Positions 1-64,000 of a stretch of DNA of 64,000 nt are shown piece by piece. The translations under genes and the position numbers were made by a program. Under the pieces are notes generated by a model. That model saw nothing but the letters and a program-made list of their open reading frames with translations, was not told the DNA's origin and ran no database searches. The first letter of the stretch is position 1. Every line of letters begins with the position of its first letter. The stretch is from Phreatobacter sp. (GTDB lineage: Bacteria > Pseudomonadota > Alphaproteobacteria > Rhizobiales > Phreatobacteraceae), in contig NZ_JALHMP010000001.1 in NCBI RefSeq assembly GCF_022843985.1, positions 62,001 through 126,000 on the forward strand. Direction: 5' to 3'.

Positions 1-166
1 GGCGCCTTTGCCGGAGCACGGCGACGTCTTCTGCTGGCTGGGTGCCGAAGAGGCCATCGCGCGCCGCATTCGCAGCTACTGGCGCGAGGAAAAGGGCCTC
101 GACCGGGCCAGGTGCCTGGCAGTCGGCTACTGGAAGCACGCGCTGACCCTGGACGAGGGCGGCTGA
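1..166 (+). CDS. Siderophore-interacting protein, C-terminal fragment (5' end outside window)
   Basis: Only about 54 C-terminal residues are present because the window edge cuts the gene; the stop is TGA at 164-166. The visible part contains VFCWLGAEE, then a helix rich in Arg, then a GLDR stretch and AVGYWKHG. That is the usual C-terminal pattern of the ViuB/SIP family of FAD-dependent ferric-siderophore reductases, which release iron in the cytoplasm. The NAD(P)H- and FAD-binding parts lie outside the window, so activity cannot be judged. The next gene starts within about 50 bp, so co-transcription is possible. The family call rests on the tail motif alone. Confidence 0.6.
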   Translation, partial: APLPEHGDVFCWLGAEEAIARRIRSYWREEKGLDRARCLAVGYWKHALTLDEGG

Positions 167-212
167 GTCCTGCCGATTGACAGCGGCGGGCGAAGCAGAT
201 TTCGCTTCGCCC

Positions 213-980
213 ATGTTTGTCACCTCCCCCGCCCTGACCGCCCTGCCCGGCATCCGCCATGCCTTCTTCACCCGCGAGGGCGGCGTGTCGGAAGGGCTCT
301 ACGCCTCGCTCAATGCAGGGCTTGGCTCGGGCGACGACGGGGATCGGGTTCGCGAGAACCGCCGCCGGATGGCCGCGGCGCTGGGCGTCGCCGACAATGC
401 ACTGATCTCCTGCTTCCAGATCCATTCGCCCGACGTCATCGTCGCAGACCGGCCTCATGACGGCGGCGACCGGCCCAAGGCCGATGCGGTGGTGACGCGG
501 GTGCCCGGCATCGCCTGCGGCGTCGCCGCAGCCGATTGCGGACCGGTGCTCTTCGCCGATGCGGTTGCCGGGGTCGTCGGGGCCGCCCATGCCGGCTGGA
601 AGGGGGCCATCGGCGGGGTGCTGGAGGCGACGATCGCTGCCATGGAAAAGCTCGGCGCCGACCGGGCCCGCATCCATGTCGCCGTCGGCCCGCTCATCCG
701 TCAGCCGAGCTACGAGGTGTCCCAGGCCTTCGTCGACCAGTTCCGCGCCGCGGACGAGGCCTATGGGGGTTTCTTCGCTCCCGGCAGGCCCGGCCATGCC
801 CAGTTCGACCTGCCGGGGTTCATCGCCGCCAGACTGTCGGCCGCCGGCATCGACCGGATCGACGATCTCGGCCTCGACACCTATGCCGACGAGGCGCGGT
901 TCTATTCCTACCGGCGGACGACGCATCGCAAGGAGCCGGATTACGGCCGCCATATCGCCGGGATCGCGCTGGTCTCCTGA
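213..980 (+). CDS. pgeF: Peptidoglycan editing factor PgeF (YfiH/laccase-domain purine nucleoside phosphorylase family)
   Basis: A 255-residue protein of the YfiH/DUF152 family, cytoplasmic. Family members remove wrongly incorporated L-Ser from muropeptide precursors, and some have purine nucleoside phosphorylase or polyphenol-oxidase activity. Seen: GIRHAFFTREGGVS near the N-terminus, the family pattern C-FQIHSPDV, AADCGPVLFAD with the conserved Cys, and AAHAGWKGA with the conserved His. These supply the zinc-binding Cys and His residues. Length fits the family (about 240-265). Start: an in-frame TTG at 177 would add 12 residues of low conservation. ATG at 213 gives the usual N-terminus just before SPAL; neither has a strong Shine-Dalgarno. 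It follows the siderophore-interacting gene closely and may share its transcript. Confidence 0.85.
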   Translation: MFVTSPALTALPGIRHAFFTREGGVSEGLYASLNAGLGSGDDGDRVRENRRRMAAALGVADNALISCFQIHSPDVIVADRPHDGGDRPKADAVVTRVPGIACGVAAADCGPVLFADAVAGVVGAAHAGWKGAIGGVLEATIAAMEKLGADRARIHVAVGPLIRQPSYEVSQAFVDQFRAADEAYGGFFAPGRPGHAQFDLPGFIAARLSAAGIDRIDDLGLDTYADEARFYSYRRTTHRKEPDYGRHIAGIALVS

Positions 981-1137
981 CCCTGATCGTATCGCATTGC
1001 GGCACGACGCGGCCTTTTTCGCGTCACCCCGGTGTCACAGCCTGTTGATGGCCTCGTGCGGGAGGCGCGCGCGGCATTGTGGCGCGGTAGTTCGGTTGCT
1101 ATGAGGGCGCCTTCATTGCCGCCCCGAGAGCTGCCTC

Positions 1138-2088
1138 ATGTCGCGAAAACCCGGGATCAAGATCGTTTCCGGCAATTCCAACCGGCCGCTCGCCGATGCG
1201 ATCGGGGCCTATCTCAACACGCCCCCGGCCAAGGCCTCGGTCCGCCGCTTCGCCGATATGGAGATCTTCGTCGAGATCCAGGAGAACGTGCGCGGCGAGG
1301 ACGTCTATGTCGTCCAGTCGACGTCCTATCCGACCAATGACCACCTGATGGAGCTGCTGATCATCTGCGACGCGCTGCGCCGCTCCTCGGCCAAGCGCAT
1401 CACAGCGGTGATCCCCTATTTCGGCTATGCCCGCCAGGACCGCCGGTCCGGCTCGCGCACGCCGATCTCCGCCAAGCTGGTCGCCAACCTGATCACCCGC
1501 TCGGGCGCTGACCGCGTCATGACCCTCGACCTTCATGCCGGGCAGATCCAGGGCTTCTTCGACATCCCGACCGACAATCTCTTCGCCGCACCGCTGCTGG
1601 CCAAGGACATCCGCGAGACCCGCAGCATCCAGGACGTCATGGTCGTCTCGCCCGATGTCGGCGGTGTCGTCCGAGCGCGCGCGCTCGCCAAGCGCATCGA
1701 CGCCCTTCTCGCCATCGTCGACAAGCGCCGCGAGCGGCCAGGCGAGAGCGAGGTGATGAATGTCATCGGCGATGTCGAGGGCAAGAGCTGCATCCTCGTC
1801 GACGACATCGTCGATTCCGGCGGCACGCTGGTGAACGCCGCCGAGGCGCTGCTGGCGCGCGGCGCCAAGGACGTCTCGGCCTACATCACCCATGGTGTGC
1901 TGTCGGGCGGGGCTGTCGCCCGCATCACCGCCTCCAAGCTGAAGGAACTGGTGATCACCGATTCCATCCAGCCGACGGAAGCGGTCCGGGTCGCCCGCAA
2001 CATCCGCACCCTCTCCATTGCCAGCCTGATCGGCGAGGCCATCGCCCGCACGGCGAGCGAGGAGAGCGTGTCGAGCCTGTTCGACTGA
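1138..2088 (+). CDS. prs: Ribose-phosphate pyrophosphokinase
   Basis: Makes PRPP from ribose 5-phosphate and ATP, the entry point to purine, pyrimidine, histidine, tryptophan and NAD synthesis; cytoplasmic. The 316 residues match the class I family length. Seen: the N-terminal IVSGNSN-type strand, the ATP-binding stretch around [11 protein letters not shown], the flexible-loop and metal region [13 protein letters not shown], and the PRPP-binding loop [12 protein letters not shown] near residue 220. The ATG at 1138 is preceded by a short purine-rich tract and gives the standard N-terminus. It stands alone, with a 157-bp upstream gap that probably carries its promoter, and converges on the next gene with only three bases between stops. 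Confidence 0.96.
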
Positions 2089-2091
2089 GGC

Positions 2092-2685
2092 TCAACGCAG
2101 CGCCGCTAGGCGTTTCTCCACCTTCCCGACAAAGGCCATCCGCTGATCGGCGGTGGCCCCGTCGATGCCGTGCAGCGCCAGCCAGAGCGTGCGGCAGCGC
2201 GGGTTCACCAGCGGCCTGAGGCCGCGCAGCAGCGTGCGGCGGCCTGGCTCGGACATGACGAGGCGCCACCACCACCAGGGCGAGCCGAGCGTCGATACCG
2301 CGCCGATGAACCGGATGTTGGTCAGCACCCGGCCGATGGGCTTGCCCGGTTCCGGCATCGTGAAAGTGGCATGCGGGATCCAGACACGGTCGAGCCAGCC
2401 CTTCAGCATCGCGGGAAGTCCGTACCACCAGGTCGGATAGACGAAGAGCAGGCCCTCGGCCCAGCGCAGGGCTTCGAGATGGGCGGCGACGGGCACCTCG
2501 TTGGCGCCGGCAGTGTGATAGGCGCGCCGCTCGTCGCTCCCCATGACGGGATCGAATCCCTCGGCATAGAGATCGATCAGCCGTGTCTGGTGACCCGCGG
2601 CGGCGAGGGCCGCCAGCGCCCTGTCACGCAGGGCGGCGGTCAAGCTCTCGGGACAGGGATGACAGTAGATCACCAGCATGCGCAT
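2092..2685 (-). CDS. NAD(P)H-dependent oxidoreductase, flavodoxin_2 fold (quinone reductase/KefF-MdaB type)
   Basis: A 197-residue flavoprotein of the NAD(P)H dehydrogenase (quinone) family, expected to bind FMN or FAD and reduce quinones or drug-like electrophiles by two electrons. Seen: an opening beta strand MRMLVIYCHP, a helix with PESLTAAL, the DLYAEGFDPVM motif, FVYPTWWYGLPAMLKGWLDR (the flavin-binding segment of this family), and a STLGSPWWWW loop. No signal peptide or membrane segment. A paralogue with the same DLYAEGFDPV and PAMLKGFFDR signatures lies at 26492-27076. Physiological substrate unknown. Confidence 0.8.
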   Translation of the reverse strand: MRMLVIYCHPCPESLTAALRDRALAALAAAGHQTRLIDLYAEGFDPVMGSDERRAYHTAGANEVPVAAHLEALRWAEGLLFVYPTWWYGLPAMLKGWLDRVWIPHATFTMPEPGKPIGRVLTNIRFIGAVSTLGSPWWWWRLVMSEPGRRTLLRGLRPLVNPRCRTLWLALHGIDGATADQRMAFVGKVEKRLAALR

Positions 2686-2756
2686 GAGGGGCCCCGGCGG
2701 GAGAATCGTCAGGTGCCAGCGTGCACAGGTCGTCCAAGGATGCTAGACGGCGGGCC

Positions 2757-4574
2757 ATGGCTCCTCCACTCCTGCAACTCCAAGACATCGCCCTCACCTT
2801 TGGCGGCACGCCGCTCCTGACGGCGGCCAACCTTTCCGTCGAGGCCGGCGACCGGCTCGCCCTGGTCGGCCGCAACGGCTCGGGCAAATCGACGCTGCTC
2901 AAGATCGCCGCCGGCCTGATCGAGACGGATGGCGGCAGCCGTTTCGCCCAGCCGGGCGCCACCATCCGCTATTTGTTGCAGGAGCCTGATCTCTCGGCCT
3001 TTCCGACGACTCTCGCCTATGTGGAGAGCGGGCTCGGGCCGAGCGACGATCGCTATCGCGCGCGCATGCTGCTGGAGGATCTCGGCCTGACCGGCGACGA
3101 GGGCACGACGGCCCTGTCCGGCGGCGAGGCCAAGCGCGCGGCGCTGGCCCATGCGATTGCCCCGGAACCCGACATCCTGATTCTCGACGAGCCGACCAAC
3201 CATCTCGACCTGCCCGCCATCGAATGGCTGGAGAAGACGCTGAAACGACTGTCCTGCGCCATCGTGATGATCAGCCATGACCGCCGCTTCCTCGAGACGC
3301 TGTCGCGCGCCACGATCTGGCTCGACCGCGGTACGACGCGGCGGCTTGACAAGGGCTTCGGCCATTTCGAGGCCTGGCGCGACGAGGTGCTGGAGCAGGA
3401 GGAGAAGGACCAGCACAAGCTCGACCGCCAGATCGCCCACGAGGAACATTGGCTGCGCTACGGCGTCTCGGCCCGGCGTAAGCGCAATGTGCGCCGCCTT
3501 GGCAATCTGCAGGCCCTGCGCAAGGATTTCCGCGAGCACCGCAAGGCCGTTGGCACGGTGTCGATGACGGTGAGCGAGGCGGAAGTCTCCGGCAAGCGCG
3601 TCGTCGAGGCCCGCGCCATCTCCAAACATTACGGCGAGCGGACGATCGTCGACGATCTGACGATCCGGATCCTGCGCGGCGACCGGCTGGGCATCGTCGG
3701 CCCGAACGGCGCCGGCAAGACGACGCTGGTTCAGTTGCTGACAGGAACGCTGGCGCCTGATTCCGGCACGATCACGCTCGGCACCAATCTCGCCATGGCG
3801 ACGCTCGATCAGAAGCGCGAGGACCTCGATCCCGCGATGCCGCTGACGGAGGCCCTGACGCGCGGCCGCGGCGACTATGTGACGATCAACGGCGAGAACC
3901 GCCATGTCATCGGCTACATGAAGGATTTCCTCTTCTCGCCTGAACAGAAGGGTACGCCAGTCGGCGTGCTGTCGGGCGGCGAGCGCGGCCGTCTCCTGCT
4001 GGCGCGCGCCCTCGCCTCCCCCGCCAATGTCCTGGTGCTGGACGAGCCGACCAACGATCTTGACCTCGAGACGCTAGACCTGCTGCAGGAAATGCTCACC
4101 GACTTTCCCGGCACGGTCATCCTCGTCTCGCATGACCGCGACTTCCTCGACCGGGTCTGCACCTCGGTTCTGGTCAGCGAGGGCGACGGGCGCTGGGTGG
4201 AATATGCCGGCGGCTATTCCGACATGCTCAACCAGCGCGGTACCGGAATCGCCGCGCGTACCGTCCAGAAGGCCGGAAAAGGCGAGGCAACGTCACCGGC
4301 GGCTGCCAGGACGGAACCGCAGGTCGAGCCCGCGCGACGGAAAATGTCGTTCAAGGACAAGCATGACCTCGACACGCTGCCCGCCCGGATGGAGGCGCTG
4401 CAGCGCGACATCGCAAAGCTGCAGGCGATCCTCGCCGATCCCGTGCTCTATGCGCGCGACCGCTCGGCCTTCGACAAGGCGAGTGCTGCCATGACCAAAG
4501 CGCAGGGAGCCCTGTCCGCCGCGGAAGACCGCTGGCTGGAACTCGAAATGCTGAAGGAAAGCCTCGAGGCATGA
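2757..4574 (+). CDS. uup: ABC-F family ATPase, Uup-like
   Basis: A soluble twin-ATPase of the ABC-F group with no membrane domain; family members act on ribosomes, and Uup also affects transposon excision and DNA structures. Seen in order: Walker A GRNGSGKST, signature LSGGEAKRAAL, Walker B LILDEPTNHLD, a linker, second Walker A GPNGAGKTT, signature LSGGERGRLLL, Walker B VLVLDEPTNDLD, then a charged linker and a C-terminal coiled coil (roughly residues 530-605). That coiled coil is the DNA-binding arm typical of Uup. Start: a GTG at 2721 would add 12 basic residues; ATG at 2757 gives the usual N-terminus (605 residues). Confidence 0.88.
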   Translation: MAPPLLQLQDIALTFGGTPLLTAANLSVEAGDRLALVGRNGSGKSTLLKIAAGLIETDGGSRFAQPGATIRYLLQEPDLSAFPTTLAYVESGLGPSDDRYRARMLLEDLGLTGDEGTTALSGGEAKRAALAHAIAPEPDILILDEPTNHLDLPAIEWLEKTLKRLSCAIVMISHDRRFLETLSRATIWLDRGTTRRLDKGFGHFEAWRDEVLEQEEKDQHKLDRQIAHEEHWLRYGVSARRKRNVRRLGNLQALRKDFREHRKAVGTVSMTVSEAEVSGKRVVEARAISKHYGERTIVDDLTIRILRGDRLGIVGPNGAGKTTLVQLLTGTLAPDSGTITLGTNLAMATLDQKREDLDPAMPLTEALTRGRGDYVTINGENRHVIGYMKDFLFSPEQKGTPVGVLSGGERGRLLLARALASPANVLVLDEPTNDLDLETLDLLQEMLTDFPGTVILVSHDRDFLDRVCTSVLVSEGDGRWVEYAGGYSDMLNQRGTGIAARTVQKAGKGEATSPAAARTEPQVEPARRKMSFKDKHDLDTLPARMEALQRDIAKLQAILADPVLYARDRSAFDKASAAMTKAQGALSAAEDRWLELEMLKESLEA

Positions 4575-4580
4575 CGCCGA

Positions 4581-5285
4581 TCAGGCTGCTGCACCGCCGA
4601 ACCGCTCGTTGAACGAGTAGCCGGAGCCACGCACCGTGCGGATCGGATCGATCTCCCGACCGCGCTTCACCGCCTTGCGCAGGCGCCCGATATGAACGTC
4701 CACGGTGCGCTCGTCGATATAGACGTCCCGGCCCCAGACGCCGTCCAAAAGCTGTTCGCGGGTGTAGACGCGGCCCGGCGACTGCATCAGGAATTCGAGC
4801 AGGCGGAACTCGGTCGGACCGAGATTGATCTCGCGGCCGGCGCGATGGACGCGGCGGGTCTCGCGGTCGAGCTCGATATCGCCGGACTTCAGCAGGCTCG
4901 ACAGGTGTTCGGGCTTGGCCCGGCGCAGCAGGGCCCGGACCCGTGCCAGCAGTTCCGGCACGGAGAAGGGTTTCACCACATAGTCATCGGCGCCGATGGC
5001 GAGCCCCCGCACCCGCTCACCCTCTTCGCCGCGGGCGGTCAGCATGATGACCGGCAGGCGCTCGGTCTCGGGGCGCAACCGGATACGGCGGCACAATTCG
5101 ATTCCGGACAGGCCAGGAAGCATCCAGTCGAGCAGGACGAGGTCGGGAACCGCCTCGCGGAGCCGGACCTCGGCCTCGTCGCCGCGGCCGACGACCTCGA
5201 CCTGATAGCCCTCCGCTTCGAGATTGTAGCGCAGAAGGACCGTGATCGGTTCCTCGTCCTCGACCACCAGAATGCGTGCGGTCAT
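4581..5285 (-). CDS. phoB: Phosphate regulon response regulator PhoB
   Basis: An OmpR/PhoB-family response regulator of 234 residues that activates phosphate-starvation genes by binding Pho boxes after phosphorylation by PhoR. Seen: receiver domain with ILVVEDEEP (acidic pair), LLDWMLPG (phosphoacceptor Asp), the switch Thr in MLTARG and the Lys in VVKPFS. A winged-helix domain follows, with RTVDVHIGRLRKAV and IRTVRGSGYSF. The longest open frame runs into phoU, but ATG at 5283-5285 gives the standard MTARILVVEDE start. Last gene of the phoR-phoU-phoB block, 31 bp after phoU. Confidence 0.96.
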   Translation of the reverse strand: MTARILVVEDEEPITVLLRYNLEAEGYQVEVVGRGDEAEVRLREAVPDLVLLDWMLPGLSGIELCRRIRLRPETERLPVIMLTARGEEGERVRGLAIGADDYVVKPFSVPELLARVRALLRRAKPEHLSSLLKSGDIELDRETRRVHRAGREINLGPTEFRLLEFLMQSPGRVYTREQLLDGVWGRDVYIDERTVDVHIGRLRKAVKRGREIDPIRTVRGSGYSFNERFGGAAA

Positions 5286-5316
5286 GGAATAATCCCTGTC
5301 GTGCCTGGTGATGCGG

Positions 5317-6024
5317 TCAGAGGCCGACCGTTGCCATCGTGGTGGTGTCGAGCTTCGGACGCTCGTCGGCCAGGGTGACACCCTTGACCATGTAGTGGAT
5401 CGTCTCGGCGATATTGGTGGCGTGATCGCCGATCCTCTCGAGGTTCTTCGCGCAGAACAGGAGATGGGTGCAGGAGCCGATATTGCGCGGATCTTCGAGC
5501 ATGTAGGTGAGGAGTTCGCGGAACAGCGAGTTGTAGAGCGCGTCGATGTCGCCGTCGGCCTTCCAGACATCGAGCGCCGCCGTAACGTCACGCTGGGCAT
5601 AGGCGTCGAGAACCTGCTTGACGCGCTCGAGGGCGAGGCGGGCCATGGCGTCGAAGCCACCGGTGACCTTCGCCAGCGGCGCTGACCCGCTCATGGCGGT
5701 GACGCGCTTGGCGATGTTCTTGGCGAGGTCGGCGATCCGCTCCAGGTCGGAGGCGATGCGCAGGGCACCGACGATCTCGCGCAGGTCGATGGCCATCGGC
5801 TGCCGCTTGGCGATGATGAGGATGCCGAGTTCCTCGATCTCGCGCTGCAGGGCATCGATCTGCGGATCGACCGCGCGTACCTGGTTGGCGAGTTCGAGAT
5901 CGCTGCGGATGAGGGCGTCGATGCAGCCGACGATCTGCTTCTCGGTCAGCCCGCCCATCTCGGCGACGCGCTGCGCCAAGCCCTTGAGCTCGTTCTCGTA
6001 AGCGCTCACGGTATGTTCGGTCAT
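5317..6024 (-). CDS. phoU: Phosphate signalling protein PhoU
   Basis: A cytoplasmic helical-bundle protein that links the Pst phosphate transporter to PhoR and represses the Pho regulon when phosphate is ample. Seen: 235 residues, the two duplicated metal-binding PhoU signatures DLERIADLAKNIAKR (first half) and NLERIGDHATNIAET (second half), all helical. Normally phoU follows pstSCAB; here it directly follows phoR with 175 bp between, and no pst gene is in the window. A candidate Pho box sits 74-91 bp upstream of the start (6098-6115), so phoU-phoB may have their own PhoB-controlled promoter. Confidence 0.95.
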   Translation of the reverse strand: MTEHTVSAYENELKGLAQRVAEMGGLTEKQIVGCIDALIRSDLELANQVRAVDPQIDALQREIEELGILIIAKRQPMAIDLREIVGALRIASDLERIADLAKNIAKRVTAMSGSAPLAKVTGGFDAMARLALERVKQVLDAYAQRDVTAALDVWKADGDIDALYNSLFRELLTYMLEDPRNIGSCTHLLFCAKNLERIGDHATNIAETIHYMVKGVTLADERPKLDTTTMATVGL

Positions 6025-6086
6025 GGCAGGCTCCTGCGAGAGGGCGAAGAGGGACTTGTGGAATAGCCCTGCGCCGCGACGGTTCT

Positions 6087-6115
6087 ATGCCCGTCAGGTG
6101 ACGCATCAATGACAT
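6087..6115 (-). promoter_or_regulatory. Candidate Pho box upstream of phoU
   Basis: Read on the minus strand from 6115 there are three 7-bp units at 11-bp spacing: ATGTCAT, GCGTCAC and CGGGCAT, separated by 4-bp spacers. The PhoB consensus unit is CTGTCAT/C. The first unit matches 6 of 7 positions, and the first two units together match 11 of 14. It lies 63-91 bp upstream of the phoU start. Matches were made by eye, so this is a candidate only. Confidence 0.5.
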
Positions 6116-6199
6116 TCATTGCGTCGATGTTTCAACATGTTGTCGATGTTGCGACAGAATGGCGGCAGACCTTGCCCGCCACCCCGGGGCGCCGGGCGG

Positions 6200-7522
6200 T
6201 CACGAAGCCGTCGGGACGGGCGCGTGGGCATTCTCGCCACGGTCGGCGGCGTCTATCCGCACAGTGAAGGTCGCTCCTTCACCCTGAACGCTCTCGACGG
6301 CAAGTCGGCCGCGGTGACGGTTGAGGATATGCTTGACCAAGGCGAGGCCGAGGCCGGTGCCGCCCTTCTCGCGGCTTGAGGCGACGTCGGCACGGTAGAA
6401 TCGCTCCGTGAGGCGCGGCAGGTGCTCGGCGGGGATTCCCGGGCCGTGGTCGCGCACGCTCACCACGGCCTCGGCGCCGCGGCCGTCCCGGCTCTCGCGG
6501 GCGAGTGTAATGTCTACGCGTCCTCCCTCGGCACCATATTTGATGGCGTTCTGCACGAGGTTCTCGAAGAGGCGGATGAGTTCGTCCTGATCGCCCTTGA
6601 CCGGCAGGGTCGCTTCTCCTGCCGCAATTTCGACCACCACGCCCTGGGCCTTCGCATAGGGCCCCAGCGTATCGCGCACGTGGCGCAGGAGCTGCACGAG
6701 ATCGACCACGGTGACGGGCTGGACGTGCTCGTTGAGCTCGATGCGCGACAGCGAGAGCAGGTCGTCGATCAGGCGCGACATGCGGCGGGCCTGGGCCAGC
6801 ATGATGCCGAGGAAGCGCTCGCGGGCATCGGGATCGTTGCGGGCGGGGCCCTGGATGGTCTCGATGAAGCCGACGACGGAGGCGAGCGGCGTGCGCAGTT
6901 CGTGGCTGGCATTGGCGACGAAGTCGGCACGCAGCTGTTCCAGCCGGCGTTCCTCGGTGAGATCGCGCAGCGACAGGAGGATGAAGTCGGCCCGGCCGCC
7001 GTCGCGTGCCTCCGGCGTGACAACGACCGGCGTCGCCTCGACGCTGAACCAGCGCGCCACCGGCACCCGCTCGGCATAATCGATGACCTGTACACTGTTG
7101 CTGGCAAGGGCCCGGCGCACGACCTCGACAACCTCGGGCGCCCGCAGCGACAGGGCCAAGGGCTCGCCGCGCCTGAGGCCAGGCAGCAGCGAGGCGGCGC
7201 GCGCATTGTGAGTGCGCACCGCGAGTTTCGGATCGAGCAGGATGGCGGGAACGGGCAGCGCCGCCATGAGGCCCTCGACCGACAGGTCCGTCAGCCGCGC
7301 GGCACGGCGGGCCATGACCTCGTCCTCCAGGGGCGCGCGCACGGGGGGGCGTCGGCGCATGAGCGTGCCGGCCCCGACGAGAGCGAGCCCGCCTCCCGCG
7401 GCGAGGGGCCAGGCGAGGTCTCCCCATGCGCCGAGGACCAGCGCGAGAAGGGCTCCGGACCCATAAAGGAACAGGGTGCCGCCCCACCGCTCGTTCCAAC
7501 CGGCGTCGATGTCATCACCCAC
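6200..7522 (-). CDS. phoR: Phosphate regulon sensor histidine kinase PhoR
   Basis: A membrane-bound sensor kinase that phosphorylates PhoB. The 440 residues begin with two hydrophobic segments (about residues 16-36 and 38-54), then a PAS-like region (roughly 85-190) and the kinase core. Seen: H-box NASHELRTPL (phosphoacceptor His), N-box LFENLVQNAIKYG, G1 DHGPGIP, F-box LTERFYRAD and G2 GGTGLGLA. The only good start is GTG at 7522. It is the first gene of phoR-phoU-phoB, and in related genomes pstSCAB usually sits between phoR and phoU. Confidence 0.93.
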   Translation of the reverse strand: MGDDIDAGWNERWGGTLFLYGSGALLALVLGAWGDLAWPLAAGGGLALVGAGTLMRRRPPVRAPLEDEVMARRAARLTDLSVEGLMAALPVPAILLDPKLAVRTHNARAASLLPGLRRGEPLALSLRAPEVVEVVRRALASNSVQVIDYAERVPVARWFSVEATPVVVTPEARDGGRADFILLSLRDLTEERRLEQLRADFVANASHELRTPLASVVGFIETIQGPARNDPDARERFLGIMLAQARRMSRLIDDLLSLSRIELNEHVQPVTVVDLVQLLRHVRDTLGPYAKAQGVVVEIAAGEATLPVKGDQDELIRLFENLVQNAIKYGAEGGRVDITLARESRDGRGAEAVVSVRDHGPGIPAEHLPRLTERFYRADVASSREKGGTGLGLALVKHILNRHRGRLAVESVQGEGATFTVRIDAADRGENAHAPVPTAS

Positions 7523-7577
7523 GTGTCAGCCCTGCCTTGACCATGCCGACGGCGAGACCACGATCGCGGGGGCCATC

Positions 7578-8339
7578 TCAATCGCGCCGGAAGACGACGC
7601 TCGCAGCCCATCCCGTGAACAGGGCGAGCATGGCGGCGGCAAGGCCGTAGAGAACCCCGTGATCGCGGGCCGCATTGGCGACGAAGGCCTCGAATCCGGT
7701 CTTCGTCACTTCGAAATTCGTACTCTCGCGGGCGAGGATAACCCCGCCTGACATCAGAAAGATGTCGACCTCGAAGGATCCGACCGGGGTGTTGGGCACG
7801 ACGGGAATATTCGCCCGGAACAGGTTGGGGGTGAGAAAGGTGACGCCGGTCGGGTTCTCGCGATAAAGACCCTTGGCGCGGTTGATCCGCAGCAGGGCAT
7901 CGCGAAAGGCCGGAGTTGCCGCGGGATCGGGTCCGAGCCGCGGCGTGATGGCGGTGATGGCGTCGACGCCGATCTGCTGGCGCGCCAGCAATTCGCGGTC
8001 GGCCAGAGCGGCCGCGGGCTTGTTCGACAGCAGCGCATAGAAGGACGGGATCTCGACGAACTGGCGGGAGTCGGTGTTCACCCAGATGCCGAAGACGCGC
8101 GTCTTCTGGCGCGTCACCATGAGCGCGCGGGGGCCGCGGACGACCACCGCGAGGTCATAGCCGCCGGGGCGGGAGATCGTCTGCGCATCGCGTTCGATCG
8201 AGCCGAACAGCACGATCTCCGATCCGACGAAATTGGACGTGATCTGCAGCCGGTGGGTGGAGAGAGAGGTCACCATGGTCTCGGCCCGTGCAGGCAGGAC
8301 GGCGAGCAGGGCCAGGATGACGATGACGATGCGGCTCAT
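7578..8339 (-). CDS. TIGR02186-family secreted or membrane-anchored protein
   Basis: A conserved alphaproteobacterial protein of unknown function (TIGR02186), 253 residues. Seen: an N-terminal signal peptide (hydrophobic to about residue 19, ending ARAE), a beta-rich middle, the stretch LSTHRLQITSNFVGSEIVLFGSIER, and one C-terminal hydrophobic segment (about 227-248) followed by Arg residues, so it is probably anchored with its bulk in the periplasm. Start: ATG at 8339 shares 4 bp with the TauE stop (ATGA), better than the upstream GTG at 8354. It is translationally coupled to the TauE/SafE exporter, a pairing that recurs in this class, so it may assist sulfite/organosulfonate export. No direct functional evidence. 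Confidence 0.8.
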   Translation of the reverse strand: MSRIVIVILALLAVLPARAETMVTSLSTHRLQITSNFVGSEIVLFGSIERDAQTISRPGGYDLAVVVRGPRALMVTRQKTRVFGIWVNTDSRQFVEIPSFYALLSNKPAAALADRELLARQQIGVDAITAITPRLGPDPAATPAFRDALLRINRAKGLYRENPTGVTFLTPNLFRANIPVVPNTPVGSFEVDIFLMSGGVILARESTNFEVTKTGFEAFVANAARDHGVLYGLAAAMLALFTGWAASVVFRRD

Positions 8340-9268
8340 GCCCGCACCACCCATTCGAGGACGGTGTTGGAGAAGGGATCGTCAGGCCGCACGACGAGAT
8401 CGATGAGGAAGCGCATGCCGACCGCCAGCACGACGAGGCCGAGCAGCAGGCGGAGTTCCTCGCCCTTCATCGACAGCGAGGTGCGGGCGCCGAACTGGGC
8501 GCCGACGACGCCGCCGATCATCAGCAGCAGGGCAAGGACCACATCGACAGAGGCATTGGTGGCGGCATGGAAGACCACGGCCATCAGCATCGTCACCAGC
8601 GTCTGCAGGCTGGACGTGCCGATCACCACCGCGGTCGAGACACGCAGGAGATAGACCAGCGCCGGCACGAGCAGGAAGCCGCCGCCAATACCCATGATCG
8701 AGCCGAGGAAGCCGATCCCGAGCCCGATGGCGATGACCGGGATCGCCGAGACGGTGATGCGCGAGCGCGGGAAATGCATGACGAAGGGCAGCCCGGTGCC
8801 GACCCGGCGATCACGGGCCGGCAGCAGCTTCGGCGGCTCTCCCGAACGCGACCGGGCAATGGCCCGCAGGCTCTCGACCACCATCAGCATGCCGATGCCG
8901 CTCAGAAGCGTCACATAGGACAGGGCAATGAAGAGATCGAGCTGCCCCTCGCGCCGCAGCAGCGAGAAGGCAGCAACACCACCGGCCGTGCCAATGACGC
9001 TGCCGATCAGCAGCACCCCGACCAGTTTGGGATCCACCGCGTTCTTGCGCCAGTAGCTCAGGGTACCCGACAGGGACGAGGCGGCGATCTGGCCGGAGAC
9101 GCTGGCGACCGCAATGGCAGGGGGAATGCCGATGAAAATAAGGAGCGGGGTCAGCAGAAAACCGCCGCCGACACCGAACATGCCGGAGATGAATCCGATC
9201 GCCAGTCCCATGCCCAGAATGAGGAGCATGTTGACGGGCAATTCGGCGATCGGAAGGTAAAGCTGCAC
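8336..9268 (-). CDS. Sulfite exporter TauE/SafE family permease
   Basis: An integral membrane transporter of the TauE/SafE (DUF81) family, 310 residues. Seen: the two duplicated family signatures, GFISGMFGVGGGFLLTPLL in the first half and GFLGSIMGIGGGFLLVPAL in the second, with about eight hydrophobic segments. Family members export sulfite, sulfoacetate or related anions, and some have been linked to other small anions. Substrate cannot be told from sequence. It is followed without a gap by the TIGR02186 gene (4-bp overlap). A stretch of about 50 charged residues lies between the halves. Confidence 0.9.
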   Translation of the reverse strand: MQLYLPIAELPVNMLLILGMGLAIGFISGMFGVGGGFLLTPLLIFIGIPPAIAVASVSGQIAASSLSGTLSYWRKNAVDPKLVGVLLIGSVIGTAGGVAAFSLLRREGQLDLFIALSYVTLLSGIGMLMVVESLRAIARSRSGEPPKLLPARDRRVGTGLPFVMHFPRSRITVSAIPVIAIGLGIGFLGSIMGIGGGFLLVPALVYLLRVSTAVVIGTSSLQTLVTMLMAVVFHAATNASVDVVLALLLMIGGVVGAQFGARTSLSMKGEELRLLLGLVVLAVGMRFLIDLVVRPDDPFSNTVLEWVVRA

Positions 9269-9364
9269 GGTTGTCCCCGGCCAGGGTGTGCACCCATCGA
9301 AGGCCGGAAAACAGCCGTCGCGTCAAGGCCCCCACGGCGGCCGCGCGCGCATTTCGGCGCAGGG

Positions 9365-10534
9365 CTAGTATGACCGTGGCATGCCAAGCACATGCTCGCC
9401 GACATAGGCGAGGATCAGGTTGGTGGAGATCGGCGCCACCTGGTAGAGCCGCGTCTCGCGGAACTTGCGCTCGATATCGTAATCGGCGGCGAAGCCGAAA
9501 CCGCCATGGGTCTGGATGCAGGCATTGGCGGCCTCGAAGGAGGCGTCGGCCGCCAGCAGCTTGGCCATGTTCGCCTCGGCGCCGAATTCCTGGCCGGCAT
9601 CGCAGAGCGCCGCGGCCTGGAAGCGCATGAGATCGGCCGCGCGGATGTTCACATAGGCGCGGGCGATGGGGAACTGGACGCCCTGGTTCTGGGCGATCGG
9701 GCGGTCGAAGACGATGCGCTCCGAGCCGTATTTGCGGGCGCGGTCGATGAACCAGTAGCCGTCGCCGATACATTCGGCGGCGATCAGTGTGCGCTCGGCA
9801 TTGAGGCCGGAGAGGATCGTCTTGAAGCCCCTGCCCTCCTCGCCGATGAGATTCTCGGTCGGGATTTCGAGATCGTCGAAGAAGACCTCGTTGGTCTCGT
9901 GGTTGACCATGTTGCGGATGGGGCGGACCGTCATGCCGCGTCCGATGGCCTCACGCAGGTCGACCAGGAAGACGGAGAGACCGTCGGACTTCTTGCGCAC
10001 CTGGTCGATCGGGGTCGTGCGGGCGAGCAGCACCATGAGATCGGAATGCTGCACCCGGCTGGTCCAGACCTTCTGGCCGTTGACGACATAGCGGTCGCCC
10101 TTGCGCACCGCCGTCGTCTTCAGCTTCGTCGTGTCGGTGCCGGTCGTCGGCTCGGTCACGGCCATGCTCTGCAGGCGCAGCTCGCCAGCCGCGATCTTGG
10201 GCAGGTAGCGCGCCTTCTGCGCGTCGGAGCCGCCGCGCAGGATCGTGCCCATGTTGTACATCTGGCCATGGACGGCGCCGGAATTGCCACCGGACCGGTT
10301 GATCTCCTCCATGATGATGGAGGCCTCCGTCAGTCCAAGGCCGGAGCCGCCATATTCGGTCGGGATAAGGGCGGCGAGCCACCCGGCGCGCGTCAGTTCC
10401 TCGGTGAAGGCCTCGGGATAGCCGCGTTCCTCGTCGATCCCGCGCCAATAGGCATCGTCATAGCGGCCACACAGGTCGCGCACGGCGTCCCTGAGGTCGG
10501 CATGGTCGGCGGCGTCCGGGATGGTCAGCGGCAT
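9365..10534 (-). CDS. Acyl-CoA dehydrogenase family protein
   Basis: An FAD-dependent dehydrogenase of 389 residues, cytoplasmic. It would introduce a 2,3-double bond in an acyl-CoA and pass electrons to ETF. Seen: the family segments IPTEYGGSGLGLTEA, MAVTEPTTGTDTTKLKT (flavin-binding), NGQKVWTS, GFKTILSGLNAERTLIAAE, and the C-terminal CIQTHGGFGFAADYDIERKFRE. The usual catalytic Glu position is not obvious; family members place it differently, so the substrate is left open. Start: ATG at 10534 is preceded by GGAGATCTCC, whereas the longer frame adds 45 non-conserved residues. Single gene. Confidence 0.9.
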   Translation of the reverse strand: MPLTIPDAADHADLRDAVRDLCGRYDDAYWRGIDEERGYPEAFTEELTRAGWLAALIPTEYGGSGLGLTEASIIMEEINRSGGNSGAVHGQMYNMGTILRGGSDAQKARYLPKIAAGELRLQSMAVTEPTTGTDTTKLKTTAVRKGDRYVVNGQKVWTSRVQHSDLMVLLARTTPIDQVRKKSDGLSVFLVDLREAIGRGMTVRPIRNMVNHETNEVFFDDLEIPTENLIGEEGRGFKTILSGLNAERTLIAAECIGDGYWFIDRARKYGSERIVFDRPIAQNQGVQFPIARAYVNIRAADLMRFQAAALCDAGQEFGAEANMAKLLAADASFEAANACIQTHGGFGFAADYDIERKFRETRLYQVAPISTNLILAYVGEHVLGMPRSY

Positions 10535-10687
10535 CGGAGATCTCCAGCGGCTGGGTTTATGGGTCGCTTCGGCGGGACTGGAAAGCCCCCCGGAGGGAGG
10601 ACGGCGGCGCAATCCTTGCTTGCGTGAACCGGGCGTCCCCATCTCTGCCTTTGACCGGCCGGTCGTCACCCTTTACCCATCATTGCC

Positions 10688-13600
10688 ATGGCCATTCTTG
10701 CGAAGCTGCATCACGTCACGCGATATCTCTACGACCGCCCGGTCATGCTGGGCCCGCAAGTGATCCGCCTGCGCCCCGCCCCGCACAGCCGCACCACCAT
10801 CCCGAGCTACTCCCTCAAGGTGCTCCCTGAGCCGCATTTCGTGAACTGGCAGCAGGACCCGCACGGCAACTGGCTGGCGCGCTTCGTCTTTCCCGAGAAG
10901 ACGACCGAGTTCTCGGTGACCGTCGACCTGGTCGCCGACATGGCGGTGGTCAATCCCTTCGACTTCTTCATCGAGAGCTATGCCGACACCTTCCCCTTCG
11001 CCTATGCGCCGGCGCTGGCCGAGGAGCTGGCCCCCTATCTCGCTATCGAGCCTACCGAGGCGCCGTTCGAGCGCTACCTCGCCGGGATCCCGCGCGGGCC
11101 GAAACAGACCATCGATTTTCTCGTTGCCCTCAATCAGCAGCTGCAGCAGGACATCCGCTACATCGTAAGGATGGAGCCGGGCGTCCAGACGCCCGACGAG
11201 ACCCTGGAGAACGCGTCGGGCTCCTGCCGCGATTCGGCCTGGCTGCTCGTGCAACTGGCCCGGCGTCTCGGCCTCGCTGCCCGCTTCGTTTCCGGGTACC
11301 TCATCCAGTTGAAGCCGGACCTCAAGGCGCTGGACGGGCCGGCGGGCACGGACAAGGATTTCACCGACCTCCATGCCTGGACCGAGATCTATATTCCCGG
11401 CGCCGGCTGGATCGGCCTCGATCCGACATCTGGGCTGCTCTGCGGCGAGGGCCATATTCCTCTGGCGGCGACGCCCCACTACCGCTCGGCCGCGCCGATC
11501 TCCGGCGCCGTCGAGCCGGCGGAGGTGTCCTTCGCGTTCGACATGCGCGTCGACCGGATCGACGAGCGCCCGCGCGTCACCGCGCCCTTTTCCGACGACG
11601 CCTGGCAGCGCCTGGACGCCCTCGGCGAGCGCGTCGATGCCGATCTCGTGGCCGGGGATGTCCGCCTCACCATGGGCGGCGAGCCGACCTTCATCTCCAT
11701 CGACGATTACGAAGGCGAGGAGTGGAACACCGCCGCCGTCGGACCGACCAAGCGGGACCGGGCCGACGCCCTCATCCGGCGGCTGCGCGACACATTCGCG
11801 CCCGGAGGCTTCCTCCATTACGGCCAGGGCAAATGGTATCCCGGAGAAAGCCTGCCGCGCTGGACCTTCGCCCTCTACTGGCGCCGCGACGGCAAGCCGG
11901 TCTGGCGCGACGAAAGCCTGATCGCCCGCGAGGCGGCGGCAACGCCGGCGACGATCGACGGCGCCGGGGCGCTCGCTGCAGGGATCGCCGAGAAACTCGG
12001 CCTCGACGGCGAGGCGGCGCTTCCCGCCTATGAGGACCCGGCGCACTGGGTGATCAAGGAGGCCGAGCTTCCGGTCAATGTCGATGCGCTCGATTCCAAG
12101 CTCGAGGATGCCGAGGCCCGCGCCCGCATCGCGCGCGTCTTTGCACGCGGCCTGACCCATCCCTCGGGCTATGTCCTGCCCATCCAGCGCTGGAACGCCG
12201 CACCGGCCAAATCCAACTGGATGACGGAGAAGTGGAAGCTGAAGCGCGAGAAGCTTTTTCTCGTGCCCGGCGACAGCCCGGTGGGCTACCGCCTTCCCCT
12301 CGCCTCCCTGCCCTATGTGCCGCCGGCCTCATATCCCTATGTCGTCGCCGCCGATCCCTGGACCGTGCCGGCCGACCTGCCCGATCCCCGCGAGATCGAG
12401 GGGCGGATAGCCCAGCGCGTCTCGGGCGAGCGCGAGCGCGAGGCGGACCGCACAGAGCAGGTCGAACAGGTCCTGACAGAGGACAATTCGGTCCGCACCG
12501 CTCTGGCCGTCGAGCCGCGCGACGGACGGCTCTGCGTCTTCATGCCGCCGACCGAGCGGCTGGAAGACTATCTCGAACTCCTGACCGCCACCGAGGCCAC
12601 CGCCAAGGAGCTCGGCCTCACCGTCCATGTCGAGGGCTATCCGCCGCCGACGGATCCCCGTCTCAACGTCATCAAGGTGACGCCCGATCCCGGCGTCATC
12701 GAGGTGAACGTCCACCCCGCCGCCTCCTGGCGCGACTGTGTCGCGATCACGCAAGGCCTCTACGAGGAGGCGCGGCTGGCGCGCCTCGGAACCGAGAAAT
12801 TCATGCTCGACGGCCGCCATACCGGCACAGGTGGCGGCAATCACGTCGTGGTCGGCGGGGCGCGGCCGGCCGATTCCCCCTTCCTGCGGCGACCCGATCT
12901 CCTGAAGAGCCTCGTCCTCTATTGGCAGCGTCACCCCTCGCTGTCCTATCTGTTCTCCGGGCTCTTCATCGGCCCGACAAGCCAGGCGCCGCGGGTCGAC
13001 GAGGCCCGCCATGACGGGCTCTACGAGCTTGAGATCGCCATGGCCATGGTGCCGAAGCCCGGCGAGGGCGATGCGCCCGCGCCATGGCTGGTGGACCGGC
13101 TGTTCCGCAACCTGCTGGTCGATTCCACCGGCAATACCCACCGCACCGAGCTGTGTATCGACAAGCTGTTCTCGCCCGACAGCCCATCGGGCCGGCTCGG
13201 CCTCGTCGAGTTCCGCGGCTTCGAAATGCCGCCCGACCCGCGCATGAGCCTTGCCCAGCAGCTGCTGATCCGCGCCCTCGTCGCCTGGTTCTGGAAGGAA
13301 CCGCAGGACGGACCGCTGGTGCGCTGGGGCACGGCGCTGCACGACCGGTTCATGCTGCCGCATTTCGTCTGGGAGGATTTTCTCGGCGTGCTCGGCGATC
13401 TCGGCCGCGCCGGCTATGCCTTCGACCCTGCCTGGTTCGAGGCGCAGTTCGAGTTCCGCTTCCCTCTGGCCGGCCAGGTCGACCATGCGGGGGTCCGCAT
13501 GGAGATCCGGCAGGCGCTGGAACCCTGGCACGTGCTCGGCGAGGAGGGAGCGATCGGCGGCACCGTGCGCTTCGTCGATTCCTCCGTGGAGCGCCTGCAG

Positions 13601-14008
13601 GTGCGGCTCGTCGGCCTGCAGCCTGAACGCCACACGGTTACCTGCAACGGCCGGCCGGTGCCGCTGACCGCCACGGGACGCAGCGGCGAGTTCGTCGGCG
13701 GCGTGCGCTACAAGGCCTGGCAGCCGCCGTCAGGGCTGCATCCGACCATCCCTGTCCATGCGCCGCTGACCTTCGACATCGTCGATGTCTGGGGCCGCCG
13801 CTCGATGGGCGGCTGCGTCTATCACGTCGCCCATCCCGGCGGCCGCAACTACGATACGTTCCCCGTCAATGCCTATGAAGCCGAGGCCCGCCGCCGCGCC
13901 CGGTTCCAGGATCACGGCCATACGCCGGGCCTGGTCGATCCGCCGCGCGGCGAACGGTCGGGGGAGTTTCCCGCGACCCTCGACCTGCGGCGTCCACCGG
14001 TGCATTGA
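10688..14008 (+). CDS. Transglutaminase-like domain fused to DUF2126 (predicted permuted glutamine-synthetase-like ligase)
   Basis: A 1106-residue cytoplasmic protein. Residues about 1-285 form a bacterial transglutaminase-like (TGc) domain with a complete papain-like triad: Cys180 in GSCRDSAW, His229 in DLHAWTEIY, Asp245 in GLDPTSG. The rest is DUF2126, with a conserved [11 protein letters not shown] motif at about 711-721. Comparative genomics of amidoligases (Iyer and Aravind's group, 2009) described a widespread predicted peptide-tagging system with a circularly permuted glutamine-synthetase-like ligase, a permuted ATP-grasp, an alpha-helical domain and an NTN peptidase. I recall DUF2126 as that ligase. 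First gene of a three-gene operon, 6 bp from the next start. Substrate unknown. Confidence 0.88.
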
Positions 14009-14014
14009 GACACC

Positions 14015-16516
14015 ATGACCTTCCGGAGCCAACGCACGACCGATCACCGCGCCGAGCGCATCCTGGCGATGCTGGCGCGCTATCAGCCGGTGCCGGGTGT
14101 CTATGACGAGATCCTCGATGAGAAGGGTGAACCGCGCGCGCATTGGAAGCCGGTGCTCGCCACCCTCGCCGATCTCGGGCCGCGGGAACTCGAGAAGCGT
14201 TTCGCCGGCGCGGACCGCTTCATGCGGGATTCCGGCGTCTATTACCGCGTCTATGACGACCCGCAGAGCGGCGAGCGGGCCTGGCCACTGGCCCATCTGC
14301 CGCTGGTGATCGCCCCCGACGAGTGGAAAGCCCTCTCGGCAGGCTTGCGCGAGAGAGCCGAACTGCTCGAACTCGTCGTGAAGGACCTGTTCGGTCCCGC
14401 CGATCTTGTGCGCGACGGGCTGGTCCCCGGCGCGACCATCGCGGGATCCCCGGATTTCCTGCGCCCGCTGGTCGGCACCCCGCCGCGCGGCGGCGCGCAT
14501 CTGCTCTACTATGCCGTCGATGTCGGCCGCGGCCCGGACGGCCGCTGGTGGGTGCTCGGCGACCGGGCCCAGGCCCCGTCGGGCGCCGGCTACGCGCTGC
14601 AGAACCGGCTCGCCATGGCGCGCTCGCTCCCCGAGATCTATCGCAACCTGCCGGTGGAGAGGCTCGCCGGCTTCTTTCAGGCGCTGCGCTCGGAATTCTC
14701 CTCGCATGCGACCGCGACGGATTCGCGCGTCGCGGTGCTGACGCCCGGGCCGCTCAACGAGACCTATTTCGAACATGCCTTCCTGGCGCGCTATCTCGGC
14801 TTCCTCCTGGCCGAGGGCGCCGATCTCACCGTGCGTGACGACACCCTCTATGTCCGCACAGTGTCGGGCCTGAAGAAGCTGGAAATGGTTTGGCGCCGCC
14901 TCGACGCCGATTTCGCCGATCCGCTTGAGCTCAATCCGCGCTCGCAGCTCGGCGTCGCCGGCCTCGTCCACGCCATCCGCTCGGGCAAGGTGACCCTGGC
15001 CAATGCGCTGGGATCGGGTGTGCTGGAGGCGCGATCCCTCCTCGCCTTCCTGCCCTCGGTCGCCCGCGCCCGCCTCGGCCGCGACCTCGCGATCCCGCAT
15101 GTCGCAACCTGGTGGTGCGGCCAGCCGCTGGAGCGTGGCGCCGTCATCGCCGATCTTGACTCCTTCGTGATCGCGCCGGCCTTCACCCAGACCATTCCCG
15201 GGCTGCTCGACGAAGGGGCGGTGCTGGCCTCCAGCCTGTCGCCGGAGCACCGCCTGCGGCTGGCCGAGGAAATCCGCCTGCGCGGATCGGACTTCGTCGC
15301 CCAGGAGGTCGTCAAGCTCTCGACCATGCCGGTCTGGAACGACGGCTATCTGGAGCCGCGCCCGTTCATCCTGCGCCTGTTCCTGGCGCGGGTGGGTGAC
15401 GGCTGGGAGGTGATGCCCGGCGGTTTCTGCCGCATCGGCGACCGGGTCGATGCCCGGGCCGTGACGATGCAGCGCGACGGCCGCTCGGCCGATGTCTGCG
15501 TCCTGGCTGAGGGGCCGGTCGCCGAGACGACGCTCCTGCCGACGCCCGACAAGATCGAACTGAAGCGATCGACCTCGTCCCTTCCCAGCCGCGCCGCGGA
15601 CAACCTGTTCTGGCTCGCACGCTATATGGAAAGGGCCGAGGGGACCCTGCGCCTCCTGCGCGCGCTCGGCGACCAGGTCGGCAGCGGCGAGACGACAGGG
15701 CCCGACATGCTCAAGCGTCTGGTCGATCTGCTGGTGACCTGGGAGGCCCTGCCGAAGGACACCGTGCTCACCGAGCCACAGGCAGTCGCTGCAGCCGTGC
15801 TGCATGGGCGCGCGCCGGGCGGGCTGCTGTCGCTGGCGCGGGCGGCGCATAATGCCGCCTCCGTCATCCGCGACCGGTTCTCGCCCGACGCCTGGAAGAC
15901 CATCACCGACATGGTCCATCTGGCGGAAAGCGACGATCGCCTCGAGGCCGGCGCCCTCGACCGGGTCGAGACCGGGCTCAGGCTTGCCGCCGTCTTTTCG
16001 GGCCTCACCCAGGAGAACATGAACCAGCTCATCGGCTGGCGCTTCCTGAAGATCGGCAAGCGGATCGAGCGGGCCCTGGCCATCTGCCGGTTCGGACGCA
16101 ATTTCGGCGACGCGCGGTCGGGGACGGCGGGGCTCGACCTGCTGCTGGCCCTGGCGGACAGCCAGATCACCTATCGGCGCCGCTATGTGATGATCGCCGC
16201 CCGGGCACCGGTGCTGGACCTCATCGTGCTCGATCCCAACAACCCCCGCTCCGTCGCCTTTCAGGTCGAGCGGATCGCCGACCATCTCGCCCACCTCCCC
16301 GACCATGCCGCCGACGGACGGCTGAACGTGCCGGAGAAGCTGATCGCCCGGACGCGTGTCGACCTGCAGACGGCGGATGCCCATACGCTCGACAGCAGAC
16401 AGATCCTCGCCATCGAGCAGCGGCTGATGGCGATCTCCGACGAGGTCTCCGAGCGTTACTTCACGCATCGCGACGGGGCGCCCCCCGTCGGTGCCGCCGC
16501 CAGTGATCTGTTCTGA
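14015..16516 (+). CDS. Circularly permuted ATP-grasp domain fused to alpha-E domain
   Basis: An 833-residue fusion of two proteins usually encoded separately. Residues about 1-480 are a circularly permuted type 2 ATP-grasp ligase (DUF404/DUF407), seen in MRDSGVYYRVYDD, HLLYYAVDVGRGPDGRWWVLGDRAQAP-type motif and LLDEGAVLASSLSPE. Residues about 525-833 are the all-helical alpha-E (DUF403) domain starting at SRAADNLFWLARYMERAE. ATP-grasp enzymes make an acyl-phosphate and join it to an amine; alpha-E is a helical partner of unknown activity. It starts 6 bp after the DUF2126 gene, and its TGA overlaps the next ATG by one base, so the three proteins are probably made together. No signal peptide. 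Confidence 0.9.
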   Translation: MTFRSQRTTDHRAERILAMLARYQPVPGVYDEILDEKGEPRAHWKPVLATLADLGPRELEKRFAGADRFMRDSGVYYRVYDDPQSGERAWPLAHLPLVIAPDEWKALSAGLRERAELLELVVKDLFGPADLVRDGLVPGATIAGSPDFLRPLVGTPPRGGAHLLYYAVDVGRGPDGRWWVLGDRAQAPSGAGYALQNRLAMARSLPEIYRNLPVERLAGFFQALRSEFSSHATATDSRVAVLTPGPLNETYFEHAFLARYLGFLLAEGADLTVRDDTLYVRTVSGLKKLEMVWRRLDADFADPLELNPRSQLGVAGLVHAIRSGKVTLANALGSGVLEARSLLAFLPSVARARLGRDLAIPHVATWWCGQPLERGAVIADLDSFVIAPAFTQTIPGLLDEGAVLASSLSPEHRLRLAEEIRLRGSDFVAQEVVKLSTMPVWNDGYLEPRPFILRLFLARVGDGWEVMPGGFCRIGDRVDARAVTMQRDGRSADVCVLAEGPVAETTLLPTPDKIELKRSTSSLPSRAADNLFWLARYMERAEGTLRLLRALGDQVGSGETTGPDMLKRLVDLLVTWEALPKDTVLTEPQAVAAAVLHGRAPGGLLSLARAAHNAASVIRDRFSPDAWKTITDMVHLAESDDRLEAGALDRVETGLRLAAVFSGLTQENMNQLIGWRFLKIGKRIERALAICRFGRNFGDARSGTAGLDLLLALADSQITYRRRYVMIAARAPVLDLIVLDPNNPRSVAFQVERIADHLAHLPDHAADGRLNVPEKLIARTRVDLQTADAHTLDSRQILAIEQRLMAISDEVSERYFTHRDGAPPVGAAASDLF

Positions 16517-17397
16517 TGCGCTACCAGGTCCGCCAGGTCACTGATTACAGCTATGCCCGCCCGGTGGCATTCGCTCAGCACGTGCTGCGCATCGTGCCGG
16601 TTGACCGCCCGGGCCAGACCGTCTCGCATTGCGATATCGCCATCACCCCGAACCCGGCCATGCGCCGCGACGACACCGACTTCTTCGGCAACCGGCGCAT
16701 CTTTCTCGATTTCGACCACCCGCACCGGGCCCTGACGATCGAAATGCGGGCGGACATCACCGTGGCGGGAACGAGCCGTCCGCTGCCCGGCATGGACCCG
16801 CCCTGGGAGCGCGTGCGCGAGACCGCCTTCGCCAGCGCCGACATGTCGCCGTCTTCGCCGGTACACGCGCTCTTCCCCTCGACCTACGTGCCGCGCGACC
16901 CGATGATCCGCGCCTATGCCAGCGCGTCATTCCCGCCGGGGCGGCCGGTTCTCGAAGCCGCCTTCGACCTGGCCAAACGCATCCGCGACGACTTCACCTA
17001 TGCGCCGGGCACCACCGATACCTCGACGCCGGCCGCCAAGGCCTTCGCCATGCGCCGTGGCGTCTGCCAGGACTTCACCCACATCATGATCTCGGGCCTG
17101 CGCGGCCTCGGCCTGCCGGCGGCCTATGTCTCGGGCTTCCTGCGCACGATTCCGCCCCCGGGCAAACCGCGCCTGGAAGGCGCAGACGCGACCCATGCCT
17201 GGGTGTCGCTGTGGTGCGGACCTGAACTGGGTTGGTGGGGGCTCGACCCCACCAACGGGCTGATCGTCGGCGAGGACCACATCGTGCTGGCCATCGGCCG
17301 CGACTTCGTCGACGTCGCGCCGAATGGCGGCGTGGTCATCGCCGCCGGTGACCATGACATCGCGGTGGCGGTGGACGTGAAGCCGCTGGGGGCGTGA
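16516..17397 (+). CDS. Transglutaminase family cysteine protease-like protein
   Basis: A 293-residue protein with an N-terminal beta region (Bact_transglu_N) and a TGc domain. The catalytic triad is intact: Cys184 in RRGVCQDFTH, His227 in DATHAWVSL and Asp244 in GLDPTNG. Such domains act mostly as peptidases or amide-exchange enzymes. Start ATG overlaps the preceding stop (TGATG). In the predicted tagging operon it could remove or transfer the peptide added by the two ligases. No signal peptide, so cytoplasmic. The NTN-hydrolase (proteasome-like) peptidase often found with these genes is not in this window. Confidence 0.9.
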   Translation: MRYQVRQVTDYSYARPVAFAQHVLRIVPVDRPGQTVSHCDIAITPNPAMRRDDTDFFGNRRIFLDFDHPHRALTIEMRADITVAGTSRPLPGMDPPWERVRETAFASADMSPSSPVHALFPSTYVPRDPMIRAYASASFPPGRPVLEAAFDLAKRIRDDFTYAPGTTDTSTPAAKAFAMRRGVCQDFTHIMISGLRGLGLPAAYVSGFLRTIPPPGKPRLEGADATHAWVSLWCGPELGWWGLDPTNGLIVGEDHIVLAIGRDFVDVAPNGGVVIAAGDHDIAVAVDVKPLGA

Positions 17398-17518
17398 GCC
17401 GGATCCGGCGTCGCCGTTAACCCGCTGGTCGACATCGCATTACATCCTCATTTCCCTTCTATTTTCGCGTTTGTTTTATGGATTTTTGCGAAGATCATCT
17501 CGAAGGGAGGGTCTCGCA

Positions 17519-18340
17519 ATGTCCCTGCTTCTGTCGCCGACCGCCATTATGGGACTTCCGGGAAAGGCCGCGCCGCAGCCGTTGCTCAGCGAACCGGATG
17601 AAGCGCCTCGCCACAGCGAATTGCTCAAGCGGCTGGGCATTCACAGCTGGTCCATCGACCTGAAGACCGAGCGGGTGCGCTGGGAGACCGTCGGTGCCAA
17701 CGCGCGGACCGTCGTCATCAAGGCGACGCTCACGGATCTGCTGAAGCAGGCCCATGACGAGGATGCCGCCAAGTTCCGCGCCCATCTGAAACAGGCGATC
17801 GATGCCGGCAGCGCAGGGCCCGATCGATTCCGCTTCGACGACCTCGACCATGCCGGCAGCGAGATCGAATCGGTCTGCGTGCTGAAATGGCTGTCGGGAC
17901 ACCCGGTGGTGGTAGGCCTCTATCGCAAATGTGAGAAGGAAAGGCGCCAGGCCGCAATGGTTGGCGCCTTGCGGACCAGTCTCGACACTCTCATCGCCGA
18001 ATCCACCAGCTGTATGGTTGTGCTCGCCCGCGACGGCACGATCCTCAACTGCAACGCCGCCTTCCTGAAGTGCCTCAATGTACGGGACCGGCGGATGGTG
18101 ATCCGCCAGAACGTCCTCGGACTGGTCGAGAGCCTGTCCGAACGGCTGGAAGCCATCATTCGCGGTGCGCTGCTCTCGAGCGAGGCGCTCGCCGGCCAGT
18201 CCGTCATGACCTTCTCGGGCGGCCAGGTGCGCAATGTCCGGTGGAAGGCTTTCGGAATCGGCTTCCTCCGCGGAGACGGAGCGACGCGGGTCTTCTCCTT
18301 CGACCTGCGCCGTGTCGAGGGCGACGACCTCCTCGACTAG
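17519..18340 (+). CDS. PAS-domain protein without output domain
   Basis: A 273-residue protein not matched to a named family. Two PAS-like units are suggested: about residues 35-140 (HSWSIDLKTERVRWE, a divergent sensory fold) and about 160-270 (TLIAESTSCMVVLARDGTILNCNAAFLKCL, a clearer PAS signature). No kinase, GGDEF, HTH or methyl-accepting domain follows, so it may sense a ligand or redox state and act through a partner. Start: ATG at 17519 has a strong Shine-Dalgarno (GAAGGGAGGG) 7-8 bp upstream; the longer frame adds 16 residues before it. It lies 121 bp downstream of the ligase operon on the same strand and may be independent. Confidence 0.7.
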   Translation: MSLLLSPTAIMGLPGKAAPQPLLSEPDEAPRHSELLKRLGIHSWSIDLKTERVRWETVGANARTVVIKATLTDLLKQAHDEDAAKFRAHLKQAIDAGSAGPDRFRFDDLDHAGSEIESVCVLKWLSGHPVVVGLYRKCEKERRQAAMVGALRTSLDTLIAESTSCMVVLARDGTILNCNAAFLKCLNVRDRRMVIRQNVLGLVESLSERLEAIIRGALLSSEALAGQSVMTFSGGQVRNVRWKAFGIGFLRGDGATRVFSFDLRRVEGDDLLD

Positions 18341-18403
18341 CCCGCCCGTCCCCAGAAAGCGCGCCAAGACGCCGGCAGGGATCCGGATGCCGGCCGGCCC
18401 GCC

Positions 18404-19291
18404 TCAGGATTCAAAGGTCATGCTCAGGCGCCGCCGAAACTCCGCATAATCACGCACGACGACCATCCGTGATGGCACCACCAGATGGGCGATGGTCGCC
18501 TCGTGGGCGCCAATCCAGATGGGAATATCCTCCGGCAGCCCGCGGTCCAGCCAGACCAGGTCTTCCTGCAGGGAACCGCCGGGCACGCTGTGCACGGCAC
18601 TGATGACGAGGAGCGCGGCCGCGGACTCGGCCACGTCGACGGCAAGCGCGCGCGCCGGCATTCCGGCACCGAAATAGATCATGCGATGGCCGAGTGATGC
18701 GGCGAGATAGGCGCCGGCCAGAAGGCCGAGCTCATGGCGCTCATCGCCGAGGGTGGCGAAGGCGATCGGACGGCGATGGGCCGCAGGCGCCAGGGCGCTG
18801 GTGGCGGCGGTGAGGATGTCCCGCGCCTTGGCCGACAAGCGGTGCTCGCCGCCGACCCCGAGCTGGCCGTCCTGCCAGCGCTGACCGATATAGCGGACCG
18901 CATGGCCATAGACATCGACGGCCAAGGCCGGTGGGGATGCGGCGAAGACGAAGCGCAGGACCATGCCGAAGGCATCGACGTCGCAGTCGTCGACAGCCCG
19001 TTCGAGCTTGAGGACGATGTCCCGGTCGAAGGCACCGGCGCGGGAGATCGCGGGCTGCAACTGCTTCAGCTCGGCGATGGTCAGGCCGCGCAGTTCGGAC
19101 AGCCGATGCCCGACGGCGATCAGATCCTTGACCAGCATGAGCCGCTCGACATCCTCGGCCGAATAGAGCCGATGACCGCCGACCGAACGAGACGGTGTGA
19201 TCAGCGCGTGACGCGATTCCCAACTACGCAGGGTCGAGACGTTGACGCCCGTGAGCTGCGATAGCCGCGATATGTCGATGACCCTTCTCAT
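18404..19291 (-). CDS. CarH/LitR-type MerR regulator with B12-binding photoreceptor domain
   Basis: A 295-residue transcription factor with an N-terminal MerR winged helix (about 4-72, [19 protein letters not shown]) and a C-terminal cobalamin-binding module (about 90-290). Two diagnostic motifs are intact: W139-x9-E149-H150, which in CarH contacts the adenosyl group, and E184-x-H186-x-x-G189, whose His is the lower axial cobalt ligand. In known CarH proteins, dark AdoCbl-bound tetramers repress DNA and light breaks them. The residue after the Trp is Gln140, where Thermus CarH has His132, the ligand of the light-exposed state. Start: ATG at 19291; the longer frame adds 43 unlike residues. Divergent from a PAS chemoreceptor. 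Confidence 0.85.
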
Positions 19292-19379
19292 GGGGTGCCC
19301 CGGACGCCGTTCAAATATACAAAAGCCGATGCGCGATTCTGCATGACCCTCATGACCGCTCCGCTCGCCGCGCAGCATC

Positions 19380-19411
19380 TGTACAGGTTCATACTGCACA
19401 ACGAATACACA
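19380..19411. promoter_or_regulatory. Candidate CarH-type operator repeats in the divergent intergenic region
   Basis: Within the 276-bp region between the CarH-like gene and the chemoreceptor gene there is a TGTACA palindrome (19380-19385). Two TnnACA units, TGCACA (19395-19400) and TACACA (19406-19411), follow exactly 11 bp apart. Described CarH operators contain tandem 11-bp repeats of the form nTnnACAnnnn. A separate perfect 11-bp inverted repeat CACAT-A-ATGTG lies at 19467-19477. Function is inferred from spacing and location. Confidence 0.4.
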
Positions 19412-19567
19412 TTTTACCACAGGAGTTGGACTGTCCCCGAGGAGTGCGCGCTGGTTGTCGTAACGTCACATAATGTGGTTTTTTGCGCCCGTTCGATTTA
19501 TATTTTGTTTAATTGCGACAGCGATGAATGGCGCCAGGATGTACGCCAATACCAACCGGGAAACGTG

Positions 19568-21043
19568 ATGACGCTGTTCCGTAACGACGCTTCTAACAAA
19601 CTCGCAGCCATTGACCGCTCGCAGGCGGTGATCGAATTCGAACCCAACGGCAAGATCATCACGGCCAACGAGAATTTCCTGAAGACGGTCGGCTATCGGC
19701 TCGACGAGATCCGCGGACAGCACCACTCGATGTTCGTCGCTGCCGACGAGCGCGACAGCCATGAATATCGTCAGTTCTGGGACAATCTTCGCGCCGGCAA
19801 GTTCCAGGTCGCGGAGTACAAGCGCATCGGCAAGGGCGGCAAGGAGGTCTGGATCCAGGCCTCGTACAATCCGGTGATGGATTCCCGCGGCCGGGTCTAC
19901 ATGGTCGCCAAATATGCGACCGACGTCACCGAGCAGAAGCTCCGCAGTGCCGACATCGAGGGACAGCTTGCCGCCATTCACAAGGCGCAGGCGGTCATCG
20001 AATTCGACCTCGATGGCAAGATCATCACGGCGAACGAGAACTTCCTCGGCGCCGTCGGCTATGGCCTCGACGAGATCCGCGGGCGGCACCATTCGCTGTT
20101 CGTCGCGCCGGCGGAAGCGCATTCCAACGAATACAAAGCCTTCTGGGCCTCCCTGGCCCGCGGCGAGTTCCAGGCAGCACAGTATAAGCGTATCGCCAAG
20201 GGCGGCCGGGAGATCTGGATTCAGGCGACCTACAACCCGATTCTCGACATGAATGGCAAGCCGTTCAAGGTGGTCAAGTTCGCCACCGACATCACCGCCA
20301 TGATCAAGGAGCAGGAACGCCGCGGCAATGTGCAGCGTCAGATCGACGGCGATCTGGGCAGCATCGGTGAAGCCGTATCCCGCGCCAAGCATGAGGCGAC
20401 CCAGGTCGCCGCCGCCTCGATCCAGACATCGGGCAATGTCCAGGCGGTCGCCGCAGGTGCCGAAGAGCTGGCCGCTTCCGTCGGCGAGATCAGCCGTCAG
20501 GTCACGAGCGCCCGGGAGATTTCCGGTGGCGCGGTCGAGCAGGCGTCGCGGACCGGCGAGATCGTTTCGGGCCTGTCCTCCGCCGCTGCGCGGATCGGCG
20601 ACGTGGTACAGTTGATCAACAACATTGCCGCACAGACCAATCTCCTGGCCCTCAACGCCACGATCGAGGCGGCGCGCGCAGGCGAGGCCGGCAAGGGATT
20701 TGCGGTGGTCGCAGCCGAGGTCAAGAGCCTCGCCACACAGACCTCGCGCGCCACCGAAGAGATCGGGGCCCAGATCGCCTCGGTCCAGGCCTCCACCGAG
20801 GGCGCGGTCAGCGCCATCGGCGACATCTCCACGACGATCATGCGGATCAGCGAGATCTCGACGGCCATCGCCACGGCGGTCGAGGAACAGAGCGCGGTGA
20901 CCGCGGAGATGTCATCGAACATGCGCGTGGCCGCCGAAGGGGTCCAGGCCATCTCCAGCAGCATCAACATGATCGCCCGGTCGTCCGGCGAAATCGACGA
21001 GGCGACCGCCAAGGTCCGCACCGCGTCGCGCTCGCTCGCCTGA
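19568..21043 (+). CDS. Soluble methyl-accepting chemotaxis protein with two PAS domains
   Basis: A 491-residue chemoreceptor with no transmembrane segment. Two tandem PAS domains (about 8-115 and 130-238) are near-duplicates: both contain SQAVIEF or [33 protein letters not shown] and an EYKRI/QYKRI segment followed by WIQA. The C-terminal methyl-accepting signalling domain (about 250-491) has the hairpin tip [25 protein letters not shown], which binds CheA and CheW. It resembles cytoplasmic energy or redox sensors (Aer-like). Start: ATG at 19568; the longer frame reaches back across the intergenic region and gives non-conserved sequence. Divergent from the CarH-like regulator, so expression may depend on light or B12. 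Confidence 0.9.
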
Positions 21044-21076
21044 TCGACTGCCCCCCGACAATCGCACCTCGGCCGC

Positions 21077-21874
21077 TCAGGCCGGGGTATAGAGCCGACC
21101 GATGTCGAAGCGCGCCATGTCGTCGAGCAGCTTGACGAATTCGGCCGCCTGCCACGCCGCGGTCGCCCTGCCCTTCCCGGCATTGGCGAGCGTCGCGTCC
21201 CCCGCCGCGCCATCCGGGTTGATATCCTGGGCCATCCAGCCGAAGGCGTGATTCAGGGTCGGCCGGAGATAGGTGAAGTCCTTTTCCATCGACACCATGA
21301 CCGGCTCGAACAGCCTCGCCGCCCCCATATCGACCAGGTCGGGCCGGAAATGCAGCATGAGCGAGGTCTCGACATCGCCGGCATGGATGCCGTGCTTCAC
21401 GTCGAGATCGCCGTAGAGGCCCGGCGGCCGGCCGAAAGCGGTCCAGCTCGTCACCACCGCAAGCTGCCGGAAGCGGATGCGTAATTCGCGCGCCACGACG
21501 CGCATCGGATCGAGATTGCCGCCGTGCGAGGTCAGGAGCACGATCTTGTCGATGCCGGCGCGCTTCACGCTCTCGCCGATCTCGATCCAGCCCTTCAGCG
21601 CGGTCTCCGCCGACAGGGTCAGGGTGCCCTTGGAGTGGAGATGCTCGTTGGACTTGGCGACCGCCTCGATGGGCAGGAACAGGGCCGTCACCGCCGCACC
21701 GACCAGCGGAAAGGCGGTCTCGATCATGCCTTGCATGATCGATGTGTCGGTAGAGACCGGCAGATGCGGCCCGTGCTGCTCGATCGCCGCCAGCGGCAAC
21801 ACGGCGACGGTCGTCGCCGGATCGAGGCGATCGAAATCGGTGGTCTTCAGGTCACCCCAGTGACGGGCCGGCAT
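21077..21874 (-). CDS. Creatininase family protein
   Basis: A 265-residue metal-dependent amidohydrolase of the creatininase family (creatinine amidohydrolase, also MftE and others). Seen: LAAIEQHGPHLPVSTD with the metal-binding Glu and His of the family, NEHLHSKGTLTLS, LTSHGGNLDP with a metal His, and GIHAGDVETSLML with a metal Asp/Glu. Start: ATG at 21874 after GAGACCTCCC; a TTG at 21889 would add five residues. It is divergently transcribed from an amidohydrolase gene, and a shared function in opening cyclic amides is plausible. Substrate not determinable. Confidence 0.87.
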   Translation of the reverse strand: MPARHWGDLKTTDFDRLDPATTVAVLPLAAIEQHGPHLPVSTDTSIMQGMIETAFPLVGAAVTALFLPIEAVAKSNEHLHSKGTLTLSAETALKGWIEIGESVKRAGIDKIVLLTSHGGNLDPMRVVARELRIRFRQLAVVTSWTAFGRPPGLYGDLDVKHGIHAGDVETSLMLHFRPDLVDMGAARLFEPVMVSMEKDFTYLRPTLNHAFGWMAQDINPDGAAGDATLANAGKGRATAAWQAAEFVKLLDDMARFDIGRLYTPA

Positions 21875-21920
21875 GGGAGGTCTCCGCAAGGCTCATGTCA
21901 CGGCTGTTGGCAAGCCGCGC

Positions 21921-21945
21921 TCCGGCGCGCAATGTGCGCGCCGGA
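21921..21945. promoter_or_regulatory. Perfect 11-bp inverted repeat with 3-bp loop
   Basis: TCCGGCGCGCA at 21921-21931 and its exact complement at 21935-21945 are separated by ATG. The element lies 47-71 bp upstream of the creatininase-family start and 52-76 bp upstream of the amidohydrolase start, in their shared divergent region. It could be an operator dyad or a stable 5'-UTR hairpin. There is no T tract, so a terminator is unlikely. Confidence 0.45.
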
Positions 21946-21996
21946 CAAGGGCCGCGCAATGCACCGGCCCGGCCTTTCCAGCAAGCGGAGCCTTCG

Positions 21997-23169
21997 ATGA
22001 CTTTCGACCTGATCCTGCGCGGCGGCCGCGTGATCGACCCCTCGCAGAAGATCGACGGGGTGCGCGACGTCGCCTTCAGCGGCGGCAAGGTGGCTGCGGT
22101 GGGCAAGGATCTGAAGCCGACCCCGGGGACCGAAATCCGCGATGTTTCGGGCTATATCGTCACGCCGGGCCTCATCGACCTGCACACCCATGTCTATTGG
22201 GGCGGGACCTCGCTCGGGATCGATGCCGAAGAGTTCTGTCGCACGTCGGGCGTCACCACGGCCATCGATACCGGCTCGGCGGGACCTGGCAACTGGATGG
22301 GCTTCCGCAAGCATGTGATCGAGAAGAGCGAGGTGCGCATCCTCGCCTATCTTCATGTCAGCCATGCTGGCATCTACGGGTTCGACAAGAAGGTCATGGT
22401 CGGCGAGAGCCGCGAGATCGACATGCTGAACCCGTCGGACTGCGCCCGCGTCGCCGACGAGAACCGCGACCTGATCGTCGGAATCAAGGTCAGGGTGGGC
22501 CGGAATTCATCCGGCACAAATGGCGAGGCGGCCCTCGACATGGCGCTGCAGGTGGCGAACGAGGTGGGCATGCCGCTCATGGCCCATATCGACCATCCCC
22601 CGCCCTCCTATGAGCACGTCATCGGCCGCCTGCGCCCAGGCGATGTCCTGACCCATGCCTTCCGTCCGTTCCCCAACGCTCCCTGTACGGCCCAGGGCGC
22701 CGTGAAGCCGGAGGTGATCGCCGCACGGAAGAAGGGCGTCATCTTCGACATCGGCCACGGCAAGGGGTCGTTCTCGTTCAAGACGACGCGCGCCATGCTG
22801 GCCGGCGGCTTCGAGCCGGATGTCATTTCCTCCGATGTCCACACCCTCTGCATCGAAGGCCCCGCCTTCGACCAGGTCACGACGCTGTCGAAGTTCCTGT
22901 GCATGGGCATGCCGCTGGACCGGGTCATCGCGGCCTCGACCGTCAATGCCGCGATGGCGCTGAAGCGGCCCGAACTCGGCAGCCTGAAGCCGGGTTCGGC
23001 GGGGGACGCGACGATCCTGTCGATCAAGGACGGCAAGTTCGACTATGTCGACGTGGTCGGCGAACATCTGATCGGCGACAAGAAAATCGTCTCGGAAGGC
23101 ACCGTGGTGGCCGGAAAATGGTGGCACCCGAAGCGCTCGAACAAGTTCCGCAAGCTCGCCACGGCCTGA
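21997..23169 (+). CDS. Amidohydrolase/deacetylase family metallohydrolase (Atu3266/EF0837-like)
   Basis: A 390-residue amidohydrolase-superfamily enzyme, cytoplasmic. Seen: HxH metal motif in DLHTHVYWGG, the likely carboxylated Lys in GIKVRVGRN, metal His residues in MAHIDHPP and LTHAF, and the catalytic Asp in ISSDVHTLC. The FDIGHGKGSFSF motif is typical of the Atu3266/Oant2987 group, members of which hydrolyse (R)-acetyl-mandelate and related esters in vitro. The natural substrate is unclear. Start: ATG at 21997 with GCGGAG upstream; the longer frame adds 34 non-conserved residues. A strong terminator follows. Paired head-to-head with the creatininase-family gene. Confidence 0.87.
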   Translation: MTFDLILRGGRVIDPSQKIDGVRDVAFSGGKVAAVGKDLKPTPGTEIRDVSGYIVTPGLIDLHTHVYWGGTSLGIDAEEFCRTSGVTTAIDTGSAGPGNWMGFRKHVIEKSEVRILAYLHVSHAGIYGFDKKVMVGESREIDMLNPSDCARVADENRDLIVGIKVRVGRNSSGTNGEAALDMALQVANEVGMPLMAHIDHPPPSYEHVIGRLRPGDVLTHAFRPFPNAPCTAQGAVKPEVIAARKKGVIFDIGHGKGSFSFKTTRAMLAGGFEPDVISSDVHTLCIEGPAFDQVTTLSKFLCMGMPLDRVIAASTVNAAMALKRPELGSLKPGSAGDATILSIKDGKFDYVDVVGEHLIGDKKIVSEGTVVAGKWWHPKRSNKFRKLATA

Positions 23170-23188
23170 ACACGCGCCCCTGAATGCG

Positions 23189-23216
23189 AAAAGCCCGGCG
23201 TCTCCGCCGGGCTTTT
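23189..23216. terminator. Bidirectional intrinsic terminator
   Basis: A 12-bp perfect stem, AAAAGCCCGGCG paired with CGCCGGGCTTTT, with a TCTC loop. It ends in a T run on the plus strand and an A run on the left arm. It lies between the converging amidohydrolase (stop 23169) and chemoreceptor (stop 23241) genes and can serve both. Confidence 0.93.
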
Positions 23217-23240
23217 CTGTCGTCTGGCGCGGCGCGCGGA

Positions 23241-24911
23241 TCAGGCGGCGCGGATGCGGCCGAGGAAGCCGGCGACGGCGCGGTCCAGCTGGACGGAACC
23301 GTCCTTCAGGTGACGGGCAGCCTCGTTCATGGCATTGGCCGCCGCGCCGGTCTCGTCGGCGGCGCGGGTGACGCGGCCGATATCGGTTTCCACCGAGCGG
23401 GTGCCGGAGGCGGCGTCGGAGACCGAGCCGGCAATGCCGTTGGTGACGGCGGACTGCTCCTCGACAGCGGCCATGATCGAGAACGACACCGAGTTGATCT
23501 CACCGATGGTGCGGTTGATCGCCTCGATGGCCGACACGGCATCGCCGGTGACCGCCTGGACGGCGCCGATCTGGCTGGCGATTTCCTCGGTGGCCTTGGA
23601 CGTCTGGGCGGCGAGGCTCTTCACCTCGGTGGCCACCACGGCGAAGCCGCGGCCAGCCTCTCCGGCACGCGCCGCCTCGATCGTCGCGTTCAGCGCCAGG
23701 AGATTGGTCTGTGCGGCGATGGCGTTGATAAGGTTGACCACGTCGCCAATTTTCTGGGTCGAGGTGGCGAGGGTGGCGACGATCTCGCCGGTCCGGGTGG
23801 CCTGCTGAACCGCCGAAGCGGCGATATGCTGGGCCTGGGCGGTCCGGCTGGAAATTTCGCCGATGGACGAAGCGAGCTCCTGGGCCGAGTTGGCGGCGCT
23901 CTCGACGCTCTGCGTCGCACCGGCCGAGGTGGCGGCGACCGTCTGGCCGAGATCGGAGACGTTGCGGGCGACCAGACCAACGCGGCTGGCATTGCCGACG
24001 ATCTCCTCGGCGGAGCGGGTCACCGTGGCGACAACCGACTGGACCGTACCCGAGAACTCGTTGGCCAGGGCCTCCATCTCGCGGGCCCGCTGGACGCGGT
24101 TGTCGTTCTCGCGCTCGGCCTCGGTCGCCTTGAGGCGCTCGACCTCGCGGACATTGTCGCGGAAGACGAGGACCGACCGGGCCAGGCCGCCGATCTCGTC
24201 CTTGCGGTCGGTGTCGCTGACTTCGGCATCGGTCCGACCGTCAGCCACCGCGTCGACGGCGCTGGTGAGGCGCGAGAGCGGACGGGTGACGCCGGTGAGA
24301 ATGGTCCAGAAGGCGGCAAGGCCGGCAAGGACGGCGAGGCCCACCGTCAGAGCGATGAGCCAGGTCAGCGTCTGGCGGGTCTGGTCCACTTCCTGAGAGA
24401 GAGCCGCGACACGCCGTGCATTCGACTGCGCGAAGGCGGCCATCTCGGCGTTGAGCCGCGTGCGGGTCTGCCGGTTGGCGTCATTGTCGCCGATCAGACG
24501 CGCGGCCTGGTTGCCGCTGGCGCGCCCTGCCTGCGCGAGCTCATTGCGCAGCCTGATGAAGGCTTCGGTCTGCTCGAGGAGGCGGTTTTTTAGAGCCGCG
24601 TCATCGGGATGGGCCAGGCCGGCCCATTCAGTGATCACTGTGCGGAGCGACGCGAGCTCGCGATCCTGGTTGGCGGCGAAGCGCTCGAGGGCTTCCTTCT
24701 GGGACGACATATAGATGCCGCGCGATTCCATGACGACCGCATAGATCAGGCCGTTGGCGCGTTCTGCGAGTTGGGTGACCCGTGCCGTGCGCTGGTTTTC
24801 CGTGACCGCGTGCTGATAGCGCTGAAAGCCATAGCCGGCGACACCCGCGACGATCAGCGAGGCGACCGTCAGACCGCCGACGATGGCGAACAGTTTCGTC
24901 TTAATCTGCAT
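23241..24911 (-). CDS. Transmembrane methyl-accepting chemotaxis protein
   Basis: A 556-residue chemoreceptor. Seen: TM1 (about 8-28), a helical periplasmic ligand-binding region (about 30-180) of the four-helix type, TM2 (about 183-207), HAMP (about 208-265, TRPLSRLTSAVDAVADG), and a signalling domain with hairpin tip [25 protein letters not shown]. The ligand cannot be predicted. Start: ATG at 24911 directly before a Lys and the first membrane helix. It is divergent from the FAD oxidoreductase gene at 25069, with 157 bp between that include a GCGTTAACGC palindrome at 24966-24975. No chemotaxis kinase genes are nearby. Confidence 0.95.
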   Translation of the reverse strand: MQIKTKLFAIVGGLTVASLIVAGVAGYGFQRYQHAVTENQRTARVTQLAERANGLIYAVVMESRGIYMSSQKEALERFAANQDRELASLRTVITEWAGLAHPDDAALKNRLLEQTEAFIRLRNELAQAGRASGNQAARLIGDNDANRQTRTRLNAEMAAFAQSNARRVAALSQEVDQTRQTLTWLIALTVGLAVLAGLAAFWTILTGVTRPLSRLTSAVDAVADGRTDAEVSDTDRKDEIGGLARSVLVFRDNVREVERLKATEAERENDNRVQRAREMEALANEFSGTVQSVVATVTRSAEEIVGNASRVGLVARNVSDLGQTVAATSAGATQSVESAANSAQELASSIGEISSRTAQAQHIAASAVQQATRTGEIVATLATSTQKIGDVVNLINAIAAQTNLLALNATIEAARAGEAGRGFAVVATEVKSLAAQTSKATEEIASQIGAVQAVTGDAVSAIEAINRTIGEINSVSFSIMAAVEEQSAVTNGIAGSVSDAASGTRSVETDIGRVTRAADETGAAANAMNEAARHLKDGSVQLDRAVAGFLGRIRAA

Positions 24912-25068
24912 GAATAGTGCTCCCCAGACATATGCCGTGACGATACTGCATTATTAATTGTCGTAGCGTTAACGCATACGGTCTCTGGCCATTAACGGGC
25001 CTCACGGCATGACATGTGCCGCCGGAAGCGCTAGAGCCTAGCGGTTTGATGGCGAGACGAGCGACCCG

Positions 25069-26436
25069 ATGAGACAGGAAGCACACCCTCCACGCGCCGA
25101 AGTGGACCTCGATGGGCTGCTGTCGCTTCTCGGTGACGTGCCGACCATCACCGAGCCGACCCTGGTGCGCCGGAAATCGCGCGACTTCTTCTGGTACTCG
25201 CCGATCCTGGCCGAGGCGCTGAAGCAGGTTGCTGCGGACATTATCGTTCGGCCCCGCGACGAGGCGGATGTGATCCGGACCGCGTCAGCCTGTGCTAGAC
25301 TGCGTGTTCCGCTCACCGTCAGGGCCGGCGGCACCGGCAATTACGGCCAGGCCATGCCGCTGGCGGGCGGCGTGCTCCTGGACATGACCGAGATGACCGG
25401 AATCGTCTGGCAGAAGCCGGGATCGGTACGGGTGCGCGCCGGCACGAACATCCTGGCGCTCGACGAGGCGACGCGGCCGAACGGCTTCGAGCTCAGGATG
25501 CATCCTTCGACGAAGCGCACCGCCACCATCGGCGGCTTCGTTGCCGGTGGCTCGGGCGGGGTCGGATCAGTGGCTTATGGCGGCCTGCGCGAGCCGGGCA
25601 ACATCCTCGCCGCCCGCATCGTCACCATCGAGGAGGAGCCGCGGATCCTCGAATTGCGGCAGGACGCCGCACAGAAAGTCAACCGCGCCTATGGCACGAC
25701 GGGCATCATCACCGAGCTCGAAATGCCGACGGCGCCGGCCTGGCCGTGGATCGACGTGGTCGTCGCCTTCGATACATTCATGCAGGCCTTCGCAGCCGGG
25801 CGCGACATCGCCCATGCGGACGGGGTGGTGAAGAAACTCGTCACGCCGATCGCCTGGCCGATTCCAGCCCAGTTCACCGCCCTGAAAGACGCCTGTCCGG
25901 AGGGCAAGGCGATCCTCGTCTGCATGGTCGCCGGACCTTTCATGGAGAGCTTCCGCGCCATCCTCGGTGGACGCGGCACGATCACGCGTGAAGCGCCGTC
26001 ACGCGAGGAGCCGACCGAGACCCCGCTCTACGAATATGCCTGGAACCACACGACCCTGCAGTGGCTGAAGACCGACCGGTCCATCACCTATCTGCAGTTG
26101 CTCTATCCGCATGATCGGCTCGAGGAGAGCGTGTGGGAGATGATGGAGCGCTTCGACGGCGAGGTCCTGCCGCATCTCGAATTCATCCGCTTCGCTGGCC
26201 GCATCACCTGTTCGGCCCTGCCGATCGTTCGCTATTCGACGCCCGAGCGGCTCTTCGCCCTCATCCGCGCGCATGAAGACAGCGGCGTCATGGTCGCCAA
26301 CCCGCATGTCTTCGGCCTTGAGGGCGGCTCGCGCCACAAGCGGGCGGAGGCCGACCAGCTCGGGTTCAAGGCCGAGGTCGATCCCATGGGCCTGCTCAAT
26401 CCCGGCAAGATGGAGAGCTACGTGCCGGTCCGCTGA
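25069..26436 (+). CDS. FAD-binding oxidoreductase (PCMH/vanillyl-alcohol-oxidase-type), paralogue 1
   Basis: A 455-residue flavoenzyme of the PCMH fold. Seen: IIVRPRDEADVIRTASACARLRVPL, the FAD pyrophosphate motif RAGGTGNYGQAMPLAGGVLLDM, TIGGFVAGGSGGVGSVAYGG, TTGIITELEMP and a C-terminal DPMGLLNPGKME, as in glycolate or D-lactate oxidase GlcD-like proteins. Substrate probably a hydroxy acid or related alcohol, but unproven. No signal peptide. A clear paralogue lies at 30168-31553, sharing SRDFFW-SPIL, GTGNYGQA, YEYAWNHTTL/YEYTWNHTTL and the C-terminal motif. The pair flank an NMT1-type importer. Confidence 0.88.
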   Translation: MRQEAHPPRAEVDLDGLLSLLGDVPTITEPTLVRRKSRDFFWYSPILAEALKQVAADIIVRPRDEADVIRTASACARLRVPLTVRAGGTGNYGQAMPLAGGVLLDMTEMTGIVWQKPGSVRVRAGTNILALDEATRPNGFELRMHPSTKRTATIGGFVAGGSGGVGSVAYGGLREPGNILAARIVTIEEEPRILELRQDAAQKVNRAYGTTGIITELEMPTAPAWPWIDVVVAFDTFMQAFAAGRDIAHADGVVKKLVTPIAWPIPAQFTALKDACPEGKAILVCMVAGPFMESFRAILGGRGTITREAPSREEPTETPLYEYAWNHTTLQWLKTDRSITYLQLLYPHDRLEESVWEMMERFDGEVLPHLEFIRFAGRITCSALPIVRYSTPERLFALIRAHEDSGVMVANPHVFGLEGGSRHKRAEADQLGFKAEVDPMGLLNPGKMESYVPVR

Positions 26437-26491
26437 GGACGGGCACGGGACTTGCTATCTGTGCCGCACCGCCCCTTCATCCGGTTTCTCC

Positions 26492-27076
26492 ATGCGCGTG
26501 CTCTACCTTTACTGCCACCCCCTCCCCGAAAGCTTCCACGCCGCCATCCGCGCCGAGGCGCTGGCGGCGCTCGCGGCGGCGGGCCACGCGGTCGACCTGC
26601 TCGATCTCTATGCCGAGGGTTTCGACCCCGTTCTGTCCGAGGATGGCCGTCGCCGCTACCATGACGAGAGCCGCAACCAGCAGGGCCTGGAACCCCTTAT
26701 CGTGCGTCTGCGCAATGCCGAAGCCCTGGTGGTGCAGTTTCCGACCTGGAGCTTCGGCCCACCGGCCATGCTGAAGGGCTTTTTCGACCGCATGTTCATG
26801 CCGGGGGTGGGGTTCGACATTTCCGATCCGGCCGCGGTCAAGCCGCTCCTCGGCAACCTGCGCTCGATCACCGGCATCGTCACCTATGGGCGGCCGTTCT
26901 GGTACGCGGTCTATATGGGCGACCCGCCGCGCAAGATCGTCATGCGCTATCTGTGGTGGTTCACCGGCTGGAAGGCACGCCGCCGCTATCTCGCTCTCTA
27001 CCACCTGAATGTCGCCAGCGCCGACAAGCGCGCTGGCTTCATCACAAGGGTGAAGGCGGCGATGGCGGGGGTGTGA
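26492..27076 (+). CDS. NAD(P)H-dependent oxidoreductase, flavodoxin_2 fold, second copy
   Basis: A 194-residue paralogue of the protein at 2092-2685. Shared signatures are YCHPLPESF, DLYAEGFDPVL, FPTWSFGPPAMLKGFFDRM and a YGRPFWY loop. Predicted FMN- or FAD-dependent quinone or electrophile reductase. Start: ATG at 26492 gives the family N-terminus MRVLYLYCHP; the longer open frame overlaps the preceding gene and is not real. It follows the FAD oxidoreductase by 55 bp on the same strand, so the two may be co-transcribed. The role may be to reoxidise or protect against products of that enzyme, which is inference. Confidence 0.82.
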   Translation: MRVLYLYCHPLPESFHAAIRAEALAALAAAGHAVDLLDLYAEGFDPVLSEDGRRRYHDESRNQQGLEPLIVRLRNAEALVVQFPTWSFGPPAMLKGFFDRMFMPGVGFDISDPAAVKPLLGNLRSITGIVTYGRPFWYAVYMGDPPRKIVMRYLWWFTGWKARRRYLALYHLNVASADKRAGFITRVKAAMAGV

Positions 27077-27156
27077 GCCGCCGAAGGATCAAGGCGCCGC
27101 CGGGCTGATGCCGGTCATTGATGCGCTGGACACCGCCGACGGAAGCGAAGGCGTCG

Positions 27157-27178
27157 ATGCCCGGCGCAAGGCCGGGCA
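27157..27178. repeat. Short hairpin repeat related to the element at 49531-49611
   Basis: An inverted repeat of the form ATGCCCGG-CGCAAGG-CCGGGCA lies between converging genes. The same arms (ATGCCCGG and CCGGGCAT) with a similar loop occur at 49589-49611. Elements like this are common dispersed intergenic hairpins in Hyphomicrobiales. Too short here to define the borders of the element. Confidence 0.45.
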
Positions 27179-27198
27179 CGCCTGATGCGGGATGCCCC

Positions 27199-28083
27199 TC
27201 AGTTCTCCCGCTTCAGGGCGCTTTCGTGCCAGCGGCGCAGGAGCAGATGCGATATCCAGCTGATCGTGAGGAAGATGGCAATGCCGGACATGGAGATCAT
27301 GATCAGCGCCGCGAACATGCGCGGGATCTTGAGCTGGTAGCCGGCCTCGAGGATGCGATAGGCAAGGCCCGAGGCCGAACCGCCCGAGCCGGCGACGAAT
27401 TCGGCCACGACCGCGCCGATCAGGGCGAGGCCGCCGGAGATCTTCAGCCCGCCGAGGAAATAGGGCAGCGCTGCCGGCAGCCGGAGGTAGCGCAGGGTCT
27501 GCCAGCGCGAGGCGCCGTAGAGTTCGAACAGGTTGCGGAGGTTGTGATCCGCCGAGTTGAGGCCAAGGATGGTGTTTGACAGGATCGGGAAGAAGGCGAC
27601 GATCCAGGCGCAGATCAGCAGCGACAGGTTGATGTCGCCGACCCAGATGATGATCAGCGGCGCGATGGACACGACCGGCGTCACCTGCAGGATCACCGCA
27701 TAGGGAAAGAGCGACTTTTCCAGCCATTTCGACTGGGTGAAGAGCACGGCCAGACCGACACCCAGGGAGACGGCGGCGATGAGCGCGGCAGCCGTGATCC
27801 TGAGCGTCACCCACAAGGAGGCCGAGAGCGTCGCCCAGTCGGTGACCAGGGTCTTGGCGATCAGCAGCGGGCCGGGCAGGATGAAATGGGGGATTTCCCG
27901 CCACCAGACGATGAACTCCCAGGCGGCGAGCGCCAGGATCCCGATCCCCAGCGGCGCGAGAATTCCCGGCCAGGCCTCGGTGGAGATGCCGAGCACCTTG
28001 CGGTCCTCGCGGAAGATCGGGCGGGCCTCGGCATCGGTGCCGTCATGGGGCACGGCGGCGGGGGACAGCGTCGCGTCGGTCAT
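27199..28083 (-). CDS. ABC transporter permease (NitT/TauT, SsuC/ThiX type)
   Basis: A 294-residue inner-membrane permease. Seen: about six membrane helices after an N-terminal cytoplasmic stretch of about 50 residues, and the BPD_transp_1 EAA-loop region (NLFELYGASRWQTLRYLRLPAALPYFLGGLKISGGLA). Start: ATG at 28083 overlaps the ATPase stop by 4 bp (ATGA), preferred to the upstream start at 28125. Last gene of a three-gene importer (binding protein, ATPase, permease). Substrate unknown; see the binding protein. Confidence 0.9.
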   Translation of the reverse strand: MTDATLSPAAVPHDGTDAEARPIFREDRKVLGISTEAWPGILAPLGIGILALAAWEFIVWWREIPHFILPGPLLIAKTLVTDWATLSASLWVTLRITAAALIAAVSLGVGLAVLFTQSKWLEKSLFPYAVILQVTPVVSIAPLIIIWVGDINLSLLICAWIVAFFPILSNTILGLNSADHNLRNLFELYGASRWQTLRYLRLPAALPYFLGGLKISGGLALIGAVVAEFVAGSGGSASGLAYRILEAGYQLKIPRMFAALIMISMSGIAIFLTISWISHLLLRRWHESALKREN

Positions 28084-28886
28084 GCCGAAATCGCCTCCTT
28101 CAGCTTCTCCGATGCGATCCGGCACCAGTGTGCATAGTCGGCGGAGGTGCGGAACAGGTCGTCCCGCGGATAGGGCGCCTCAACCCTGAGATCCGCCATG
28201 ACCCGCCCGGGGCGCGCCGCCATGACGACGATGCGCTGGGAGAGATAGACACTCTCGAAGACCGAATGGGTGACGAAGACGGCGGTGAACTGGTTCGCCT
28301 CCCACAGGCGCAGGAGATCGTCGTTGAGCTTGTGGCGGGTGATCTCGTCGAGCGCGGCGAAGGGCTCGTCCATCAGCAGGATCTTCGGATGGGTCACCAG
28401 GGCGCGGGCGATGGAGACGCGCATCTTCATGCCGCCGGAAAGCTCGCGCGGATAGCTCGTCTCGAAGCCCTTGAGACCGACGAGGGCCAGCATCTCGGCG
28501 CCGCGGGCCTCGGCCTCGCCCTTGTTCGTGCCGGACAGTTTCAGCGGCAGGATGACATTGTCGAGGGCCGTGGCCCAGGGCATCAGCGTCGGGTCCTGGA
28601 AGACGAATCCCAGTTCGCGGGCCGGCCTGCCCCAGGCGTCGTGATTCATCGTCGCCCAGTCGATGGTCCCGACGCTGGGATCGCCAAGGCCGGCGATCAT
28701 GCGCAGGAGGGTCGACTTGCCGCAGCCGGAGGGCCCGAGCAGGCTGACGAACTCGCCGCGCGCCAGATCGAGGTTGACGTCGCGAACGGCAATGGTGCCG
28801 TTCGCGAACTGCTTGGACACATGGCGGACGGCAACGAGTGTTTTCGCGCCCTTCGCCGCCGGACGGTCTGCTTCAGCAAGGTTCAC
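28080..28886 (-). CDS. ABC transporter ATP-binding protein (NitT/TauT, SsuB/ThiZ type)
   Basis: A 268-residue ATPase. Seen: Walker A GPSGCGKST, Q-loop FVFQDPTLMPW, signature LSGGMKMRVSIARAL, Walker B ILLMDEPFAALDE and H-loop VTHSVFES. Start: GTG at 28886, which overlaps the end of the binding-protein gene (stop 28888-28890); a GTG at 28904 is an alternative, while the longest frame would run far into the upstream gene. Expected to drive the importer encoded with the flanking genes. Confidence 0.9.
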   Translation of the reverse strand: MNLAEADRPAAKGAKTLVAVRHVSKQFANGTIAVRDVNLDLARGEFVSLLGPSGCGKSTLLRMIAGLGDPSVGTIDWATMNHDAWGRPARELGFVFQDPTLMPWATALDNVILPLKLSGTNKGEAEARGAEMLALVGLKGFETSYPRELSGGMKMRVSIARALVTHPKILLMDEPFAALDEITRHKLNDDLLRLWEANQFTAVFVTHSVFESVYLSQRIVVMAARPGRVMADLRVEAPYPRDDLFRTSADYAHWCRIASEKLKEAISA

Positions 28887-28887
28887 G

Positions 28888-29922
28888 TCAGGCCCTGCCC
28901 ACACCCTTGTTGACGAAGCGCAGGTCATAGGCCCGCTTGACGTCGATCCCGGCCGGGAAGACGCCGGCGTCGCGCATCTGCACATAGAAGGCCTGCCAGC
29001 GAGCGTCTGTCATGGCACCGATGCCGAGCGTCGTCGCGTCGCCGGACATGACGATGCCGTTCTCGGTCATGACCTTGATCGCATAGTCGATCTTCTTCTG
29101 ATCCATGTCAGGATTGTCGCGCATGATCAGCTTGTTGGCCTCGGCGATGGCCGGCCCGCCCTTCATGTATTCGGCCCAACCCTCAAGCGAGGCGGTGACG
29201 AAGCGCTGCACGACGTCTGTGCGCTCGTCGACCATCTTCCGCGAGATATTGATGGTGGTGTTGTAGTTGGCGAAACCGGCATCGGCGATGAGATGGACCA
29301 GCGGCTTGACGCCGCCCTGCTGCTCGATGGCGAAGGGCTCGGAGGACAGGAAGCCCTGCTGGCAGATGTTCTTGTCGGCAAGGAAGGGTGCCATGTTGAA
29401 GGTGTAGGGGCGCACCTGCTCATCAGTGAAGCCGAAGCGGGCCTTCAGATAGGGCCAGAACGACGTCCGCCCGCCGGCGCCAACCAGGATGGTCTTGCCC
29501 CTGAGCGCGGCAAGGCTGTCGTTGCCGACGCCAGGGTGGCAGATGATGACCTGCGGATCCTTCTGGAAGATCGAGCCGATGCACAGGAACGGCAGGTTCT
29601 CCTGCACGTAGCGGACGGCCTCGAAGGAGTTCGACATGATCATGTCGACACGCCCGCCGAGGAGGAGCTGCGAGGGGTTCTGCTGCGGGCCGCCCATGCG
29701 GATGTCAGCCTCGATCCCGTACTTCCGGTAGATGCCGGCGGCGACAGCCTGGTAGAAACCACCATGCTCGGCCTGGGCGCGCCAGTTGGTCTGGTAGGAC
29801 ACCCGGTCGAGGCCCTGGGCCGTGACGAGGTCCGACCGCATGAGATAGGCGGCGGAAACACCTGCGCCGAGCGCCAGCGCGCGGCGGCGGGTGATGCGGT
29901 TGGCGGGGGACGTGACGGACAT
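28888..29922 (-). CDS. ABC transporter substrate-binding protein, NMT1/Thi5 family, Tat-exported
   Basis: A 344-residue periplasmic binding protein. Seen: a twin-arginine-type leader NRITRRRALALG with hydrophobic stretch (about 10-30), then the family motif YQTNWRAQAEHGGFYQAVAAGIYRKYGI, which matches ThiY-like proteins binding pyrimidine thiamine precursors. Start: ATG at 29922, with AGGAGAGG 5 bp upstream; the longer frame adds 15 residues. First gene of the importer operon. Substrate may be a pyrimidine-, hydantoin- or amide-like compound given the neighbouring amide hydrolases, which is inference. Upstream is a 245-bp divergent region with two palindromes. Confidence 0.85.
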   Translation of the reverse strand: MSVTSPANRITRRRALALGAGVSAAYLMRSDLVTAQGLDRVSYQTNWRAQAEHGGFYQAVAAGIYRKYGIEADIRMGGPQQNPSQLLLGGRVDMIMSNSFEAVRYVQENLPFLCIGSIFQKDPQVIICHPGVGNDSLAALRGKTILVGAGGRTSFWPYLKARFGFTDEQVRPYTFNMAPFLADKNICQQGFLSSEPFAIEQQGGVKPLVHLIADAGFANYNTTINISRKMVDERTDVVQRFVTASLEGWAEYMKGGPAIAEANKLIMRDNPDMDQKKIDYAIKVMTENGIVMSGDATTLGIGAMTDARWQAFYVQMRDAGVFPAGIDVKRAYDLRFVNKGVGRA

Positions 29923-30004
29923 GGCGACCTCTCCTGAAGCGGGCCTCGCAAGACCCTTGAAATCCATGACGGCGACCGGAGCAACGGGCGTGCCGGTTTA
30001 TCCT

Positions 30005-30052
30005 ACGATATCGTGAAGGCGTCCGGTTCGGTGTGCATAATTTTTGTGCACA
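30005..30052. promoter_or_regulatory. Two palindromes in the divergent region between importer and FAD oxidoreductase
   Basis: ACGATATCGT, a perfect 10-bp palindrome, lies at 30005-30014. TGTGCA-N9-TGCACA, with symmetric half-sites at 30032-30037 and 30047-30052, lies 18 bp further on. Both are between the binding-protein start (29922) and the FAD oxidoreductase start (30168), and the second overlaps an AT-rich CATAAT stretch that could be a -10 region. They are candidate operators for a dimeric repressor (GntR-like in style), but no regulator gene is adjacent. Confidence 0.4.
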
Positions 30053-30167
30053 TCAACAGTTTGCAGGCGCAAAATGTCATCGTTCGAACGGCTCCCCTGG
30101 CAGATGACGGCATGGCGCCCGGCGATTCAATTTGGCACTGTGTCGCTTCATCGAACGGACAGAAACC

Positions 30168-31553
30168 ATGAGCGCTCTCGACGACCTTCGGGCCGACCTT
30201 GCCGGCATCACCCTTGCGGAGGATGCCGCGTCCGTGCGGATGGCCAGCCGCGATTTCTTCTGGTTCTCGCCGATCCTGAAGCCTGAGCTGGAGGGCAAGG
30301 TCGCCGATCTCGTCGCCATCCCGGCGGATAAGGACGAACTCAGGCGGATCGCGGCGACCTGCGCCCGCCACCGCGTTCCCCTCGTCATCCGCGGCGGCGG
30401 CACCGGCAATTACGGCCAGGCCGTGCCGCTGGCCGGCGGGCTGGTGGTCGACATGCGCCAGCTCAACCGCATGATCTTCGCCCGGCCTGGCGGCGCCCGG
30501 TTCGAGGCGGGCGCCAATATGCTGGACATCGACAAGCTGCTGGACCCGCATGGCCAGGAACTGCGGTTCCACCCCTCGACGCGGGCGCAGGCGACCATCG
30601 GCGGCTTCGTCGCTGGCGGCGCGGCGGGCGCCGGCTCCTGCACCTGGGGGCAGATCGACAATCTCGGCGCCGTCACCGCGCTCGAGGTCATGACCGTCGA
30701 GGAGACCCCGCGCCTGGTCGAGTTGCGCGGCCGCGAAATCCTCAAGGTCATGCACGCCTATGGGGTCAACGGCATCATCACCGAAGTGGAGGTGCCGACC
30801 GCACCCGCCCATGACTGGGCCGAGCGCATCGTCACCTTCGACAGTCTGATGGCGGCAGCCCGGTTCGGCCAGGCCTTCATGGAATGCGACGGCATCGCCA
30901 AGAAGCTCGTCTCCGTCCACGACCCGCGCATCGTGCCCTATCTGAAACGCCTCGCGCCCTACCTTCAGGACGGCCGCGCCTTCGCCATCCTGATGGTCTC
31001 GGAGCCGCAGGCCGATACGCTCGACCTGCTGATCGGCGACCACAAGGGTGAGGTCACATTCCGGCGCGGCGCGGCCGAGGCCAAGGCGGTCGCCTTCGGC
31101 ACGCACCGGGAACGCGGCGGCCCCGGCCCGCTTTACGAATACACCTGGAACCACACGACGCTGCACGCTCTCAAGATGGATCCGTCCATCACCTATCTGC
31201 AGCTGCGCTTTCCTGCCCCGAACAATCTCGCGCTGGTCGAATGGGCGGCGAAGGAGTTTGACGAGGACGTCTATTTGCACCTCGAGTTCCAGCGCCGCGA
31301 GGGCAAGGTCATCACCTCGTCGCTGCCGCTGGTGAAGTTCACCACGCCCGAGCGCCTGATGGAAATCATGGCCAGGGCGGCGGAAGGCGGCGTCCAGCCG
31401 TCGAACGCCCACAGCTTCGTCCTCAACAATGCCGGCTGGAAGCGGATCGACGCGCCGCAGCCGGAGTTCAAACGGCAGGCGGACCCGCATGGCCTGATGA
31501 ACCCCGGCAAGCTGCTGGGCTGGGAGGCCGAGGCGCAGCAGGCGGCGGAGTAA
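30168..31553 (+). CDS. FAD-binding oxidoreductase (PCMH-type), paralogue 2
   Basis: A 461-residue paralogue of the gene at 25069. Seen: SRDFFWFSPILKPEL, RGGGTGNYGQAVPLAGGLVVDM (FAD site), TIGGFVAGGAAGAGSCTWG, VNGIITEVEVP and the C-terminal DPHGLMNPGKLLG. Predicted FAD-dependent oxidase or dehydrogenase of a hydroxy acid or similar substrate. Start: ATG at 30168; the longer frame adds 12 residues without a better ribosome site. Transcribed away from the NMT1-type importer, and four bases short of the converging N-carbamoylase gene. Two copies flanking one importer suggest related substrates. Confidence 0.87.
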   Translation: MSALDDLRADLAGITLAEDAASVRMASRDFFWFSPILKPELEGKVADLVAIPADKDELRRIAATCARHRVPLVIRGGGTGNYGQAVPLAGGLVVDMRQLNRMIFARPGGARFEAGANMLDIDKLLDPHGQELRFHPSTRAQATIGGFVAGGAAGAGSCTWGQIDNLGAVTALEVMTVEETPRLVELRGREILKVMHAYGVNGIITEVEVPTAPAHDWAERIVTFDSLMAAARFGQAFMECDGIAKKLVSVHDPRIVPYLKRLAPYLQDGRAFAILMVSEPQADTLDLLIGDHKGEVTFRRGAAEAKAVAFGTHRERGGPGPLYEYTWNHTTLHALKMDPSITYLQLRFPAPNNLALVEWAAKEFDEDVYLHLEFQRREGKVITSSLPLVKFTTPERLMEIMARAAEGGVQPSNAHSFVLNNAGWKRIDAPQPEFKRQADPHGLMNPGKLLGWEAEAQQAAE

Positions 31554-31557
31554 GCCA

Positions 31558-32487
31558 CTACCCGCCCGGGCCCACGGCGCCTCTCTGGTCTACGATCCGC
31601 CGGTACTGGTCCGGCTGGCGATGCATGTCGAAATTGAAGGTCGTGGCCTTGTAACTCCGGGTCAGGTCGAGGTCGCAGCGCGCGACGACGAGTTCATCCT
31701 CTTGCGTCAGGGCCTGGCCGATCACCTCGCCTGTGGGCGCGATGATGGAGGAGCCTCCAATCATTTCGCAGCCCTCCTCGACGCCGCATTTGGCGACGCC
31801 GACCACCCAGGTACCGTTCTGGTAGGCGCCGGCCTGCATGACCAACTGGTTATGGAATTCGCCGAGGCGGTCGTGGTCGGGGGCCGGCGGATTGTGGCGC
31901 GGCGTGTTGTAGCCGAGCAGGATCATCTCCACCGACTGCAGGCCCATGACGCGGTAGCTTTCCGGCCAGCGGCGGTCGTTGCAGATCATCATGCCCATAT
32001 GGCCGCCTAGGGCGTTCCACACGCCCCAGGAGAGGTCGCCGACCTCGAAATAGCGCTTTTCGAGGTGCTGGAAGGCCCGCCACGGCTCGTGGCCAGCATG
32101 GCCCGGAAGGTGGATTTTCCGATATTTCCCAACGATCTCGCCGGACTTGTTCACCAGGATCGCGGTATTGAAGCGCCGCCCCTCGGGCGTCAGCTCGGCA
32201 TACCCCATCGAGAAGCCGATGCCGAGCCGCACGGCCTCGTTGAACAGGGGCGCGGTCTCGTTGGAGGGCATCTCGCGCTCGAAGAAGGCGTCGATCTCGT
32301 CCCGGCTCTCCATCCACCAGCGGGGGAAGAAGGTCGTCAGGGTCAGTTCGGGAAAGACGACGAGATCGCAGCAGTGCGAGGCCGCTTCGCGCATCAGGTC
32401 GAGCATCCGGACCACGACCTCGCGGCGGGAATGGGCCCGCTGGATGGCGCCCATCTGGGCGGCGCCGACGGTGACGATACGGCTCAT
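31558..32487 (-). CDS. N-carbamoyl-D-amino-acid hydrolase (nitrilase superfamily)
   Basis: Hydrolyses N-carbamoyl-D-amino acids to D-amino acid, CO2 and ammonia; cytoplasmic. The 309 residues match the family. Catalytic triad intact: Glu47 in VVFPELTLTTFFPRWW, Lys124 in KYRKIHLPGH, Cys169 in MMICNDRRWPE. The context NTPRHNPPAPDHD and MQAGAYQNGTW is close to the Agrobacterium D-carbamoylase from memory. Start: ATG at 32487 overlaps the preceding stop (ATGA), so translation is coupled to the diaminopropionate lyase. No hydantoinase gene is in the window, so the carbamoylated substrate must come from elsewhere or from a ureido compound. Confidence 0.9.
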   Translation of the reverse strand: MSRIVTVGAAQMGAIQRAHSRREVVVRMLDLMREAASHCCDLVVFPELTLTTFFPRWWMESRDEIDAFFEREMPSNETAPLFNEAVRLGIGFSMGYAELTPEGRRFNTAILVNKSGEIVGKYRKIHLPGHAGHEPWRAFQHLEKRYFEVGDLSWGVWNALGGHMGMMICNDRRWPESYRVMGLQSVEMILLGYNTPRHNPPAPDHDRLGEFHNQLVMQAGAYQNGTWVVGVAKCGVEEGCEMIGGSSIIAPTGEVIGQALTQEDELVVARCDLDLTRSYKATTFNFDMHRQPDQYRRIVDQRGAVGPGG

Positions 32488-33635
32488 GCGGTCTCCTTCT
32501 CGACCTCGGCGGCATCCCTGCCGACGATCTCGCGGTAGATGGTGGGGTCGGTTGCCCCCTCGGTGCCGATGCACAGGATGCGCGAGGCTGCATCGAGCCC
32601 GAGAACGGCGCGCGCCTGTGGATCGGAGGCGGCAGCCACGAGGCCGGCAAGGCCGGCGACGCCGGATTCACCGGCAGCGATGCGCTCCTCCGCAAGCCGC
32701 CGCATCGTGTCGGCGGCGCGACCGTCGGGAATGGCCATGAAGGCGTCGGCGCCGGGCGACAGCAGGGCCCAGGCGAGCTCGGAGGGCTCGCCGCAGGCCA
32801 GCCCCGCCATGATCGTGTCGAGATCACCGCCGACCGTGGTCCAGCGCCGGGCCGCGGCACTCTCCAGCAGGCAGGCGGCCTCGTCCGGCTCAACGACGAC
32901 CAGGACCGGGCGGTCGGCGCCAAGGCTCTCCCAGGTCCACGACAGGATGGCGGCGGCGATGCCGCCGACGCCGCCCTGGACGAAGATATGGGTCGGCCGG
33001 GCCCCCTGCGCCTCCGCCTCGATGCCAAGCACGGCATAACCCTGCATGACGTCGCGCGGGATGAGATCATAGCCCGGCCATGACGTGTCGGAGACGATGG
33101 TCCAGCCGTTTGCCGCGGCAGCCTCGGCGGAGGCGCGCACGGCGTCGTCGTAATTCCCGGGTACGCGGCGGACCTCGGCGCCATAGGCTGCAATGGCGTC
33201 GGCCCGGCCCTGGCTGACGGTCTCGTGGACATAGATGACTGCGCGGACGCCGAGGCGCCGGGCGCCCCAGGCAACGGCGCGGCCATGGTTGCCGTCGGTG
33301 GCGCAGGTCACCGTCAGGCCCTCGGCCGAACCGCGGGTCGCCACCAGTCGCTCGACCGCATAGGCCCCTCCCAGCGCCTTGAAGCTCTTCAGGACGAAGC
33401 GGTGCGCCTCGTGCTTGTAGAGGATGGATCCGACCCCGGCCTCGCGCGCCAGGGCGGCGAGCGAGAGGAGCGGCGTTGGCCGGTAGCCCTCCCATGCGGC
33501 GATGGCGGCATGGGCGGCGCGAGCCCCTTCCAGCGAGAGGATGGCGCGTTCCGCGGGTCCATAGGGACGCGCGCGGTCGAGATCCGGATTGGCGAGGAGG
33601 CGGCTGTCACCCGCGACTGTGAGGATGTCGGACAT
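32484..33635 (-). CDS. dpaL: Diaminopropionate ammonia-lyase (YgeX/DpaL type), PLP-dependent
   Basis: Converts 2,3-diaminopropionate to pyruvate and two ammonia; PLP enzyme of the fold-II group, cytoplasmic. The 383 residues fit. Seen: the PLP lysine Lys86 in KSFKALGGAYAV, ATDGNHGRAVAWGARRLG, DTSWPGYDLIPRDVMQGYA (a DAP-lyase signature), the glycine loop QGGVGGIAAA, and GESGVAGLAGL. Start: ATG at 33635; the longer frame runs back through the aldehyde dehydrogenase gene. In E. coli, ygeX also lies by a hydantoinase-like gene, so its coupling here to an N-carbamoylase is consistent with a ureido/diamino acid pathway. Confidence 0.88.
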   Translation of the reverse strand: MSDILTVAGDSRLLANPDLDRARPYGPAERAILSLEGARAAHAAIAAWEGYRPTPLLSLAALAREAGVGSILYKHEAHRFVLKSFKALGGAYAVERLVATRGSAEGLTVTCATDGNHGRAVAWGARRLGVRAVIYVHETVSQGRADAIAAYGAEVRRVPGNYDDAVRASAEAAAANGWTIVSDTSWPGYDLIPRDVMQGYAVLGIEAEAQGARPTHIFVQGGVGGIAAAILSWTWESLGADRPVLVVVEPDEAACLLESAAARRWTTVGGDLDTIMAGLACGEPSELAWALLSPGADAFMAIPDGRAADTMRRLAEERIAAGESGVAGLAGLVAAASDPQARAVLGLDAASRILCIGTEGATDPTIYREIVGRDAAEVEKETA

Positions 33636-33660
33636 GCGGGGGGACGATCCTTCGCGCGGT

Positions 33661-35190
33661 TCAGCCGGCATAGCCAAATCCGACGGCGGGGGCCTCGGCG
33701 GTCTCGACCCAGACGCTTTTGGTGGTGGTGTAGGCGTGGAGAGCCTCGATGCCCGACGAGCGACCATAGCCCGACTGACCGAAGCCGCCAAACGGACTCA
33801 TGACACTGATGGTCTTGTAGGCGTTCACCCAGAAGGTCCCGGCCCGCACCTTGGCGGCGACACGGTGGGCGCGGCCGACGTCGCGCGTCCAGACGGCGCC
33901 GGCAAGGCCGTAATCGGTCGCATTGGCGATGGCGACAGCCGCCTCCTCGCAATCGAAAGGCGTGACCGCCACGACCGGTCCGAACACCTCCTCGCGGGCG
34001 ATGTCCATGGTCGGGCTGACGCGATCGAGCACGGTCGGAGCGTAGAAGAACCCGGCGTCACGGCCGGCGGGTCGACCACCACCGGCGGCCACCACCGCCC
34101 CCGCGTCGACACCGGCCCTGACCATGGCGTCGATCTTTCCCCACTGGCCGCCATGGACGATGGGGCCGATCTGGGTCGCGTCGTCGAGCGGATCGCCGAC
34201 GGGGATCCGCGGGGCGGCCGCGGCCAGGCGCGCGACGAATTCGGCATGGATCGACCGGTGGACGAGCAGGCGCGAGCCGGCGACGCAGGACTGGCCGGCG
34301 CCGGAGAAGATCGCCGCCTGGGCACCGAGCACGGCGCGGTCGAGGTCGGCATCGGGGAAGACGATGTTGGCCGACTTGCCGCCGAGTTCGAGCAGGGTCG
34401 GGACGACGCGCTGAGCCGCGGTGGCGGCGATCCGGGCGCCGGTCTCCCGTGACCCGACAAACACGACAAGCCGGGTGAGCGGGTGGGCGACAGCGGCGGC
34501 ACCCGTGGTGGCGCCATAGCCGGCAAGGACGTTGACGAGGCCGTCGGGAACCCCGGCCTGTTCGCAGATCACCGCCAGGGCGAGCGAGGTGAAGGGCGTC
34601 AGCTCCGAGGGCTTCAGCACCACCGCATTGCCGGCGGTGATGGCGGGCGCGATCTGCCAGCCGGCGGTGAAGATCGGCGCGTTCCACGGCGTGATCTGGA
34701 CGACCGCACCGAGAGGCTCGCGCCGCACATAATTGAGGTGCGAGGTCGGCACGGGAATGACATCACCATGCAGCTTGTCGGCCCAGCCGGCATAGTACTC
34801 GAACATTTCCGCCACCTTGGCGACCTCGACCCGGGTGTCGCGGATGGGTTTGCCGGAGGCGAGCGTCTCCAGCTCCGCCAGCGCTGCGGCCTTGGCCCTG
34901 ACCCCCTGCCCGATCGCCCAGATGATGCGACCACGCGCCGAGGCCGTCATGGCGGACCAGGCGGCCAGCGCATCGGTTGTCGCGGCCAAGGCCTGGCCCG
35001 CAGCCGCCTCGCCTGCGTCACGATAGCTGGCGAAAGTGAGGCCCGTGACAGGATCGACCAGGGTGATGGTCTCCCCCCGCCCCTCCAGCGTTGCACCGGC
35101 AATGCGGCTACCGACCACACCTCCAGGGACGAGTGCCGCGTAGAGATCGGCCACGCGGCTGGCGGTATCCGGACGTTGAAGAGCGGTCAT
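33661..35190 (-). CDS. NAD(P)-dependent aldehyde dehydrogenase
   Basis: A 509-residue aldehyde dehydrogenase oxidising an aldehyde to the acid. Seen: ITPWNAPIFTAGWQIAPAI, the catalytic Glu268 in LELGGKSAN, the catalytic Cys302 in GQSCVAGSR, and the C-terminal SPFGGFGQSGYGRSSG. Start: ATG at 35190 overlaps the preceding stop (ATGA). It stands 25 bp before the diaminopropionate lyase. Its likely partner is the preceding dehydrogenase, which would make an aldehyde or semialdehyde. Substrate not determinable. Confidence 0.92.
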   Translation of the reverse strand: MTALQRPDTASRVADLYAALVPGGVVGSRIAGATLEGRGETITLVDPVTGLTFASYRDAGEAAAGQALAATTDALAAWSAMTASARGRIIWAIGQGVRAKAAALAELETLASGKPIRDTRVEVAKVAEMFEYYAGWADKLHGDVIPVPTSHLNYVRREPLGAVVQITPWNAPIFTAGWQIAPAITAGNAVVLKPSELTPFTSLALAVICEQAGVPDGLVNVLAGYGATTGAAAVAHPLTRLVVFVGSRETGARIAATAAQRVVPTLLELGGKSANIVFPDADLDRAVLGAQAAIFSGAGQSCVAGSRLLVHRSIHAEFVARLAAAAPRIPVGDPLDDATQIGPIVHGGQWGKIDAMVRAGVDAGAVVAAGGGRPAGRDAGFFYAPTVLDRVSPTMDIAREEVFGPVVAVTPFDCEEAAVAIANATDYGLAGAVWTRDVGRAHRVAAKVRAGTFWVNAYKTISVMSPFGGFGQSGYGRSSGIEALHAYTTTKSVWVETAEAPAVGFGYAG

Positions 35191-36062
35191 GTCTGCGGCT
35201 GGTCCTGAACGATGCGGTTGAAGTCCTCGCCGTCGGCGAGCCGCGCGGCGCTGTCGGCCCACAGACCGGCAACCAGGCTGCTCACCGGCAGGTCGATGCC
35301 GACCTCCGCCGCCAGGGCGGCGGCGAGCCGCACATCCTTGCGCATGAGGCCCATGGTGAAGCCTGAGTCGAAGGCGCCGTTCAGGACCCAGCGTGGATAG
35401 TTGACCTCGGATACGGCCGAGCGCCCGGAGGCGGCATTGACCACGGCGAGCACATCCGCGGCCGGGACGCCGGCCGCCTCGGACAGGCGCACGGCCTCGG
35501 AAACCGTCAGCAGATGCGCGCCGACCAGAAGGTTGTTGACGAGCTTGGCGACATTGCCGGCACCGGGCGCGCCGACATGCAGGCGCCTGGCACTGATCGC
35601 CTCCAGAACCGGCATGGCGCGCGCGAGATGGTCGGCCGAACCGCCGATCATCATGGTGAGCGTGCCGGCCTCCGCCCCCGACGGGCCGCCGGAGACCGGG
35701 GCGTCGAGGAAGCCGAGCCCCTTTTCCGATGCGATGGCAGCAAGGCGGCGCGACACCCCCGCCTCCGAGGTGGAGGTGTCGACGAAGACGGCACCGGGCG
35801 GTGCCTGGGCGAGGAAACCGTCAGCAGCCTCGACCACGGCGCCGACGACCTCCGCCGTCGGGAGCGAGGCGATGACCACGTCGCTGGCGGCGAAAAGAGC
35901 GGAAAGGCTCGCCGCCTCCACGACGCCCTTCGCGGAGGCCAGCGCCATGCGCTCCGGCGCGTGGTCGCTGCCGAGCGTGCGGAAACCCTTGGCGGCACTG
36001 TTCGCGGCCATCCCGAGGCCCATCCGACCGAGACCGACGACGCCAATGGTCAATGCGCTCAA
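35187..36062 (-). CDS. 3-hydroxyisobutyrate dehydrogenase-like NAD(P)-dependent oxidoreductase
   Basis: A 291-residue beta-hydroxyacid dehydrogenase. Seen: Rossmann motif GVVGLGRMGLGMA, VDTSTSEAG (substrate loop), LDAPVSGGPSGAEAGTLTMMIGG, and the catalytic Lys in GNVAKLVNNLLV. Oxidises a 3-hydroxy acid to a semialdehyde, which the coupled aldehyde dehydrogenase could then oxidise. Start: I chose TTG at 36062 because AGGGAAGGGG lies 7 bp upstream and it gives the family N-terminus. ATG at 36092 adds ten residues and has no Shine-Dalgarno. First gene of the operon that continues with the dehydrogenase, DAP lyase and N-carbamoylase. Confidence 0.88.
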   Translation of the reverse strand: MSALTIGVVGLGRMGLGMAANSAAKGFRTLGSDHAPERMALASAKGVVEAASLSALFAASDVVIASLPTAEVVGAVVEAADGFLAQAPPGAVFVDTSTSEAGVSRRLAAIASEKGLGFLDAPVSGGPSGAEAGTLTMMIGGSADHLARAMPVLEAISARRLHVGAPGAGNVAKLVNNLLVGAHLLTVSEAVRLSEAAGVPAADVLAVVNAASGRSAVSEVNYPRWVLNGAFDSGFTMGLMRKDVRLAAALAAEVGIDLPVSSLVAGLWADSAARLADGEDFNRIVQDQPQT

Positions 36063-36198
36063 CGCGAGACCCCTTCCCTGACTGCGAGGCATGCGCGGAA
36101 CGGATGACCTCCGCGCCGCTGCATCCGTGGAAAAACACGCGCGCCCATGAAAGGGTCAAGGCGAAACGTTGGGCAGACCCTCGGGGGACACGGCAGCC

Positions 36199-37674
36199 AT
36201 GCGCATCTTCACGGCCAGCATCGCGACGGAGACCAACACGTTCTCGCCCATCCCCACGGCAATGGACAATTATCTGACGTGCGTCGCCTATCGTCCGGGG
36301 GAACACCCGGTCGAGCAGCCGACCCTGTGCAGTGCACCGCTCTTCGTGGCCCGCCGCCGCGCCACCCAGGAAGGGTTCACGCTGGTGGAAGGCTCGTGCT
36401 TCTTCGCCCAGCCGGCCGGTCCGACGACCAGGCTCGCCTACGAGACCATGCGCGATGAGATCCTCGGCCAGCTACAGGCCGCGCTGCCGGTCGACGGTGT
36501 GCTCCTCGGCATGCATGGCGCGATGGTGGCCGACGGCTTTGACGACTGCGAGGGCGATGTTCTGGAGCGCGTGCGTGCGATCGTCGGACCGGATTGTGTC
36601 ATCGGCGTCGAGCTCGACCCGCACAACCACATGACCAGGAAGCGCGTCGCTCTCGCCGACATCATCATCTGCTTCAAGGAATATCCGCATGTCGATATCG
36701 TGCCGCGCGCCGAGGAACTGGTGACGCTGGTGCTGAAGACGATCCGCAAGGAGATCAGGCCGGTGGCCTCGCTCTATGACTGCGGCATGATCGCCTTCTA
36801 TCCGACGACCTCGGAGCCGAACACGTCCTTCGTCGCCCGCCAGAAGAGCTTCGAGGGCCAGGACCGTGTGCTCTCGGTCTCCTTCGTCCATGGCTTCCCC
36901 CATGCCGACGTGCCGGAGATGGGCTCGCGCATGCTGGTCTATACCGACAATGCCAAGGCGAAGGGCGACGCGCTGGCGGTCCGCCTCGGCGAGGAGATCG
37001 TCGCGCTGCGTGGCAAGACCGCGCCTCCCAACCTCGACTTCGTCGACGCCCTCGACCAGGCGTTGGCCACCAATACGGCGAGCGGCCCGGCCATCATCGC
37101 CGAGCCGGCCGACAATGCCGGCGGCGGCTCGGCCTCCGACAACACGCTCTCTTTGCGCACCCTCGTCGCCCGCGGCGTCGAGAATGCCGCGGTTGCGCCA
37201 CTCTGGGATCCCCAAGCCGTCGCCTTCTGCCATGCCGTCGGTGCCGGGGCGCGACTGCGCCTGCGGATCGGCGGCAAGACATCGGAACTCTCCGGCGATC
37301 CCTTCGATGCCGATTGCGAGGTGCTGGCGGTAGCCAAGGACTGCCACCAGAGCTTCGGCGAGGCCAAGGGGCCGCTCGGCGACCTTGCGGCGGTCAGGAT
37401 TGGCTGCGTCACCGTCATCATGAACACCAACCGCGCCCAGGCCCTCGGACGCGAGCTCTTCACGGCCCTCGGCCTCGACCCGGCCTCCTATCGGCTGCTG
37501 GTGCTGAAATCGGCGCAGCATTTCATGGCCGCCTATGGGCCGCTGGCGTCCCGGGTCTTCTATTCCGAGACGCAGGGCCCCTCGACCCAGCGCTACGAGA
37601 AGCACAGCTACAGCCGGATCGCCCGGCCGAAATGGCCGATAGACGCGCAGGCGTCGGGCGCGCTGATCCTCTGA
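36199..37674 (+). CDS. M81 family metallopeptidase (MlrC-like)
   Basis: A 491-residue protein of the M81/DUF1485 family, whose best-known member is microcystinase MlrC, a metal-dependent peptidase of linear peptides. Seen: ATETNTFSPI near the N-terminus, GMHGAMVADGFDDCEGD (metal His/Asp), ELDPHNHMT, FKEYPHVD and PADNAGGGSASDNT. No signal peptide. Start: ATG at 36199; the longer frame adds ten residues. It is divergent from the dehydrogenase operon across about 137 bp. Family members in Hyphomicrobiales often sit by peptide or amino-acid importers, as here by aapMQ, but the substrate is not known. Confidence 0.85.
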   Translation: MRIFTASIATETNTFSPIPTAMDNYLTCVAYRPGEHPVEQPTLCSAPLFVARRRATQEGFTLVEGSCFFAQPAGPTTRLAYETMRDEILGQLQAALPVDGVLLGMHGAMVADGFDDCEGDVLERVRAIVGPDCVIGVELDPHNHMTRKRVALADIIICFKEYPHVDIVPRAEELVTLVLKTIRKEIRPVASLYDCGMIAFYPTTSEPNTSFVARQKSFEGQDRVLSVSFVHGFPHADVPEMGSRMLVYTDNAKAKGDALAVRLGEEIVALRGKTAPPNLDFVDALDQALATNTASGPAIIAEPADNAGGGSASDNTLSLRTLVARGVENAAVAPLWDPQAVAFCHAVGAGARLRLRIGGKTSELSGDPFDADCEVLAVAKDCHQSFGEAKGPLGDLAAVRIGCVTVIMNTNRAQALGRELFTALGLDPASYRLLVLKSAQHFMAAYGPLASRVFYSETQGPSTQRYEKHSYSRIARPKWPIDAQASGALIL

Positions 37675-37681
37675 TGCGGGC

Positions 37682-38827
37682 TCAGCGGACCCTTTCGGGG
37701 TTCAGGTCCTTCTCGAGGCGCTGCGAGTAGCGGCTCATCGTGTAGCAGGCGATGAAATAGACGAAGGCCGCGTAGAGATAGGCCTCGGTGGCGAAGCCGA
37801 GCCAGTTCGAATCGCCCAGAGCCGAGCGCAGCGTTGTGAAGAAGTCGAAGATGCCGATGATGAGGACCAGCGTCGTGTCCTTGAACAGGCCGATGAAGGT
37901 GTTGACCTGCGCCGGTATGGTGATCTTCAGCGCCTGCGGCAGAACAATGAAGCGCATCGCCTGGGCATAGTTCAGCCCCAGCGAGTCGGCGCCTTCGAAC
38001 TGACCCTTGGGAATCGCCTGCAGACCGCCGCGGAAGACCTCCGCCATATAGGCGGCGGCAAAGACGATGAAGGCGATCTGGGCGCGGATCAGCCGGTCGA
38101 TCTCGACGCCCTGCGGCATGAAGAGCGGCACGATGAAGGTCGCAATGAACAGGAGCGAGATCAGCGGCACGCCGCGGATGAACTCGATCCAGGTGACCGA
38201 CAGTGCCCGTACGATGGGGCGTTTCGAGCGACGGCCAAGCGCCAGCATGATGCCGATCGGATAGGCCATGGCGAGGCCGAAGACCGACAGGAAGATGGTC
38301 ACCAGCCAGCCGCCCCAGAGCCGCGTTCCTACCGGTTCGAGGCCGGGGATCGGAATGCCGAGGACCGAGCCGCCCATCAGGCCCCACATAACCGCGAGGA
38401 CGGCGAACCACGCATAGACCAGTTCGCGCCGCCAGAACAGGCGCTGGGTCGAGAGGGCCACCATGACAGCGAAGATCACCAGGACGGTGGCCGGCCGCCA
38501 GCGCAGCTCGAAGGGGTAGAGGCCGAATACCGAGAACCAGAACTTCTCGCCGATGAAGGCCCAGCAGGCCCCGCCGGCCTCGCGGCACTGGGCGGCGGTG
38601 CCGGTCCAGGTGGCGTTGATGAAGGCCCAGGACAGGAACGGCGGCAGGGTCCAGGCAAGGATGGCGACGCATGCCAGGGTGATCACCGCAGTGCCGGGGG
38701 TGCCGAAATAGGTTCGGAACAGCGCCAAGGGCAACGGCGGCAGAACGCTGGCCGGCGGCTTCAGGTCGGCCAGCTTTTCACTGGCGACATAGTGGACGAG
38801 GGCGTCCGGTGCGACGGGGCGGTTCAT
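37682..38827 (-). CDS. aapM: General L-amino acid ABC transporter permease AapM
   Basis: A 381-residue inner-membrane permease of the polar amino-acid (His/Glu/Gln) group. Seen: an N-terminal cytoplasmic stretch, a first helix at about 52-75, a long cytoplasmic/periplasmic insertion typical of AapM, then BPD_transp_1 with EVFRGGLQAIPKGQFEGADSLGLNYAQAMRFIVLPQALKI. Start: ATG at 38827; nine further residues are possible upstream. It begins 4 bp after aapQ. The aapP ATPase gene that usually follows is absent; the next gene is the convergent M81 peptidase. Confidence 0.92.
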   Translation of the reverse strand: MNRPVAPDALVHYVASEKLADLKPPASVLPPLPLALFRTYFGTPGTAVITLACVAILAWTLPPFLSWAFINATWTGTAAQCREAGGACWAFIGEKFWFSVFGLYPFELRWRPATVLVIFAVMVALSTQRLFWRRELVYAWFAVLAVMWGLMGGSVLGIPIPGLEPVGTRLWGGWLVTIFLSVFGLAMAYPIGIMLALGRRSKRPIVRALSVTWIEFIRGVPLISLLFIATFIVPLFMPQGVEIDRLIRAQIAFIVFAAAYMAEVFRGGLQAIPKGQFEGADSLGLNYAQAMRFIVLPQALKITIPAQVNTFIGLFKDTTLVLIIGIFDFFTTLRSALGDSNWLGFATEAYLYAAFVYFIACYTMSRYSQRLEKDLNPERVR

Positions 38828-38831
38828 GGCA

Positions 38832-40010
38832 TCAGCGCTCCCGGATCGCGACACGGCCGTTGTACCAATTCATGAAGGCCGAGGTCAGTAGCGAGATCGT
38901 CAGGTAGACCAGGGCGAAGACAAGGATCACCTCGACGGCGCGACCAGTCTGATTCATCGTCGTGTTGGAGACGTGCACGAGATCCGGATAGCCGATCGCC
39001 ACAGCCAGCGACGAGTTCTTGGTGAGGTTGAGATACTGGCTGGTGAGCGGCGGGATGATCACCCGCAGCGCCTGTGGCAGGATGACCAGACGCATGATGC
39101 GCGGCGCCGGCAGACCCAGGGCCCGGGCGGCCTCCCACTGGCCCTTGTAAACCGAGACAATGCCGCCGCGGACGATCTCAGCGATGAAGGCGGCAGTGTA
39201 GAGCACGAGGCCGAGCAGAAGGGCGACGAATTCGGGCGAGAGTTCGATGCCGCCGGTGAAGTTGAAGCCCTGGAGGACCGGAACGCTCAGGGTCGCGGGG
39301 AAGCCCTGCGCAGCCAGTGCCAGGAACGGCAGACCGATGATCAGCGCGGCGGCGATTGGCAGGGTCGGCGGCGCGTCACCGGCGGCCTCGCGGCGCCGCC
39401 GCAGCGCGCGGGCCGCGATGAAGGCGCCGATGATGCCGGCGACGAGGGCCCAGATGACGGGCCAGAGCGCAGGCGACCATTCGACCCACGGCACCTTCAT
39501 GCCGCGGTTCGACAGGAACATGCCAGGCCCCAGCGGCAGGGCCTGTCGCGGGCCCGGCAAGGTGTTGATGATGGCGTACCAAAGGAAGAGCTGCAGCAGC
39601 AGCGGCGTGTTGCGGACGACCTCGACATAGCCGGAGACCAGGCGCGCCAGCAGCGGGTTGGAGGACAGGCGCATGACGCCGAGCGCGACCCCGAGCAGGG
39701 TGGCGAGAATGATCCCGACCACCGCAACGCGCAGCGTGTTGAGAAGGCCGACGATCACGGCACGGCCATAGCTGTCAGTCGGCGCGAAGGGAATCAGACC
39801 CTCGCCGATGGCGAAATTGGCGGGGCGGTCGAGGTAGTCCCAGCCAAAGATCAGACCACGCGCCACCATATTGGCGGACATGTTGTTCCAGGCCGCCCAT
39901 ACGACGACGAGGACGAAGACGACGAGAACCGTCTGCAGTGCCAGCCCGCGCTTGACCGGGTCGTTCCAGAACGCAGTCTTGGTGGCTGGTGGGGTCTCGA
40001 TCGTGCTCAT
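38832..40010 (-). CDS. aapQ: General L-amino acid ABC transporter permease AapQ
   Basis: A 392-residue inner-membrane permease that pairs with AapM. Seen: N-terminal helix (about 25-45), FGWDYLDRPANFAIGEGLIPF, the pore segment with RNTPLLLQLFLWYAI, a long insertion, and the EAA loop EIVRGGIVSVYKGQWEAARALGLPAPRIMRLVILPQALRVI. Start: ATG at 40010 with GGAAG 5 bp upstream; ATG at 40022 is a near alternative. It is separated from aapJ by 122 bp holding a strong hairpin, which usually lowers permease expression relative to the binding protein. Confidence 0.92.
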   Translation of the reverse strand: MSTIETPPATKTAFWNDPVKRGLALQTVLVVFVLVVVWAAWNNMSANMVARGLIFGWDYLDRPANFAIGEGLIPFAPTDSYGRAVIVGLLNTLRVAVVGIILATLLGVALGVMRLSSNPLLARLVSGYVEVVRNTPLLLQLFLWYAIINTLPGPRQALPLGPGMFLSNRGMKVPWVEWSPALWPVIWALVAGIIGAFIAARALRRRREAAGDAPPTLPIAAALIIGLPFLALAAQGFPATLSVPVLQGFNFTGGIELSPEFVALLLGLVLYTAAFIAEIVRGGIVSVYKGQWEAARALGLPAPRIMRLVILPQALRVIIPPLTSQYLNLTKNSSLAVAIGYPDLVHVSNTTMNQTGRAVEVILVFALVYLTISLLTSAFMNWYNGRVAIRER

Positions 40011-40073
40011 GAGGACTTCCATGGTGCCGTGGCACGGAAGGAGGAAGGCAAGAGCCATGCCCGGCAAAGAGGA

Positions 40074-40097
40074 ACCGGGGCGCTTACGCGCCCCGGT
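40074..40097. promoter_or_regulatory. Intercistronic hairpin between aapJ and aapQ
   Basis: A 10-bp perfect stem, 40074-40083 paired with 40088-40097, with a TTAC loop and mostly G/C pairs. It lies 35-58 bp after the aapJ stop and before aapQ. There is no T run, so it is more likely an mRNA-stabilising or attenuating element that favours binding-protein production than a full terminator. Confidence 0.6.
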
Positions 40098-40132
40098 GGG
40101 TCATGGCTGCCGAAACTCGGCGAAACGGCCGA

Positions 40133-41166
40133 TCAACGGGCCGGCGGGGCGTAAAGCAGGCCGCCTTTGGTCCAGATATTGTTCTGGCCGCGCTCAAGGC
40201 CGAGCGGCGTGTTGACACCGAGGTGACGCTCGAACATCTCGCCGTAATTGCCGAAGGCCTTGATGATGGTGCGGGCATACTGGTCGTTGGCCGCGCCGAT
40301 CGCCGTGCCCATGCCGGGCTCGACGCCAAGCAGGCGACGGATGCGCGGATCGGTGGCGGAACCAGCGATCTGATCGACATTGGCCTGGGTGATACCGAAC
40401 TCCTCGGCGTCGATCAGGGCAAAGACCGTCCAGGCGACGATGTTGGTAAACTCTTCATCGCCCTGACGGATGGTCGGGCCGAGGGGCTCCTTCGAGATGC
40501 GCTCCGGCAGGATCACGTGGTCGCGCGGGTTGCTGAGCAGCGTGCGCTGCGCGGCGAGCGCGGCGAAGTCGTTGGTGAAGAGTCGCAGCGGCCCTGGTCA
40601 TAGGCGCGGCGCAGTTCGTCCAGCGCCTCGATGACGACGGGGCGGAACGTCATGTTGTTCTGGCGGAAGAAGTCCGCGAGGTTCAGTTCGGTCGTGGTGC
40701 CCGGCTGGACGCAGACGGTGGCGCCATTCAGCGCGCGGGCCGAGGTGACGTTGAGGCGGCGCGGCACCATGATGGCCTGACCGTCATAGAAAATGATGGC
40801 CGGGAAGTTGAAGCGGTTGACGCCAGTATCGCGGGTCAGGGTCCAGGTCGTGTTGTTCGACAGGACGTCGACTTCGCCATTTGTCAGGGCAGGGAAACGC
40901 GACTGCGTCGTCACCGGTACGAACTCGACCTTGGACGGGTCGTTGAAGATGGTGATGGCGATGGCACGGCAGACCTCGACGTTGAAGCCGCCCCAGACGC
41001 CCTGGGCGTTCGGCACACCGAAGCCAGGGTTGGACGGACCCTGCACGCCGCAGCGGAGCGTACCGCGGGCCTTGATGGCGTCGAGGTCGCGGCCGGCTTC
41101 GGCGGCCGTCGGGCCGAACACGAAGGCCGCAGCCGCGAGGCCCGCCAGGACGAAATTCCTGATCAT
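40133..41166 (-). pseudogene. aapJ: aapJ, general L-amino acid binding protein, broken by a one-base frameshift
   Basis: The reading frame from ATG 41166 has a signal peptide (ending TAAEA) and clear AapJ sequence (LDAIKARGTLRCGVQG, NGEVDVLSNNTTWTLTRD, ELRRAYDQGRCDS). It then runs into an unrelated frame near 40582. The rest (PERISKEPLGPTIRQGDEEF onward) is in another frame and ends at 40133. Joining the two needs one extra base: the span is 1034 nt, one short of 345 codons. The lost base lies at the GACTCTTCACC sequence, where GAC-TCN-TTC-ACC is expected. It is either a true mutation that silences the protein or a sequencing/assembly error; raw reads would decide. A programmed shift is unlikely as no slippery site is visible. 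Confidence 0.85.
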
Positions 41167-41531
41167 TCGCTACTCTCCTGTGAAGACCTGCGGCCGACCG
41201 GATCGGTGGGCGCAGGGGAAACCTCTCGCTCCCGGGACGTCCGGCAGCAGCACGCAGTTCTGAAATCGATCCTTTACCTTTTCAACGGGGCCATCAATAT
41301 CTGTGACAATTTGCATCAGGTCTGTTTATCGATTGCGCAGGACAGCCCGCATCTGCCGCATTGAGCGGCAAACGCTGTCAACGTTCGCCCCGAGGCGCGA
41401 AGCCTTCGCGGTTATCCGGCACGTTAAGCCGCAATAGCATGCTCACTGAACGGGCAGCGCAGCCGGCAACTCCCGGCTGGACCACGACCCTCGCGGCGAT
41501 TGGTCGCACCTGTTGAGCGTGGCGCCATCGC
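41167..41531. other. 365-bp intergenic region upstream of aapJ, holding its promoter
   Basis: The region between the aapJ start and the cynF stop contains no convincing ORF. It includes AT-rich sequence around 41270-41340 that may carry the aapJ promoter. A weak inverted repeat at 41460-41466/41473-41479 (CAGCCGG with CCGGCTG, 6-base loop) near the end of cynF lacks a T run, so a terminator is not supported. No sigma54 or Pho-like site was seen. Confidence 0.5.
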
Positions 41532-43469
41532 TCACGGCGCAGGCGCAGGCCCTCTGCGATAGGCCCGAGCGTGGAGGCCGTGGGCCTTCAGACGCGAAGC
41601 TAAGGTGGTAGGGCGGATCCCGAGCCGCTCCGCCGCGCCACCCGGGCCTGAGACCTTGCCCCCCGCCAGTTCCAGCGCGGCGACAAGGTTGTGGCGATCG
41701 CGGAGCCGACGATGGTCATCGGTGAGAATTCCGGGGCCGGCAGTAAGGGCGAGGCCGGGCGACGGCAGGCGGACCGCTGCACCCGGCAGGTCGATCGACA
41801 GGCGGCCGTTGCGGGCGAGAATGGCCGCCCTTTCGATAACGTTCTGCAATTCGCGTACATTGCCGGGCCAGCCATAGCCGGCAAGGCGGCGGACATCGGC
41901 CTCGGACAAACCGAGTCCTGAGGTCTTCAGCTTGCGCTCGGCATGGCGGAGGAAATGCAGGGCGAGTGGCGCCACATCGTCCGCCCGCTCGCGCAGCGGC
42001 ACCGAATGGATCGGGAAAACGTCGAGGCGGAAATAGAGATCCTCGCGGAAGCGCCCTGCCCTCACCTCGGCCCGAAGATCGCGGTTGGTGGCGGCGATGA
42101 CGCGGACATCGACGCTGCGGGTGCGCTCGTCGCCGACGCGCTCGAACTGGCCCTCCTGCAGGATCCGCAGCAGCTTGCCCTGAAGTTCCAGCGGGATCTC
42201 GCCGACCTCGTCGAGGAAGAGTGTGCCGCCGTCGGCGAGTTCGAAACGGCCGACACGGTCGCGCAGCGCGCCGGTAAAGGCGCCGCGGACATGGCCGAAG
42301 AATTCGCTCTCGAAGAGTTCGCGCGGGATGGCGGCGCAATTGACGCGAATGAGTGGCCGGTCGCGCCGGCCACTGGCCTCGTGGATGGCACGGCCGATCA
42401 GTTCCTTCCCGGTGCCGGATTCGCCGGTGACCAGGACTGTCGCGTCGGTCGGGGCGACGAGGTCGATCTGGCGCAGGATCTTCTGGATCGCGGCCGAGCG
42501 GCCGATAATGCCGCGATGGTTGCTTTCCAGGCGGATCTCCTCCTGCAGATAGGCATTTTCCCGCTCCAGCCGCTGGCGCAGAGTATCAACCTCGGCGAGG
42601 GCCTGCCGCAGCTTCTCCTCGGCCTCGCGGCGCTGGCTCACGTCGCGAAAGACGATGACAGCGCCGATAATGGCGCCGCGCTCGCGGATCGGCGTCGAGG
42701 TATACTCGACCCAGAGCGGCGTGCCGTCCTTGCGCCAGAACACCTCGCCCGCCACGGTCTGGACGGCACCGTTGCGAAAGGCCGCATAGATCGGGCAGTC
42801 GTGGTTCGGATAGGGCGAGCCGTCAGCACGTTGGTGGTGCACCAGGGAGTGCATGTCCTTGCCGACCAGTTCCTCCGCTGTCCAGCCGAGCAGAGCCTCG
42901 GCGGCCGGGTTGACGAAGGTCGTCTTCCCGTCGGCGTTGACGCCGTAGATGCCCTCGCCGGCTGCCTTGAGGATGAGCTGGTTCTCCTTCTCGATCGTGT
43001 GGAAGAGCCGCTCGACCCGCTTCCACTCGTCGATGCCCTGGCGGAGCGTCCCGTCGGCGTCGGCATCGACGTCGCGGCGATGGCGCGCCGCCAGATCGGC
43101 CATGGTGAGAAGAACCAACGGGCCATCGGCGGCCTGCAGGACTGCGCCCGCATATTCCAGCTTCAACTCGCCGCCGCCGGCCTTCAGCGGCGTCAGGCTG
43201 CGGGTGAAGGCCCGGCCACGGTGCAGGACCTCCTCGGTGAAGACGACGAGCGCGGGACGCTGGCCACGGTGGAGATCGGTGATCTTCAGGGTGCGCAGCA
43301 CGGCGACGCGATAGCCGAGCAGATGCTGCGCGGCGGCATTGGCGTCGCGGATCGCACCCGACCGTGGATCGACCACGATGGCCGCATCGGTCAGGCTGTC
43401 GAAGGCTGGGCCAAAAGACGACAACGCCGCAAGGGACTGTGCGGCGGATAAGGATGCAGCACTGGCCAT
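41532..43469 (-). CDS. cynF: Sigma54-dependent activator (CynF-like) with PAS domains
   Basis: A 645-residue enhancer-binding protein. Order: PAS-like region (about 20-125), a clear PAS (about 160-290, with [16 protein letters not shown]), a coiled-coil linker, the AAA+ domain with Walker [15 protein letters not shown] loop at residues 396-401 that contacts sigma54, and Walker [13 protein letters not shown] Fis-type HTH closes it (about 600-640, [17 protein letters not shown]). Start: ATG at 43469 with AAGGGAGA 7 bp upstream. It faces the cyanate operon, which has a GG-N10-GC promoter. A sigma54-type CynF is known for the cyn genes of Pseudomonas pseudoalcaligenes CECT5344. The signal may be nitrogen limitation or cyanate, not provable here. 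Confidence 0.85.
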
Positions 43470-43487
43470 GCGCGGGTCTCCCTTTTT

Positions 43488-43501
43488 CACGAATATTCGT
43501 G
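43488..43501. promoter_or_regulatory. Candidate upstream activator site (perfect 14-bp palindrome)
   Basis: CACGAATATTCGTG is a perfect palindrome 18 bp from the CynF-like start and about 129 bp upstream of the likely sigma54 transcription start near 43624. That is the usual range for an enhancer-binding site. Half-site copies (TTTCGT, TTTCGT, ATCGTG) follow over the next 50 bp. It is a good candidate for CynF binding and for self-regulation. Confidence 0.5.
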
Positions 43502-43597
43502 CTCTTGATCCCGATCTTTCGTCAATGATGATTTTTCGTTAGATCGGAAATCGTGAGGAATCCGTCATTTTGTCCGCTTTCGCACGGTCCCGCGCAC

Positions 43598-43613
43598 TGG
43601 CCCCAACCTTGCT
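43598..43613 (+). promoter_or_regulatory. Sigma54 (-24/-12) promoter of the cyn operon
   Basis: TGG at 43598-43600 and TTGCT ending at 43613 give GG (43599-43600) and GC (43611-43612) exactly 10 bp apart, matching the TGGCACG-N4-TTGCW consensus in most positions (TGGCCCC-N4-TTGCT). It lies 55 bp upstream of the cynA start, and the adjacent divergent gene encodes a sigma54 activator. Confidence 0.7.
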
Positions 43614-43667
43614 TAACCATCGTGAGTGAAGCCGAGGCGCCGAACGCCGGAACCCTGAGGACGACCC

Positions 43668-45047
43668 ATGGCTCTGTTCGACAATCCCTTCAATGCCGCC
43701 AAGACATTCCTCAAGGGCTGCGTCTGCGGGCGCCACGCCTCCGCTAGCGAGCACGCGGCCGCGATCAAGGCCGAGGCGGTCGCCGTCGAGGCGGCCGGCG
43801 AGGAAAGCCGCTATCGCCGCATCGTCGAACAGGCGGTGATGCGGGCACTGTTCCCCCAGGACCACCAACGCCGTGCCTTCCTGAAGGCGGTGGGTGCCAC
43901 CACGGCCGCAGCCGCCATCGCGACCTTCTTCCCCATCGGCGCGGCGACCGAGGCCCTCGCCCAGACCGGCCCGATCGAAAAAAAGGATCTCAAGGTCGGC
44001 TTCATCCCGATCACCTGCGCGACGCCGATCATCATGGCGCATCCGCTTGGCTTCTACTCCAAGCACGGGCTGAACGTCGAAGTGGTGCGCACTGCCGGCT
44101 GGGCGGTCATCCGCGACAAGACCATCAACAAGGAATATGACGCCGCCCATATGCTGGCGCCGATGCCGCTCGCCATCACCATGGGCGTCGGCTCCAACCC
44201 GATCCCCTATTCGGTCTCGGCCATCGAGAACATCAACGGCCAAGCCATCACGCTGGCCAACAAGCACCGGAACAAGCGCGACCCGAAGGACTGGAAGGGC
44301 TTCCGCTTTGCCGTGCCCTTCGACTTCTCTATCCACAACTATCTCTTGCGCTACTACCTCGCCGAGGCAGGGCTGGATCCTGACCGCGACGTGCAGATCC
44401 GCTCGGTGCCGCCGCCGGAAATGGTCGCCAACCTGCGCGCCGACAACATCGACGGCTATCTCGGCCCCGATCCGTTCAACCAGCGGGCGGTCTTCGATGG
44501 CGTCGGCTTCATCCACATCCTCTCCAAGGAACTGTGGGACGGCCATCCCTGCTGCGCCTTCGCGGCCAGCCGCGAATTCGTCACCACCATGCCCAACACC
44601 TACAGGGCGCTGCTGAAGGCCATTATCGACGCGACCGCCCATGCGCAGAAGGCGGAGAACCGCAGGGAGATCGCCGCGGCCATCGCCGCTCCGAACTACC
44701 TGAACCAGCCGGTCACGGTCCTGGAGCAGGTCCTGACCGGCACCTATGCCGATGGCCTCGGCCAGGTGAAGCGCGACCCGAACCGCATCCAGTTCGATCC
44801 CTTCCCCTGGGAAAGTTTCTCGGTGTGGATCCTCACCCAGATGAAGCGCTGGGGTCAGATTCGGGGTGACATCGACTATGACGGCATCACCCGTCAGGTG
44901 TTCCTGGCGACTGACGCCGCGGCGATGATGCGGGAACTCGGTCTCACGCCCCCGACGGCGTCAACCAAGACCTTTGCCGTCATGGGCAAGCCTTTCGATC
45001 CGGCGAAGCCCGAGGAGTATATCGCCTCGTTCGCCATCAGGCGGTGA
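43668..45047 (+). CDS. cynA: CynA/NrtA-type ABC substrate-binding protein, Tat-exported, with N-terminal extension
   Basis: A 459-residue periplasmic binding protein of the nitrate/bicarbonate/cyanate (NrtA/CmpA/CynA) family. Residues 1-66 form a charged cytoplasmic extension with a Cys-Val-Cys at 18-20. Then comes a twin-arginine signal ([10 protein letters not shown], Arg68-Arg69, hydrophobic to about 97). The mature part has [51 protein letters not shown] and [12 protein letters not shown], all typical of NrtA. First gene of the operon with permease, ATPase and cyanase. Cyanate is the likely substrate by neighbourhood. Start: ATG at 43668, 55 bp after the sigma54 promoter. Confidence 0.85.
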
Positions 45048-45070
45048 CGGGCACGCCAGGGACCATGCCC

Positions 45071-45535
45071 ATGACCCGGCCTCCCGTTCCACCCTTCACG
45101 CTGGAAACGGCGCGCCAGAAGGTGCGCGTCGCCGAGGACGCCTGGAACACCCGCGATCCCGAGCGGGTGGCGCTGGCCTATACCGAGGGCAGCACCTGGC
45201 GAAACCGGTCGGATTTCTTTTCAGGGCGCCCGGCGATCCGCAGCTTTCTCGCCGCCAAATGGGCGAGGGAAAGGGACTACCGGCTGATCAAGGAGCTCTG
45301 GGCCTTCCACGAGAACCGGATCGCCGTGCGCTTTCAGTACGAATGGCACAACGCTGGCGGGGCCTGGTTCCGCTCCCACGGCAACGAACAATGGCAGTTC
45401 GACGCCGAAGGCTACATGGAGCGGCGCGAGGCCAGCATCAACGACGTCCCCATCGCCGAGGCCGACCGCCGCTTCACCTGGCCGCTCGGCATCCGCCCGG
45501 CCAATTGTCCCGGCCTGACGGAGCTTGGCCTGTGA
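45071..45535 (+). CDS. DUF1348 protein, NTF2-like fold
   Basis: A 154-residue protein of the DUF1348/SnoaL-like group, a small cytoplasmic alpha+beta barrel. Seen: [69 protein letters not shown] and [10 protein letters not shown]. Start: ATG at 45071 has AGGGA 8 bp upstream and the usual MTRPP-type N-terminus. A GTG at 45044 overlapping the cynA stop is possible (nine more residues). It sits inside the cyanate operon between binding protein and permease. No enzymatic role has been assigned to the family as far as I know, so its place here is an open question. Confidence 0.85.
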
Positions 45536-45566
45536 CCCCTTCCCTTTTCCGTCGCGAGACCCGGCC

Positions 45567-46412
45567 ATGACCCGCTCCATCGGCGTGCGCGCCCTCGTCC
45601 TCTCGCTGGTGATTCTCGCCGTTTTCCTCGCCGCCTGGCATATCGCCGTCAGCGGCGGCGGCGGCGGCGGCCAGGCGGTGGATCCGGAATATGCCCGCCT
45701 CGTCGGTGCCGCCGCGGCGACCGGCGGGCAGACCCCGATGCCCGGGCCGATCGATGTCGGCAAGGCGATCTGGAAACACCTGTCCGACCCGTTCTATGTG
45801 CGCGGCACCAACGACATGGGCATCGGCATCCAGCTCGGCTATTCGCTCGCCCGTGTGCTCCTCGGCTTCGGCATCGCTGTGGCGGTCGCCGTTCCTCTCG
45901 GCTTCCTGATCGGCATGTCGCCGCTCGTCTATCGAGCCCTCGACCCCTTCATCCAGGTGATGAAGCCGATCTCGCCGCTGGCCTGGATGCCGCTCGCCCT
46001 CTACACGATCAAGGATTCCTCGCTCTCCTCGATCTTCGTCATCTTCATCTGCTCGCTCTGGCCGATGCTGATCAACACGGCCTTCGGCGTCGCGAGCGTC
46101 CGCAAGGACTGGCTGAACGTCGCGCGGACTCTCGAGGTCGGTCCATTGCGCAAGGCCTTCACGGTGATCCTGCCGGCAGCCGCCCCCACCATTCTCACGG
46201 GCATGCGCATCTCGGTGGGGATTGCCTGGCTGGTCATCGTGGCGGCCGAGATGCTCGTCGGCGGTACCGGCATCGGCTACTTCGTGTGGAACCAGTGGAA
46301 CAACCTGTCGCTCACCGACATCATCACGGCCATCCTGCTGATCGGCCTCGTCGGCATGGTTCTGGACCAGATCCTCGCCCGCCTCACCCGTCTCGTGACC
46401 TATCCGGAGTGA
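45567..46412 (+). CDS. cynB: Cyanate/nitrate-type ABC transporter permease CynB
   Basis: A 281-residue inner-membrane permease. Seen: an N-terminal helix (about 7-30) followed by a Gly-rich stretch, about five further helices, and the EAA loop VARTLEVGPLRKAFTVILPAAAPTILTGMRISVGIAWLVIVAAEMLVG, as in NrtB/CmpB. Start: ATG at 45567; the longer frame from 45525 adds 14 non-conserved residues. Its TGA overlaps the next ATG (TGATG), so it is coupled with the ATPase. Confidence 0.87.
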   Translation: MTRSIGVRALVLSLVILAVFLAAWHIAVSGGGGGGQAVDPEYARLVGAAAATGGQTPMPGPIDVGKAIWKHLSDPFYVRGTNDMGIGIQLGYSLARVLLGFGIAVAVAVPLGFLIGMSPLVYRALDPFIQVMKPISPLAWMPLALYTIKDSSLSSIFVIFICSLWPMLINTAFGVASVRKDWLNVARTLEVGPLRKAFTVILPAAAPTILTGMRISVGIAWLVIVAAEMLVGGTGIGYFVWNQWNNLSLTDIITAILLIGLVGMVLDQILARLTRLVTYPE

Positions 46413-47308
46413 TGCGGATGGCCCGTTCCTACATCTCCATCGAAGGCATCGCCCGCCGCTTTCCTGCCCCCGAGGGTGGCCGGACGACGATTTTCGAGGA
46501 CCTCTGGTTCGCCATGGAGCGCGGCGAGTTCGTCTGCGTTATCGGCCATTCCGGCTGCGGCAAGACGACGGTGCTGAACATCCTCGCCGGCCTCGACGAA
46601 CCAAGCGAGGGGGCAGTCATCATCGACGGCAAGGCCATCGAGGGGCCGAGCCTCGACCGGGCCGTCATCTTTCAGAGCCATGGCCTCCTGCCCTGGCGGA
46701 CCGTGCTCGGCAATGTCAGCTATGCCGTCTCGTCCAAGTGGCGCGACTGGTCGAAGGCCAAGGTCGAGGAGCATGCGCGCAAGGCGATTGCGACGGTCGG
46801 CCTGACGGGGGCCGAAATGAAGAAGCCGGCTCAGCTTTCGGGCGGCATGAAGCAGCGGGTCGGCATTGCACGGGCGCTGTCGATCGAGCCAAAGATCATG
46901 CTGATGGACGAACCCTTCTCGGCCCTCGACGCCCTGACGCGCGGCACCCTGCAGGACGAGGTGCGCGGAATCTGCCGCAATACCGGTCAGACCGTCTTCA
47001 TGATCACCCACGATGTCGACGAGGCCATCTACCTCGCCGACAAGATCGTACTGATGACCAATGGACCCGACGCACGGATCGCCGAGATCGTCGCCAATCC
47101 TTTGCCGGCTGATCGCTCGCGCAACGAGGTGCACAAGCACCCGGCCTATTACCCCCTGCGCAACCACATCATCGATTTCCTGGTGGCGCGGTCGCGGAGC
47201 TTTGCCGAGGAGCTCGCCCAGCCCGGCAAGGTCTGGAACCGCCGCGCCCCGCCGATCGTCACCCCCGGCGCGCCCGACACCCCACCCCCGCTGGTTCGGG
47301 CCGTCTGA
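46412..47308 (+). CDS. cynD: Cyanate/nitrate-type ABC transporter ATP-binding protein CynD
   Basis: A 298-residue ATPase. Seen: Walker A GHSGCGKTT, Q-loop VIFQSHGLLPWRTV, signature LSGGMKQRVGIARAL, Walker B IMLMDEPFSALDA and H-loop MITHDVDEAI, as in NrtD/CmpD, with a C-terminal tail of about 50 residues that may be disordered (Pro-rich). Start: ATG at 46412 overlaps the permease stop; ATG at 46418 is also possible. Powers import by CynA and CynB. Confidence 0.87.
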   Translation: MRMARSYISIEGIARRFPAPEGGRTTIFEDLWFAMERGEFVCVIGHSGCGKTTVLNILAGLDEPSEGAVIIDGKAIEGPSLDRAVIFQSHGLLPWRTVLGNVSYAVSSKWRDWSKAKVEEHARKAIATVGLTGAEMKKPAQLSGGMKQRVGIARALSIEPKIMLMDEPFSALDALTRGTLQDEVRGICRNTGQTVFMITHDVDEAIYLADKIVLMTNGPDARIAEIVANPLPADRSRNEVHKHPAYYPLRNHIIDFLVARSRSFAEELAQPGKVWNRRAPPIVTPGAPDTPPPLVRAV

Positions 47309-47347
47309 AGCCCGCCCCCCTTCCCCGTTGTACCCAAGGAGACGGAC

Positions 47348-47836
47348 ATGATCCGCGAAGAGCTCACGGAAAAGATTCTCGACATCAAGCGCGAGAAGGG
47401 CTGGACCTGGAAGCACATCACTGACGAGATCGGCGGCATGTCGCCGGTGCTGATCATCGGCGCGCTGCTCGGCCAGCACAAGCTGGTGAAGCCGCTCGCC
47501 GCCAAGGCAGCGGCTCTTTTCGGCCTGACGCCGATGGAGGAACGGATGCTCAACGAGGTGCCCTATCGCGGCACCGGAACGTCGATGCCGCCAACCGACC
47601 CGCTGATCTACCGCTTCTACGAGCTGGTACTCGTCAACGGACCGGCCTGGAAGGCGATCATCGAGGAGGAGTTCGGCGACGGCATCATGTCGGCGATCGA
47701 CTTTAACATGGAATTCGAGCGCGAGCCGAATCCGAAGGGCGACCGGGTTAAGATCACCATGTCGGGCAAGTTCCTGCCGTTCAAATACTACGCCAACGAG
47801 CAGGGCATCCCCGACTACGGCTTCAAGGAGGCCTGA
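47348..47836 (+). CDS. cynS: Cyanate hydratase (cyanase)
   Basis: Converts cyanate and bicarbonate to ammonia and CO2, releasing nitrogen and removing a toxic anion; cytoplasmic homodecamer. The 162 residues match the family. Catalytic residues present: Arg89 and Glu92 in YRFYELVLVNG and Ser115 in DGIMSAIDF (equivalent to E. coli Arg96, Glu99, Ser122). N-terminal HTH-like part with KGWTWKHITDEIG. Ribosome site AAGGAGA lies upstream of ATG 47348. Last gene of the cyn operon. No carbonic anhydrase gene (cynT) is adjacent, so bicarbonate must come from elsewhere. Confidence 0.97.
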   Translation: MIREELTEKILDIKREKGWTWKHITDEIGGMSPVLIIGALLGQHKLVKPLAAKAAALFGLTPMEERMLNEVPYRGTGTSMPPTDPLIYRFYELVLVNGPAWKAIIEEEFGDGIMSAIDFNMEFEREPNPKGDRVKITMSGKFLPFKYYANEQGIPDYGFKEA

Positions 47837-47889
47837 CCGGCCCGGTGCGACGGCGGCGGCGGGAGACCGGCGCGGCCGTCGGCCGCCGC

Positions 47890-48678
47890 TCAGAAGCCCG
47901 CCTGGACCGCGATGATCGTCTCGCCGCGGATATCCTCGGTGAGCTGTTCCTCCAGGCGCCCGAAATCCGGTGTCGTTTTCAGCTTGTAGGACCGCGGGTG
48001 GGCGAAGGGGATGGTCACCTCGCTCTTGAAGCGGCCTGGCCTCGCGCTCATCACCAGCACGCGGTTGGCCATGAACACCGCTTCCTCGATATCGTGGGTG
48101 ACGAAGAGCACGGTCTTGCGGTGCGTCTCCCAGATCGACAGCAGCAGTTCCTGCATCAGCGAGCGGGTCTGGTGATCGAGGGCACCGAAGGGCTCGTCGA
48201 GCAAGAGGACCTTCGGATCGTTGGCCAGCGCACGGGCGAGCGCGGTGCGCTGCTGCATGCCGCCCGAGAGCTGCTTGGGATAGTGGTTGGCGAACTGGGT
48301 GAGGCCCACCTGCGCCATCAGCTTTTCGGCGGTGGCGCGGCGTTCGGCCGCCGCCACGCCGCGTTCGCGCGGGCCGAACTCGATGTTCTCCACCACCGTG
48401 AGCCAGGGAAAGAGCGTGTAGCTCTGGAACACCATGCCGCGATCGGCGCCCGGACCCGGCACGGGCTTGCCGTCGAGGGTGACGGTTCCGGTGGTCGGCC
48501 GGTCGAGACCGGCGACGATGCGCAGGAGCGTGGACTTGCCGCAGCCGGAAGGCCCGAGGATAGCGACGAAATCGCCCTCCCCGACCGTGAGATCGACCGG
48601 TGCCAGGGCCTGGACCGGATCGCCGCCGCGCACCGACGGGAAGGTGCGCGAAACGCCCGAGACGACGACGCCGCTCAT
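47890..48678 (-). CDS. ABC transporter ATP-binding protein, NitT/TauT family
   Basis: A 262-residue ATPase. Seen: Walker A GPSGCGKST, Q-loop MVFQSYTLFPWLTV, signature LSGGMQQRTALARAL, Walker B VLLLDEPFGALDH and H-loop VTHDIEEAVF, as in SsuB/TauB. Start: ATG at 48678 overlaps the permease stop (ATGA). Converges on cynS with about 54 bp between stops. Third gene of a separate importer operon. Confidence 0.9.
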   Translation of the reverse strand: MSGVVVSGVSRTFPSVRGGDPVQALAPVDLTVGEGDFVAILGPSGCGKSTLLRIVAGLDRPTTGTVTLDGKPVPGPGADRGMVFQSYTLFPWLTVVENIEFGPRERGVAAAERRATAEKLMAQVGLTQFANHYPKQLSGGMQQRTALARALANDPKVLLLDEPFGALDHQTRSLMQELLLSIWETHRKTVLFVTHDIEEAVFMANRVLVMSARPGRFKSEVTIPFAHPRSYKLKTTPDFGRLEEQLTEDIRGETIIAVQAGF

Positions 48679-49448
48679 ATCGTGCTCCAGGGAAACAGCT
48701 TCTGGTTCACCGCCTTGAACAGGAAGTCGGAGATGAGGCCGATGACGCCGATGACGATGATGCCGAAGATCATCTGGCCTGTGGCGAGCAGCGCCTGGCT
48801 CTCGATGATCATGTGGCCGATGCCCGAGGAAGAGCCGATCAGCTCGGCGACGATGACATAGGTCCAGGCCCAGCCAAGGACGAGGCGCAGGATCTCAGCG
48901 ATCTGCGGCGCCGCATAGGGCACCATGACGCGGCCGACGATGCCCTGGTCGCGCGCGCCCAGGGTGAGCGCCGCCTCGACCAGATCGCGGCGGATCGAAC
49001 CGACCGCCACAGCCACCATCAGCACGATCTGGAAGACCGAGCCGACGAAGATCACGAGCAGCTTCTGCTTCTCGCCGACGCCGGCCCAGAGGATGAAGAG
49101 CGGGATGAAGGCGGAGGCCGGCAGGTAGCGGGCAAAGGAGACGAAGGGTTCGAAAAAGGCCTCGACCGGCTTGTAGGCGCCCATGGCGAGGCCGAGCGGC
49201 ACAGCGACGAGGGCCGCCAGGATAAACCCACCGACGACGCGCCAGACGGTGACGCCGATATCGACCAGGAAGCCGTGGTTGGTGATGAGATACCAGCCCT
49301 CCTGCAGCATCGTGACGGGATCGGCGAGGAAGATCTTCGGCACAAGGCCGCCGAAGGTTACCGCCGCCCAGGCGGCGAAGAAGATGACGAAGAAGGCGAT
49401 GCCGAGGCCGACACGCGCGGTCGTCGATACGGGCTCGAGGGGTTTCAT
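48675..49448 (-). CDS. ABC transporter permease, NitT/TauT family
   Basis: A 257-residue inner-membrane permease with about six helices and the EAA-loop region AALTLGARDQGIVGRVMVPYAAPQIAEILRLVLGWAWTYVIVAELIGS. Start ATG at 49448. Works with the ATPase and the binding protein at 49664-50626, though 215 bp with a repeat separates permease from binding protein. Substrate not determinable; this family covers nitrate, taurine, sulfonates and others. Confidence 0.9.
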   Translation of the reverse strand: MKPLEPVSTTARVGLGIAFFVIFFAAWAAVTFGGLVPKIFLADPVTMLQEGWYLITNHGFLVDIGVTVWRVVGGFILAALVAVPLGLAMGAYKPVEAFFEPFVSFARYLPASAFIPLFILWAGVGEKQKLLVIFVGSVFQIVLMVAVAVGSIRRDLVEAALTLGARDQGIVGRVMVPYAAPQIAEILRLVLGWAWTYVIVAELIGSSSGIGHMIIESQALLATGQMIFGIIVIGVIGLISDFLFKAVNQKLFPWSTI

Positions 49449-49530
49449 GGGGTTATCCGAAGGACGAAGGAAGCAGAGACGGCATGGAAAGCGTCATGGC
49501 TTGGAAAACGTTGTCGTCGCAAAAAGCGCC

Positions 49531-49611
49531 ATGGCCGGGCTTGCCCCGGCCATCAACGACTTGATCACGACCTGGCAGGAATTCGTGGATGCCCGGCACG
49601 AGGCCGGGCAT
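49531..49611. repeat. Intergenic repeat with two hairpins
   Basis: Two inverted repeats lie 36 bp apart: ATGGCCGGGC-TTG-CCCCGGCCAT (49531-49552) and ATGCCCGG-CACGAGG-CCGGGCAT (49589-49611). This is a paired-hairpin layout typical of dispersed elements in Hyphomicrobiales. It sits between the binding-protein and permease genes of one operon and may modulate their relative expression. A single related hairpin occurs at 27157-27178. Copy number in the genome cannot be assessed here. Confidence 0.6.
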
Positions 49612-49663
49612 GACGTCGTGGGCGGTCGCGGCTTTCGCGCATGACCGCCACCTTGATCCGCCC

Positions 49664-50626
49664 CTACTGGATGAAGCGCGTGTCAACCATCGTGTCGAAA
49701 TTCGGCTTGTTGCGGATGATGCCGAGCTCCAGCAGCAGGTCGGCCGCCTTCTCGGAGAAAGTGCGCCACTCGCCGGCGAAGAAGGTCCGGTTCGCCTCGC
49801 GGTCCTGCCAGCGCAGGTACTGAGCGGAATTGCCGAACTGCTCGGCCGTCTGGCGCACATCGGCGCCCATGATCCGAAAGGACTCAGCCTGGTTGGTCTT
49901 GATCATCTCGAGCGCCTCGAAATAGCTCTTGGCGAGCGCCCGGACGGCGGCCTCGTTGGCCTGGATGAAGGCCGGCGTGCAGCCGAACGTGTCCATGACC
50001 ATGGGATAGTCGAGGGTGGTGGCGATGATCTTGCCAGCCTGTGGCGCATTGCGCACCGAGGACAGGAAGGGCTCATAGGTCATGGCGGCATCGTTCTGGC
50101 CGGCAACGAAGGCCTGGGCGGCGGCTCCCGGCTCCATGTTGACGACGGTCACGTCACGGATGGAGAGGCCGTTTTCCCGCAGCATCCAGGCGAGGGTGAA
50201 ATAGGGCGCAGTGCCCGGAGCCGAGGCCGCCACCGTCTTGCCGCGCAGGTCGCGGATCGAGTTGATGCTGTTGCGCACGGCCATGCCGTCGGCGCCGTAG
50301 CTCTTGTCGAGCTGGAACAGCTGGGTGGTGGCGATGCCGTTGGCGTTCCAGACGATCCAGGTTTCGACCGTCGTGGCGGCGCACTGGATGTCGCCCGAGG
50401 CGATGGCGAGGTGGCGGCTCGCCTGCGGGATCTTGCGGATCGTCACATCAAGGCCGTTGCGGGCGAAGATGCCGGCTTCCTTGGCCAGTGTCAGCGGCGC
50501 GAAACCGGTCCAGCCGGAAATGCCGATATTGACCTTGGTCTGGGCGCTGGCAGGGCCGGCGAGAACCAGGCCGAGCGAAAGGGCCGCGCCGGCCAGAAGG
50601 CCGCGCAGGGTGGACGGTTGCAACAT
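49664..50626 (-). CDS. ABC transporter substrate-binding protein, NitT/TauT family
   Basis: A 320-residue periplasmic binding protein. Seen: a Sec signal peptide (hydrophobic 10-26, ending ASA), then VNIGISGWTGFAPLTLAKEAGIF, GDIQCAATTVETW, LRGKTVAASAPGTAPYF, and QNDAAMTYEPFLS, the usual layout of SsuA/TauA proteins. Start: ATG at 50626 with AGAGGAGA upstream. First gene of the operon with the permease and ATPase. Proximity to the cyanate operon hints at a nitrogen or sulfur source, which is inference. Confidence 0.88.
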   Translation of the reverse strand: MLQPSTLRGLLAGAALSLGLVLAGPASAQTKVNIGISGWTGFAPLTLAKEAGIFARNGLDVTIRKIPQASRHLAIASGDIQCAATTVETWIVWNANGIATTQLFQLDKSYGADGMAVRNSINSIRDLRGKTVAASAPGTAPYFTLAWMLRENGLSIRDVTVVNMEPGAAAQAFVAGQNDAAMTYEPFLSSVRNAPQAGKIIATTLDYPMVMDTFGCTPAFIQANEAAVRALAKSYFEALEMIKTNQAESFRIMGADVRQTAEQFGNSAQYLRWQDREANRTFFAGEWRTFSEKAADLLLELGIIRNKPNFDTMVDTRFIQ

Positions 50627-50807
50627 CGTCGTTCTCCTCTGGCGGCCCTGGCGAAGAGGACCGCATCTGATATCAGTCTAGGGGTGCTGTTCCACGGCGT
50701 GGCATACGGACATCTACGTAAGATACGCAGATTCCTGTGCAGCGCAGCACGAGGCGGCGCTGCCGGTCAGGACCTGGGGGCGCCGGCGCCGCCGGCACCC
50801 GGCTGAA

Positions 50808-51896
50808 TCAGCTCTTCACCCAGCTCGGCGCGGCAAAGCGGAACTGGTCGAGGGTGTTCTCGGCGATGCGGAACCACAGGTTCGAATCGTCGGTGAACTT
50901 CTTCCAGCTGTCGTAGACGGTCTTGAATTCGGGGCTCTTGGCAGCGAAATCGTCGAGCGTCTCAACCGTCGCCTTCAAGCAGGCGTCGAGAACCGGCTTG
51001 GGGAAGGCGCGCAGCTGGGCACCGGCGGCCACCAGACGCCGCAAGGCTGCCGGGTTCTTGGCGTCGTAATTGGCCATCATCTGCACACATTGCTCGCTCG
51101 CCGCGGCCTCATAAGCGCCCTTGAAGGCGGGCGGCAGCTCGGCCCATTTCGCCTGGTTGACGAAGGAGGTGATCTGCGCCGCGCCCTCCCAGAAGCCGGG
51201 CGTGTAATAGAAGCGCGCCACCTTGGCGAAGCCGAGTTTCTCGTCGTCGTAGGGGCCGATCCATTCAGCCGCGTCGATGGTGCCGCGCTCAAGGGACGAA
51301 TAGATGTCACCGGCGGGGATCTGCTGGGGCACGGCACCGAGCTTGGAGAGCACGCTACCACCGATGCCGCCAATGCGGAATTTCAGGCCTTTGAGATCCT
51401 CGAGCGTATTGATCTCCTTGCGGAACCAGCCACCCATCTGAACGCCGACATTGCCGCAGGGCACGGAAACCAGGCCGAACTTGGCGAAGACGTCGCGCAT
51501 CAGCTCCTTGCCGCCGCCCGCCACCATCCAGGCCTGTTGCTGGCGGGTGTTGAGGCCGAAGGGCATGCCGCCGTCAAAGCCGATGGCCGGGTTGCGCCCG
51601 AAAAAGTAGCTGGAGAGCGTGTGGGAGCATTCCACCGTGGCATTCGACGTCGCGTCGAAGACCCCCAGAGCCGGCACGATCTCGCCGGCGGCGAAGACCT
51701 GGATCTGGAACTTGCCCTCGGTGATCTGGCTGATGCGCTCGGCCATCGCCGTGGCCGAACCGTGGATTGCGTCGAGGCTCTTTGGCCAACTCGTCACCAT
51801 GCGCCAGCGCACAGTGGGAGTCTGGGCCAGGGCCGGCGCAGCGATCGTCGCTGCGACAGCGCCCGCCGTGCCGGCCAGAAAATGACGTCTCTTCAT
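50808..51896 (-). CDS. TRAP transporter substrate-binding protein (DctP/TakP type), orphan
   Basis: A 362-residue periplasmic binding protein of the TRAP family. Seen: a leader MKRRHFLAGTAGAVAATIAA with hydrophobic core and ALA cleavage site, then WRMVTSWPKSLDAIHG, FAAGEIVPALGVFDA, LKGLKFRIGGIGGSVLSKLGA, and the DAAEWIGPYDDEKLGF segment close to 2-oxoacid-binding TakP. Start: ATG at 51896 with GGGAGA upstream; the longer frame adds 110 unrelated residues. No DctQ or DctM membrane gene is in the window, so it either serves a remote permease or has another role. Confidence 0.9.
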   Translation of the reverse strand: MKRRHFLAGTAGAVAATIAAPALAQTPTVRWRMVTSWPKSLDAIHGSATAMAERISQITEGKFQIQVFAAGEIVPALGVFDATSNATVECSHTLSSYFFGRNPAIGFDGGMPFGLNTRQQQAWMVAGGGKELMRDVFAKFGLVSVPCGNVGVQMGGWFRKEINTLEDLKGLKFRIGGIGGSVLSKLGAVPQQIPAGDIYSSLERGTIDAAEWIGPYDDEKLGFAKVARFYYTPGFWEGAAQITSFVNQAKWAELPPAFKGAYEAAASEQCVQMMANYDAKNPAALRRLVAAGAQLRAFPKPVLDACLKATVETLDDFAAKSPEFKTVYDSWKKFTDDSNLWFRIAENTLDQFRFAAPSWVKS

Positions 51897-51978
51897 GATG
51901 GTCTCCCGTGTAATCGGCGTCGGTGGCACTTTCCCGTGCCTTCCTCGACGTTCCCCCAAAGACTGGTCGTGCGATGCG

Positions 51979-53097
51979 TCAGCGGCCGCCCTTCTTGTCG
52001 ATGACCATGAAGCAATGGACATAGTCCATGGCGTGGCCGGCGGGGTTCTGGGCGACGTCTGCCTCGTAGGCGCCGTAGAAGGCGTCGATGATGGAGCCTC
52101 GCTCGTGCGCCGACCGCTTGGCGTCAAGAGCACCGGCGAAGACGGTCTCGGACCAGGAGCGCAGGGTCGGGACATAGGCGCTGGCGAAAGCCGCAGCGTC
52201 GCCGTGCCTCGCGAAATCGGCCGCATAGGGGCAGGCGGTCACAGCGGTTGAAAGATGCTTGAGCCTGAGGCCGGCGCGAGACACGGCCGATCCCTTGTCG
52301 CGGAAGGGCGCGGCGAATTCGTCCGGCGTCTTGTAGAACTGCTGGAAGGTCGCGCCCCGATATTCAGCCTCGGTGATGCGGCCCTTGGTCCAAAGGTCGC
52401 GCCAGTGGCGGGCGAAGGCGTCGAACATGTTCACGCCGCCGGTATGGCCGAGATAGCGGCCCTGCTCGTCGGCGCAGAAATTGGCAAGGACCAGCTTGCC
52501 GCCGGGGGCGAGTTCCTTCGCGCGGGCGAGCAGGATCGTGTCCCAGTCGGCCATGGCCTGGCGGCGGAACAGCGCCTGTTCGGCCACCGTCGCGCCGACC
52601 GCCTGGACATGGTCGGCAATGAGCCCAGGTCGCTTGCTCAGCCAATGCATGGCGGTGGCGGAAAAGCCGAGATGCAGCGAGCCGTCCGGAACGATCTGCT
52701 TGTAGAAGCTCGTCCCCGAGCCGGCGATATAGAGGTTCGGCGTCTCGGCGAGCGGCGTTTTCGACTGGTCGCCGAGAAGCCCCTGGGTGAGCCGGAACAG
52801 CGCCGAGAAATCGTTATGCGGCAGGTCGGTATAGGTGATCTGGATGGCGCGGTCGGGCGCCCTTTCCCGGACCTTCTCGACGAGTCGCCGCATCATGTCG
52901 AGGGAGGTGCCGCCGTCGGCAGCGCCATAGTCGCAGACCGAGAAGGCGGTCTTGGCCGGCTTGATCGCCATGCTCCCGAGGGCCGCGACGACGAGGTCGC
53001 CGGCCTTGTCGATGACGGCCTTGGCACCCACCGTATTGGAGGAATAGTAGCCGGCGCCGCGCATCGCGATCACCTGGGCCGAAGCCTTGCCTGCCAT
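51979..53097 (-). CDS. SAM-dependent carboxyl methyltransferase, SABATH (Methyltransf_7) family
   Basis: A 372-residue protein resembling plant SABATH enzymes (salicylate, jasmonate, IAA methyltransferases). Seen: MRGAGYYSSNTVGA near the N-terminus (plant enzymes have a Gly and SYxxNS there), SAM site VCDYGAADGGTS at about 54-65, YTDLPHNDFSALF, and SFYKQIVPDGSLHLGFSATAMHWLS, which is the most telling family pattern. It would methylate a small carboxylic acid or similar group. Start: ATG at 53097, with AAGGGGA 6-8 bp upstream; ATG at 53103 is possible. No biosynthetic cluster is next to it; the neighbour is a TRAP binding protein. Substrate unknown. Bacterial members are known but little studied. 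Confidence 0.85.
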   Translation of the reverse strand: MAGKASAQVIAMRGAGYYSSNTVGAKAVIDKAGDLVVAALGSMAIKPAKTAFSVCDYGAADGGTSLDMMRRLVEKVRERAPDRAIQITYTDLPHNDFSALFRLTQGLLGDQSKTPLAETPNLYIAGSGTSFYKQIVPDGSLHLGFSATAMHWLSKRPGLIADHVQAVGATVAEQALFRRQAMADWDTILLARAKELAPGGKLVLANFCADEQGRYLGHTGGVNMFDAFARHWRDLWTKGRITEAEYRGATFQQFYKTPDEFAAPFRDKGSAVSRAGLRLKHLSTAVTACPYAADFARHGDAAAFASAYVPTLRSWSETVFAGALDAKRSAHERGSIIDAFYGAYEADVAQNPAGHAMDYVHCFMVIDKKGGR

Positions 53098-53185
53098 GCG
53101 CATTCCCCTTGGAGCGGCTTTCGAAGAACAGCCTATCTGCAATGCTTGCTGACGCAACGCCAAAACGTCTTCGGTATTCTCCGGA

Positions 53186-53545
53186 TCAATCGTTGTCGGT
53201 CAGCCCTGCCCCGGCCCCCAGGACCCGCGAGCGCGCCGAGGCCGGGACATAGGTCCTGGCAGCCAGTGCCTCGAGTGCGGCGAGGATTGCAGGTGCCACG
53301 GCGGCGCGTGTCGCCTTGCCCTCGTCCAAAGCCTGAATCTCCGCCTCAAGCCGCGCCAGAACCTCCGCTTCCAGCGCCGGGGCGCCGGCCGCGGGGCTGT
53401 CGAGGCCGAGCACGAGAGATGGCCAATCGCCGCCCGCCCTGGCGATCCGGCGCGCCGCCCGGCCGATTTCCTCCGCGCCGCCCCAGGACAGCCCCGCCCC
53501 CCGTGCCGCTTTGGCAGCGAGTGTCTCGACCTCGTTGAGCGACAT
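53186..53545 (-). CDS. DUF3726 protein
   Basis: A small 119-residue protein of the DUF3726 type, recognised by SLNEVETLAAKAARGAGLSWGGAEEIGRAARRIARAGGDW near the N-terminus. Rest is Ala/Glu-rich and helical. Function unknown. Start: ATG at 53545; upstream GTG at 53566 is possible. It follows the 550-residue unknown by 31 bp and probably forms an operon with that gene and the Ldh-type dehydrogenase. The long open frame reaching 53806 overlaps the previous gene in another frame and is not real. Confidence 0.7.
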   Translation of the reverse strand: MSLNEVETLAAKAARGAGLSWGGAEEIGRAARRIARAGGDWPSLVLGLDSPAAGAPALEAEVLARLEAEIQALDEGKATRAAVAPAILAALEALAARTYVPASARSRVLGAGAGLTDND

Positions 53546-53576
53546 ATCGATCAGGCCTGCCGTCACGAAGACAACC

Positions 53577-55229
53577 TCATGAGGCCATGCGCTCAGTTTC
53601 GCGCCTGCAGATATCCTCCGGGAAAGGCGCATCGGCGAAGAGGGAGATTCGCAGCCAGCGGTCGGAGCGCGGGTCGAAGCGGCTGGCGCCGAAAAAGGCG
53701 AGCTTGGCCCGCAGCAGATCGACCGGACGCATGGTGGCGGCGACGAGATTGTCGCGCACCTCGGCATAGGGGTGGGCGATCGCAACCTGCACCCGCCGCA
53801 CGACATAGCGGAAGCTGGGATGCCGCATCAGAAAGGCGGCGACCGGTTCGTCGTGAGGCGCCGCCAGAAGGGCGGCCTCGAGCCGGCTCACGTCACGGGC
53901 GACCGCCAGGGGCTGCTCGCGATCGGCTCCATCCTCGGCGCCGCGCTCACCGAGCCGCGGCTCCAGTTTCTCCTCCGAGACATACCAGAACCTGGCCTCG
54001 CTGGCCGGATCGGAGAAGTCGAACCGTCGCACCCAGCCGTAATGGACGGCGAGCCGGGCAACGAGCGCGCCGACAGTCATGGTTCCGTCGATGCGGAAAA
54101 CACTGTCCTCGTCGGCCTGCATGGTCTCGGCCAGATCGTCGACCAGGGCGCCGTGCGGCTCGAGCACCAACGCCACCACCGCTTCCTGCGCTTCCACGGA
54201 GAGGCCATCACAGGCGTGGCGATAGAGCGCATCCCAAGGCGTGGCGCCGGACAGGAGCCGGCGGGCAACAGCGGCCAGCGCGGCGAGGTCATCTGCCAGC
54301 ACCGCGACCCGCGGCGCTTGAACCGGGTCCTCCGTGTGCCAGCGGCTCACGGTCTGGCGCATTGCCTCCAGCGCCGCAAGGAAAGCCGCCTGTTCGGCGG
54401 GGCCGGCGGCGGCCAGCCCGCGCACCCGCGCCAGGGCCGTCTCGCGGGCATGGAACCAGCGGTGGACCAGAAGGGGATGACGGACCAGGAAGGGCGCCAT
54501 GCCGAGGCCGGTGGAGTTGCCGACTCCGAGGCTTCGCCGCAAGGCCGGATCGAGAGTGGTTGCCCGCGCCCCGCCCTGCGCCGCGGCAACATGTTCAACG
54601 AGATCGAGCGTGAATGCCCGGATCAGCCACACGGCGAGCATCTCGGCGCGGAAGGGGCCGGTCAGTTCGGCGCGACCGGCGATGCGGTCGCGGTCGGCGA
54701 TGCCGAACTTTCCATTGCCATAGACCGCGGTGGTGCGCATCAGATAGCCGACGCTCGCCAGCAGATCCGCATCCGGCTGATGGCCGTTCGCGAGGCTTTC
54801 GGCCACATGAGCGAACAGACGGACGCTCTTGTTGGCGCGGGCCAGAACCAGATCCCGCTCGGTGAAGCGACCAGCCTCCTGGCGCGGGGCATTGGCGCGC
54901 AAACGGGCGATCTCGGCGGCGTCGGGGATGCCGTCATAGAGGACATAGCTCGTGTCCCAGGCCTCGGCGATGACGCGGTCGGTGCGCATCTCGTCGGCGA
55001 GCGGCGTCGAGAAGGCGACCAGCGAATAGGTGTTCGCCGGCGCGACGACGGTCAGCACGGCATGGCCGAAGCCTTCCGCGTCGATCTCCCAGGCGGCGCA
55101 ACGATATGACCAGCCCTCCCCTTCCACCCGCCGCAGCAAGGCGCGCAGGAAGCTCAGACGCGTCGGATGGGCGGCACCAAGGCGGTTGAGCCGCATCACT
55201 TCGTCGGGCGGGCGGAGGTCCACCGTCAT
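53577..55229 (-). CDS. Conserved hypothetical protein, 550 residues, unknown function
   Basis: Not recognised. Seen: an N-terminal region with GWSYRCAAWEIDAEGFGHAVLTVVAP and TYSLVAFSTPL, a middle helical part with RTDRVIAEAWDTSYVLYDG and VGYLMRTTAVYGNGKFG, and a C-terminal helical part with ILR-type repeats. No signal peptide or membrane segment, no obvious nucleotide-binding motif. Start: ATG at 55229 overlaps the Ldh stop (ATGA), and DUF3726 follows, so all three are likely co-translated. This tight coupling to an NAD-dependent dehydrogenase and DUF3726 suggests a shared metabolic role that is undefined. Confidence 0.75.
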   Translation of the reverse strand: MTVDLRPPDEVMRLNRLGAAHPTRLSFLRALLRRVEGEGWSYRCAAWEIDAEGFGHAVLTVVAPANTYSLVAFSTPLADEMRTDRVIAEAWDTSYVLYDGIPDAAEIARLRANAPRQEAGRFTERDLVLARANKSVRLFAHVAESLANGHQPDADLLASVGYLMRTTAVYGNGKFGIADRDRIAGRAELTGPFRAEMLAVWLIRAFTLDLVEHVAAAQGGARATTLDPALRRSLGVGNSTGLGMAPFLVRHPLLVHRWFHARETALARVRGLAAAGPAEQAAFLAALEAMRQTVSRWHTEDPVQAPRVAVLADDLAALAAVARRLLSGATPWDALYRHACDGLSVEAQEAVVALVLEPHGALVDDLAETMQADEDSVFRIDGTMTVGALVARLAVHYGWVRRFDFSDPASEARFWYVSEEKLEPRLGERGAEDGADREQPLAVARDVSRLEAALLAAPHDEPVAAFLMRHPSFRYVVRRVQVAIAHPYAEVRDNLVAATMRPVDLLRAKLAFFGASRFDPRSDRWLRISLFADAPFPEDICRRETERMAS

Positions 55230-56236
55230 GCGCCCTGCCCCGCCAGCCGGAGCAGCATGGTTTGCGTCGCCTCGTCGACCTCGACGCCCTCGGTGGCGAT
55301 GCGGGCACGCGCCGCGGCCCGCCGCCCACCGGGGAGCCGCCCGCCGGTCTCGGCGCCCAGCGCCTCCACAACGATGCCGAGCCGGTCGGCGAAGGCGCCG
55401 CCGGAGGAGATCTCAGGCGCCAGCGCGATGAAGAACTGGCCGGTCTTCGGCGGCCCGCCCGCGGGTCCGGAAAAGGGGCTCGCCTGGATGCCAGGCGTCG
55501 CGCCCGCGAGGCAGGCGGCGAAAACCTCCACCAGCAGCGCCGCTCCGACTCCCTTGTAGCCGCCCGAAGGCACCATCGTGCCCTTGAGGCCTTCCACCGG
55601 ATCGGTGGTCGGCCGCCCCTCCGCGTCCAGCGCCCAGCCCTCGGGTATGGCCTCGCCGGATTTCGAACGCTTGATGACCTCGCTTTTGGCGATGACGCTG
55701 GCGCTCTGGTCGATGACGAACCGGGCGCCGCCGGCGCCATCCGGAACCGCCAGGGACCAGGGATTGGTGCCGAGCACCGCCTTGCGGCCGCCCCAGGGGG
55801 CGATCGAGGCCGGTGCATTGGTGAAGCCGAGACCGACGAGACCAGCCGCGGCGATCCGCTCGGTATGATAGGCGAGGATTCCGCAATTGTAGGAATTGCG
55901 GATGGCGAGGCTGGCGATCCCGTGGCTGCGCGCGGTGGCGATCAGATCAGGGAGGCCGAGGTCGATGGCGGCATGGGCAAATCCCGAGCCGGCATCGACG
56001 ACTAGGCTGCCCGCGGCCTGCCGGGAGAGAACCGGCGCAGCCATGCCGACCACCTTGCCGCAGGTCAGATGTTCGCAATAGACGGGCAGATACATGAGGC
56101 CGTGGGAGCGGATGCCGTCACGTTCGGCGCCGGCGAGGCCGGCGGCCAGGGCCCGCGCCTGCGCCTCGCTCGCCCCGTGCCGGCGAAGCGCCGCGGCGGC
56201 AAGAGTTTCGATGGCATCGACTGTCATGCGCGGCAT
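55226..56236 (-). CDS. Ldh family oxidoreductase (malate/L-lactate/ureidoglycolate dehydrogenase type)
   Basis: A 336-residue NAD(P)-dependent dehydrogenase of the YlbC/MDH-2 (non-Rossmann) fold. Seen: GIRSHGLMYLPVYCEHL, AIRNSYNCGILAYHTERIA, LGFTNAPASIAPWGGRKAVLGTNPW, and a GYKGVGAALLVEVFAACLAG segment. Family enzymes oxidise 2-hydroxy acids such as malate, lactate or ureidoglycolate. Start: ATG at 56236. The usual catalytic His appears in the RSHG motif. It leads the operon with the 550-residue unknown and DUF3726. Substrate not determinable. Confidence 0.87.
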   Translation of the reverse strand: MPRMTVDAIETLAAAALRRHGASEAQARALAAGLAGAERDGIRSHGLMYLPVYCEHLTCGKVVGMAAPVLSRQAAGSLVVDAGSGFAHAAIDLGLPDLIATARSHGIASLAIRNSYNCGILAYHTERIAAAGLVGLGFTNAPASIAPWGGRKAVLGTNPWSLAVPDGAGGARFVIDQSASVIAKSEVIKRSKSGEAIPEGWALDAEGRPTTDPVEGLKGTMVPSGGYKGVGAALLVEVFAACLAGATPGIQASPFSGPAGGPPKTGQFFIALAPEISSGGAFADRLGIVVEALGAETGGRLPGGRRAAARARIATEGVEVDEATQTMLLRLAGQGA

Positions 56237-56310
56237 GTCATTCCCTCAACCCCTCGGGGGCCGGCAGCCCCACTGGCCGCCGCAACCCGCATGCATGGTC
56301 CGCGCCAAGG

Positions 56311-57306
56311 TCACCCCGGCGCAAGGGCCCGCCCCAGGAAGGCCATCCAGTTCTCGCCCATGATGCCGTCGACCTCGTCCTGTGCAAAGCCCGCGGCGCG
56401 CAGCCCGGCGGCAATGCCCGGAAAGTCGGCATTGCCACGAAACCAGACGGGCTGGGCCGGAAAGACCGGCGGTCCGTTGGGATTCGACGCGGTCTCGAAG
56501 GTCCAGCGCCCGTCGCGCATCCAGGCGACGGCGGAATCGGGCTGGTCCTGGCAGAGGTCGGAACCGATGCCGATGCGCTGCGGGCCGATCCGCTCGGCGA
56601 GCCGCGCCGCCATGGCAGCAAACTCGGCGAGGGTGCAGGCTGAGCCGCCGGCCAGGTGGTGCGGATAGAGCGACAGACCGAGGAGCCCGTCATGGGCGGC
56701 CAGCGCGTCGATGACGCGGTCAGAGACATTGCGTGGCGTGTCGCGCCACCAGCGGGGATTGGCGTGGGAGACCGTCACCGGCCGGGCCGAGCGTTCGAGT
56801 GCCTCGATGGTGGTGCGCTCGCCGGCATGGGACATGTCGATGACCATGGCGAGGCGGTTCATCTCGGCGATGACCTCACGGCCCATGCGGGTAATCCCGC
56901 CGTCCTCGAATTCCTGCCAGCCGGCACCGAGGAGCGACTGGTTGTTATAGGTCAGTTGGAGAAAGGTCAGGCCGCAATCGCGCAGCACCTCGATCAGGCC
57001 GAGATCGGCCTCGATCGGCGAAGGGTTCTGCATGCCGAAGAGGATAGCGGTGCGGCCGCTGGCCCGCGCCGCCGCGATATCGGCGACGGAGCGCGCCTTG
57101 ACGATGAGATCGGCATGGTCGGCGAGCCGCCGGTTCCAGGCGACGAGCAGATCGACCGTCGCGCGGAAGTTCTCGTGGTAGCCGACGGTGGCATGGACCG
57201 CATCGACGCCTCCGGCCCGCATCTCCTCGAAGATCCGGCGTGACCAGTTCGCATATTGGGCACCGTCGACCACGAAGGGTCGCTGGCGGGAGGGTGGAAC
57301 CGGCAT
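56311..57306 (-). CDS. Membrane dipeptidase (M19) homologue lacking key metal ligands
   Basis: A 331-residue M19-fold protein. In M19 enzymes two zincs are held by a His-x-Asp near the N-terminus, a bridging Glu and two later His residues. Here the first motif reads DGAQY (residues 14-18), so His and Asp are Ala16 and Tyr18. The bridging Glu position in the usual GxEGG strand appears as Gln93 in GMQNP. The two His residues (His160 in MSHAGE, His181 in VSHANP) and Asp250 in GSDLCQ remain. It may use one metal, another site, or be a non-dipeptidase. No signal peptide. Start: ATG at 57306. It lies upstream of the Ldh-type gene on the same strand. Confidence 0.8.
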   Translation of the reverse strand: MPVPPSRQRPFVVDGAQYANWSRRIFEEMRAGGVDAVHATVGYHENFRATVDLLVAWNRRLADHADLIVKARSVADIAAARASGRTAILFGMQNPSPIEADLGLIEVLRDCGLTFLQLTYNNQSLLGAGWQEFEDGGITRMGREVIAEMNRLAMVIDMSHAGERTTIEALERSARPVTVSHANPRWWRDTPRNVSDRVIDALAAHDGLLGLSLYPHHLAGGSACTLAEFAAMAARLAERIGPQRIGIGSDLCQDQPDSAVAWMRDGRWTFETASNPNGPPVFPAQPVWFRGNADFPGIAAGLRAAGFAQDEVDGIMGENWMAFLGRALAPG

Positions 57307-57545
57307 GACGGAGGCCCGTTGGACTGGCGGGGACGGCAAGACGCCGCCACGTTAGAACGGTGCGCGCCCGGCAGACCAGTGCAGGACCTGCGGGTCAGGT
57401 CCCGTGCCGACGAGGTCCTCGAACGGCGGTGGTCGCCGGACCCGCCGTCAGACTCACTCGACAGCGCCCTGCCCTTGCGGCTTACTCCAACCGCCTTCGG
57501 GCACGGCCGGCATCGCGCCGCCGCGAACACTATCGAGGACAGATT

Positions 57546-57944
57546 ATGGACATCCGCCGCTGCGGTTCGATCGATTCCCGCCGTCCCCCGGCCGACTGGT
57601 TCACCGGGAGCGTCTGGCAGGACCCCATCGTGGAGGCGGAAGCGCCGGCCCGCGTCCGCGCCGCGGTGGTTCGTTTCGACCCCGGCGCCCGCACAAACTG
57701 GCACACCCATCCGCTTGGCCAGACCCTCTTCGTCATCGAGGGCAGTGGCCTCGCCCAGACGCTGGGCGGGCCGATCCAGGAAATCCGGGCCGGCGACACG
57801 GTCTGGATTCCGCCGGGCGAGAAGCACTGGCATGGGGCGGCCCCCGGCACGGCGATGACCCATATCGCCATCCACGAGGCGCTCGACGGCAAGCATGTCG
57901 ACTGGATGGAGCCGGTCACCGACGCGCAGTACTCCGGAAGCTGA
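57546..57944 (+). CDS. Cupin domain protein
   Basis: A 132-residue single-domain cupin. Seen: VRFDPGARTNWHTHPLGQTLFVIEGSGLAQ with the first metal motif (His-x-His), and GDTVWIPPGEKHWHGAAP with the second. Family members range from dioxygenases and isomerases to sugar-binding regulators. Start: ATG at 57546 with GAGGACA upstream; the longer frame adds 62 unrelated residues. It is divergent from the M19 gene across 239 bp. No functional assignment is possible. Confidence 0.85.
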   Translation: MDIRRCGSIDSRRPPADWFTGSVWQDPIVEAEAPARVRAAVVRFDPGARTNWHTHPLGQTLFVIEGSGLAQTLGGPIQEIRAGDTVWIPPGEKHWHGAAPGTAMTHIAIHEALDGKHVDWMEPVTDAQYSGS

Positions 57945-57967
57945 GCCCGCAGCAGCGGTTCGCCGTT

Positions 57968-58180
57968 TCAGTACGGATTGCGTCCGTCGCCCTCGTCGAC
58001 GTCGCGCGGTAAGGCCTCGTCCGGCCTGCGCGTGCGGTCCGGCACGCCGGCGGGCTGGTCGGTCGCCTGCCTGCCGCCGCCGGCGGGCCTCACACCCGGC
58101 CGGCCCGGCCTCTCATTCTGATTCCGGTCCATGGGCTGGTCGTCGTTGTCGCGACTGATCGCGTCACGCGGCTGGGTCAT
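57968..58180 (-). CDS. Small disordered hypothetical protein, 70 residues
   Basis: A hydrophilic protein of 70 residues rich in Arg, Asp, Pro, Gln and Gly, with no predicted helix or strand core and no Cys. Start: ATG at 58180 has a strong Shine-Dalgarno, CAGGAGG, 5 bp upstream, which makes translation likely. A longer frame from 58327 runs through the tRNA and is not real. Function unknown; such proteins occur widely in Hyphomicrobiales near tRNA and stress genes. Confidence 0.6.
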   Translation of the reverse strand: MTQPRDAISRDNDDQPMDRNQNERPGRPGVRPAGGGRQATDQPAGVPDRTRRPDEALPRDVDEGDGRNPY

Positions 58181-58293
58181 GGTCGCCTCCTGCTGTGGCA
58201 GGTAAACGGCCCCTGGTGTGCCGGGGTTCCCTCTCCGCAGCGGCCGCGGACCGGTCTCAGCCGAAACCGCAAGCCTCATCGGCCGGTGGGAAT

Positions 58294-58370
58294 TGGCGGC
58301 CCCGGCAGGACTCGAACCTGCGACCAACAGCTTAGAAGGCTGTCGCTCTATCCAACTGAGCTACGGGACC
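58294..58370 (-). tRNA. tRNA-Arg (anticodon TCT)
   Basis: A 77-nt tRNA including the encoded CCA. On the minus strand it begins GGTCCCGTAGCTCAGTTGGA, folds into the cloverleaf with a 7-bp acceptor arm containing one G-U pair, anticodon stem ACAGC/GCTGT with loop CTTCTAA (anticodon TCT), and T-loop GGTTCGAGTCC. It reads AGA codons, with possible wobble. Confidence 0.95.
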
Positions 58371-58393
58371 GGACCCGGACGCCGCCTGCACCC

Positions 58394-58699
58394 TCAATGG
58401 GTCCAGGCGCCGACCCGGTTGAACTTGAAATTGTCGGAATAGGCAGCGAGCCGGCGCTTGGGTGCCTCGGCCTCGAAGAGCTGGTAGGCGATGCCGTTCT
58501 TCTCGGCATAGGCGATCGCGGCCTCGCGCGTCTCGAAGGATAGGCGCACCTGCTGGGCCATGTCGGTGGAGCTGGTATAGCCCATCAGCGGCTCCAGCGT
58601 TCGCGGCGTCTCGGGCTCGAATTCGAGACGCCACTGGTCGGTCTTGGCGAGACCGGACTGGGTGGCGGTCCTGGCGGGCTTGTAGATACGGGCGACCAC
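58394..58699 (-). CDS. NADH-ubiquinone oxidoreductase accessory subunit, NDUFS4 type
   Basis: A 101-residue protein of the ETC complex I NDUFS4 family, an accessory subunit near the NADH-oxidising arm found in alphaproteobacteria and mitochondria. Seen: [51 protein letters not shown] and [16 protein letters not shown], the last a family signature. Start: GTG at 58699 with GGAGGA 5 bp upstream. The longer frame reaches into tRNA-Pro. It lies between tRNA-Arg and tRNA-Pro on the same strand, a common placement in this class. Confidence 0.93.
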
Positions 58700-58715
58700 G
58701 TCATTCCTCCGGATC

Positions 58716-58792
58716 TGGTCGGGGCGACTGGATTCGAACCAGCGACCTAGAGTACCCAAAACTCTCGCGCTACCAGGCTGCGCTACGCCCCG
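58716..58792 (-). tRNA. tRNA-Pro (anticodon TGG)
   Basis: A 77-nt tRNA with encoded CCA. The minus strand begins CGGGGCGTAGCGCAGCCTGG. Acceptor arm CGGGGCG/CGCCCCG is fully paired, the anticodon stem AGAGT/ACTCT holds loop TTTGGGT (anticodon TGG), and the T-arm reads GCTGGTTCGAATCCAG. Reads CCN proline codons with wobble. Confidence 0.95.
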
Positions 58793-58846
58793 TCAGGCTT
58801 GGCAATAGCCGAGGGATGAGGCAGCGGCAAGCACGATGCGGATGGC

Positions 58847-59302
58847 TCAGCCGCGGAAGAAGGGATGTTCGACGCGGTCGCCTGCCGCGATGCCAAGGCG
58901 GCGCGACGTTCCGCCGATGACCTCGAGCACGCCCTTGACCGGACCGTTGGAGGAGATGGTCGCCTCCGACAGGGGTGTTGTGTTCTCGGCGATGTGGTTG
59001 ATGACGCCATTGGCGCGGATGAAGATCATGTCCAGCGGGATGTAGGTGTTCTTCATCCACATGGTGACCTCGGTCTCGCGGGTGCCGAAGTCGAAGAGCA
59101 TGCCGCGGCCATCGGGCAGTTCGCGGCGGAACATCAACCCACGCGAGCGGGTCTCGGGGGTGTTGGCGATTTCCAGCACGAAGGGATGGCTGGCACCGGC
59201 CCGCGTCACGATGGTCAGGCGGCCCGTATCGGCGCGCGCCAGGGCCGGGGCCACCGGCAGGACGAAGGCTCCAGCGAGCAGATTGCGGCGGTCGATCATC
59301 AT
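58847..59302 (-). CDS. DUF192 family protein, exported
   Basis: A 151-residue protein with an N-terminal Tat-like leader (IDRRNLLAGAFVLPVAPALA), followed by the DUF192 fold: VLEIANTPETRSRGLMFRRELPDGRGMLFDFG and MWMKNTYIPLDMIFIRANG. The family is widespread and of unknown biochemical role; some sequences lie near envelope genes. Start: ATG at 59302, or 59299 by the adjacent second Met. It is followed by the tRNA-Pro on the same strand. Confidence 0.88.
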   Translation of the reverse strand: MMIDRRNLLAGAFVLPVAPALARADTGRLTIVTRAGASHPFVLEIANTPETRSRGLMFRRELPDGRGMLFDFGTRETEVTMWMKNTYIPLDMIFIRANGVINHIAENTTPLSEATISSNGPVKGVLEVIGGTSRRLGIAAGDRVEHPFFRG

Positions 59303-59320
59303 GGCCGCTGTTCTAGCCCG

Positions 59321-59929
59321 TCAGTGGGAGGCTGGAAAGGGCGCTCCGTCCGGACGCACCTCAGCGGCCATCAGTCCCTTGGAGCCGTCGCCGAACCGGA
59401 CCAGGACCCATTGTCCCGGCCGCAGCTCGGTCATCCCGTAGCGGCGCAGCGTCTCCATGTGCACGAAGATGTCCGGCGTACCCGGTCCACGGGACAGGAA
59501 ACCGAAACCGCGCAGACGGTTGAACCATTTCACCTCGGCGCGCTCCAGTCCGCTGGTCGGAACCACAGCGACATGGGTCCGGGCCGGCGGCATCTGGGCG
59601 GGATGAATGGCGGTCGAATCGTCCATGGAGAGGACGCGGAAGGCCTGGAGCCCGCGGGCCCTGGCCGTCGCCTCAACGACGATGCGTGCCCCCTCGTGGG
59701 CGGTCTGGAAGCCGTCTCGGCGCAGGGTCGTCACGTGCAGGAGCACGTCCGATCCACCCTCGTCGGGAACGATGAAGCCGTAACCCTTGGCGACATCGAA
59801 CCATTTGATGGCGCCTGAAATCTCGACCAGATCGACGGGTGCGGCTTCCGCAGCGGACGAAACCTCCGCCCGCATCGCCAGCGCGCCCTTTCCGCCGAGG
59901 CCGTCTGCATCGGAACCGTCCGACGTCAT
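59321..59929 (-). CDS. Cold-shock protein with two CSD domains
   Basis: A 202-residue protein with two nucleic-acid-binding cold-shock domains. First, SGAIKWFDVAKGYGFIVPDEGGSDVLLHVTTL (about 38-100); second, AEVKWFNRLRGFGFLSRGPGTPDIFVHMETL (about 130-195). The RNP1-like motifs KGYGFI and RGFGFL and RNP2-like motifs DVLLH and DIFVH are both present. Such tandem CSD proteins are typical of alphaproteobacteria and act as RNA chaperones. Start: ATG at 59929; the longer frame adds 16 residues. Single gene. Confidence 0.92.
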   Translation of the reverse strand: MTSDGSDADGLGGKGALAMRAEVSSAAEAAPVDLVEISGAIKWFDVAKGYGFIVPDEGGSDVLLHVTTLRRDGFQTAHEGARIVVEATARARGLQAFRVLSMDDSTAIHPAQMPPARTHVAVVPTSGLERAEVKWFNRLRGFGFLSRGPGTPDIFVHMETLRRYGMTELRPGQWVLVRFGDGSKGLMAAEVRPDGAPFPASH

Positions 59930-60082
59930 CACTCTCACCGCCGCGCTATCGGGATCGTGGCCTCGATCCCGCCCCACCTGATTCTTGGGACAAAGGATAG
60001 CACCCGTCCGGCGTCGGCAAAGCCCAAAATGCAGCCGTCGCGGGTCTTCCCCATCACTTTGGTGGATGAGCTGTTGATGACG

Positions 60083-60868
60083 TTACGACAGGTGTTCAAT
60101 GCCGAGGCGACGGGCGAGACCTTGGAGGACTTCGCCGATATCGGCGCGGATGACGAGATGGGCTGCATGGTCGAGCGGCGTCTCCTCGCGATTGATGATG
60201 ACGAGGTGAGCGCCGCTATCGCGGGCCGCGACCGGCAGGCCTGCGGCCGGATAGACCACCAGCGAGGTGCCGATGGCAAGGAACAGGTCGCAATCGATGG
60301 ACCATGCGGCGGCCTGGCGCATCTTTCGTTCCGGCATGGCCTGGCCGAAGGAGATGGTGGCCGACTTCACCGGCCCGCCGCAGGCCTCGCAATCCGGCGG
60401 CTCGCCACCCGTCGCCTCGAAGCGTTGGCGCACCCAGGCGAGTTCATGGCGCCGGGTGCATGACAGGCAGGTCGCATAGGTGCCGTTGCCGTGAATCTCA
60501 ATCAGATGGGCGTCGGAGACCCCCGACTCCTGGTGCAGGTTGTCGATGTTCTGGGTGATGATGCCGGCGAGCCGGCCGGCGCGGATCATGGCCGCGAGGG
60601 CCAGGTGGCCGCGGGCGGGCGCGGCGCCGCGATAGCTGTCGTCCATGGTGAACTTACGCCGCCAGGCTTCGGCCCGCGCCTCGCGGCTCGCGATGAAGGC
60701 CTGGAAGGGGATCGGCTTGTTCTGCGTCCACAACCCGCCGGGCGAGCGAAAATCGGGAATGCCGCTCTCGGTGGAAATGCCCGCGCCGGTGAAGGCCACC
60801 GCGCGGCTGGACTGCCGTAGAAGACTTGCCAGATGGTCCGTGGCAGTCTTCAACTCCGCTTCCGTCAT
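60083..60868 (-). CDS. cobB: NAD-dependent protein deacylase, Sir2 family
   Basis: A 261-residue sirtuin that removes acetyl or other acyl groups from lysines using NAD; cytoplasmic. Seen: GAGIS at 28-32, TQNIDNLH at 105-112, catalytic His126 in EIHGN, and a zinc ribbon of Cys134, Cys137, Cys160 and Cys163. Start: ATG at 60868 with GGAGG 5 bp upstream; longer reading frames from 61399 run through glyoxalase. Only 30 bp separate its start from the divergent gloA start. Confidence 0.93.
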
Positions 60869-60898
60869 CGACACCTCCGGCAAGAACGAGGGTTCCCC

Positions 60899-61357
60899 AT
60901 GCGCTACCTGCACACCATGGTCCGCGTGACCGATCTCGACCAGTCGCTCGACTTCTACTGCAACAAGCTCGGCCTGGTTCAGGTGCGCAAGAACGATTTT
61001 CCGCAGGGAAAATTCACGCTCGTCTTCCTCTGCGCCCCGGAGGACAAGGCGGCGGCGGAAGCGGACATCGCCGCTGGCCGGCGCGACGCGCCCATGCTCG
61101 AACTCACCCATAACTGGGATCCGGAAGCCTATACGGGCGGGCGGAATTTCGGCCACCTCGCCTATGAAGTTGACGACATCTACGCCACCTGCGAGCGGCT
61201 GCAGAAGGCCGGCGTCACCATCAACCGCCCGCCGCGCGACGGCCGCATGGCCTTCGTGCGCTCGCCCGACAACATCTCCATCGAGATCCTGCAGAAGGGC
61301 GAGGCCAAGCCCGCCGCAGAGCCCTGGGCCTCCATGGCGAATACCGGGGTCTGGTAA
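60899..61357 (+). CDS. gloA: Lactoylglutathione lyase (glyoxalase I)
   Basis: A 152-residue metalloenzyme that converts the methylglyoxal-glutathione hemithioacetal to S-lactoylglutathione; cytoplasmic homodimer. Seen: [16 protein letters not shown] (metal His), [15 protein letters not shown] (metal Glu), [11 protein letters not shown] (metal His) and [10 protein letters not shown] (catalytic Glu). Start: ATG at 60899; 22 more in-frame residues upstream lie in the sirtuin start region. It precedes the aminotransferase by 4 bp and probably shares a transcript. Confidence 0.96.
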
Positions 61358-61361
61358 TCCC

Positions 61362-62531
61362 TTGCTGCCGCTCAACGTCAACGTTCTCGATACCGGCACG
61401 CCGCCGATCCCGGCGGCACGCGCCTGGATGACCTCCTATGACGGCGCCGCCGGGCTGCCGATCGACCTGTCGCAGGCCGCGCCGGGATCGCCGCCACCCC
61501 CTGCCCTGCTCGAACGCCTGGCAGCGGCGGCGGGTCGGCCGGACGTCGCACGCTACGGCGCCATCCTCGGCGATGCGCCGCTGCGCGAGGCCTATGCGGC
61601 AGAAGTCGCCAGCCTCTATGGGGGCGATGTCTCCTCCGCCGACATCGCCATCACCGCCGGCTGCAACCTCGCCTTTCTCGCCACCGTGCTGGCAGTGGCG
61701 GAGCCGGGCACCTCAGTGATCCTGCCGTCGCCCTGGTATTTCAACCACCAGATGACGCTGCAGATGCTCGGCATCGGCGTCCAGCCTCTCGCCTGCCGGC
61801 CCGCGGCCGGTTTCGTGCCTGACCCCGCGGCTGCCGAGGCGCTGATCGACGCCACCACGCGCGCCATCGTGCTGGTGACCCCGAACAATCCGACCGGCGC
61901 CATCTATCCGGAAGGCGTCGTCGCCGCCTTTGCGGCTCTGGCCCGCAGGCGGGGGCTTGCCCTGATCGTCGACGAGACCTATCGGGACTTCCTCGCGGCC
62001 GGAACCAACCGGGCCCATGGCCTCCTGGCCGCTTCCGACTGGCGCGAAACCGTCATCCAGCTCTATTCCTTTTCCAAGGCCTATGCGGTGCCCGGCCACC
62101 GCATCGGTGCAATCACGGCAGGGCCCCAGGCCATGGGACAGGTCCTCAAGGTTCTCGACAGTTTCCAGATCTGTGCCGCACGCCCGGCCCAGGAGGCGCT
62201 CGCCTGGGGGATTTGCGGCGTCGCCCAATGGCGGGCGGAGACGCGGGCGACGATCAATGGCCGGATCGCTGCCTTCGAGACCGTCGTTAAGGCCTGCGCG
62301 GGCTGGACCATCTCGTCCATCGGCGCCTATTTCGCCTATGTTCGACATCCCTTCGCAGGAATCGGGGCGGAACGGGTGGCCGAGGCGCTAGCCCGGGAGC
62401 GCGGCGTCCTCGGCCTGCCGGGCAGCTATTTCGGCCCCGGCCAGGAAGACCACCTGCGCTTCGCCTTTGCCAATGCCGACGAGGCCGCGATCGCCAGCCT
62501 CCCCCATCGGCTCGCAGGCCTTTCGCCCTGA
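61362..62531 (+). CDS. PLP-dependent aminotransferase class I/II
   Basis: A 389-residue aminotransferase. Seen: YGAILGDAPLREAYAAEVASLYGG, ITAGCNLAF, TPNNPTGAIYPEGVV, VDETYRDF (PLP-ring Asp) and SFSKAYAVPGHRIGAI (PLP Lys and phosphate Arg). Substrate not determinable. Start: TTG at 61362, 4 bp after gloA, gives the likely N-terminus; internal ATG near 61428 is a second choice. The longer frame runs through gloA. Converges on dnaE with six bases between stops. Confidence 0.88.
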   Translation: MLPLNVNVLDTGTPPIPAARAWMTSYDGAAGLPIDLSQAAPGSPPPPALLERLAAAAGRPDVARYGAILGDAPLREAYAAEVASLYGGDVSSADIAITAGCNLAFLATVLAVAEPGTSVILPSPWYFNHQMTLQMLGIGVQPLACRPAAGFVPDPAAAEALIDATTRAIVLVTPNNPTGAIYPEGVVAAFAALARRRGLALIVDETYRDFLAAGTNRAHGLLAASDWRETVIQLYSFSKAYAVPGHRIGAITAGPQAMGQVLKVLDSFQICAARPAQEALAWGICGVAQWRAETRATINGRIAAFETVVKACAGWTISSIGAYFAYVRHPFAGIGAERVAEALARERGVLGLPGSYFGPGQEDHLRFAFANADEAAIASLPHRLAGLSP

Positions 62532-62537
62532 AGGTGC

Positions 62538-64000
62538 CTACATCTCCATGACCGCCTGGACGCCGGGCACGGCCTTGATGGCGCCGGCGATCTGCGGCGA
62601 GACCGCGAAGCGGCCAGGCAGTTTCACCTCGACCTCGCTGCCGGCATCGGCAAGCCGGATGACGAGGCTCACCTCACCATCGCCCTTCACCGGCAGGCGG
62701 CGGGCGATCGAGTCGATGGCTCCGAGATCCTCGACGAAGACGCGGAAGCCCTTCTGGACACGCACGGCCGCGGCATCAAGCGGCTCGACCGACTGGATGC
62801 GCACGCGCACGTCATCGCCCTGCAACTCGGCACCGACGGCCAGCAACACCGCCTTGCCGGGCTCGAGCAGATCGCGATAGAGCGCCAGACCCTCCGAGAA
62901 CAGCACGCCCTCGTAATGGCCGGAGGGATCGGAAAAGGTGACGATGCCCATCTTGTTGCCGGTCTTGGTGCGCCGCTCCTGTCGCGACGTGACGACGCCG
63001 GCCAGCCGCCCGGCGCTGGCGCCCTGACGGACGCTGCGGGAAAATTCCAGGAACGGCTCGATGCGCAGGCGCTTCAATGCTGCCTGGTAATCGTCCAGCG
63101 GGTGGCCCGACAGGAAGAAGCCGATGGCCTTGTATTCCTCGTCCAGCTTCTCGGCCGGCAGCCAGGGCTCGACCTTCGGCACGCGGATGAGCGGTGCGCC
63201 AGAGCCGCCGAAGAGCTCATCCTGGCCGAGCGCCCGCCCCTCGGCCTGACGCTGGGCTTCCGCCAGCACCTGGTCGATGGCGGCGAAGGCGGCGGCGCGG
63301 TTCGGCTCCAGATCGTCGAAGGCGCCGGCGGAGGCGAGGTTCTCCAGTGTCTTGCGGTTGAGCATCCGCGGGTTGATGCGCTGGGCGAAGTCGCCGAGGT
63401 CGCGGAACGGCTGCTCGCTGCGCGCCGCCACCACGGCCTCCACCGCCTGCTGGCCGACACCCTTCACCGCCGCCAGGGCATAGAGAATGCGGCCCTCGGC
63501 CACCTCGAAATGGACACCCGAGCGGTTGATGCTCGGCGGGTCGACGGGAATGCCGAGGCGCACCGCCTCGCGGCGGAATTCGGACAGCTTGTCGGTGTTG
63601 GACAGGTCGAGCGTCATGGAGGCCGCCATGAATTCGACCGGGTAATTCGCCTTCAGATAGGCCGTATGATAGGAAACGAGGGCATAGGCTGCCGCGTGGC
63701 TCTTGTTGAAGCCGTAATCGGCGAATTTGGCGAGAAGATCGAAAATCTCGTCCGCCTTGGCCTTGGGGATCGACCGCTCGACACAGCCGGAGACGAAGCG
63801 CTCGCGCTGCTTGTCCATCTCCGCCTTGATCTTCTTGCCCATGGCGCGGCGCAGGAGATCGGCCTCGCCGAGCGAGTAGCCCGACAGGATCTGCGCCGCC
63901 TGCATCACCTGCTCCTGGTAGACGATGATGCCGTGGGTCTCGGAGAGCACCTGCTCGAGCAGCGGATGGGGGTATTCGGCCTTTTCGTGGCCGTGCTTGC
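62538..64000 (-). CDS. dnaE: DNA polymerase III alpha subunit, C-terminal part (5' end outside window)
   Basis: The gene enters from the right edge; about 487 C-terminal residues are visible. Seen: LEQVLSETHGIIVYQEQVMQAAQILSGYSLGEADLLRRAMGKKI (fingers/PHP-adjacent polymerase part), FADYGFNKSHAAAYALVSYHTAYLKANYP, the helix-hairpin-helix region GVGQQAVEAVVAARSEQPF, a linker FAQRINPRMLNRKTLENLASAGAFD, and an OB fold near the end (about ATRQERRTKTG... VLFSEGLAL). The C-terminal layout fits DnaE1, the replicative enzyme, more than the error-prone DnaE2. The active-site Asp residues lie outside the window. Confidence 0.93.
   Translation of the reverse strand, partial: KHGHEKAEYPHPLLEQVLSETHGIIVYQEQVMQAAQILSGYSLGEADLLRRAMGKKIKAEMDKQRERFVSGCVERSIPKAKADEIFDLLAKFADYGFNKSHAAAYALVSYHTAYLKANYPVEFMAASMTLDLSNTDKLSEFRREAVRLGIPVDPPSINRSGVHFEVAEGRILYALAAVKGVGQQAVEAVVAARSEQPFRDLGDFAQRINPRMLNRKTLENLASAGAFDDLEPNRAAAFAAIDQVLAEAQRQAEGRALGQDELFGGSGAPLIRVPKVEPWLPAEKLDEEYKAIGFFLSGHPLDDYQAALKRLRIEPFLEFSRSVRQGASAGRLAGVVTSRQERRTKTGNKMGIVTFSDPSGHYEGVLFSEGLALYRDLLEPGKAVLLAVGAELQGDDVRVRIQSVEPLDAAAVRVQKGFRVFVEDLGAIDSIARRLPVKGDGEVSLVIRLADAGSEVEVKLPGRFAVSPQIAGAIKAVPGVQAVMEM

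Follow-up and report, generated by a model that had tools for sequence, protein, structure and literature searches.

The window analysed here, a stretch of 64,000 nucleotides from a Phreatobacter sp. genome, carries a row of three closely spaced genes that encode transglutaminase-like (TG) domains, a DUF2126 domain, an ATP-grasp domain and an Alpha-E domain. The genes and features of the locus, all on the forward strand, are as follows.

10605–10620, + strand: sigma-54 (-24/-12) promoter-like site, CGGCGC-N5-TTGCT (score and genus conservation)
10688–14008, + strand: gene 1, a TG-like domain fused to DUF2126, 1106 aa (ORF, Pfam)
10688–11425, + strand: TG part of gene 1 (aa 1–246), triad C180-H229-D245 (Pfam; triad kept in 118/118 distinct relatives)
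11513–14005, + strand: DUF2126 domain (aa 276–1106), predicted amidoligase of the GS superfamily (Pfam, AlphaFold2, weak Foldseek matches)
14015–16516, + strand: gene 2, a putative pseudo-ATP-grasp fused to Alpha-E, 833 aa (Pfam, residue comparison)
14300–15436, + strand: circularly permuted ATP-grasp domain (aa 96–474), fold retained (Foldseek)
14558–14572, + strand: degraded metal motif of gene 2, G182-D183-R184-A185-Q186 in place of E-D-N-x-R (relatives' residues)
15164–15223, + strand: degraded phosphate loop of gene 2 (aa 384–403), VIAPAFTQTIPG in place of VVKEVHGSGGYG (relatives' residues)
15581–16462, + strand: Alpha-E domain of gene 2 (aa 523–816; Pfam)
16516–17397, + strand: gene 3, a second TG-like protein, 293 aa, triad C184-H227-D244 (triad kept in 114/114 distinct relatives)

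Genes 1 and 2 are separated by 6 bp, and genes 2 and 3 overlap by 1 bp. Pfam finds Bact_transglu_N, Transglut_core and DUF2126 (1344.9 bits) in gene 1, CP_ATPgrasp_2 (443.6 bits) and Alpha-E (218.7 bits) in gene 2, and Bact_transglu_N and Transglut_core in gene 3. Coordinates and domains agree with the original prediction of a three-gene operon with this spacing, in which ATP-grasp and Alpha-E form one polypeptide; the two Cys-His-Asp triads that it described as intact were verified by residue check. Counts of sigma-70 promoters and terminators at the locus were not above those of shuffled sequences, and an Rfam search gave no match.

The operon arrangement exceeds chance, because the order of neighbours recurs. 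Among the best 80 of at least 577 stretches confirmed in a scan with gene 2, DUF2126 lies immediately upstream of gene 2 at 69 of the 70 loci with contig room, and a TG lies immediately downstream at 79 of 79. The fused gene and a second TG are likewise present in the stretch at 32 of 35 fetched phylum loci holding DUF2126. DUF2126, TG, ATP-grasp and Alpha-E therefore share one neighbourhood, as in the predicted Anbu/amidoligase system. That system is widespread, with Alpha-E in 132 of 249 sampled phylum genomes; a standalone Alpha-E also occurs in 71/71 DUF2126 genomes, within 15 kb in 39 of them. Four f25 genomes (G036, G064, G076 and G212) have DUF2126 with no match to the fused gene. Conversely, gene 2 occurs with no DUF2126 match in eight genomes whose listed completeness is 100% and in the incomplete G149. 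Since the two are separable, a scaffold role of gene 2 dedicated to DUF2126 is not forced.

Gene 2 retains the ATP-grasp fold (Foldseek match to 3n6x, E 2.5e-30, TMt 0.87), and its best matches are glutathione and glutathionylspermidine synthetases. It differs from these enzymes in that the Mg ligands and phosphate-binding residues of catalytic ATP-grasp ligases appear, from residue comparison, to be missing. E160, N162, R164, K368 and D428 are present in 62/62 standalone ATP-grasp relatives, whereas they are kept in 1, 0, 1, 10 and 0, respectively, of 124 fused relatives. The replacement is itself conserved, as [GSA]-D-R-x-Q in 99/124. Counting against a complete loss, some acids that may belong to a metal site persist at position 147 (D or E in 124/124) and as D161 (119/124), and an inferred mapping indicates that substrate-side residues are retained as well. 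In a tree built from 52 of the 133 available fused proteins with the motif columns removed, one branch (SH-aLRT 100) splits the fused from the standalone ATP-grasps. Gene 2 is found in all 12 genus genomes searched (own genome counted), and the single pair tested indicates purifying selection (dN 0.043 vs dS 0.626). Mean column identity is higher for DUF2126 (55%) than for gene 2 (44%). Because the fused group falls on one side of the branch and purifying selection is seen in this pair, the fused protein looks like a conserved pseudo-ATP-grasp that would have lost ATP binding. An ordinary active ligase was considered and ruled out by the absent Mg-ATP residues. Both ligase-type proteins had been thought active, and a missing ATP site in the ATP-grasp part had been named beforehand as evidence to the contrary; for this half of the pair the assumption of activity is not supported. 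The sole fused relative with E160 is at locus L166.

DUF2126 is plausibly a GS-like amidoligase and the likely catalyst of the operon. When its AlphaFold2 model (pLDDT 80.5) is compared with the PDB by Foldseek, the best matches are GS-type folds, namely 1tt4 (titled predicted glutathione synthase) and gamma-glutamylmethylamide synthetase. 1tt4 is presumably a GCS2-type (YbdK-like) protein. The scores are weak (best E 1.5e-3), and the similarity to the glutamine synthetase/GCS2 superfamily is undetectable at the level of sequence profiles: hhalign of the DUF2126 profile against GS and GCS2 gave no match (Prob 0.2 and 0.1), nor did sequence searches of the PDB. In the structural comparison with glutamine synthetases proposed earlier, GS-type folds rank first, but no PDB match to the model reaches E ≤ 0.001.

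Iyer et al. 2009 reportedly predicted an Anbu-linked amidoligase/peptide-tagging system, and the families concerned (permuted ATP-grasp, Alpha-E, TG, DUF2126-type amidoligase and NTN peptidase) are all encoded in this genome, which bears out the earlier assignment of the locus to such a system. The window operon differs in having an ATP-site-less fused paralogue and a sigma-54 promoter-like site, while the intact set lies at a separate locus. On another contig, C12, an intact standalone ATP-grasp is encoded alongside an Alpha-E and a TG of that set, and the gene of the NTN hydrolase Anbu lies nearby (C12:59868-60617; match to PDB Anbu 5loy, E 3e-84). The NTN peptidase is not adjacent to the window operon, as had been noted, yet the suggested genome search for a proteasome-type NTN hydrolase finds Anbu besides HslV. 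A PF00227 result with HslV as the only NTN hydrolase of the genome was overturned by the Anbu near the canonical operon and by a protein search. Compared with the canonical four-gene Anbu operon (ATP-grasp, Alpha-E, TG, Anbu), the window operon shares the ATP-grasp, Alpha-E and TG families but has DUF2126 and no Anbu, and its ATP-grasp is fused and lacks the ATP site. In a relative (locus L171), the two sets lie in one row of six genes on the same strand, Anbu not included. An Anbu match is absent from 29 of 71 DUF2126 genomes, 14 of these 29 listed as at least 99% complete. This makes the TGs candidates for release or transfer, in line with the original suggestion that they could remove or transfer a tag.

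The sigma-54-like site (score 9/11) sits 83 bp upstream of the first ATG and, as a prediction from sequence, has the GG and GC at -24/-12 and the conserved spacing of sigma-54 promoters. Alone it is not significant, as 12 such sites occur in the 64 kb on both strands. CGGC[GC]C-N5-TTGCT is kept in 11/11 testable genus upstreams while the flanks diverge, and the genome encodes a sigma-54 factor. Across the phylum, sigma-54-like sites are enriched upstream of DUF2126, although 91 of 113 DUF2126 upstreams have none at threshold. The stretch that separates the canonical operon of this genome from Anbu (L004 14000-16000) holds no site scoring at least 9/11. Published data point to nitrogen. PMC5491218 describes a cluster of DUF404/407, DUF403, a TG and a 'large protein containing transglutaminase-like domain' as down in an ntrC mutant of B. 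cenocepacia H111. In P. putida, PP_2685 (bacterial proteasome, beta subunit) and PP_2688 (permuted ATP-grasp) are up on nitrate versus ammonium (PMC8050072); the canonical Anbu operon would share a nitrogen response with the window operon. The operon looks to be switched on under nitrogen shortage.

Based on these observations, we propose, with a probability of roughly 55%, that these three genes form the accessory half of an amide synthesis-and-release system of the predicted Anbu/amidoligase kind, induced by nitrogen limitation. Sigma-54 RNA polymerase, probably with NtrC, would transcribe the three genes. DUF2126 may form an amide or isopeptide bond at the expense of ATP, with a gamma-glutamyl or carboxylate compound as the most likely substrate, and the fused and second TGs may hydrolyse or transfer the bond via their cysteines. 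As gene 2 keeps its fold and substrate-side residues and has lost the Mg-ATP residues, it could serve as a regulator or as a scaffold that binds substrate. The catalytic work of an ATP-grasp would fall to the C12 protein, which is accompanied by an Alpha-E and a TG of its set and has Anbu nearby. In Y. bercovieri, the ATP-grasp of the Anbu operon liberates phosphate from ATP; an Anbu pull-down, which counts against the proposed system, found no specific partner among the operon proteins (both PMC6376114). As far as surveyed, the literature on the amidoligase/Anbu system names no established substrate.

The promoter and the published nitrogen responses favour nitrogen or peptide-amide metabolism at least as much as a protein tag. 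A tentative alternative is that a soluble peptide amide is made and broken for nitrogen storage or amine salvage. DUF2126 would then resemble a gamma-glutamylamide synthetase or a glutamate-cysteine ligase, and the role of a glutathione or glutathionylspermidine synthetase would fall to the intact ATP-grasp. The fold matches of both proteins and the nitrogen control suit such gamma-glutamyl metabolism, as does a correlation study of metagenomes that associated DUF403/404/407 with domains of urea metabolism (PMC3597751). Phosphate release by the Yersinia ATP-grasp is, however, unstimulated by glutamate or glutamine (PMC6376114), and no amine-metabolism gene is among the recurrent neighbour groups identified (61 loci, some groups only), which include an ABC-transporter ATPase (7/61) and an RND transporter (4/61), both common families. 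Protein tagging is, in our estimate, rather unlikely; here DUF2126 and the ATP-grasp would add an amino acid or peptide to proteins, and the TGs or Anbu would either strip it off or break down the proteins so tagged. The proposal, which PMC5666114 and PMC6376114 trace to Iyer et al. 2009, accounts for predicted amidoligase and ATP-grasp folds alongside proteasome-like and cysteine-protease-like partners; against it stand the DUF2126 genomes with no Anbu match (29/71), the inactivity of Anbu as a peptidase on proteasome substrates (PMC6376114), a nitrogen switch that suits metabolism equally or better, and a non-systematic look in which no tag-like small protein was recognised.

The fused ATP-grasp might still be an enzyme of changed chemistry, with another cofactor or metal-free nucleotide binding. 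The conserved replacement motif, purifying selection and the retained substrate-side residues and acids are compatible with this, but the joint loss of the metal-motif Glu and Asn, the phosphate lysine, the G-loop and D428 makes it quite improbable. An unlikely, more far-reaching reading is a nitrogen-starvation cycle like glutathione synthesis: DUF2126 would act first (glutamate-cysteine-ligase-like) and the intact ATP-grasp second (glutathione-synthetase-like), the TGs would release the gamma-glutamyl or isopeptide conjugate, and the dead ATP-grasp/Alpha-E would be a dedicated substrate sensor or carrier timing the cycle.

Although the system itself was already predicted, its function becomes open to testing through the apparently dead subunit and the predicted nitrogen switch. 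A conserved pseudoenzyme among the ATP-grasp paralogues shifts the choice of protein for a ligase assay, and the sigma-54 footprint names a growth condition for a product search, so that a question dating from 2009 becomes directly testable.

Neighbour groups found in at least 4 of 61 loci include Anbu (25 loci) and six further groups that were run through Pfam: a sensor kinase (9 loci), an ABC ATPase (7), a ComEC-type protein (5), a LysR regulator (4), an RND transporter (4) and one group with no Pfam family (4). On an overall look, the remaining groups resemble antisense frames of the operon genes.

The operon consists of three genes on the forward strand, all assigned by Pfam:
10688-14008, + strand, gene 1, a transglutaminase-like (TG) domain fused to DUF2126
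14015-16516, + strand, gene 2, an ATP-grasp (CP_ATPgrasp_2/1) fused to Alpha-E
16516-17397, + strand, gene 3, a second TG

A 6-bp gap separates genes 1 and 2, and genes 2 and 3 overlap by 1 bp, as originally predicted. The Cys-His-Asp triads claimed for both TGs are likewise seen in the window sequence. Third-position GC is 0.86-0.87 across the three frames, which fits real genes, and the long antisense frames over the operon are the expected product of such G+C-rich genes. Among relatives, with TG groups assigned by best similarity, the triad is present in 118/118 distinct DUF2126-fused TG domains and in 114/114 of the second-TG group. In the TG group of canonical operons (ATP-grasp, Alpha-E, TG), H and D occur in 34/34 and C in 31/34.

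The original prediction took both ligases to be active. This is not supported for the fused ATP-grasp, which by its residues appears to have lost the ATP site. Gene 2 and the standalone (unfused, intact) ATP-grasp of the same genome align at 32% but differ in the metal-motif stretch (GDRAQAPSG vs EDNARTPSG) and in a second stretch (VIAPAFTQTIPG vs VVKEVHGSGGYG). Residues were counted after aligning 62 distinct standalone proteins with 124 distinct fused ones; numbering follows this genome's standalone protein. Proteins were assigned to the two classes by similarity and by whether Alpha-E shares the reading frame; architecture-based classes gave the same picture, with 23 truncated fused proteins recognised as fused. 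E160, N162 (which we take to be a metal ligand), R164, K368, G374, G375, G377, and D428 are each present in 62/62 standalone proteins. Among the fused proteins, E160 is present in 1, N162 in 0, R164 in 1, K368 in 10, G374 in 6, G375 in 6, G377 in 39, and D428 in 0 of the 124. Residues of the substrate side are retained (S167 in 118, R176 and E234 in 124, R276 in 117, and R430 in 122 of 124), as is D161 (119/124). Position 147 stays acidic, with D in 62/62 standalone proteins and either D (73) or E (51) among the fused ones. In nine further genomes that have gene 2 but no DUF2126 match, E160, N162, K368, and D428 are lost in 9/9 and R164 in 5/9, and S167 is retained in 3/9.

E234, R276, R430, and K368 probably map to glutathione synthetase residues. 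PMC2845819 places Asp130, Glu146, Glu386, and Glu442 of the yeast enzyme at Mg ions, identifies Ser153 (human Ser151) as contacting the substrate, and has phosphate bound by human Lys364. The spacing of E160 and S167 (+7) equals that of Glu146 and Ser153; the serine at +5 has no match. The Glu386-like position (372) is E in only 22/62 standalone ATP-grasps.

The ATP-site change in gene 2 is not decay. The replacement motif [GSA]-D-R-x-Q itself occurs in 99/124 fused proteins, gene 2 is found in 11/11 other genus genomes searched, and comparison with one 93%-identical relative gives a dS of 0.626 and a dN of 0.043. In a quick tree built without the motif columns, a single branch (SH-aLRT 100) separates 52 of the 133 available fused proteins from 62 standalone ones, with three long rows unsure. 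The model of gene 2 (pLDDT 89.5) matches 3n6x (E 2.5e-30, TMt 0.87), followed by glutathione synthetases and glutathionylspermidine synthetase. No dead ATP-grasp paralogue of this system is described among the literature titles and abstracts listed, and newness in print is not claimed.

On the glutamine synthetase (GS) likeness proposed for DUF2126, the best structural matches are of GS type, but none reaches 1e-3 against the PDB and TM-scores are low. The DUF2126 model (pLDDT 80.5, pTM 0.83) best matches 1tt4, titled predicted glutathione synthase (E 1.5e-3), along with 9qur, a gamma-glutamylmethylamide synthetase, and numerous glutamine synthetases. PDB sequence searches and profile comparisons with GS and GCS2 revealed no similarity. 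Because of the fold matches and the Pfam description ('putative amidoligase'), a GS-like DUF2126 is favoured, not proved. Mean column identity is 55% for DUF2126 (44 proteins) vs 44% for gene 2 (43 proteins). The name DUF2126 has no match in the literature searched.

The gene set is conserved as a unit. In a scan seeded with gene 2 (best 80 of at least 577 confirmed stretches), DUF2126 lies immediately upstream in 69/70 and a TG immediately downstream in 79/79 loci with room. A phylum sample of 249 genomes contains DUF2126 in 71 and Alpha-E in 132; standalone Alpha-E occurs in 71/71 DUF2126 genomes (the chance figure, 1e-25, ignores relatedness) and within 15 kb of DUF2126 in 39/71. Among 35 phylum loci around DUF2126, 32 carry gene 2 and the second TG within the stretch. 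The exceptions are L156 and L169, which do not have this pair there, and L158, where DUF2126 sits at a contig end. Locus L171 has a same-strand row of six genes (ATP-grasp, Alpha-E, TG, TG-DUF2126, fused ATP-grasp/Alpha-E, TG), five confirmed by Pfam and the fused one identified from locus comparison alone.

Of the proposed mechanism, the loss of ATP-site residues and the promoter-like site are the best-supported steps. The predicted DUF2126 reaction and a scaffold role of gene 2 are the least supported, because each of the two genes occurs without the other. DUF2126 is found without gene 2 in four genomes of family f25; in L156 and L169, of this family, its cluster partners are standalone ATP-grasp, Alpha-E, TG, and Anbu, a proteasome-type NTN hydrolase. 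Loci L234-L242 carry the fused pseudo-ATP-grasp without DUF2126, and the second TG is present in 8/9 (missing in L240). In L236 a LigD-type DNA ligase adjoins the fused gene, and L238 and L239 have frames that resemble it.

The NTN hydrolase sought in the genome is present outside the window operon, on contig C12. There, standalone ATP-grasp, Alpha-E, and TG lie in a row (L002/L004), and a divergent Anbu gene (PDB Anbu match, E 3e-84) lies ~1.6 kb away, separated from them by other open frames. A search with this single protein found Anbu in 85/249 genomes and in 42/71 DUF2126 genomes. The DUF2126 set apparently does not need Anbu, because 14 of the 29/71 DUF2126 genomes without a match have a listed completeness of 99% or more. 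Real members can escape family searches of genomes: this Anbu (L004 15866-16618) was missed by the whole-genome PF00227 search, and its Pfam score (26.6 bits) is over the cut-off.

Upstream of gene 1, at 10605-10620, lies a TGGCAC-N5-TTGCW-like site (score 9 of 11), and the genome encodes sigma-54. Such sites occur in 22/113 DUF2126 upstreams (own included) vs 82/3390 shuffles, 18/652 other open frames, and 3/113 reverse strands, and in 19/45 standalone ATP-grasp upstreams vs 30/1350, 13/353, and 0/45, respectively; the upstreams come from related genomes and hence are not independent. The canonical operon of this genome has no such site at 9 of 11 in L004 14000-16000. Within the genus, CGGC[GC]C-N5-TTGCT is present in 11/11 upstreams (window and L309-L318) while the surrounding sequence diverges; a twelfth genome, whose contig starts inside gene 2, is outside this count. 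Two more conserved blocks, around TTTGAC and TTACC, lie between promoter and start codon in the window (10610-10688) and L309-L318. In B. cenocepacia H111, I35_5080-83 are transcribed in an NtrC-dependent manner (PMC5491218); from its description there and the L171 gene order, I35_5083 is probably TG-DUF2126. In P. putida, PP_2685 and PP_2688 are up on nitrate (PMC8050072). These published nitrogen data agree with the predicted nitrogen switch of the operon.

Downstream, a MerR-type regulator (18404-19420, - strand) has weak CarH similarity (79.6 bits vs a cut-off of 400). It is flanked by PAS-domain proteins (17519-21043, + strand), one of which is a chemotaxis receptor.
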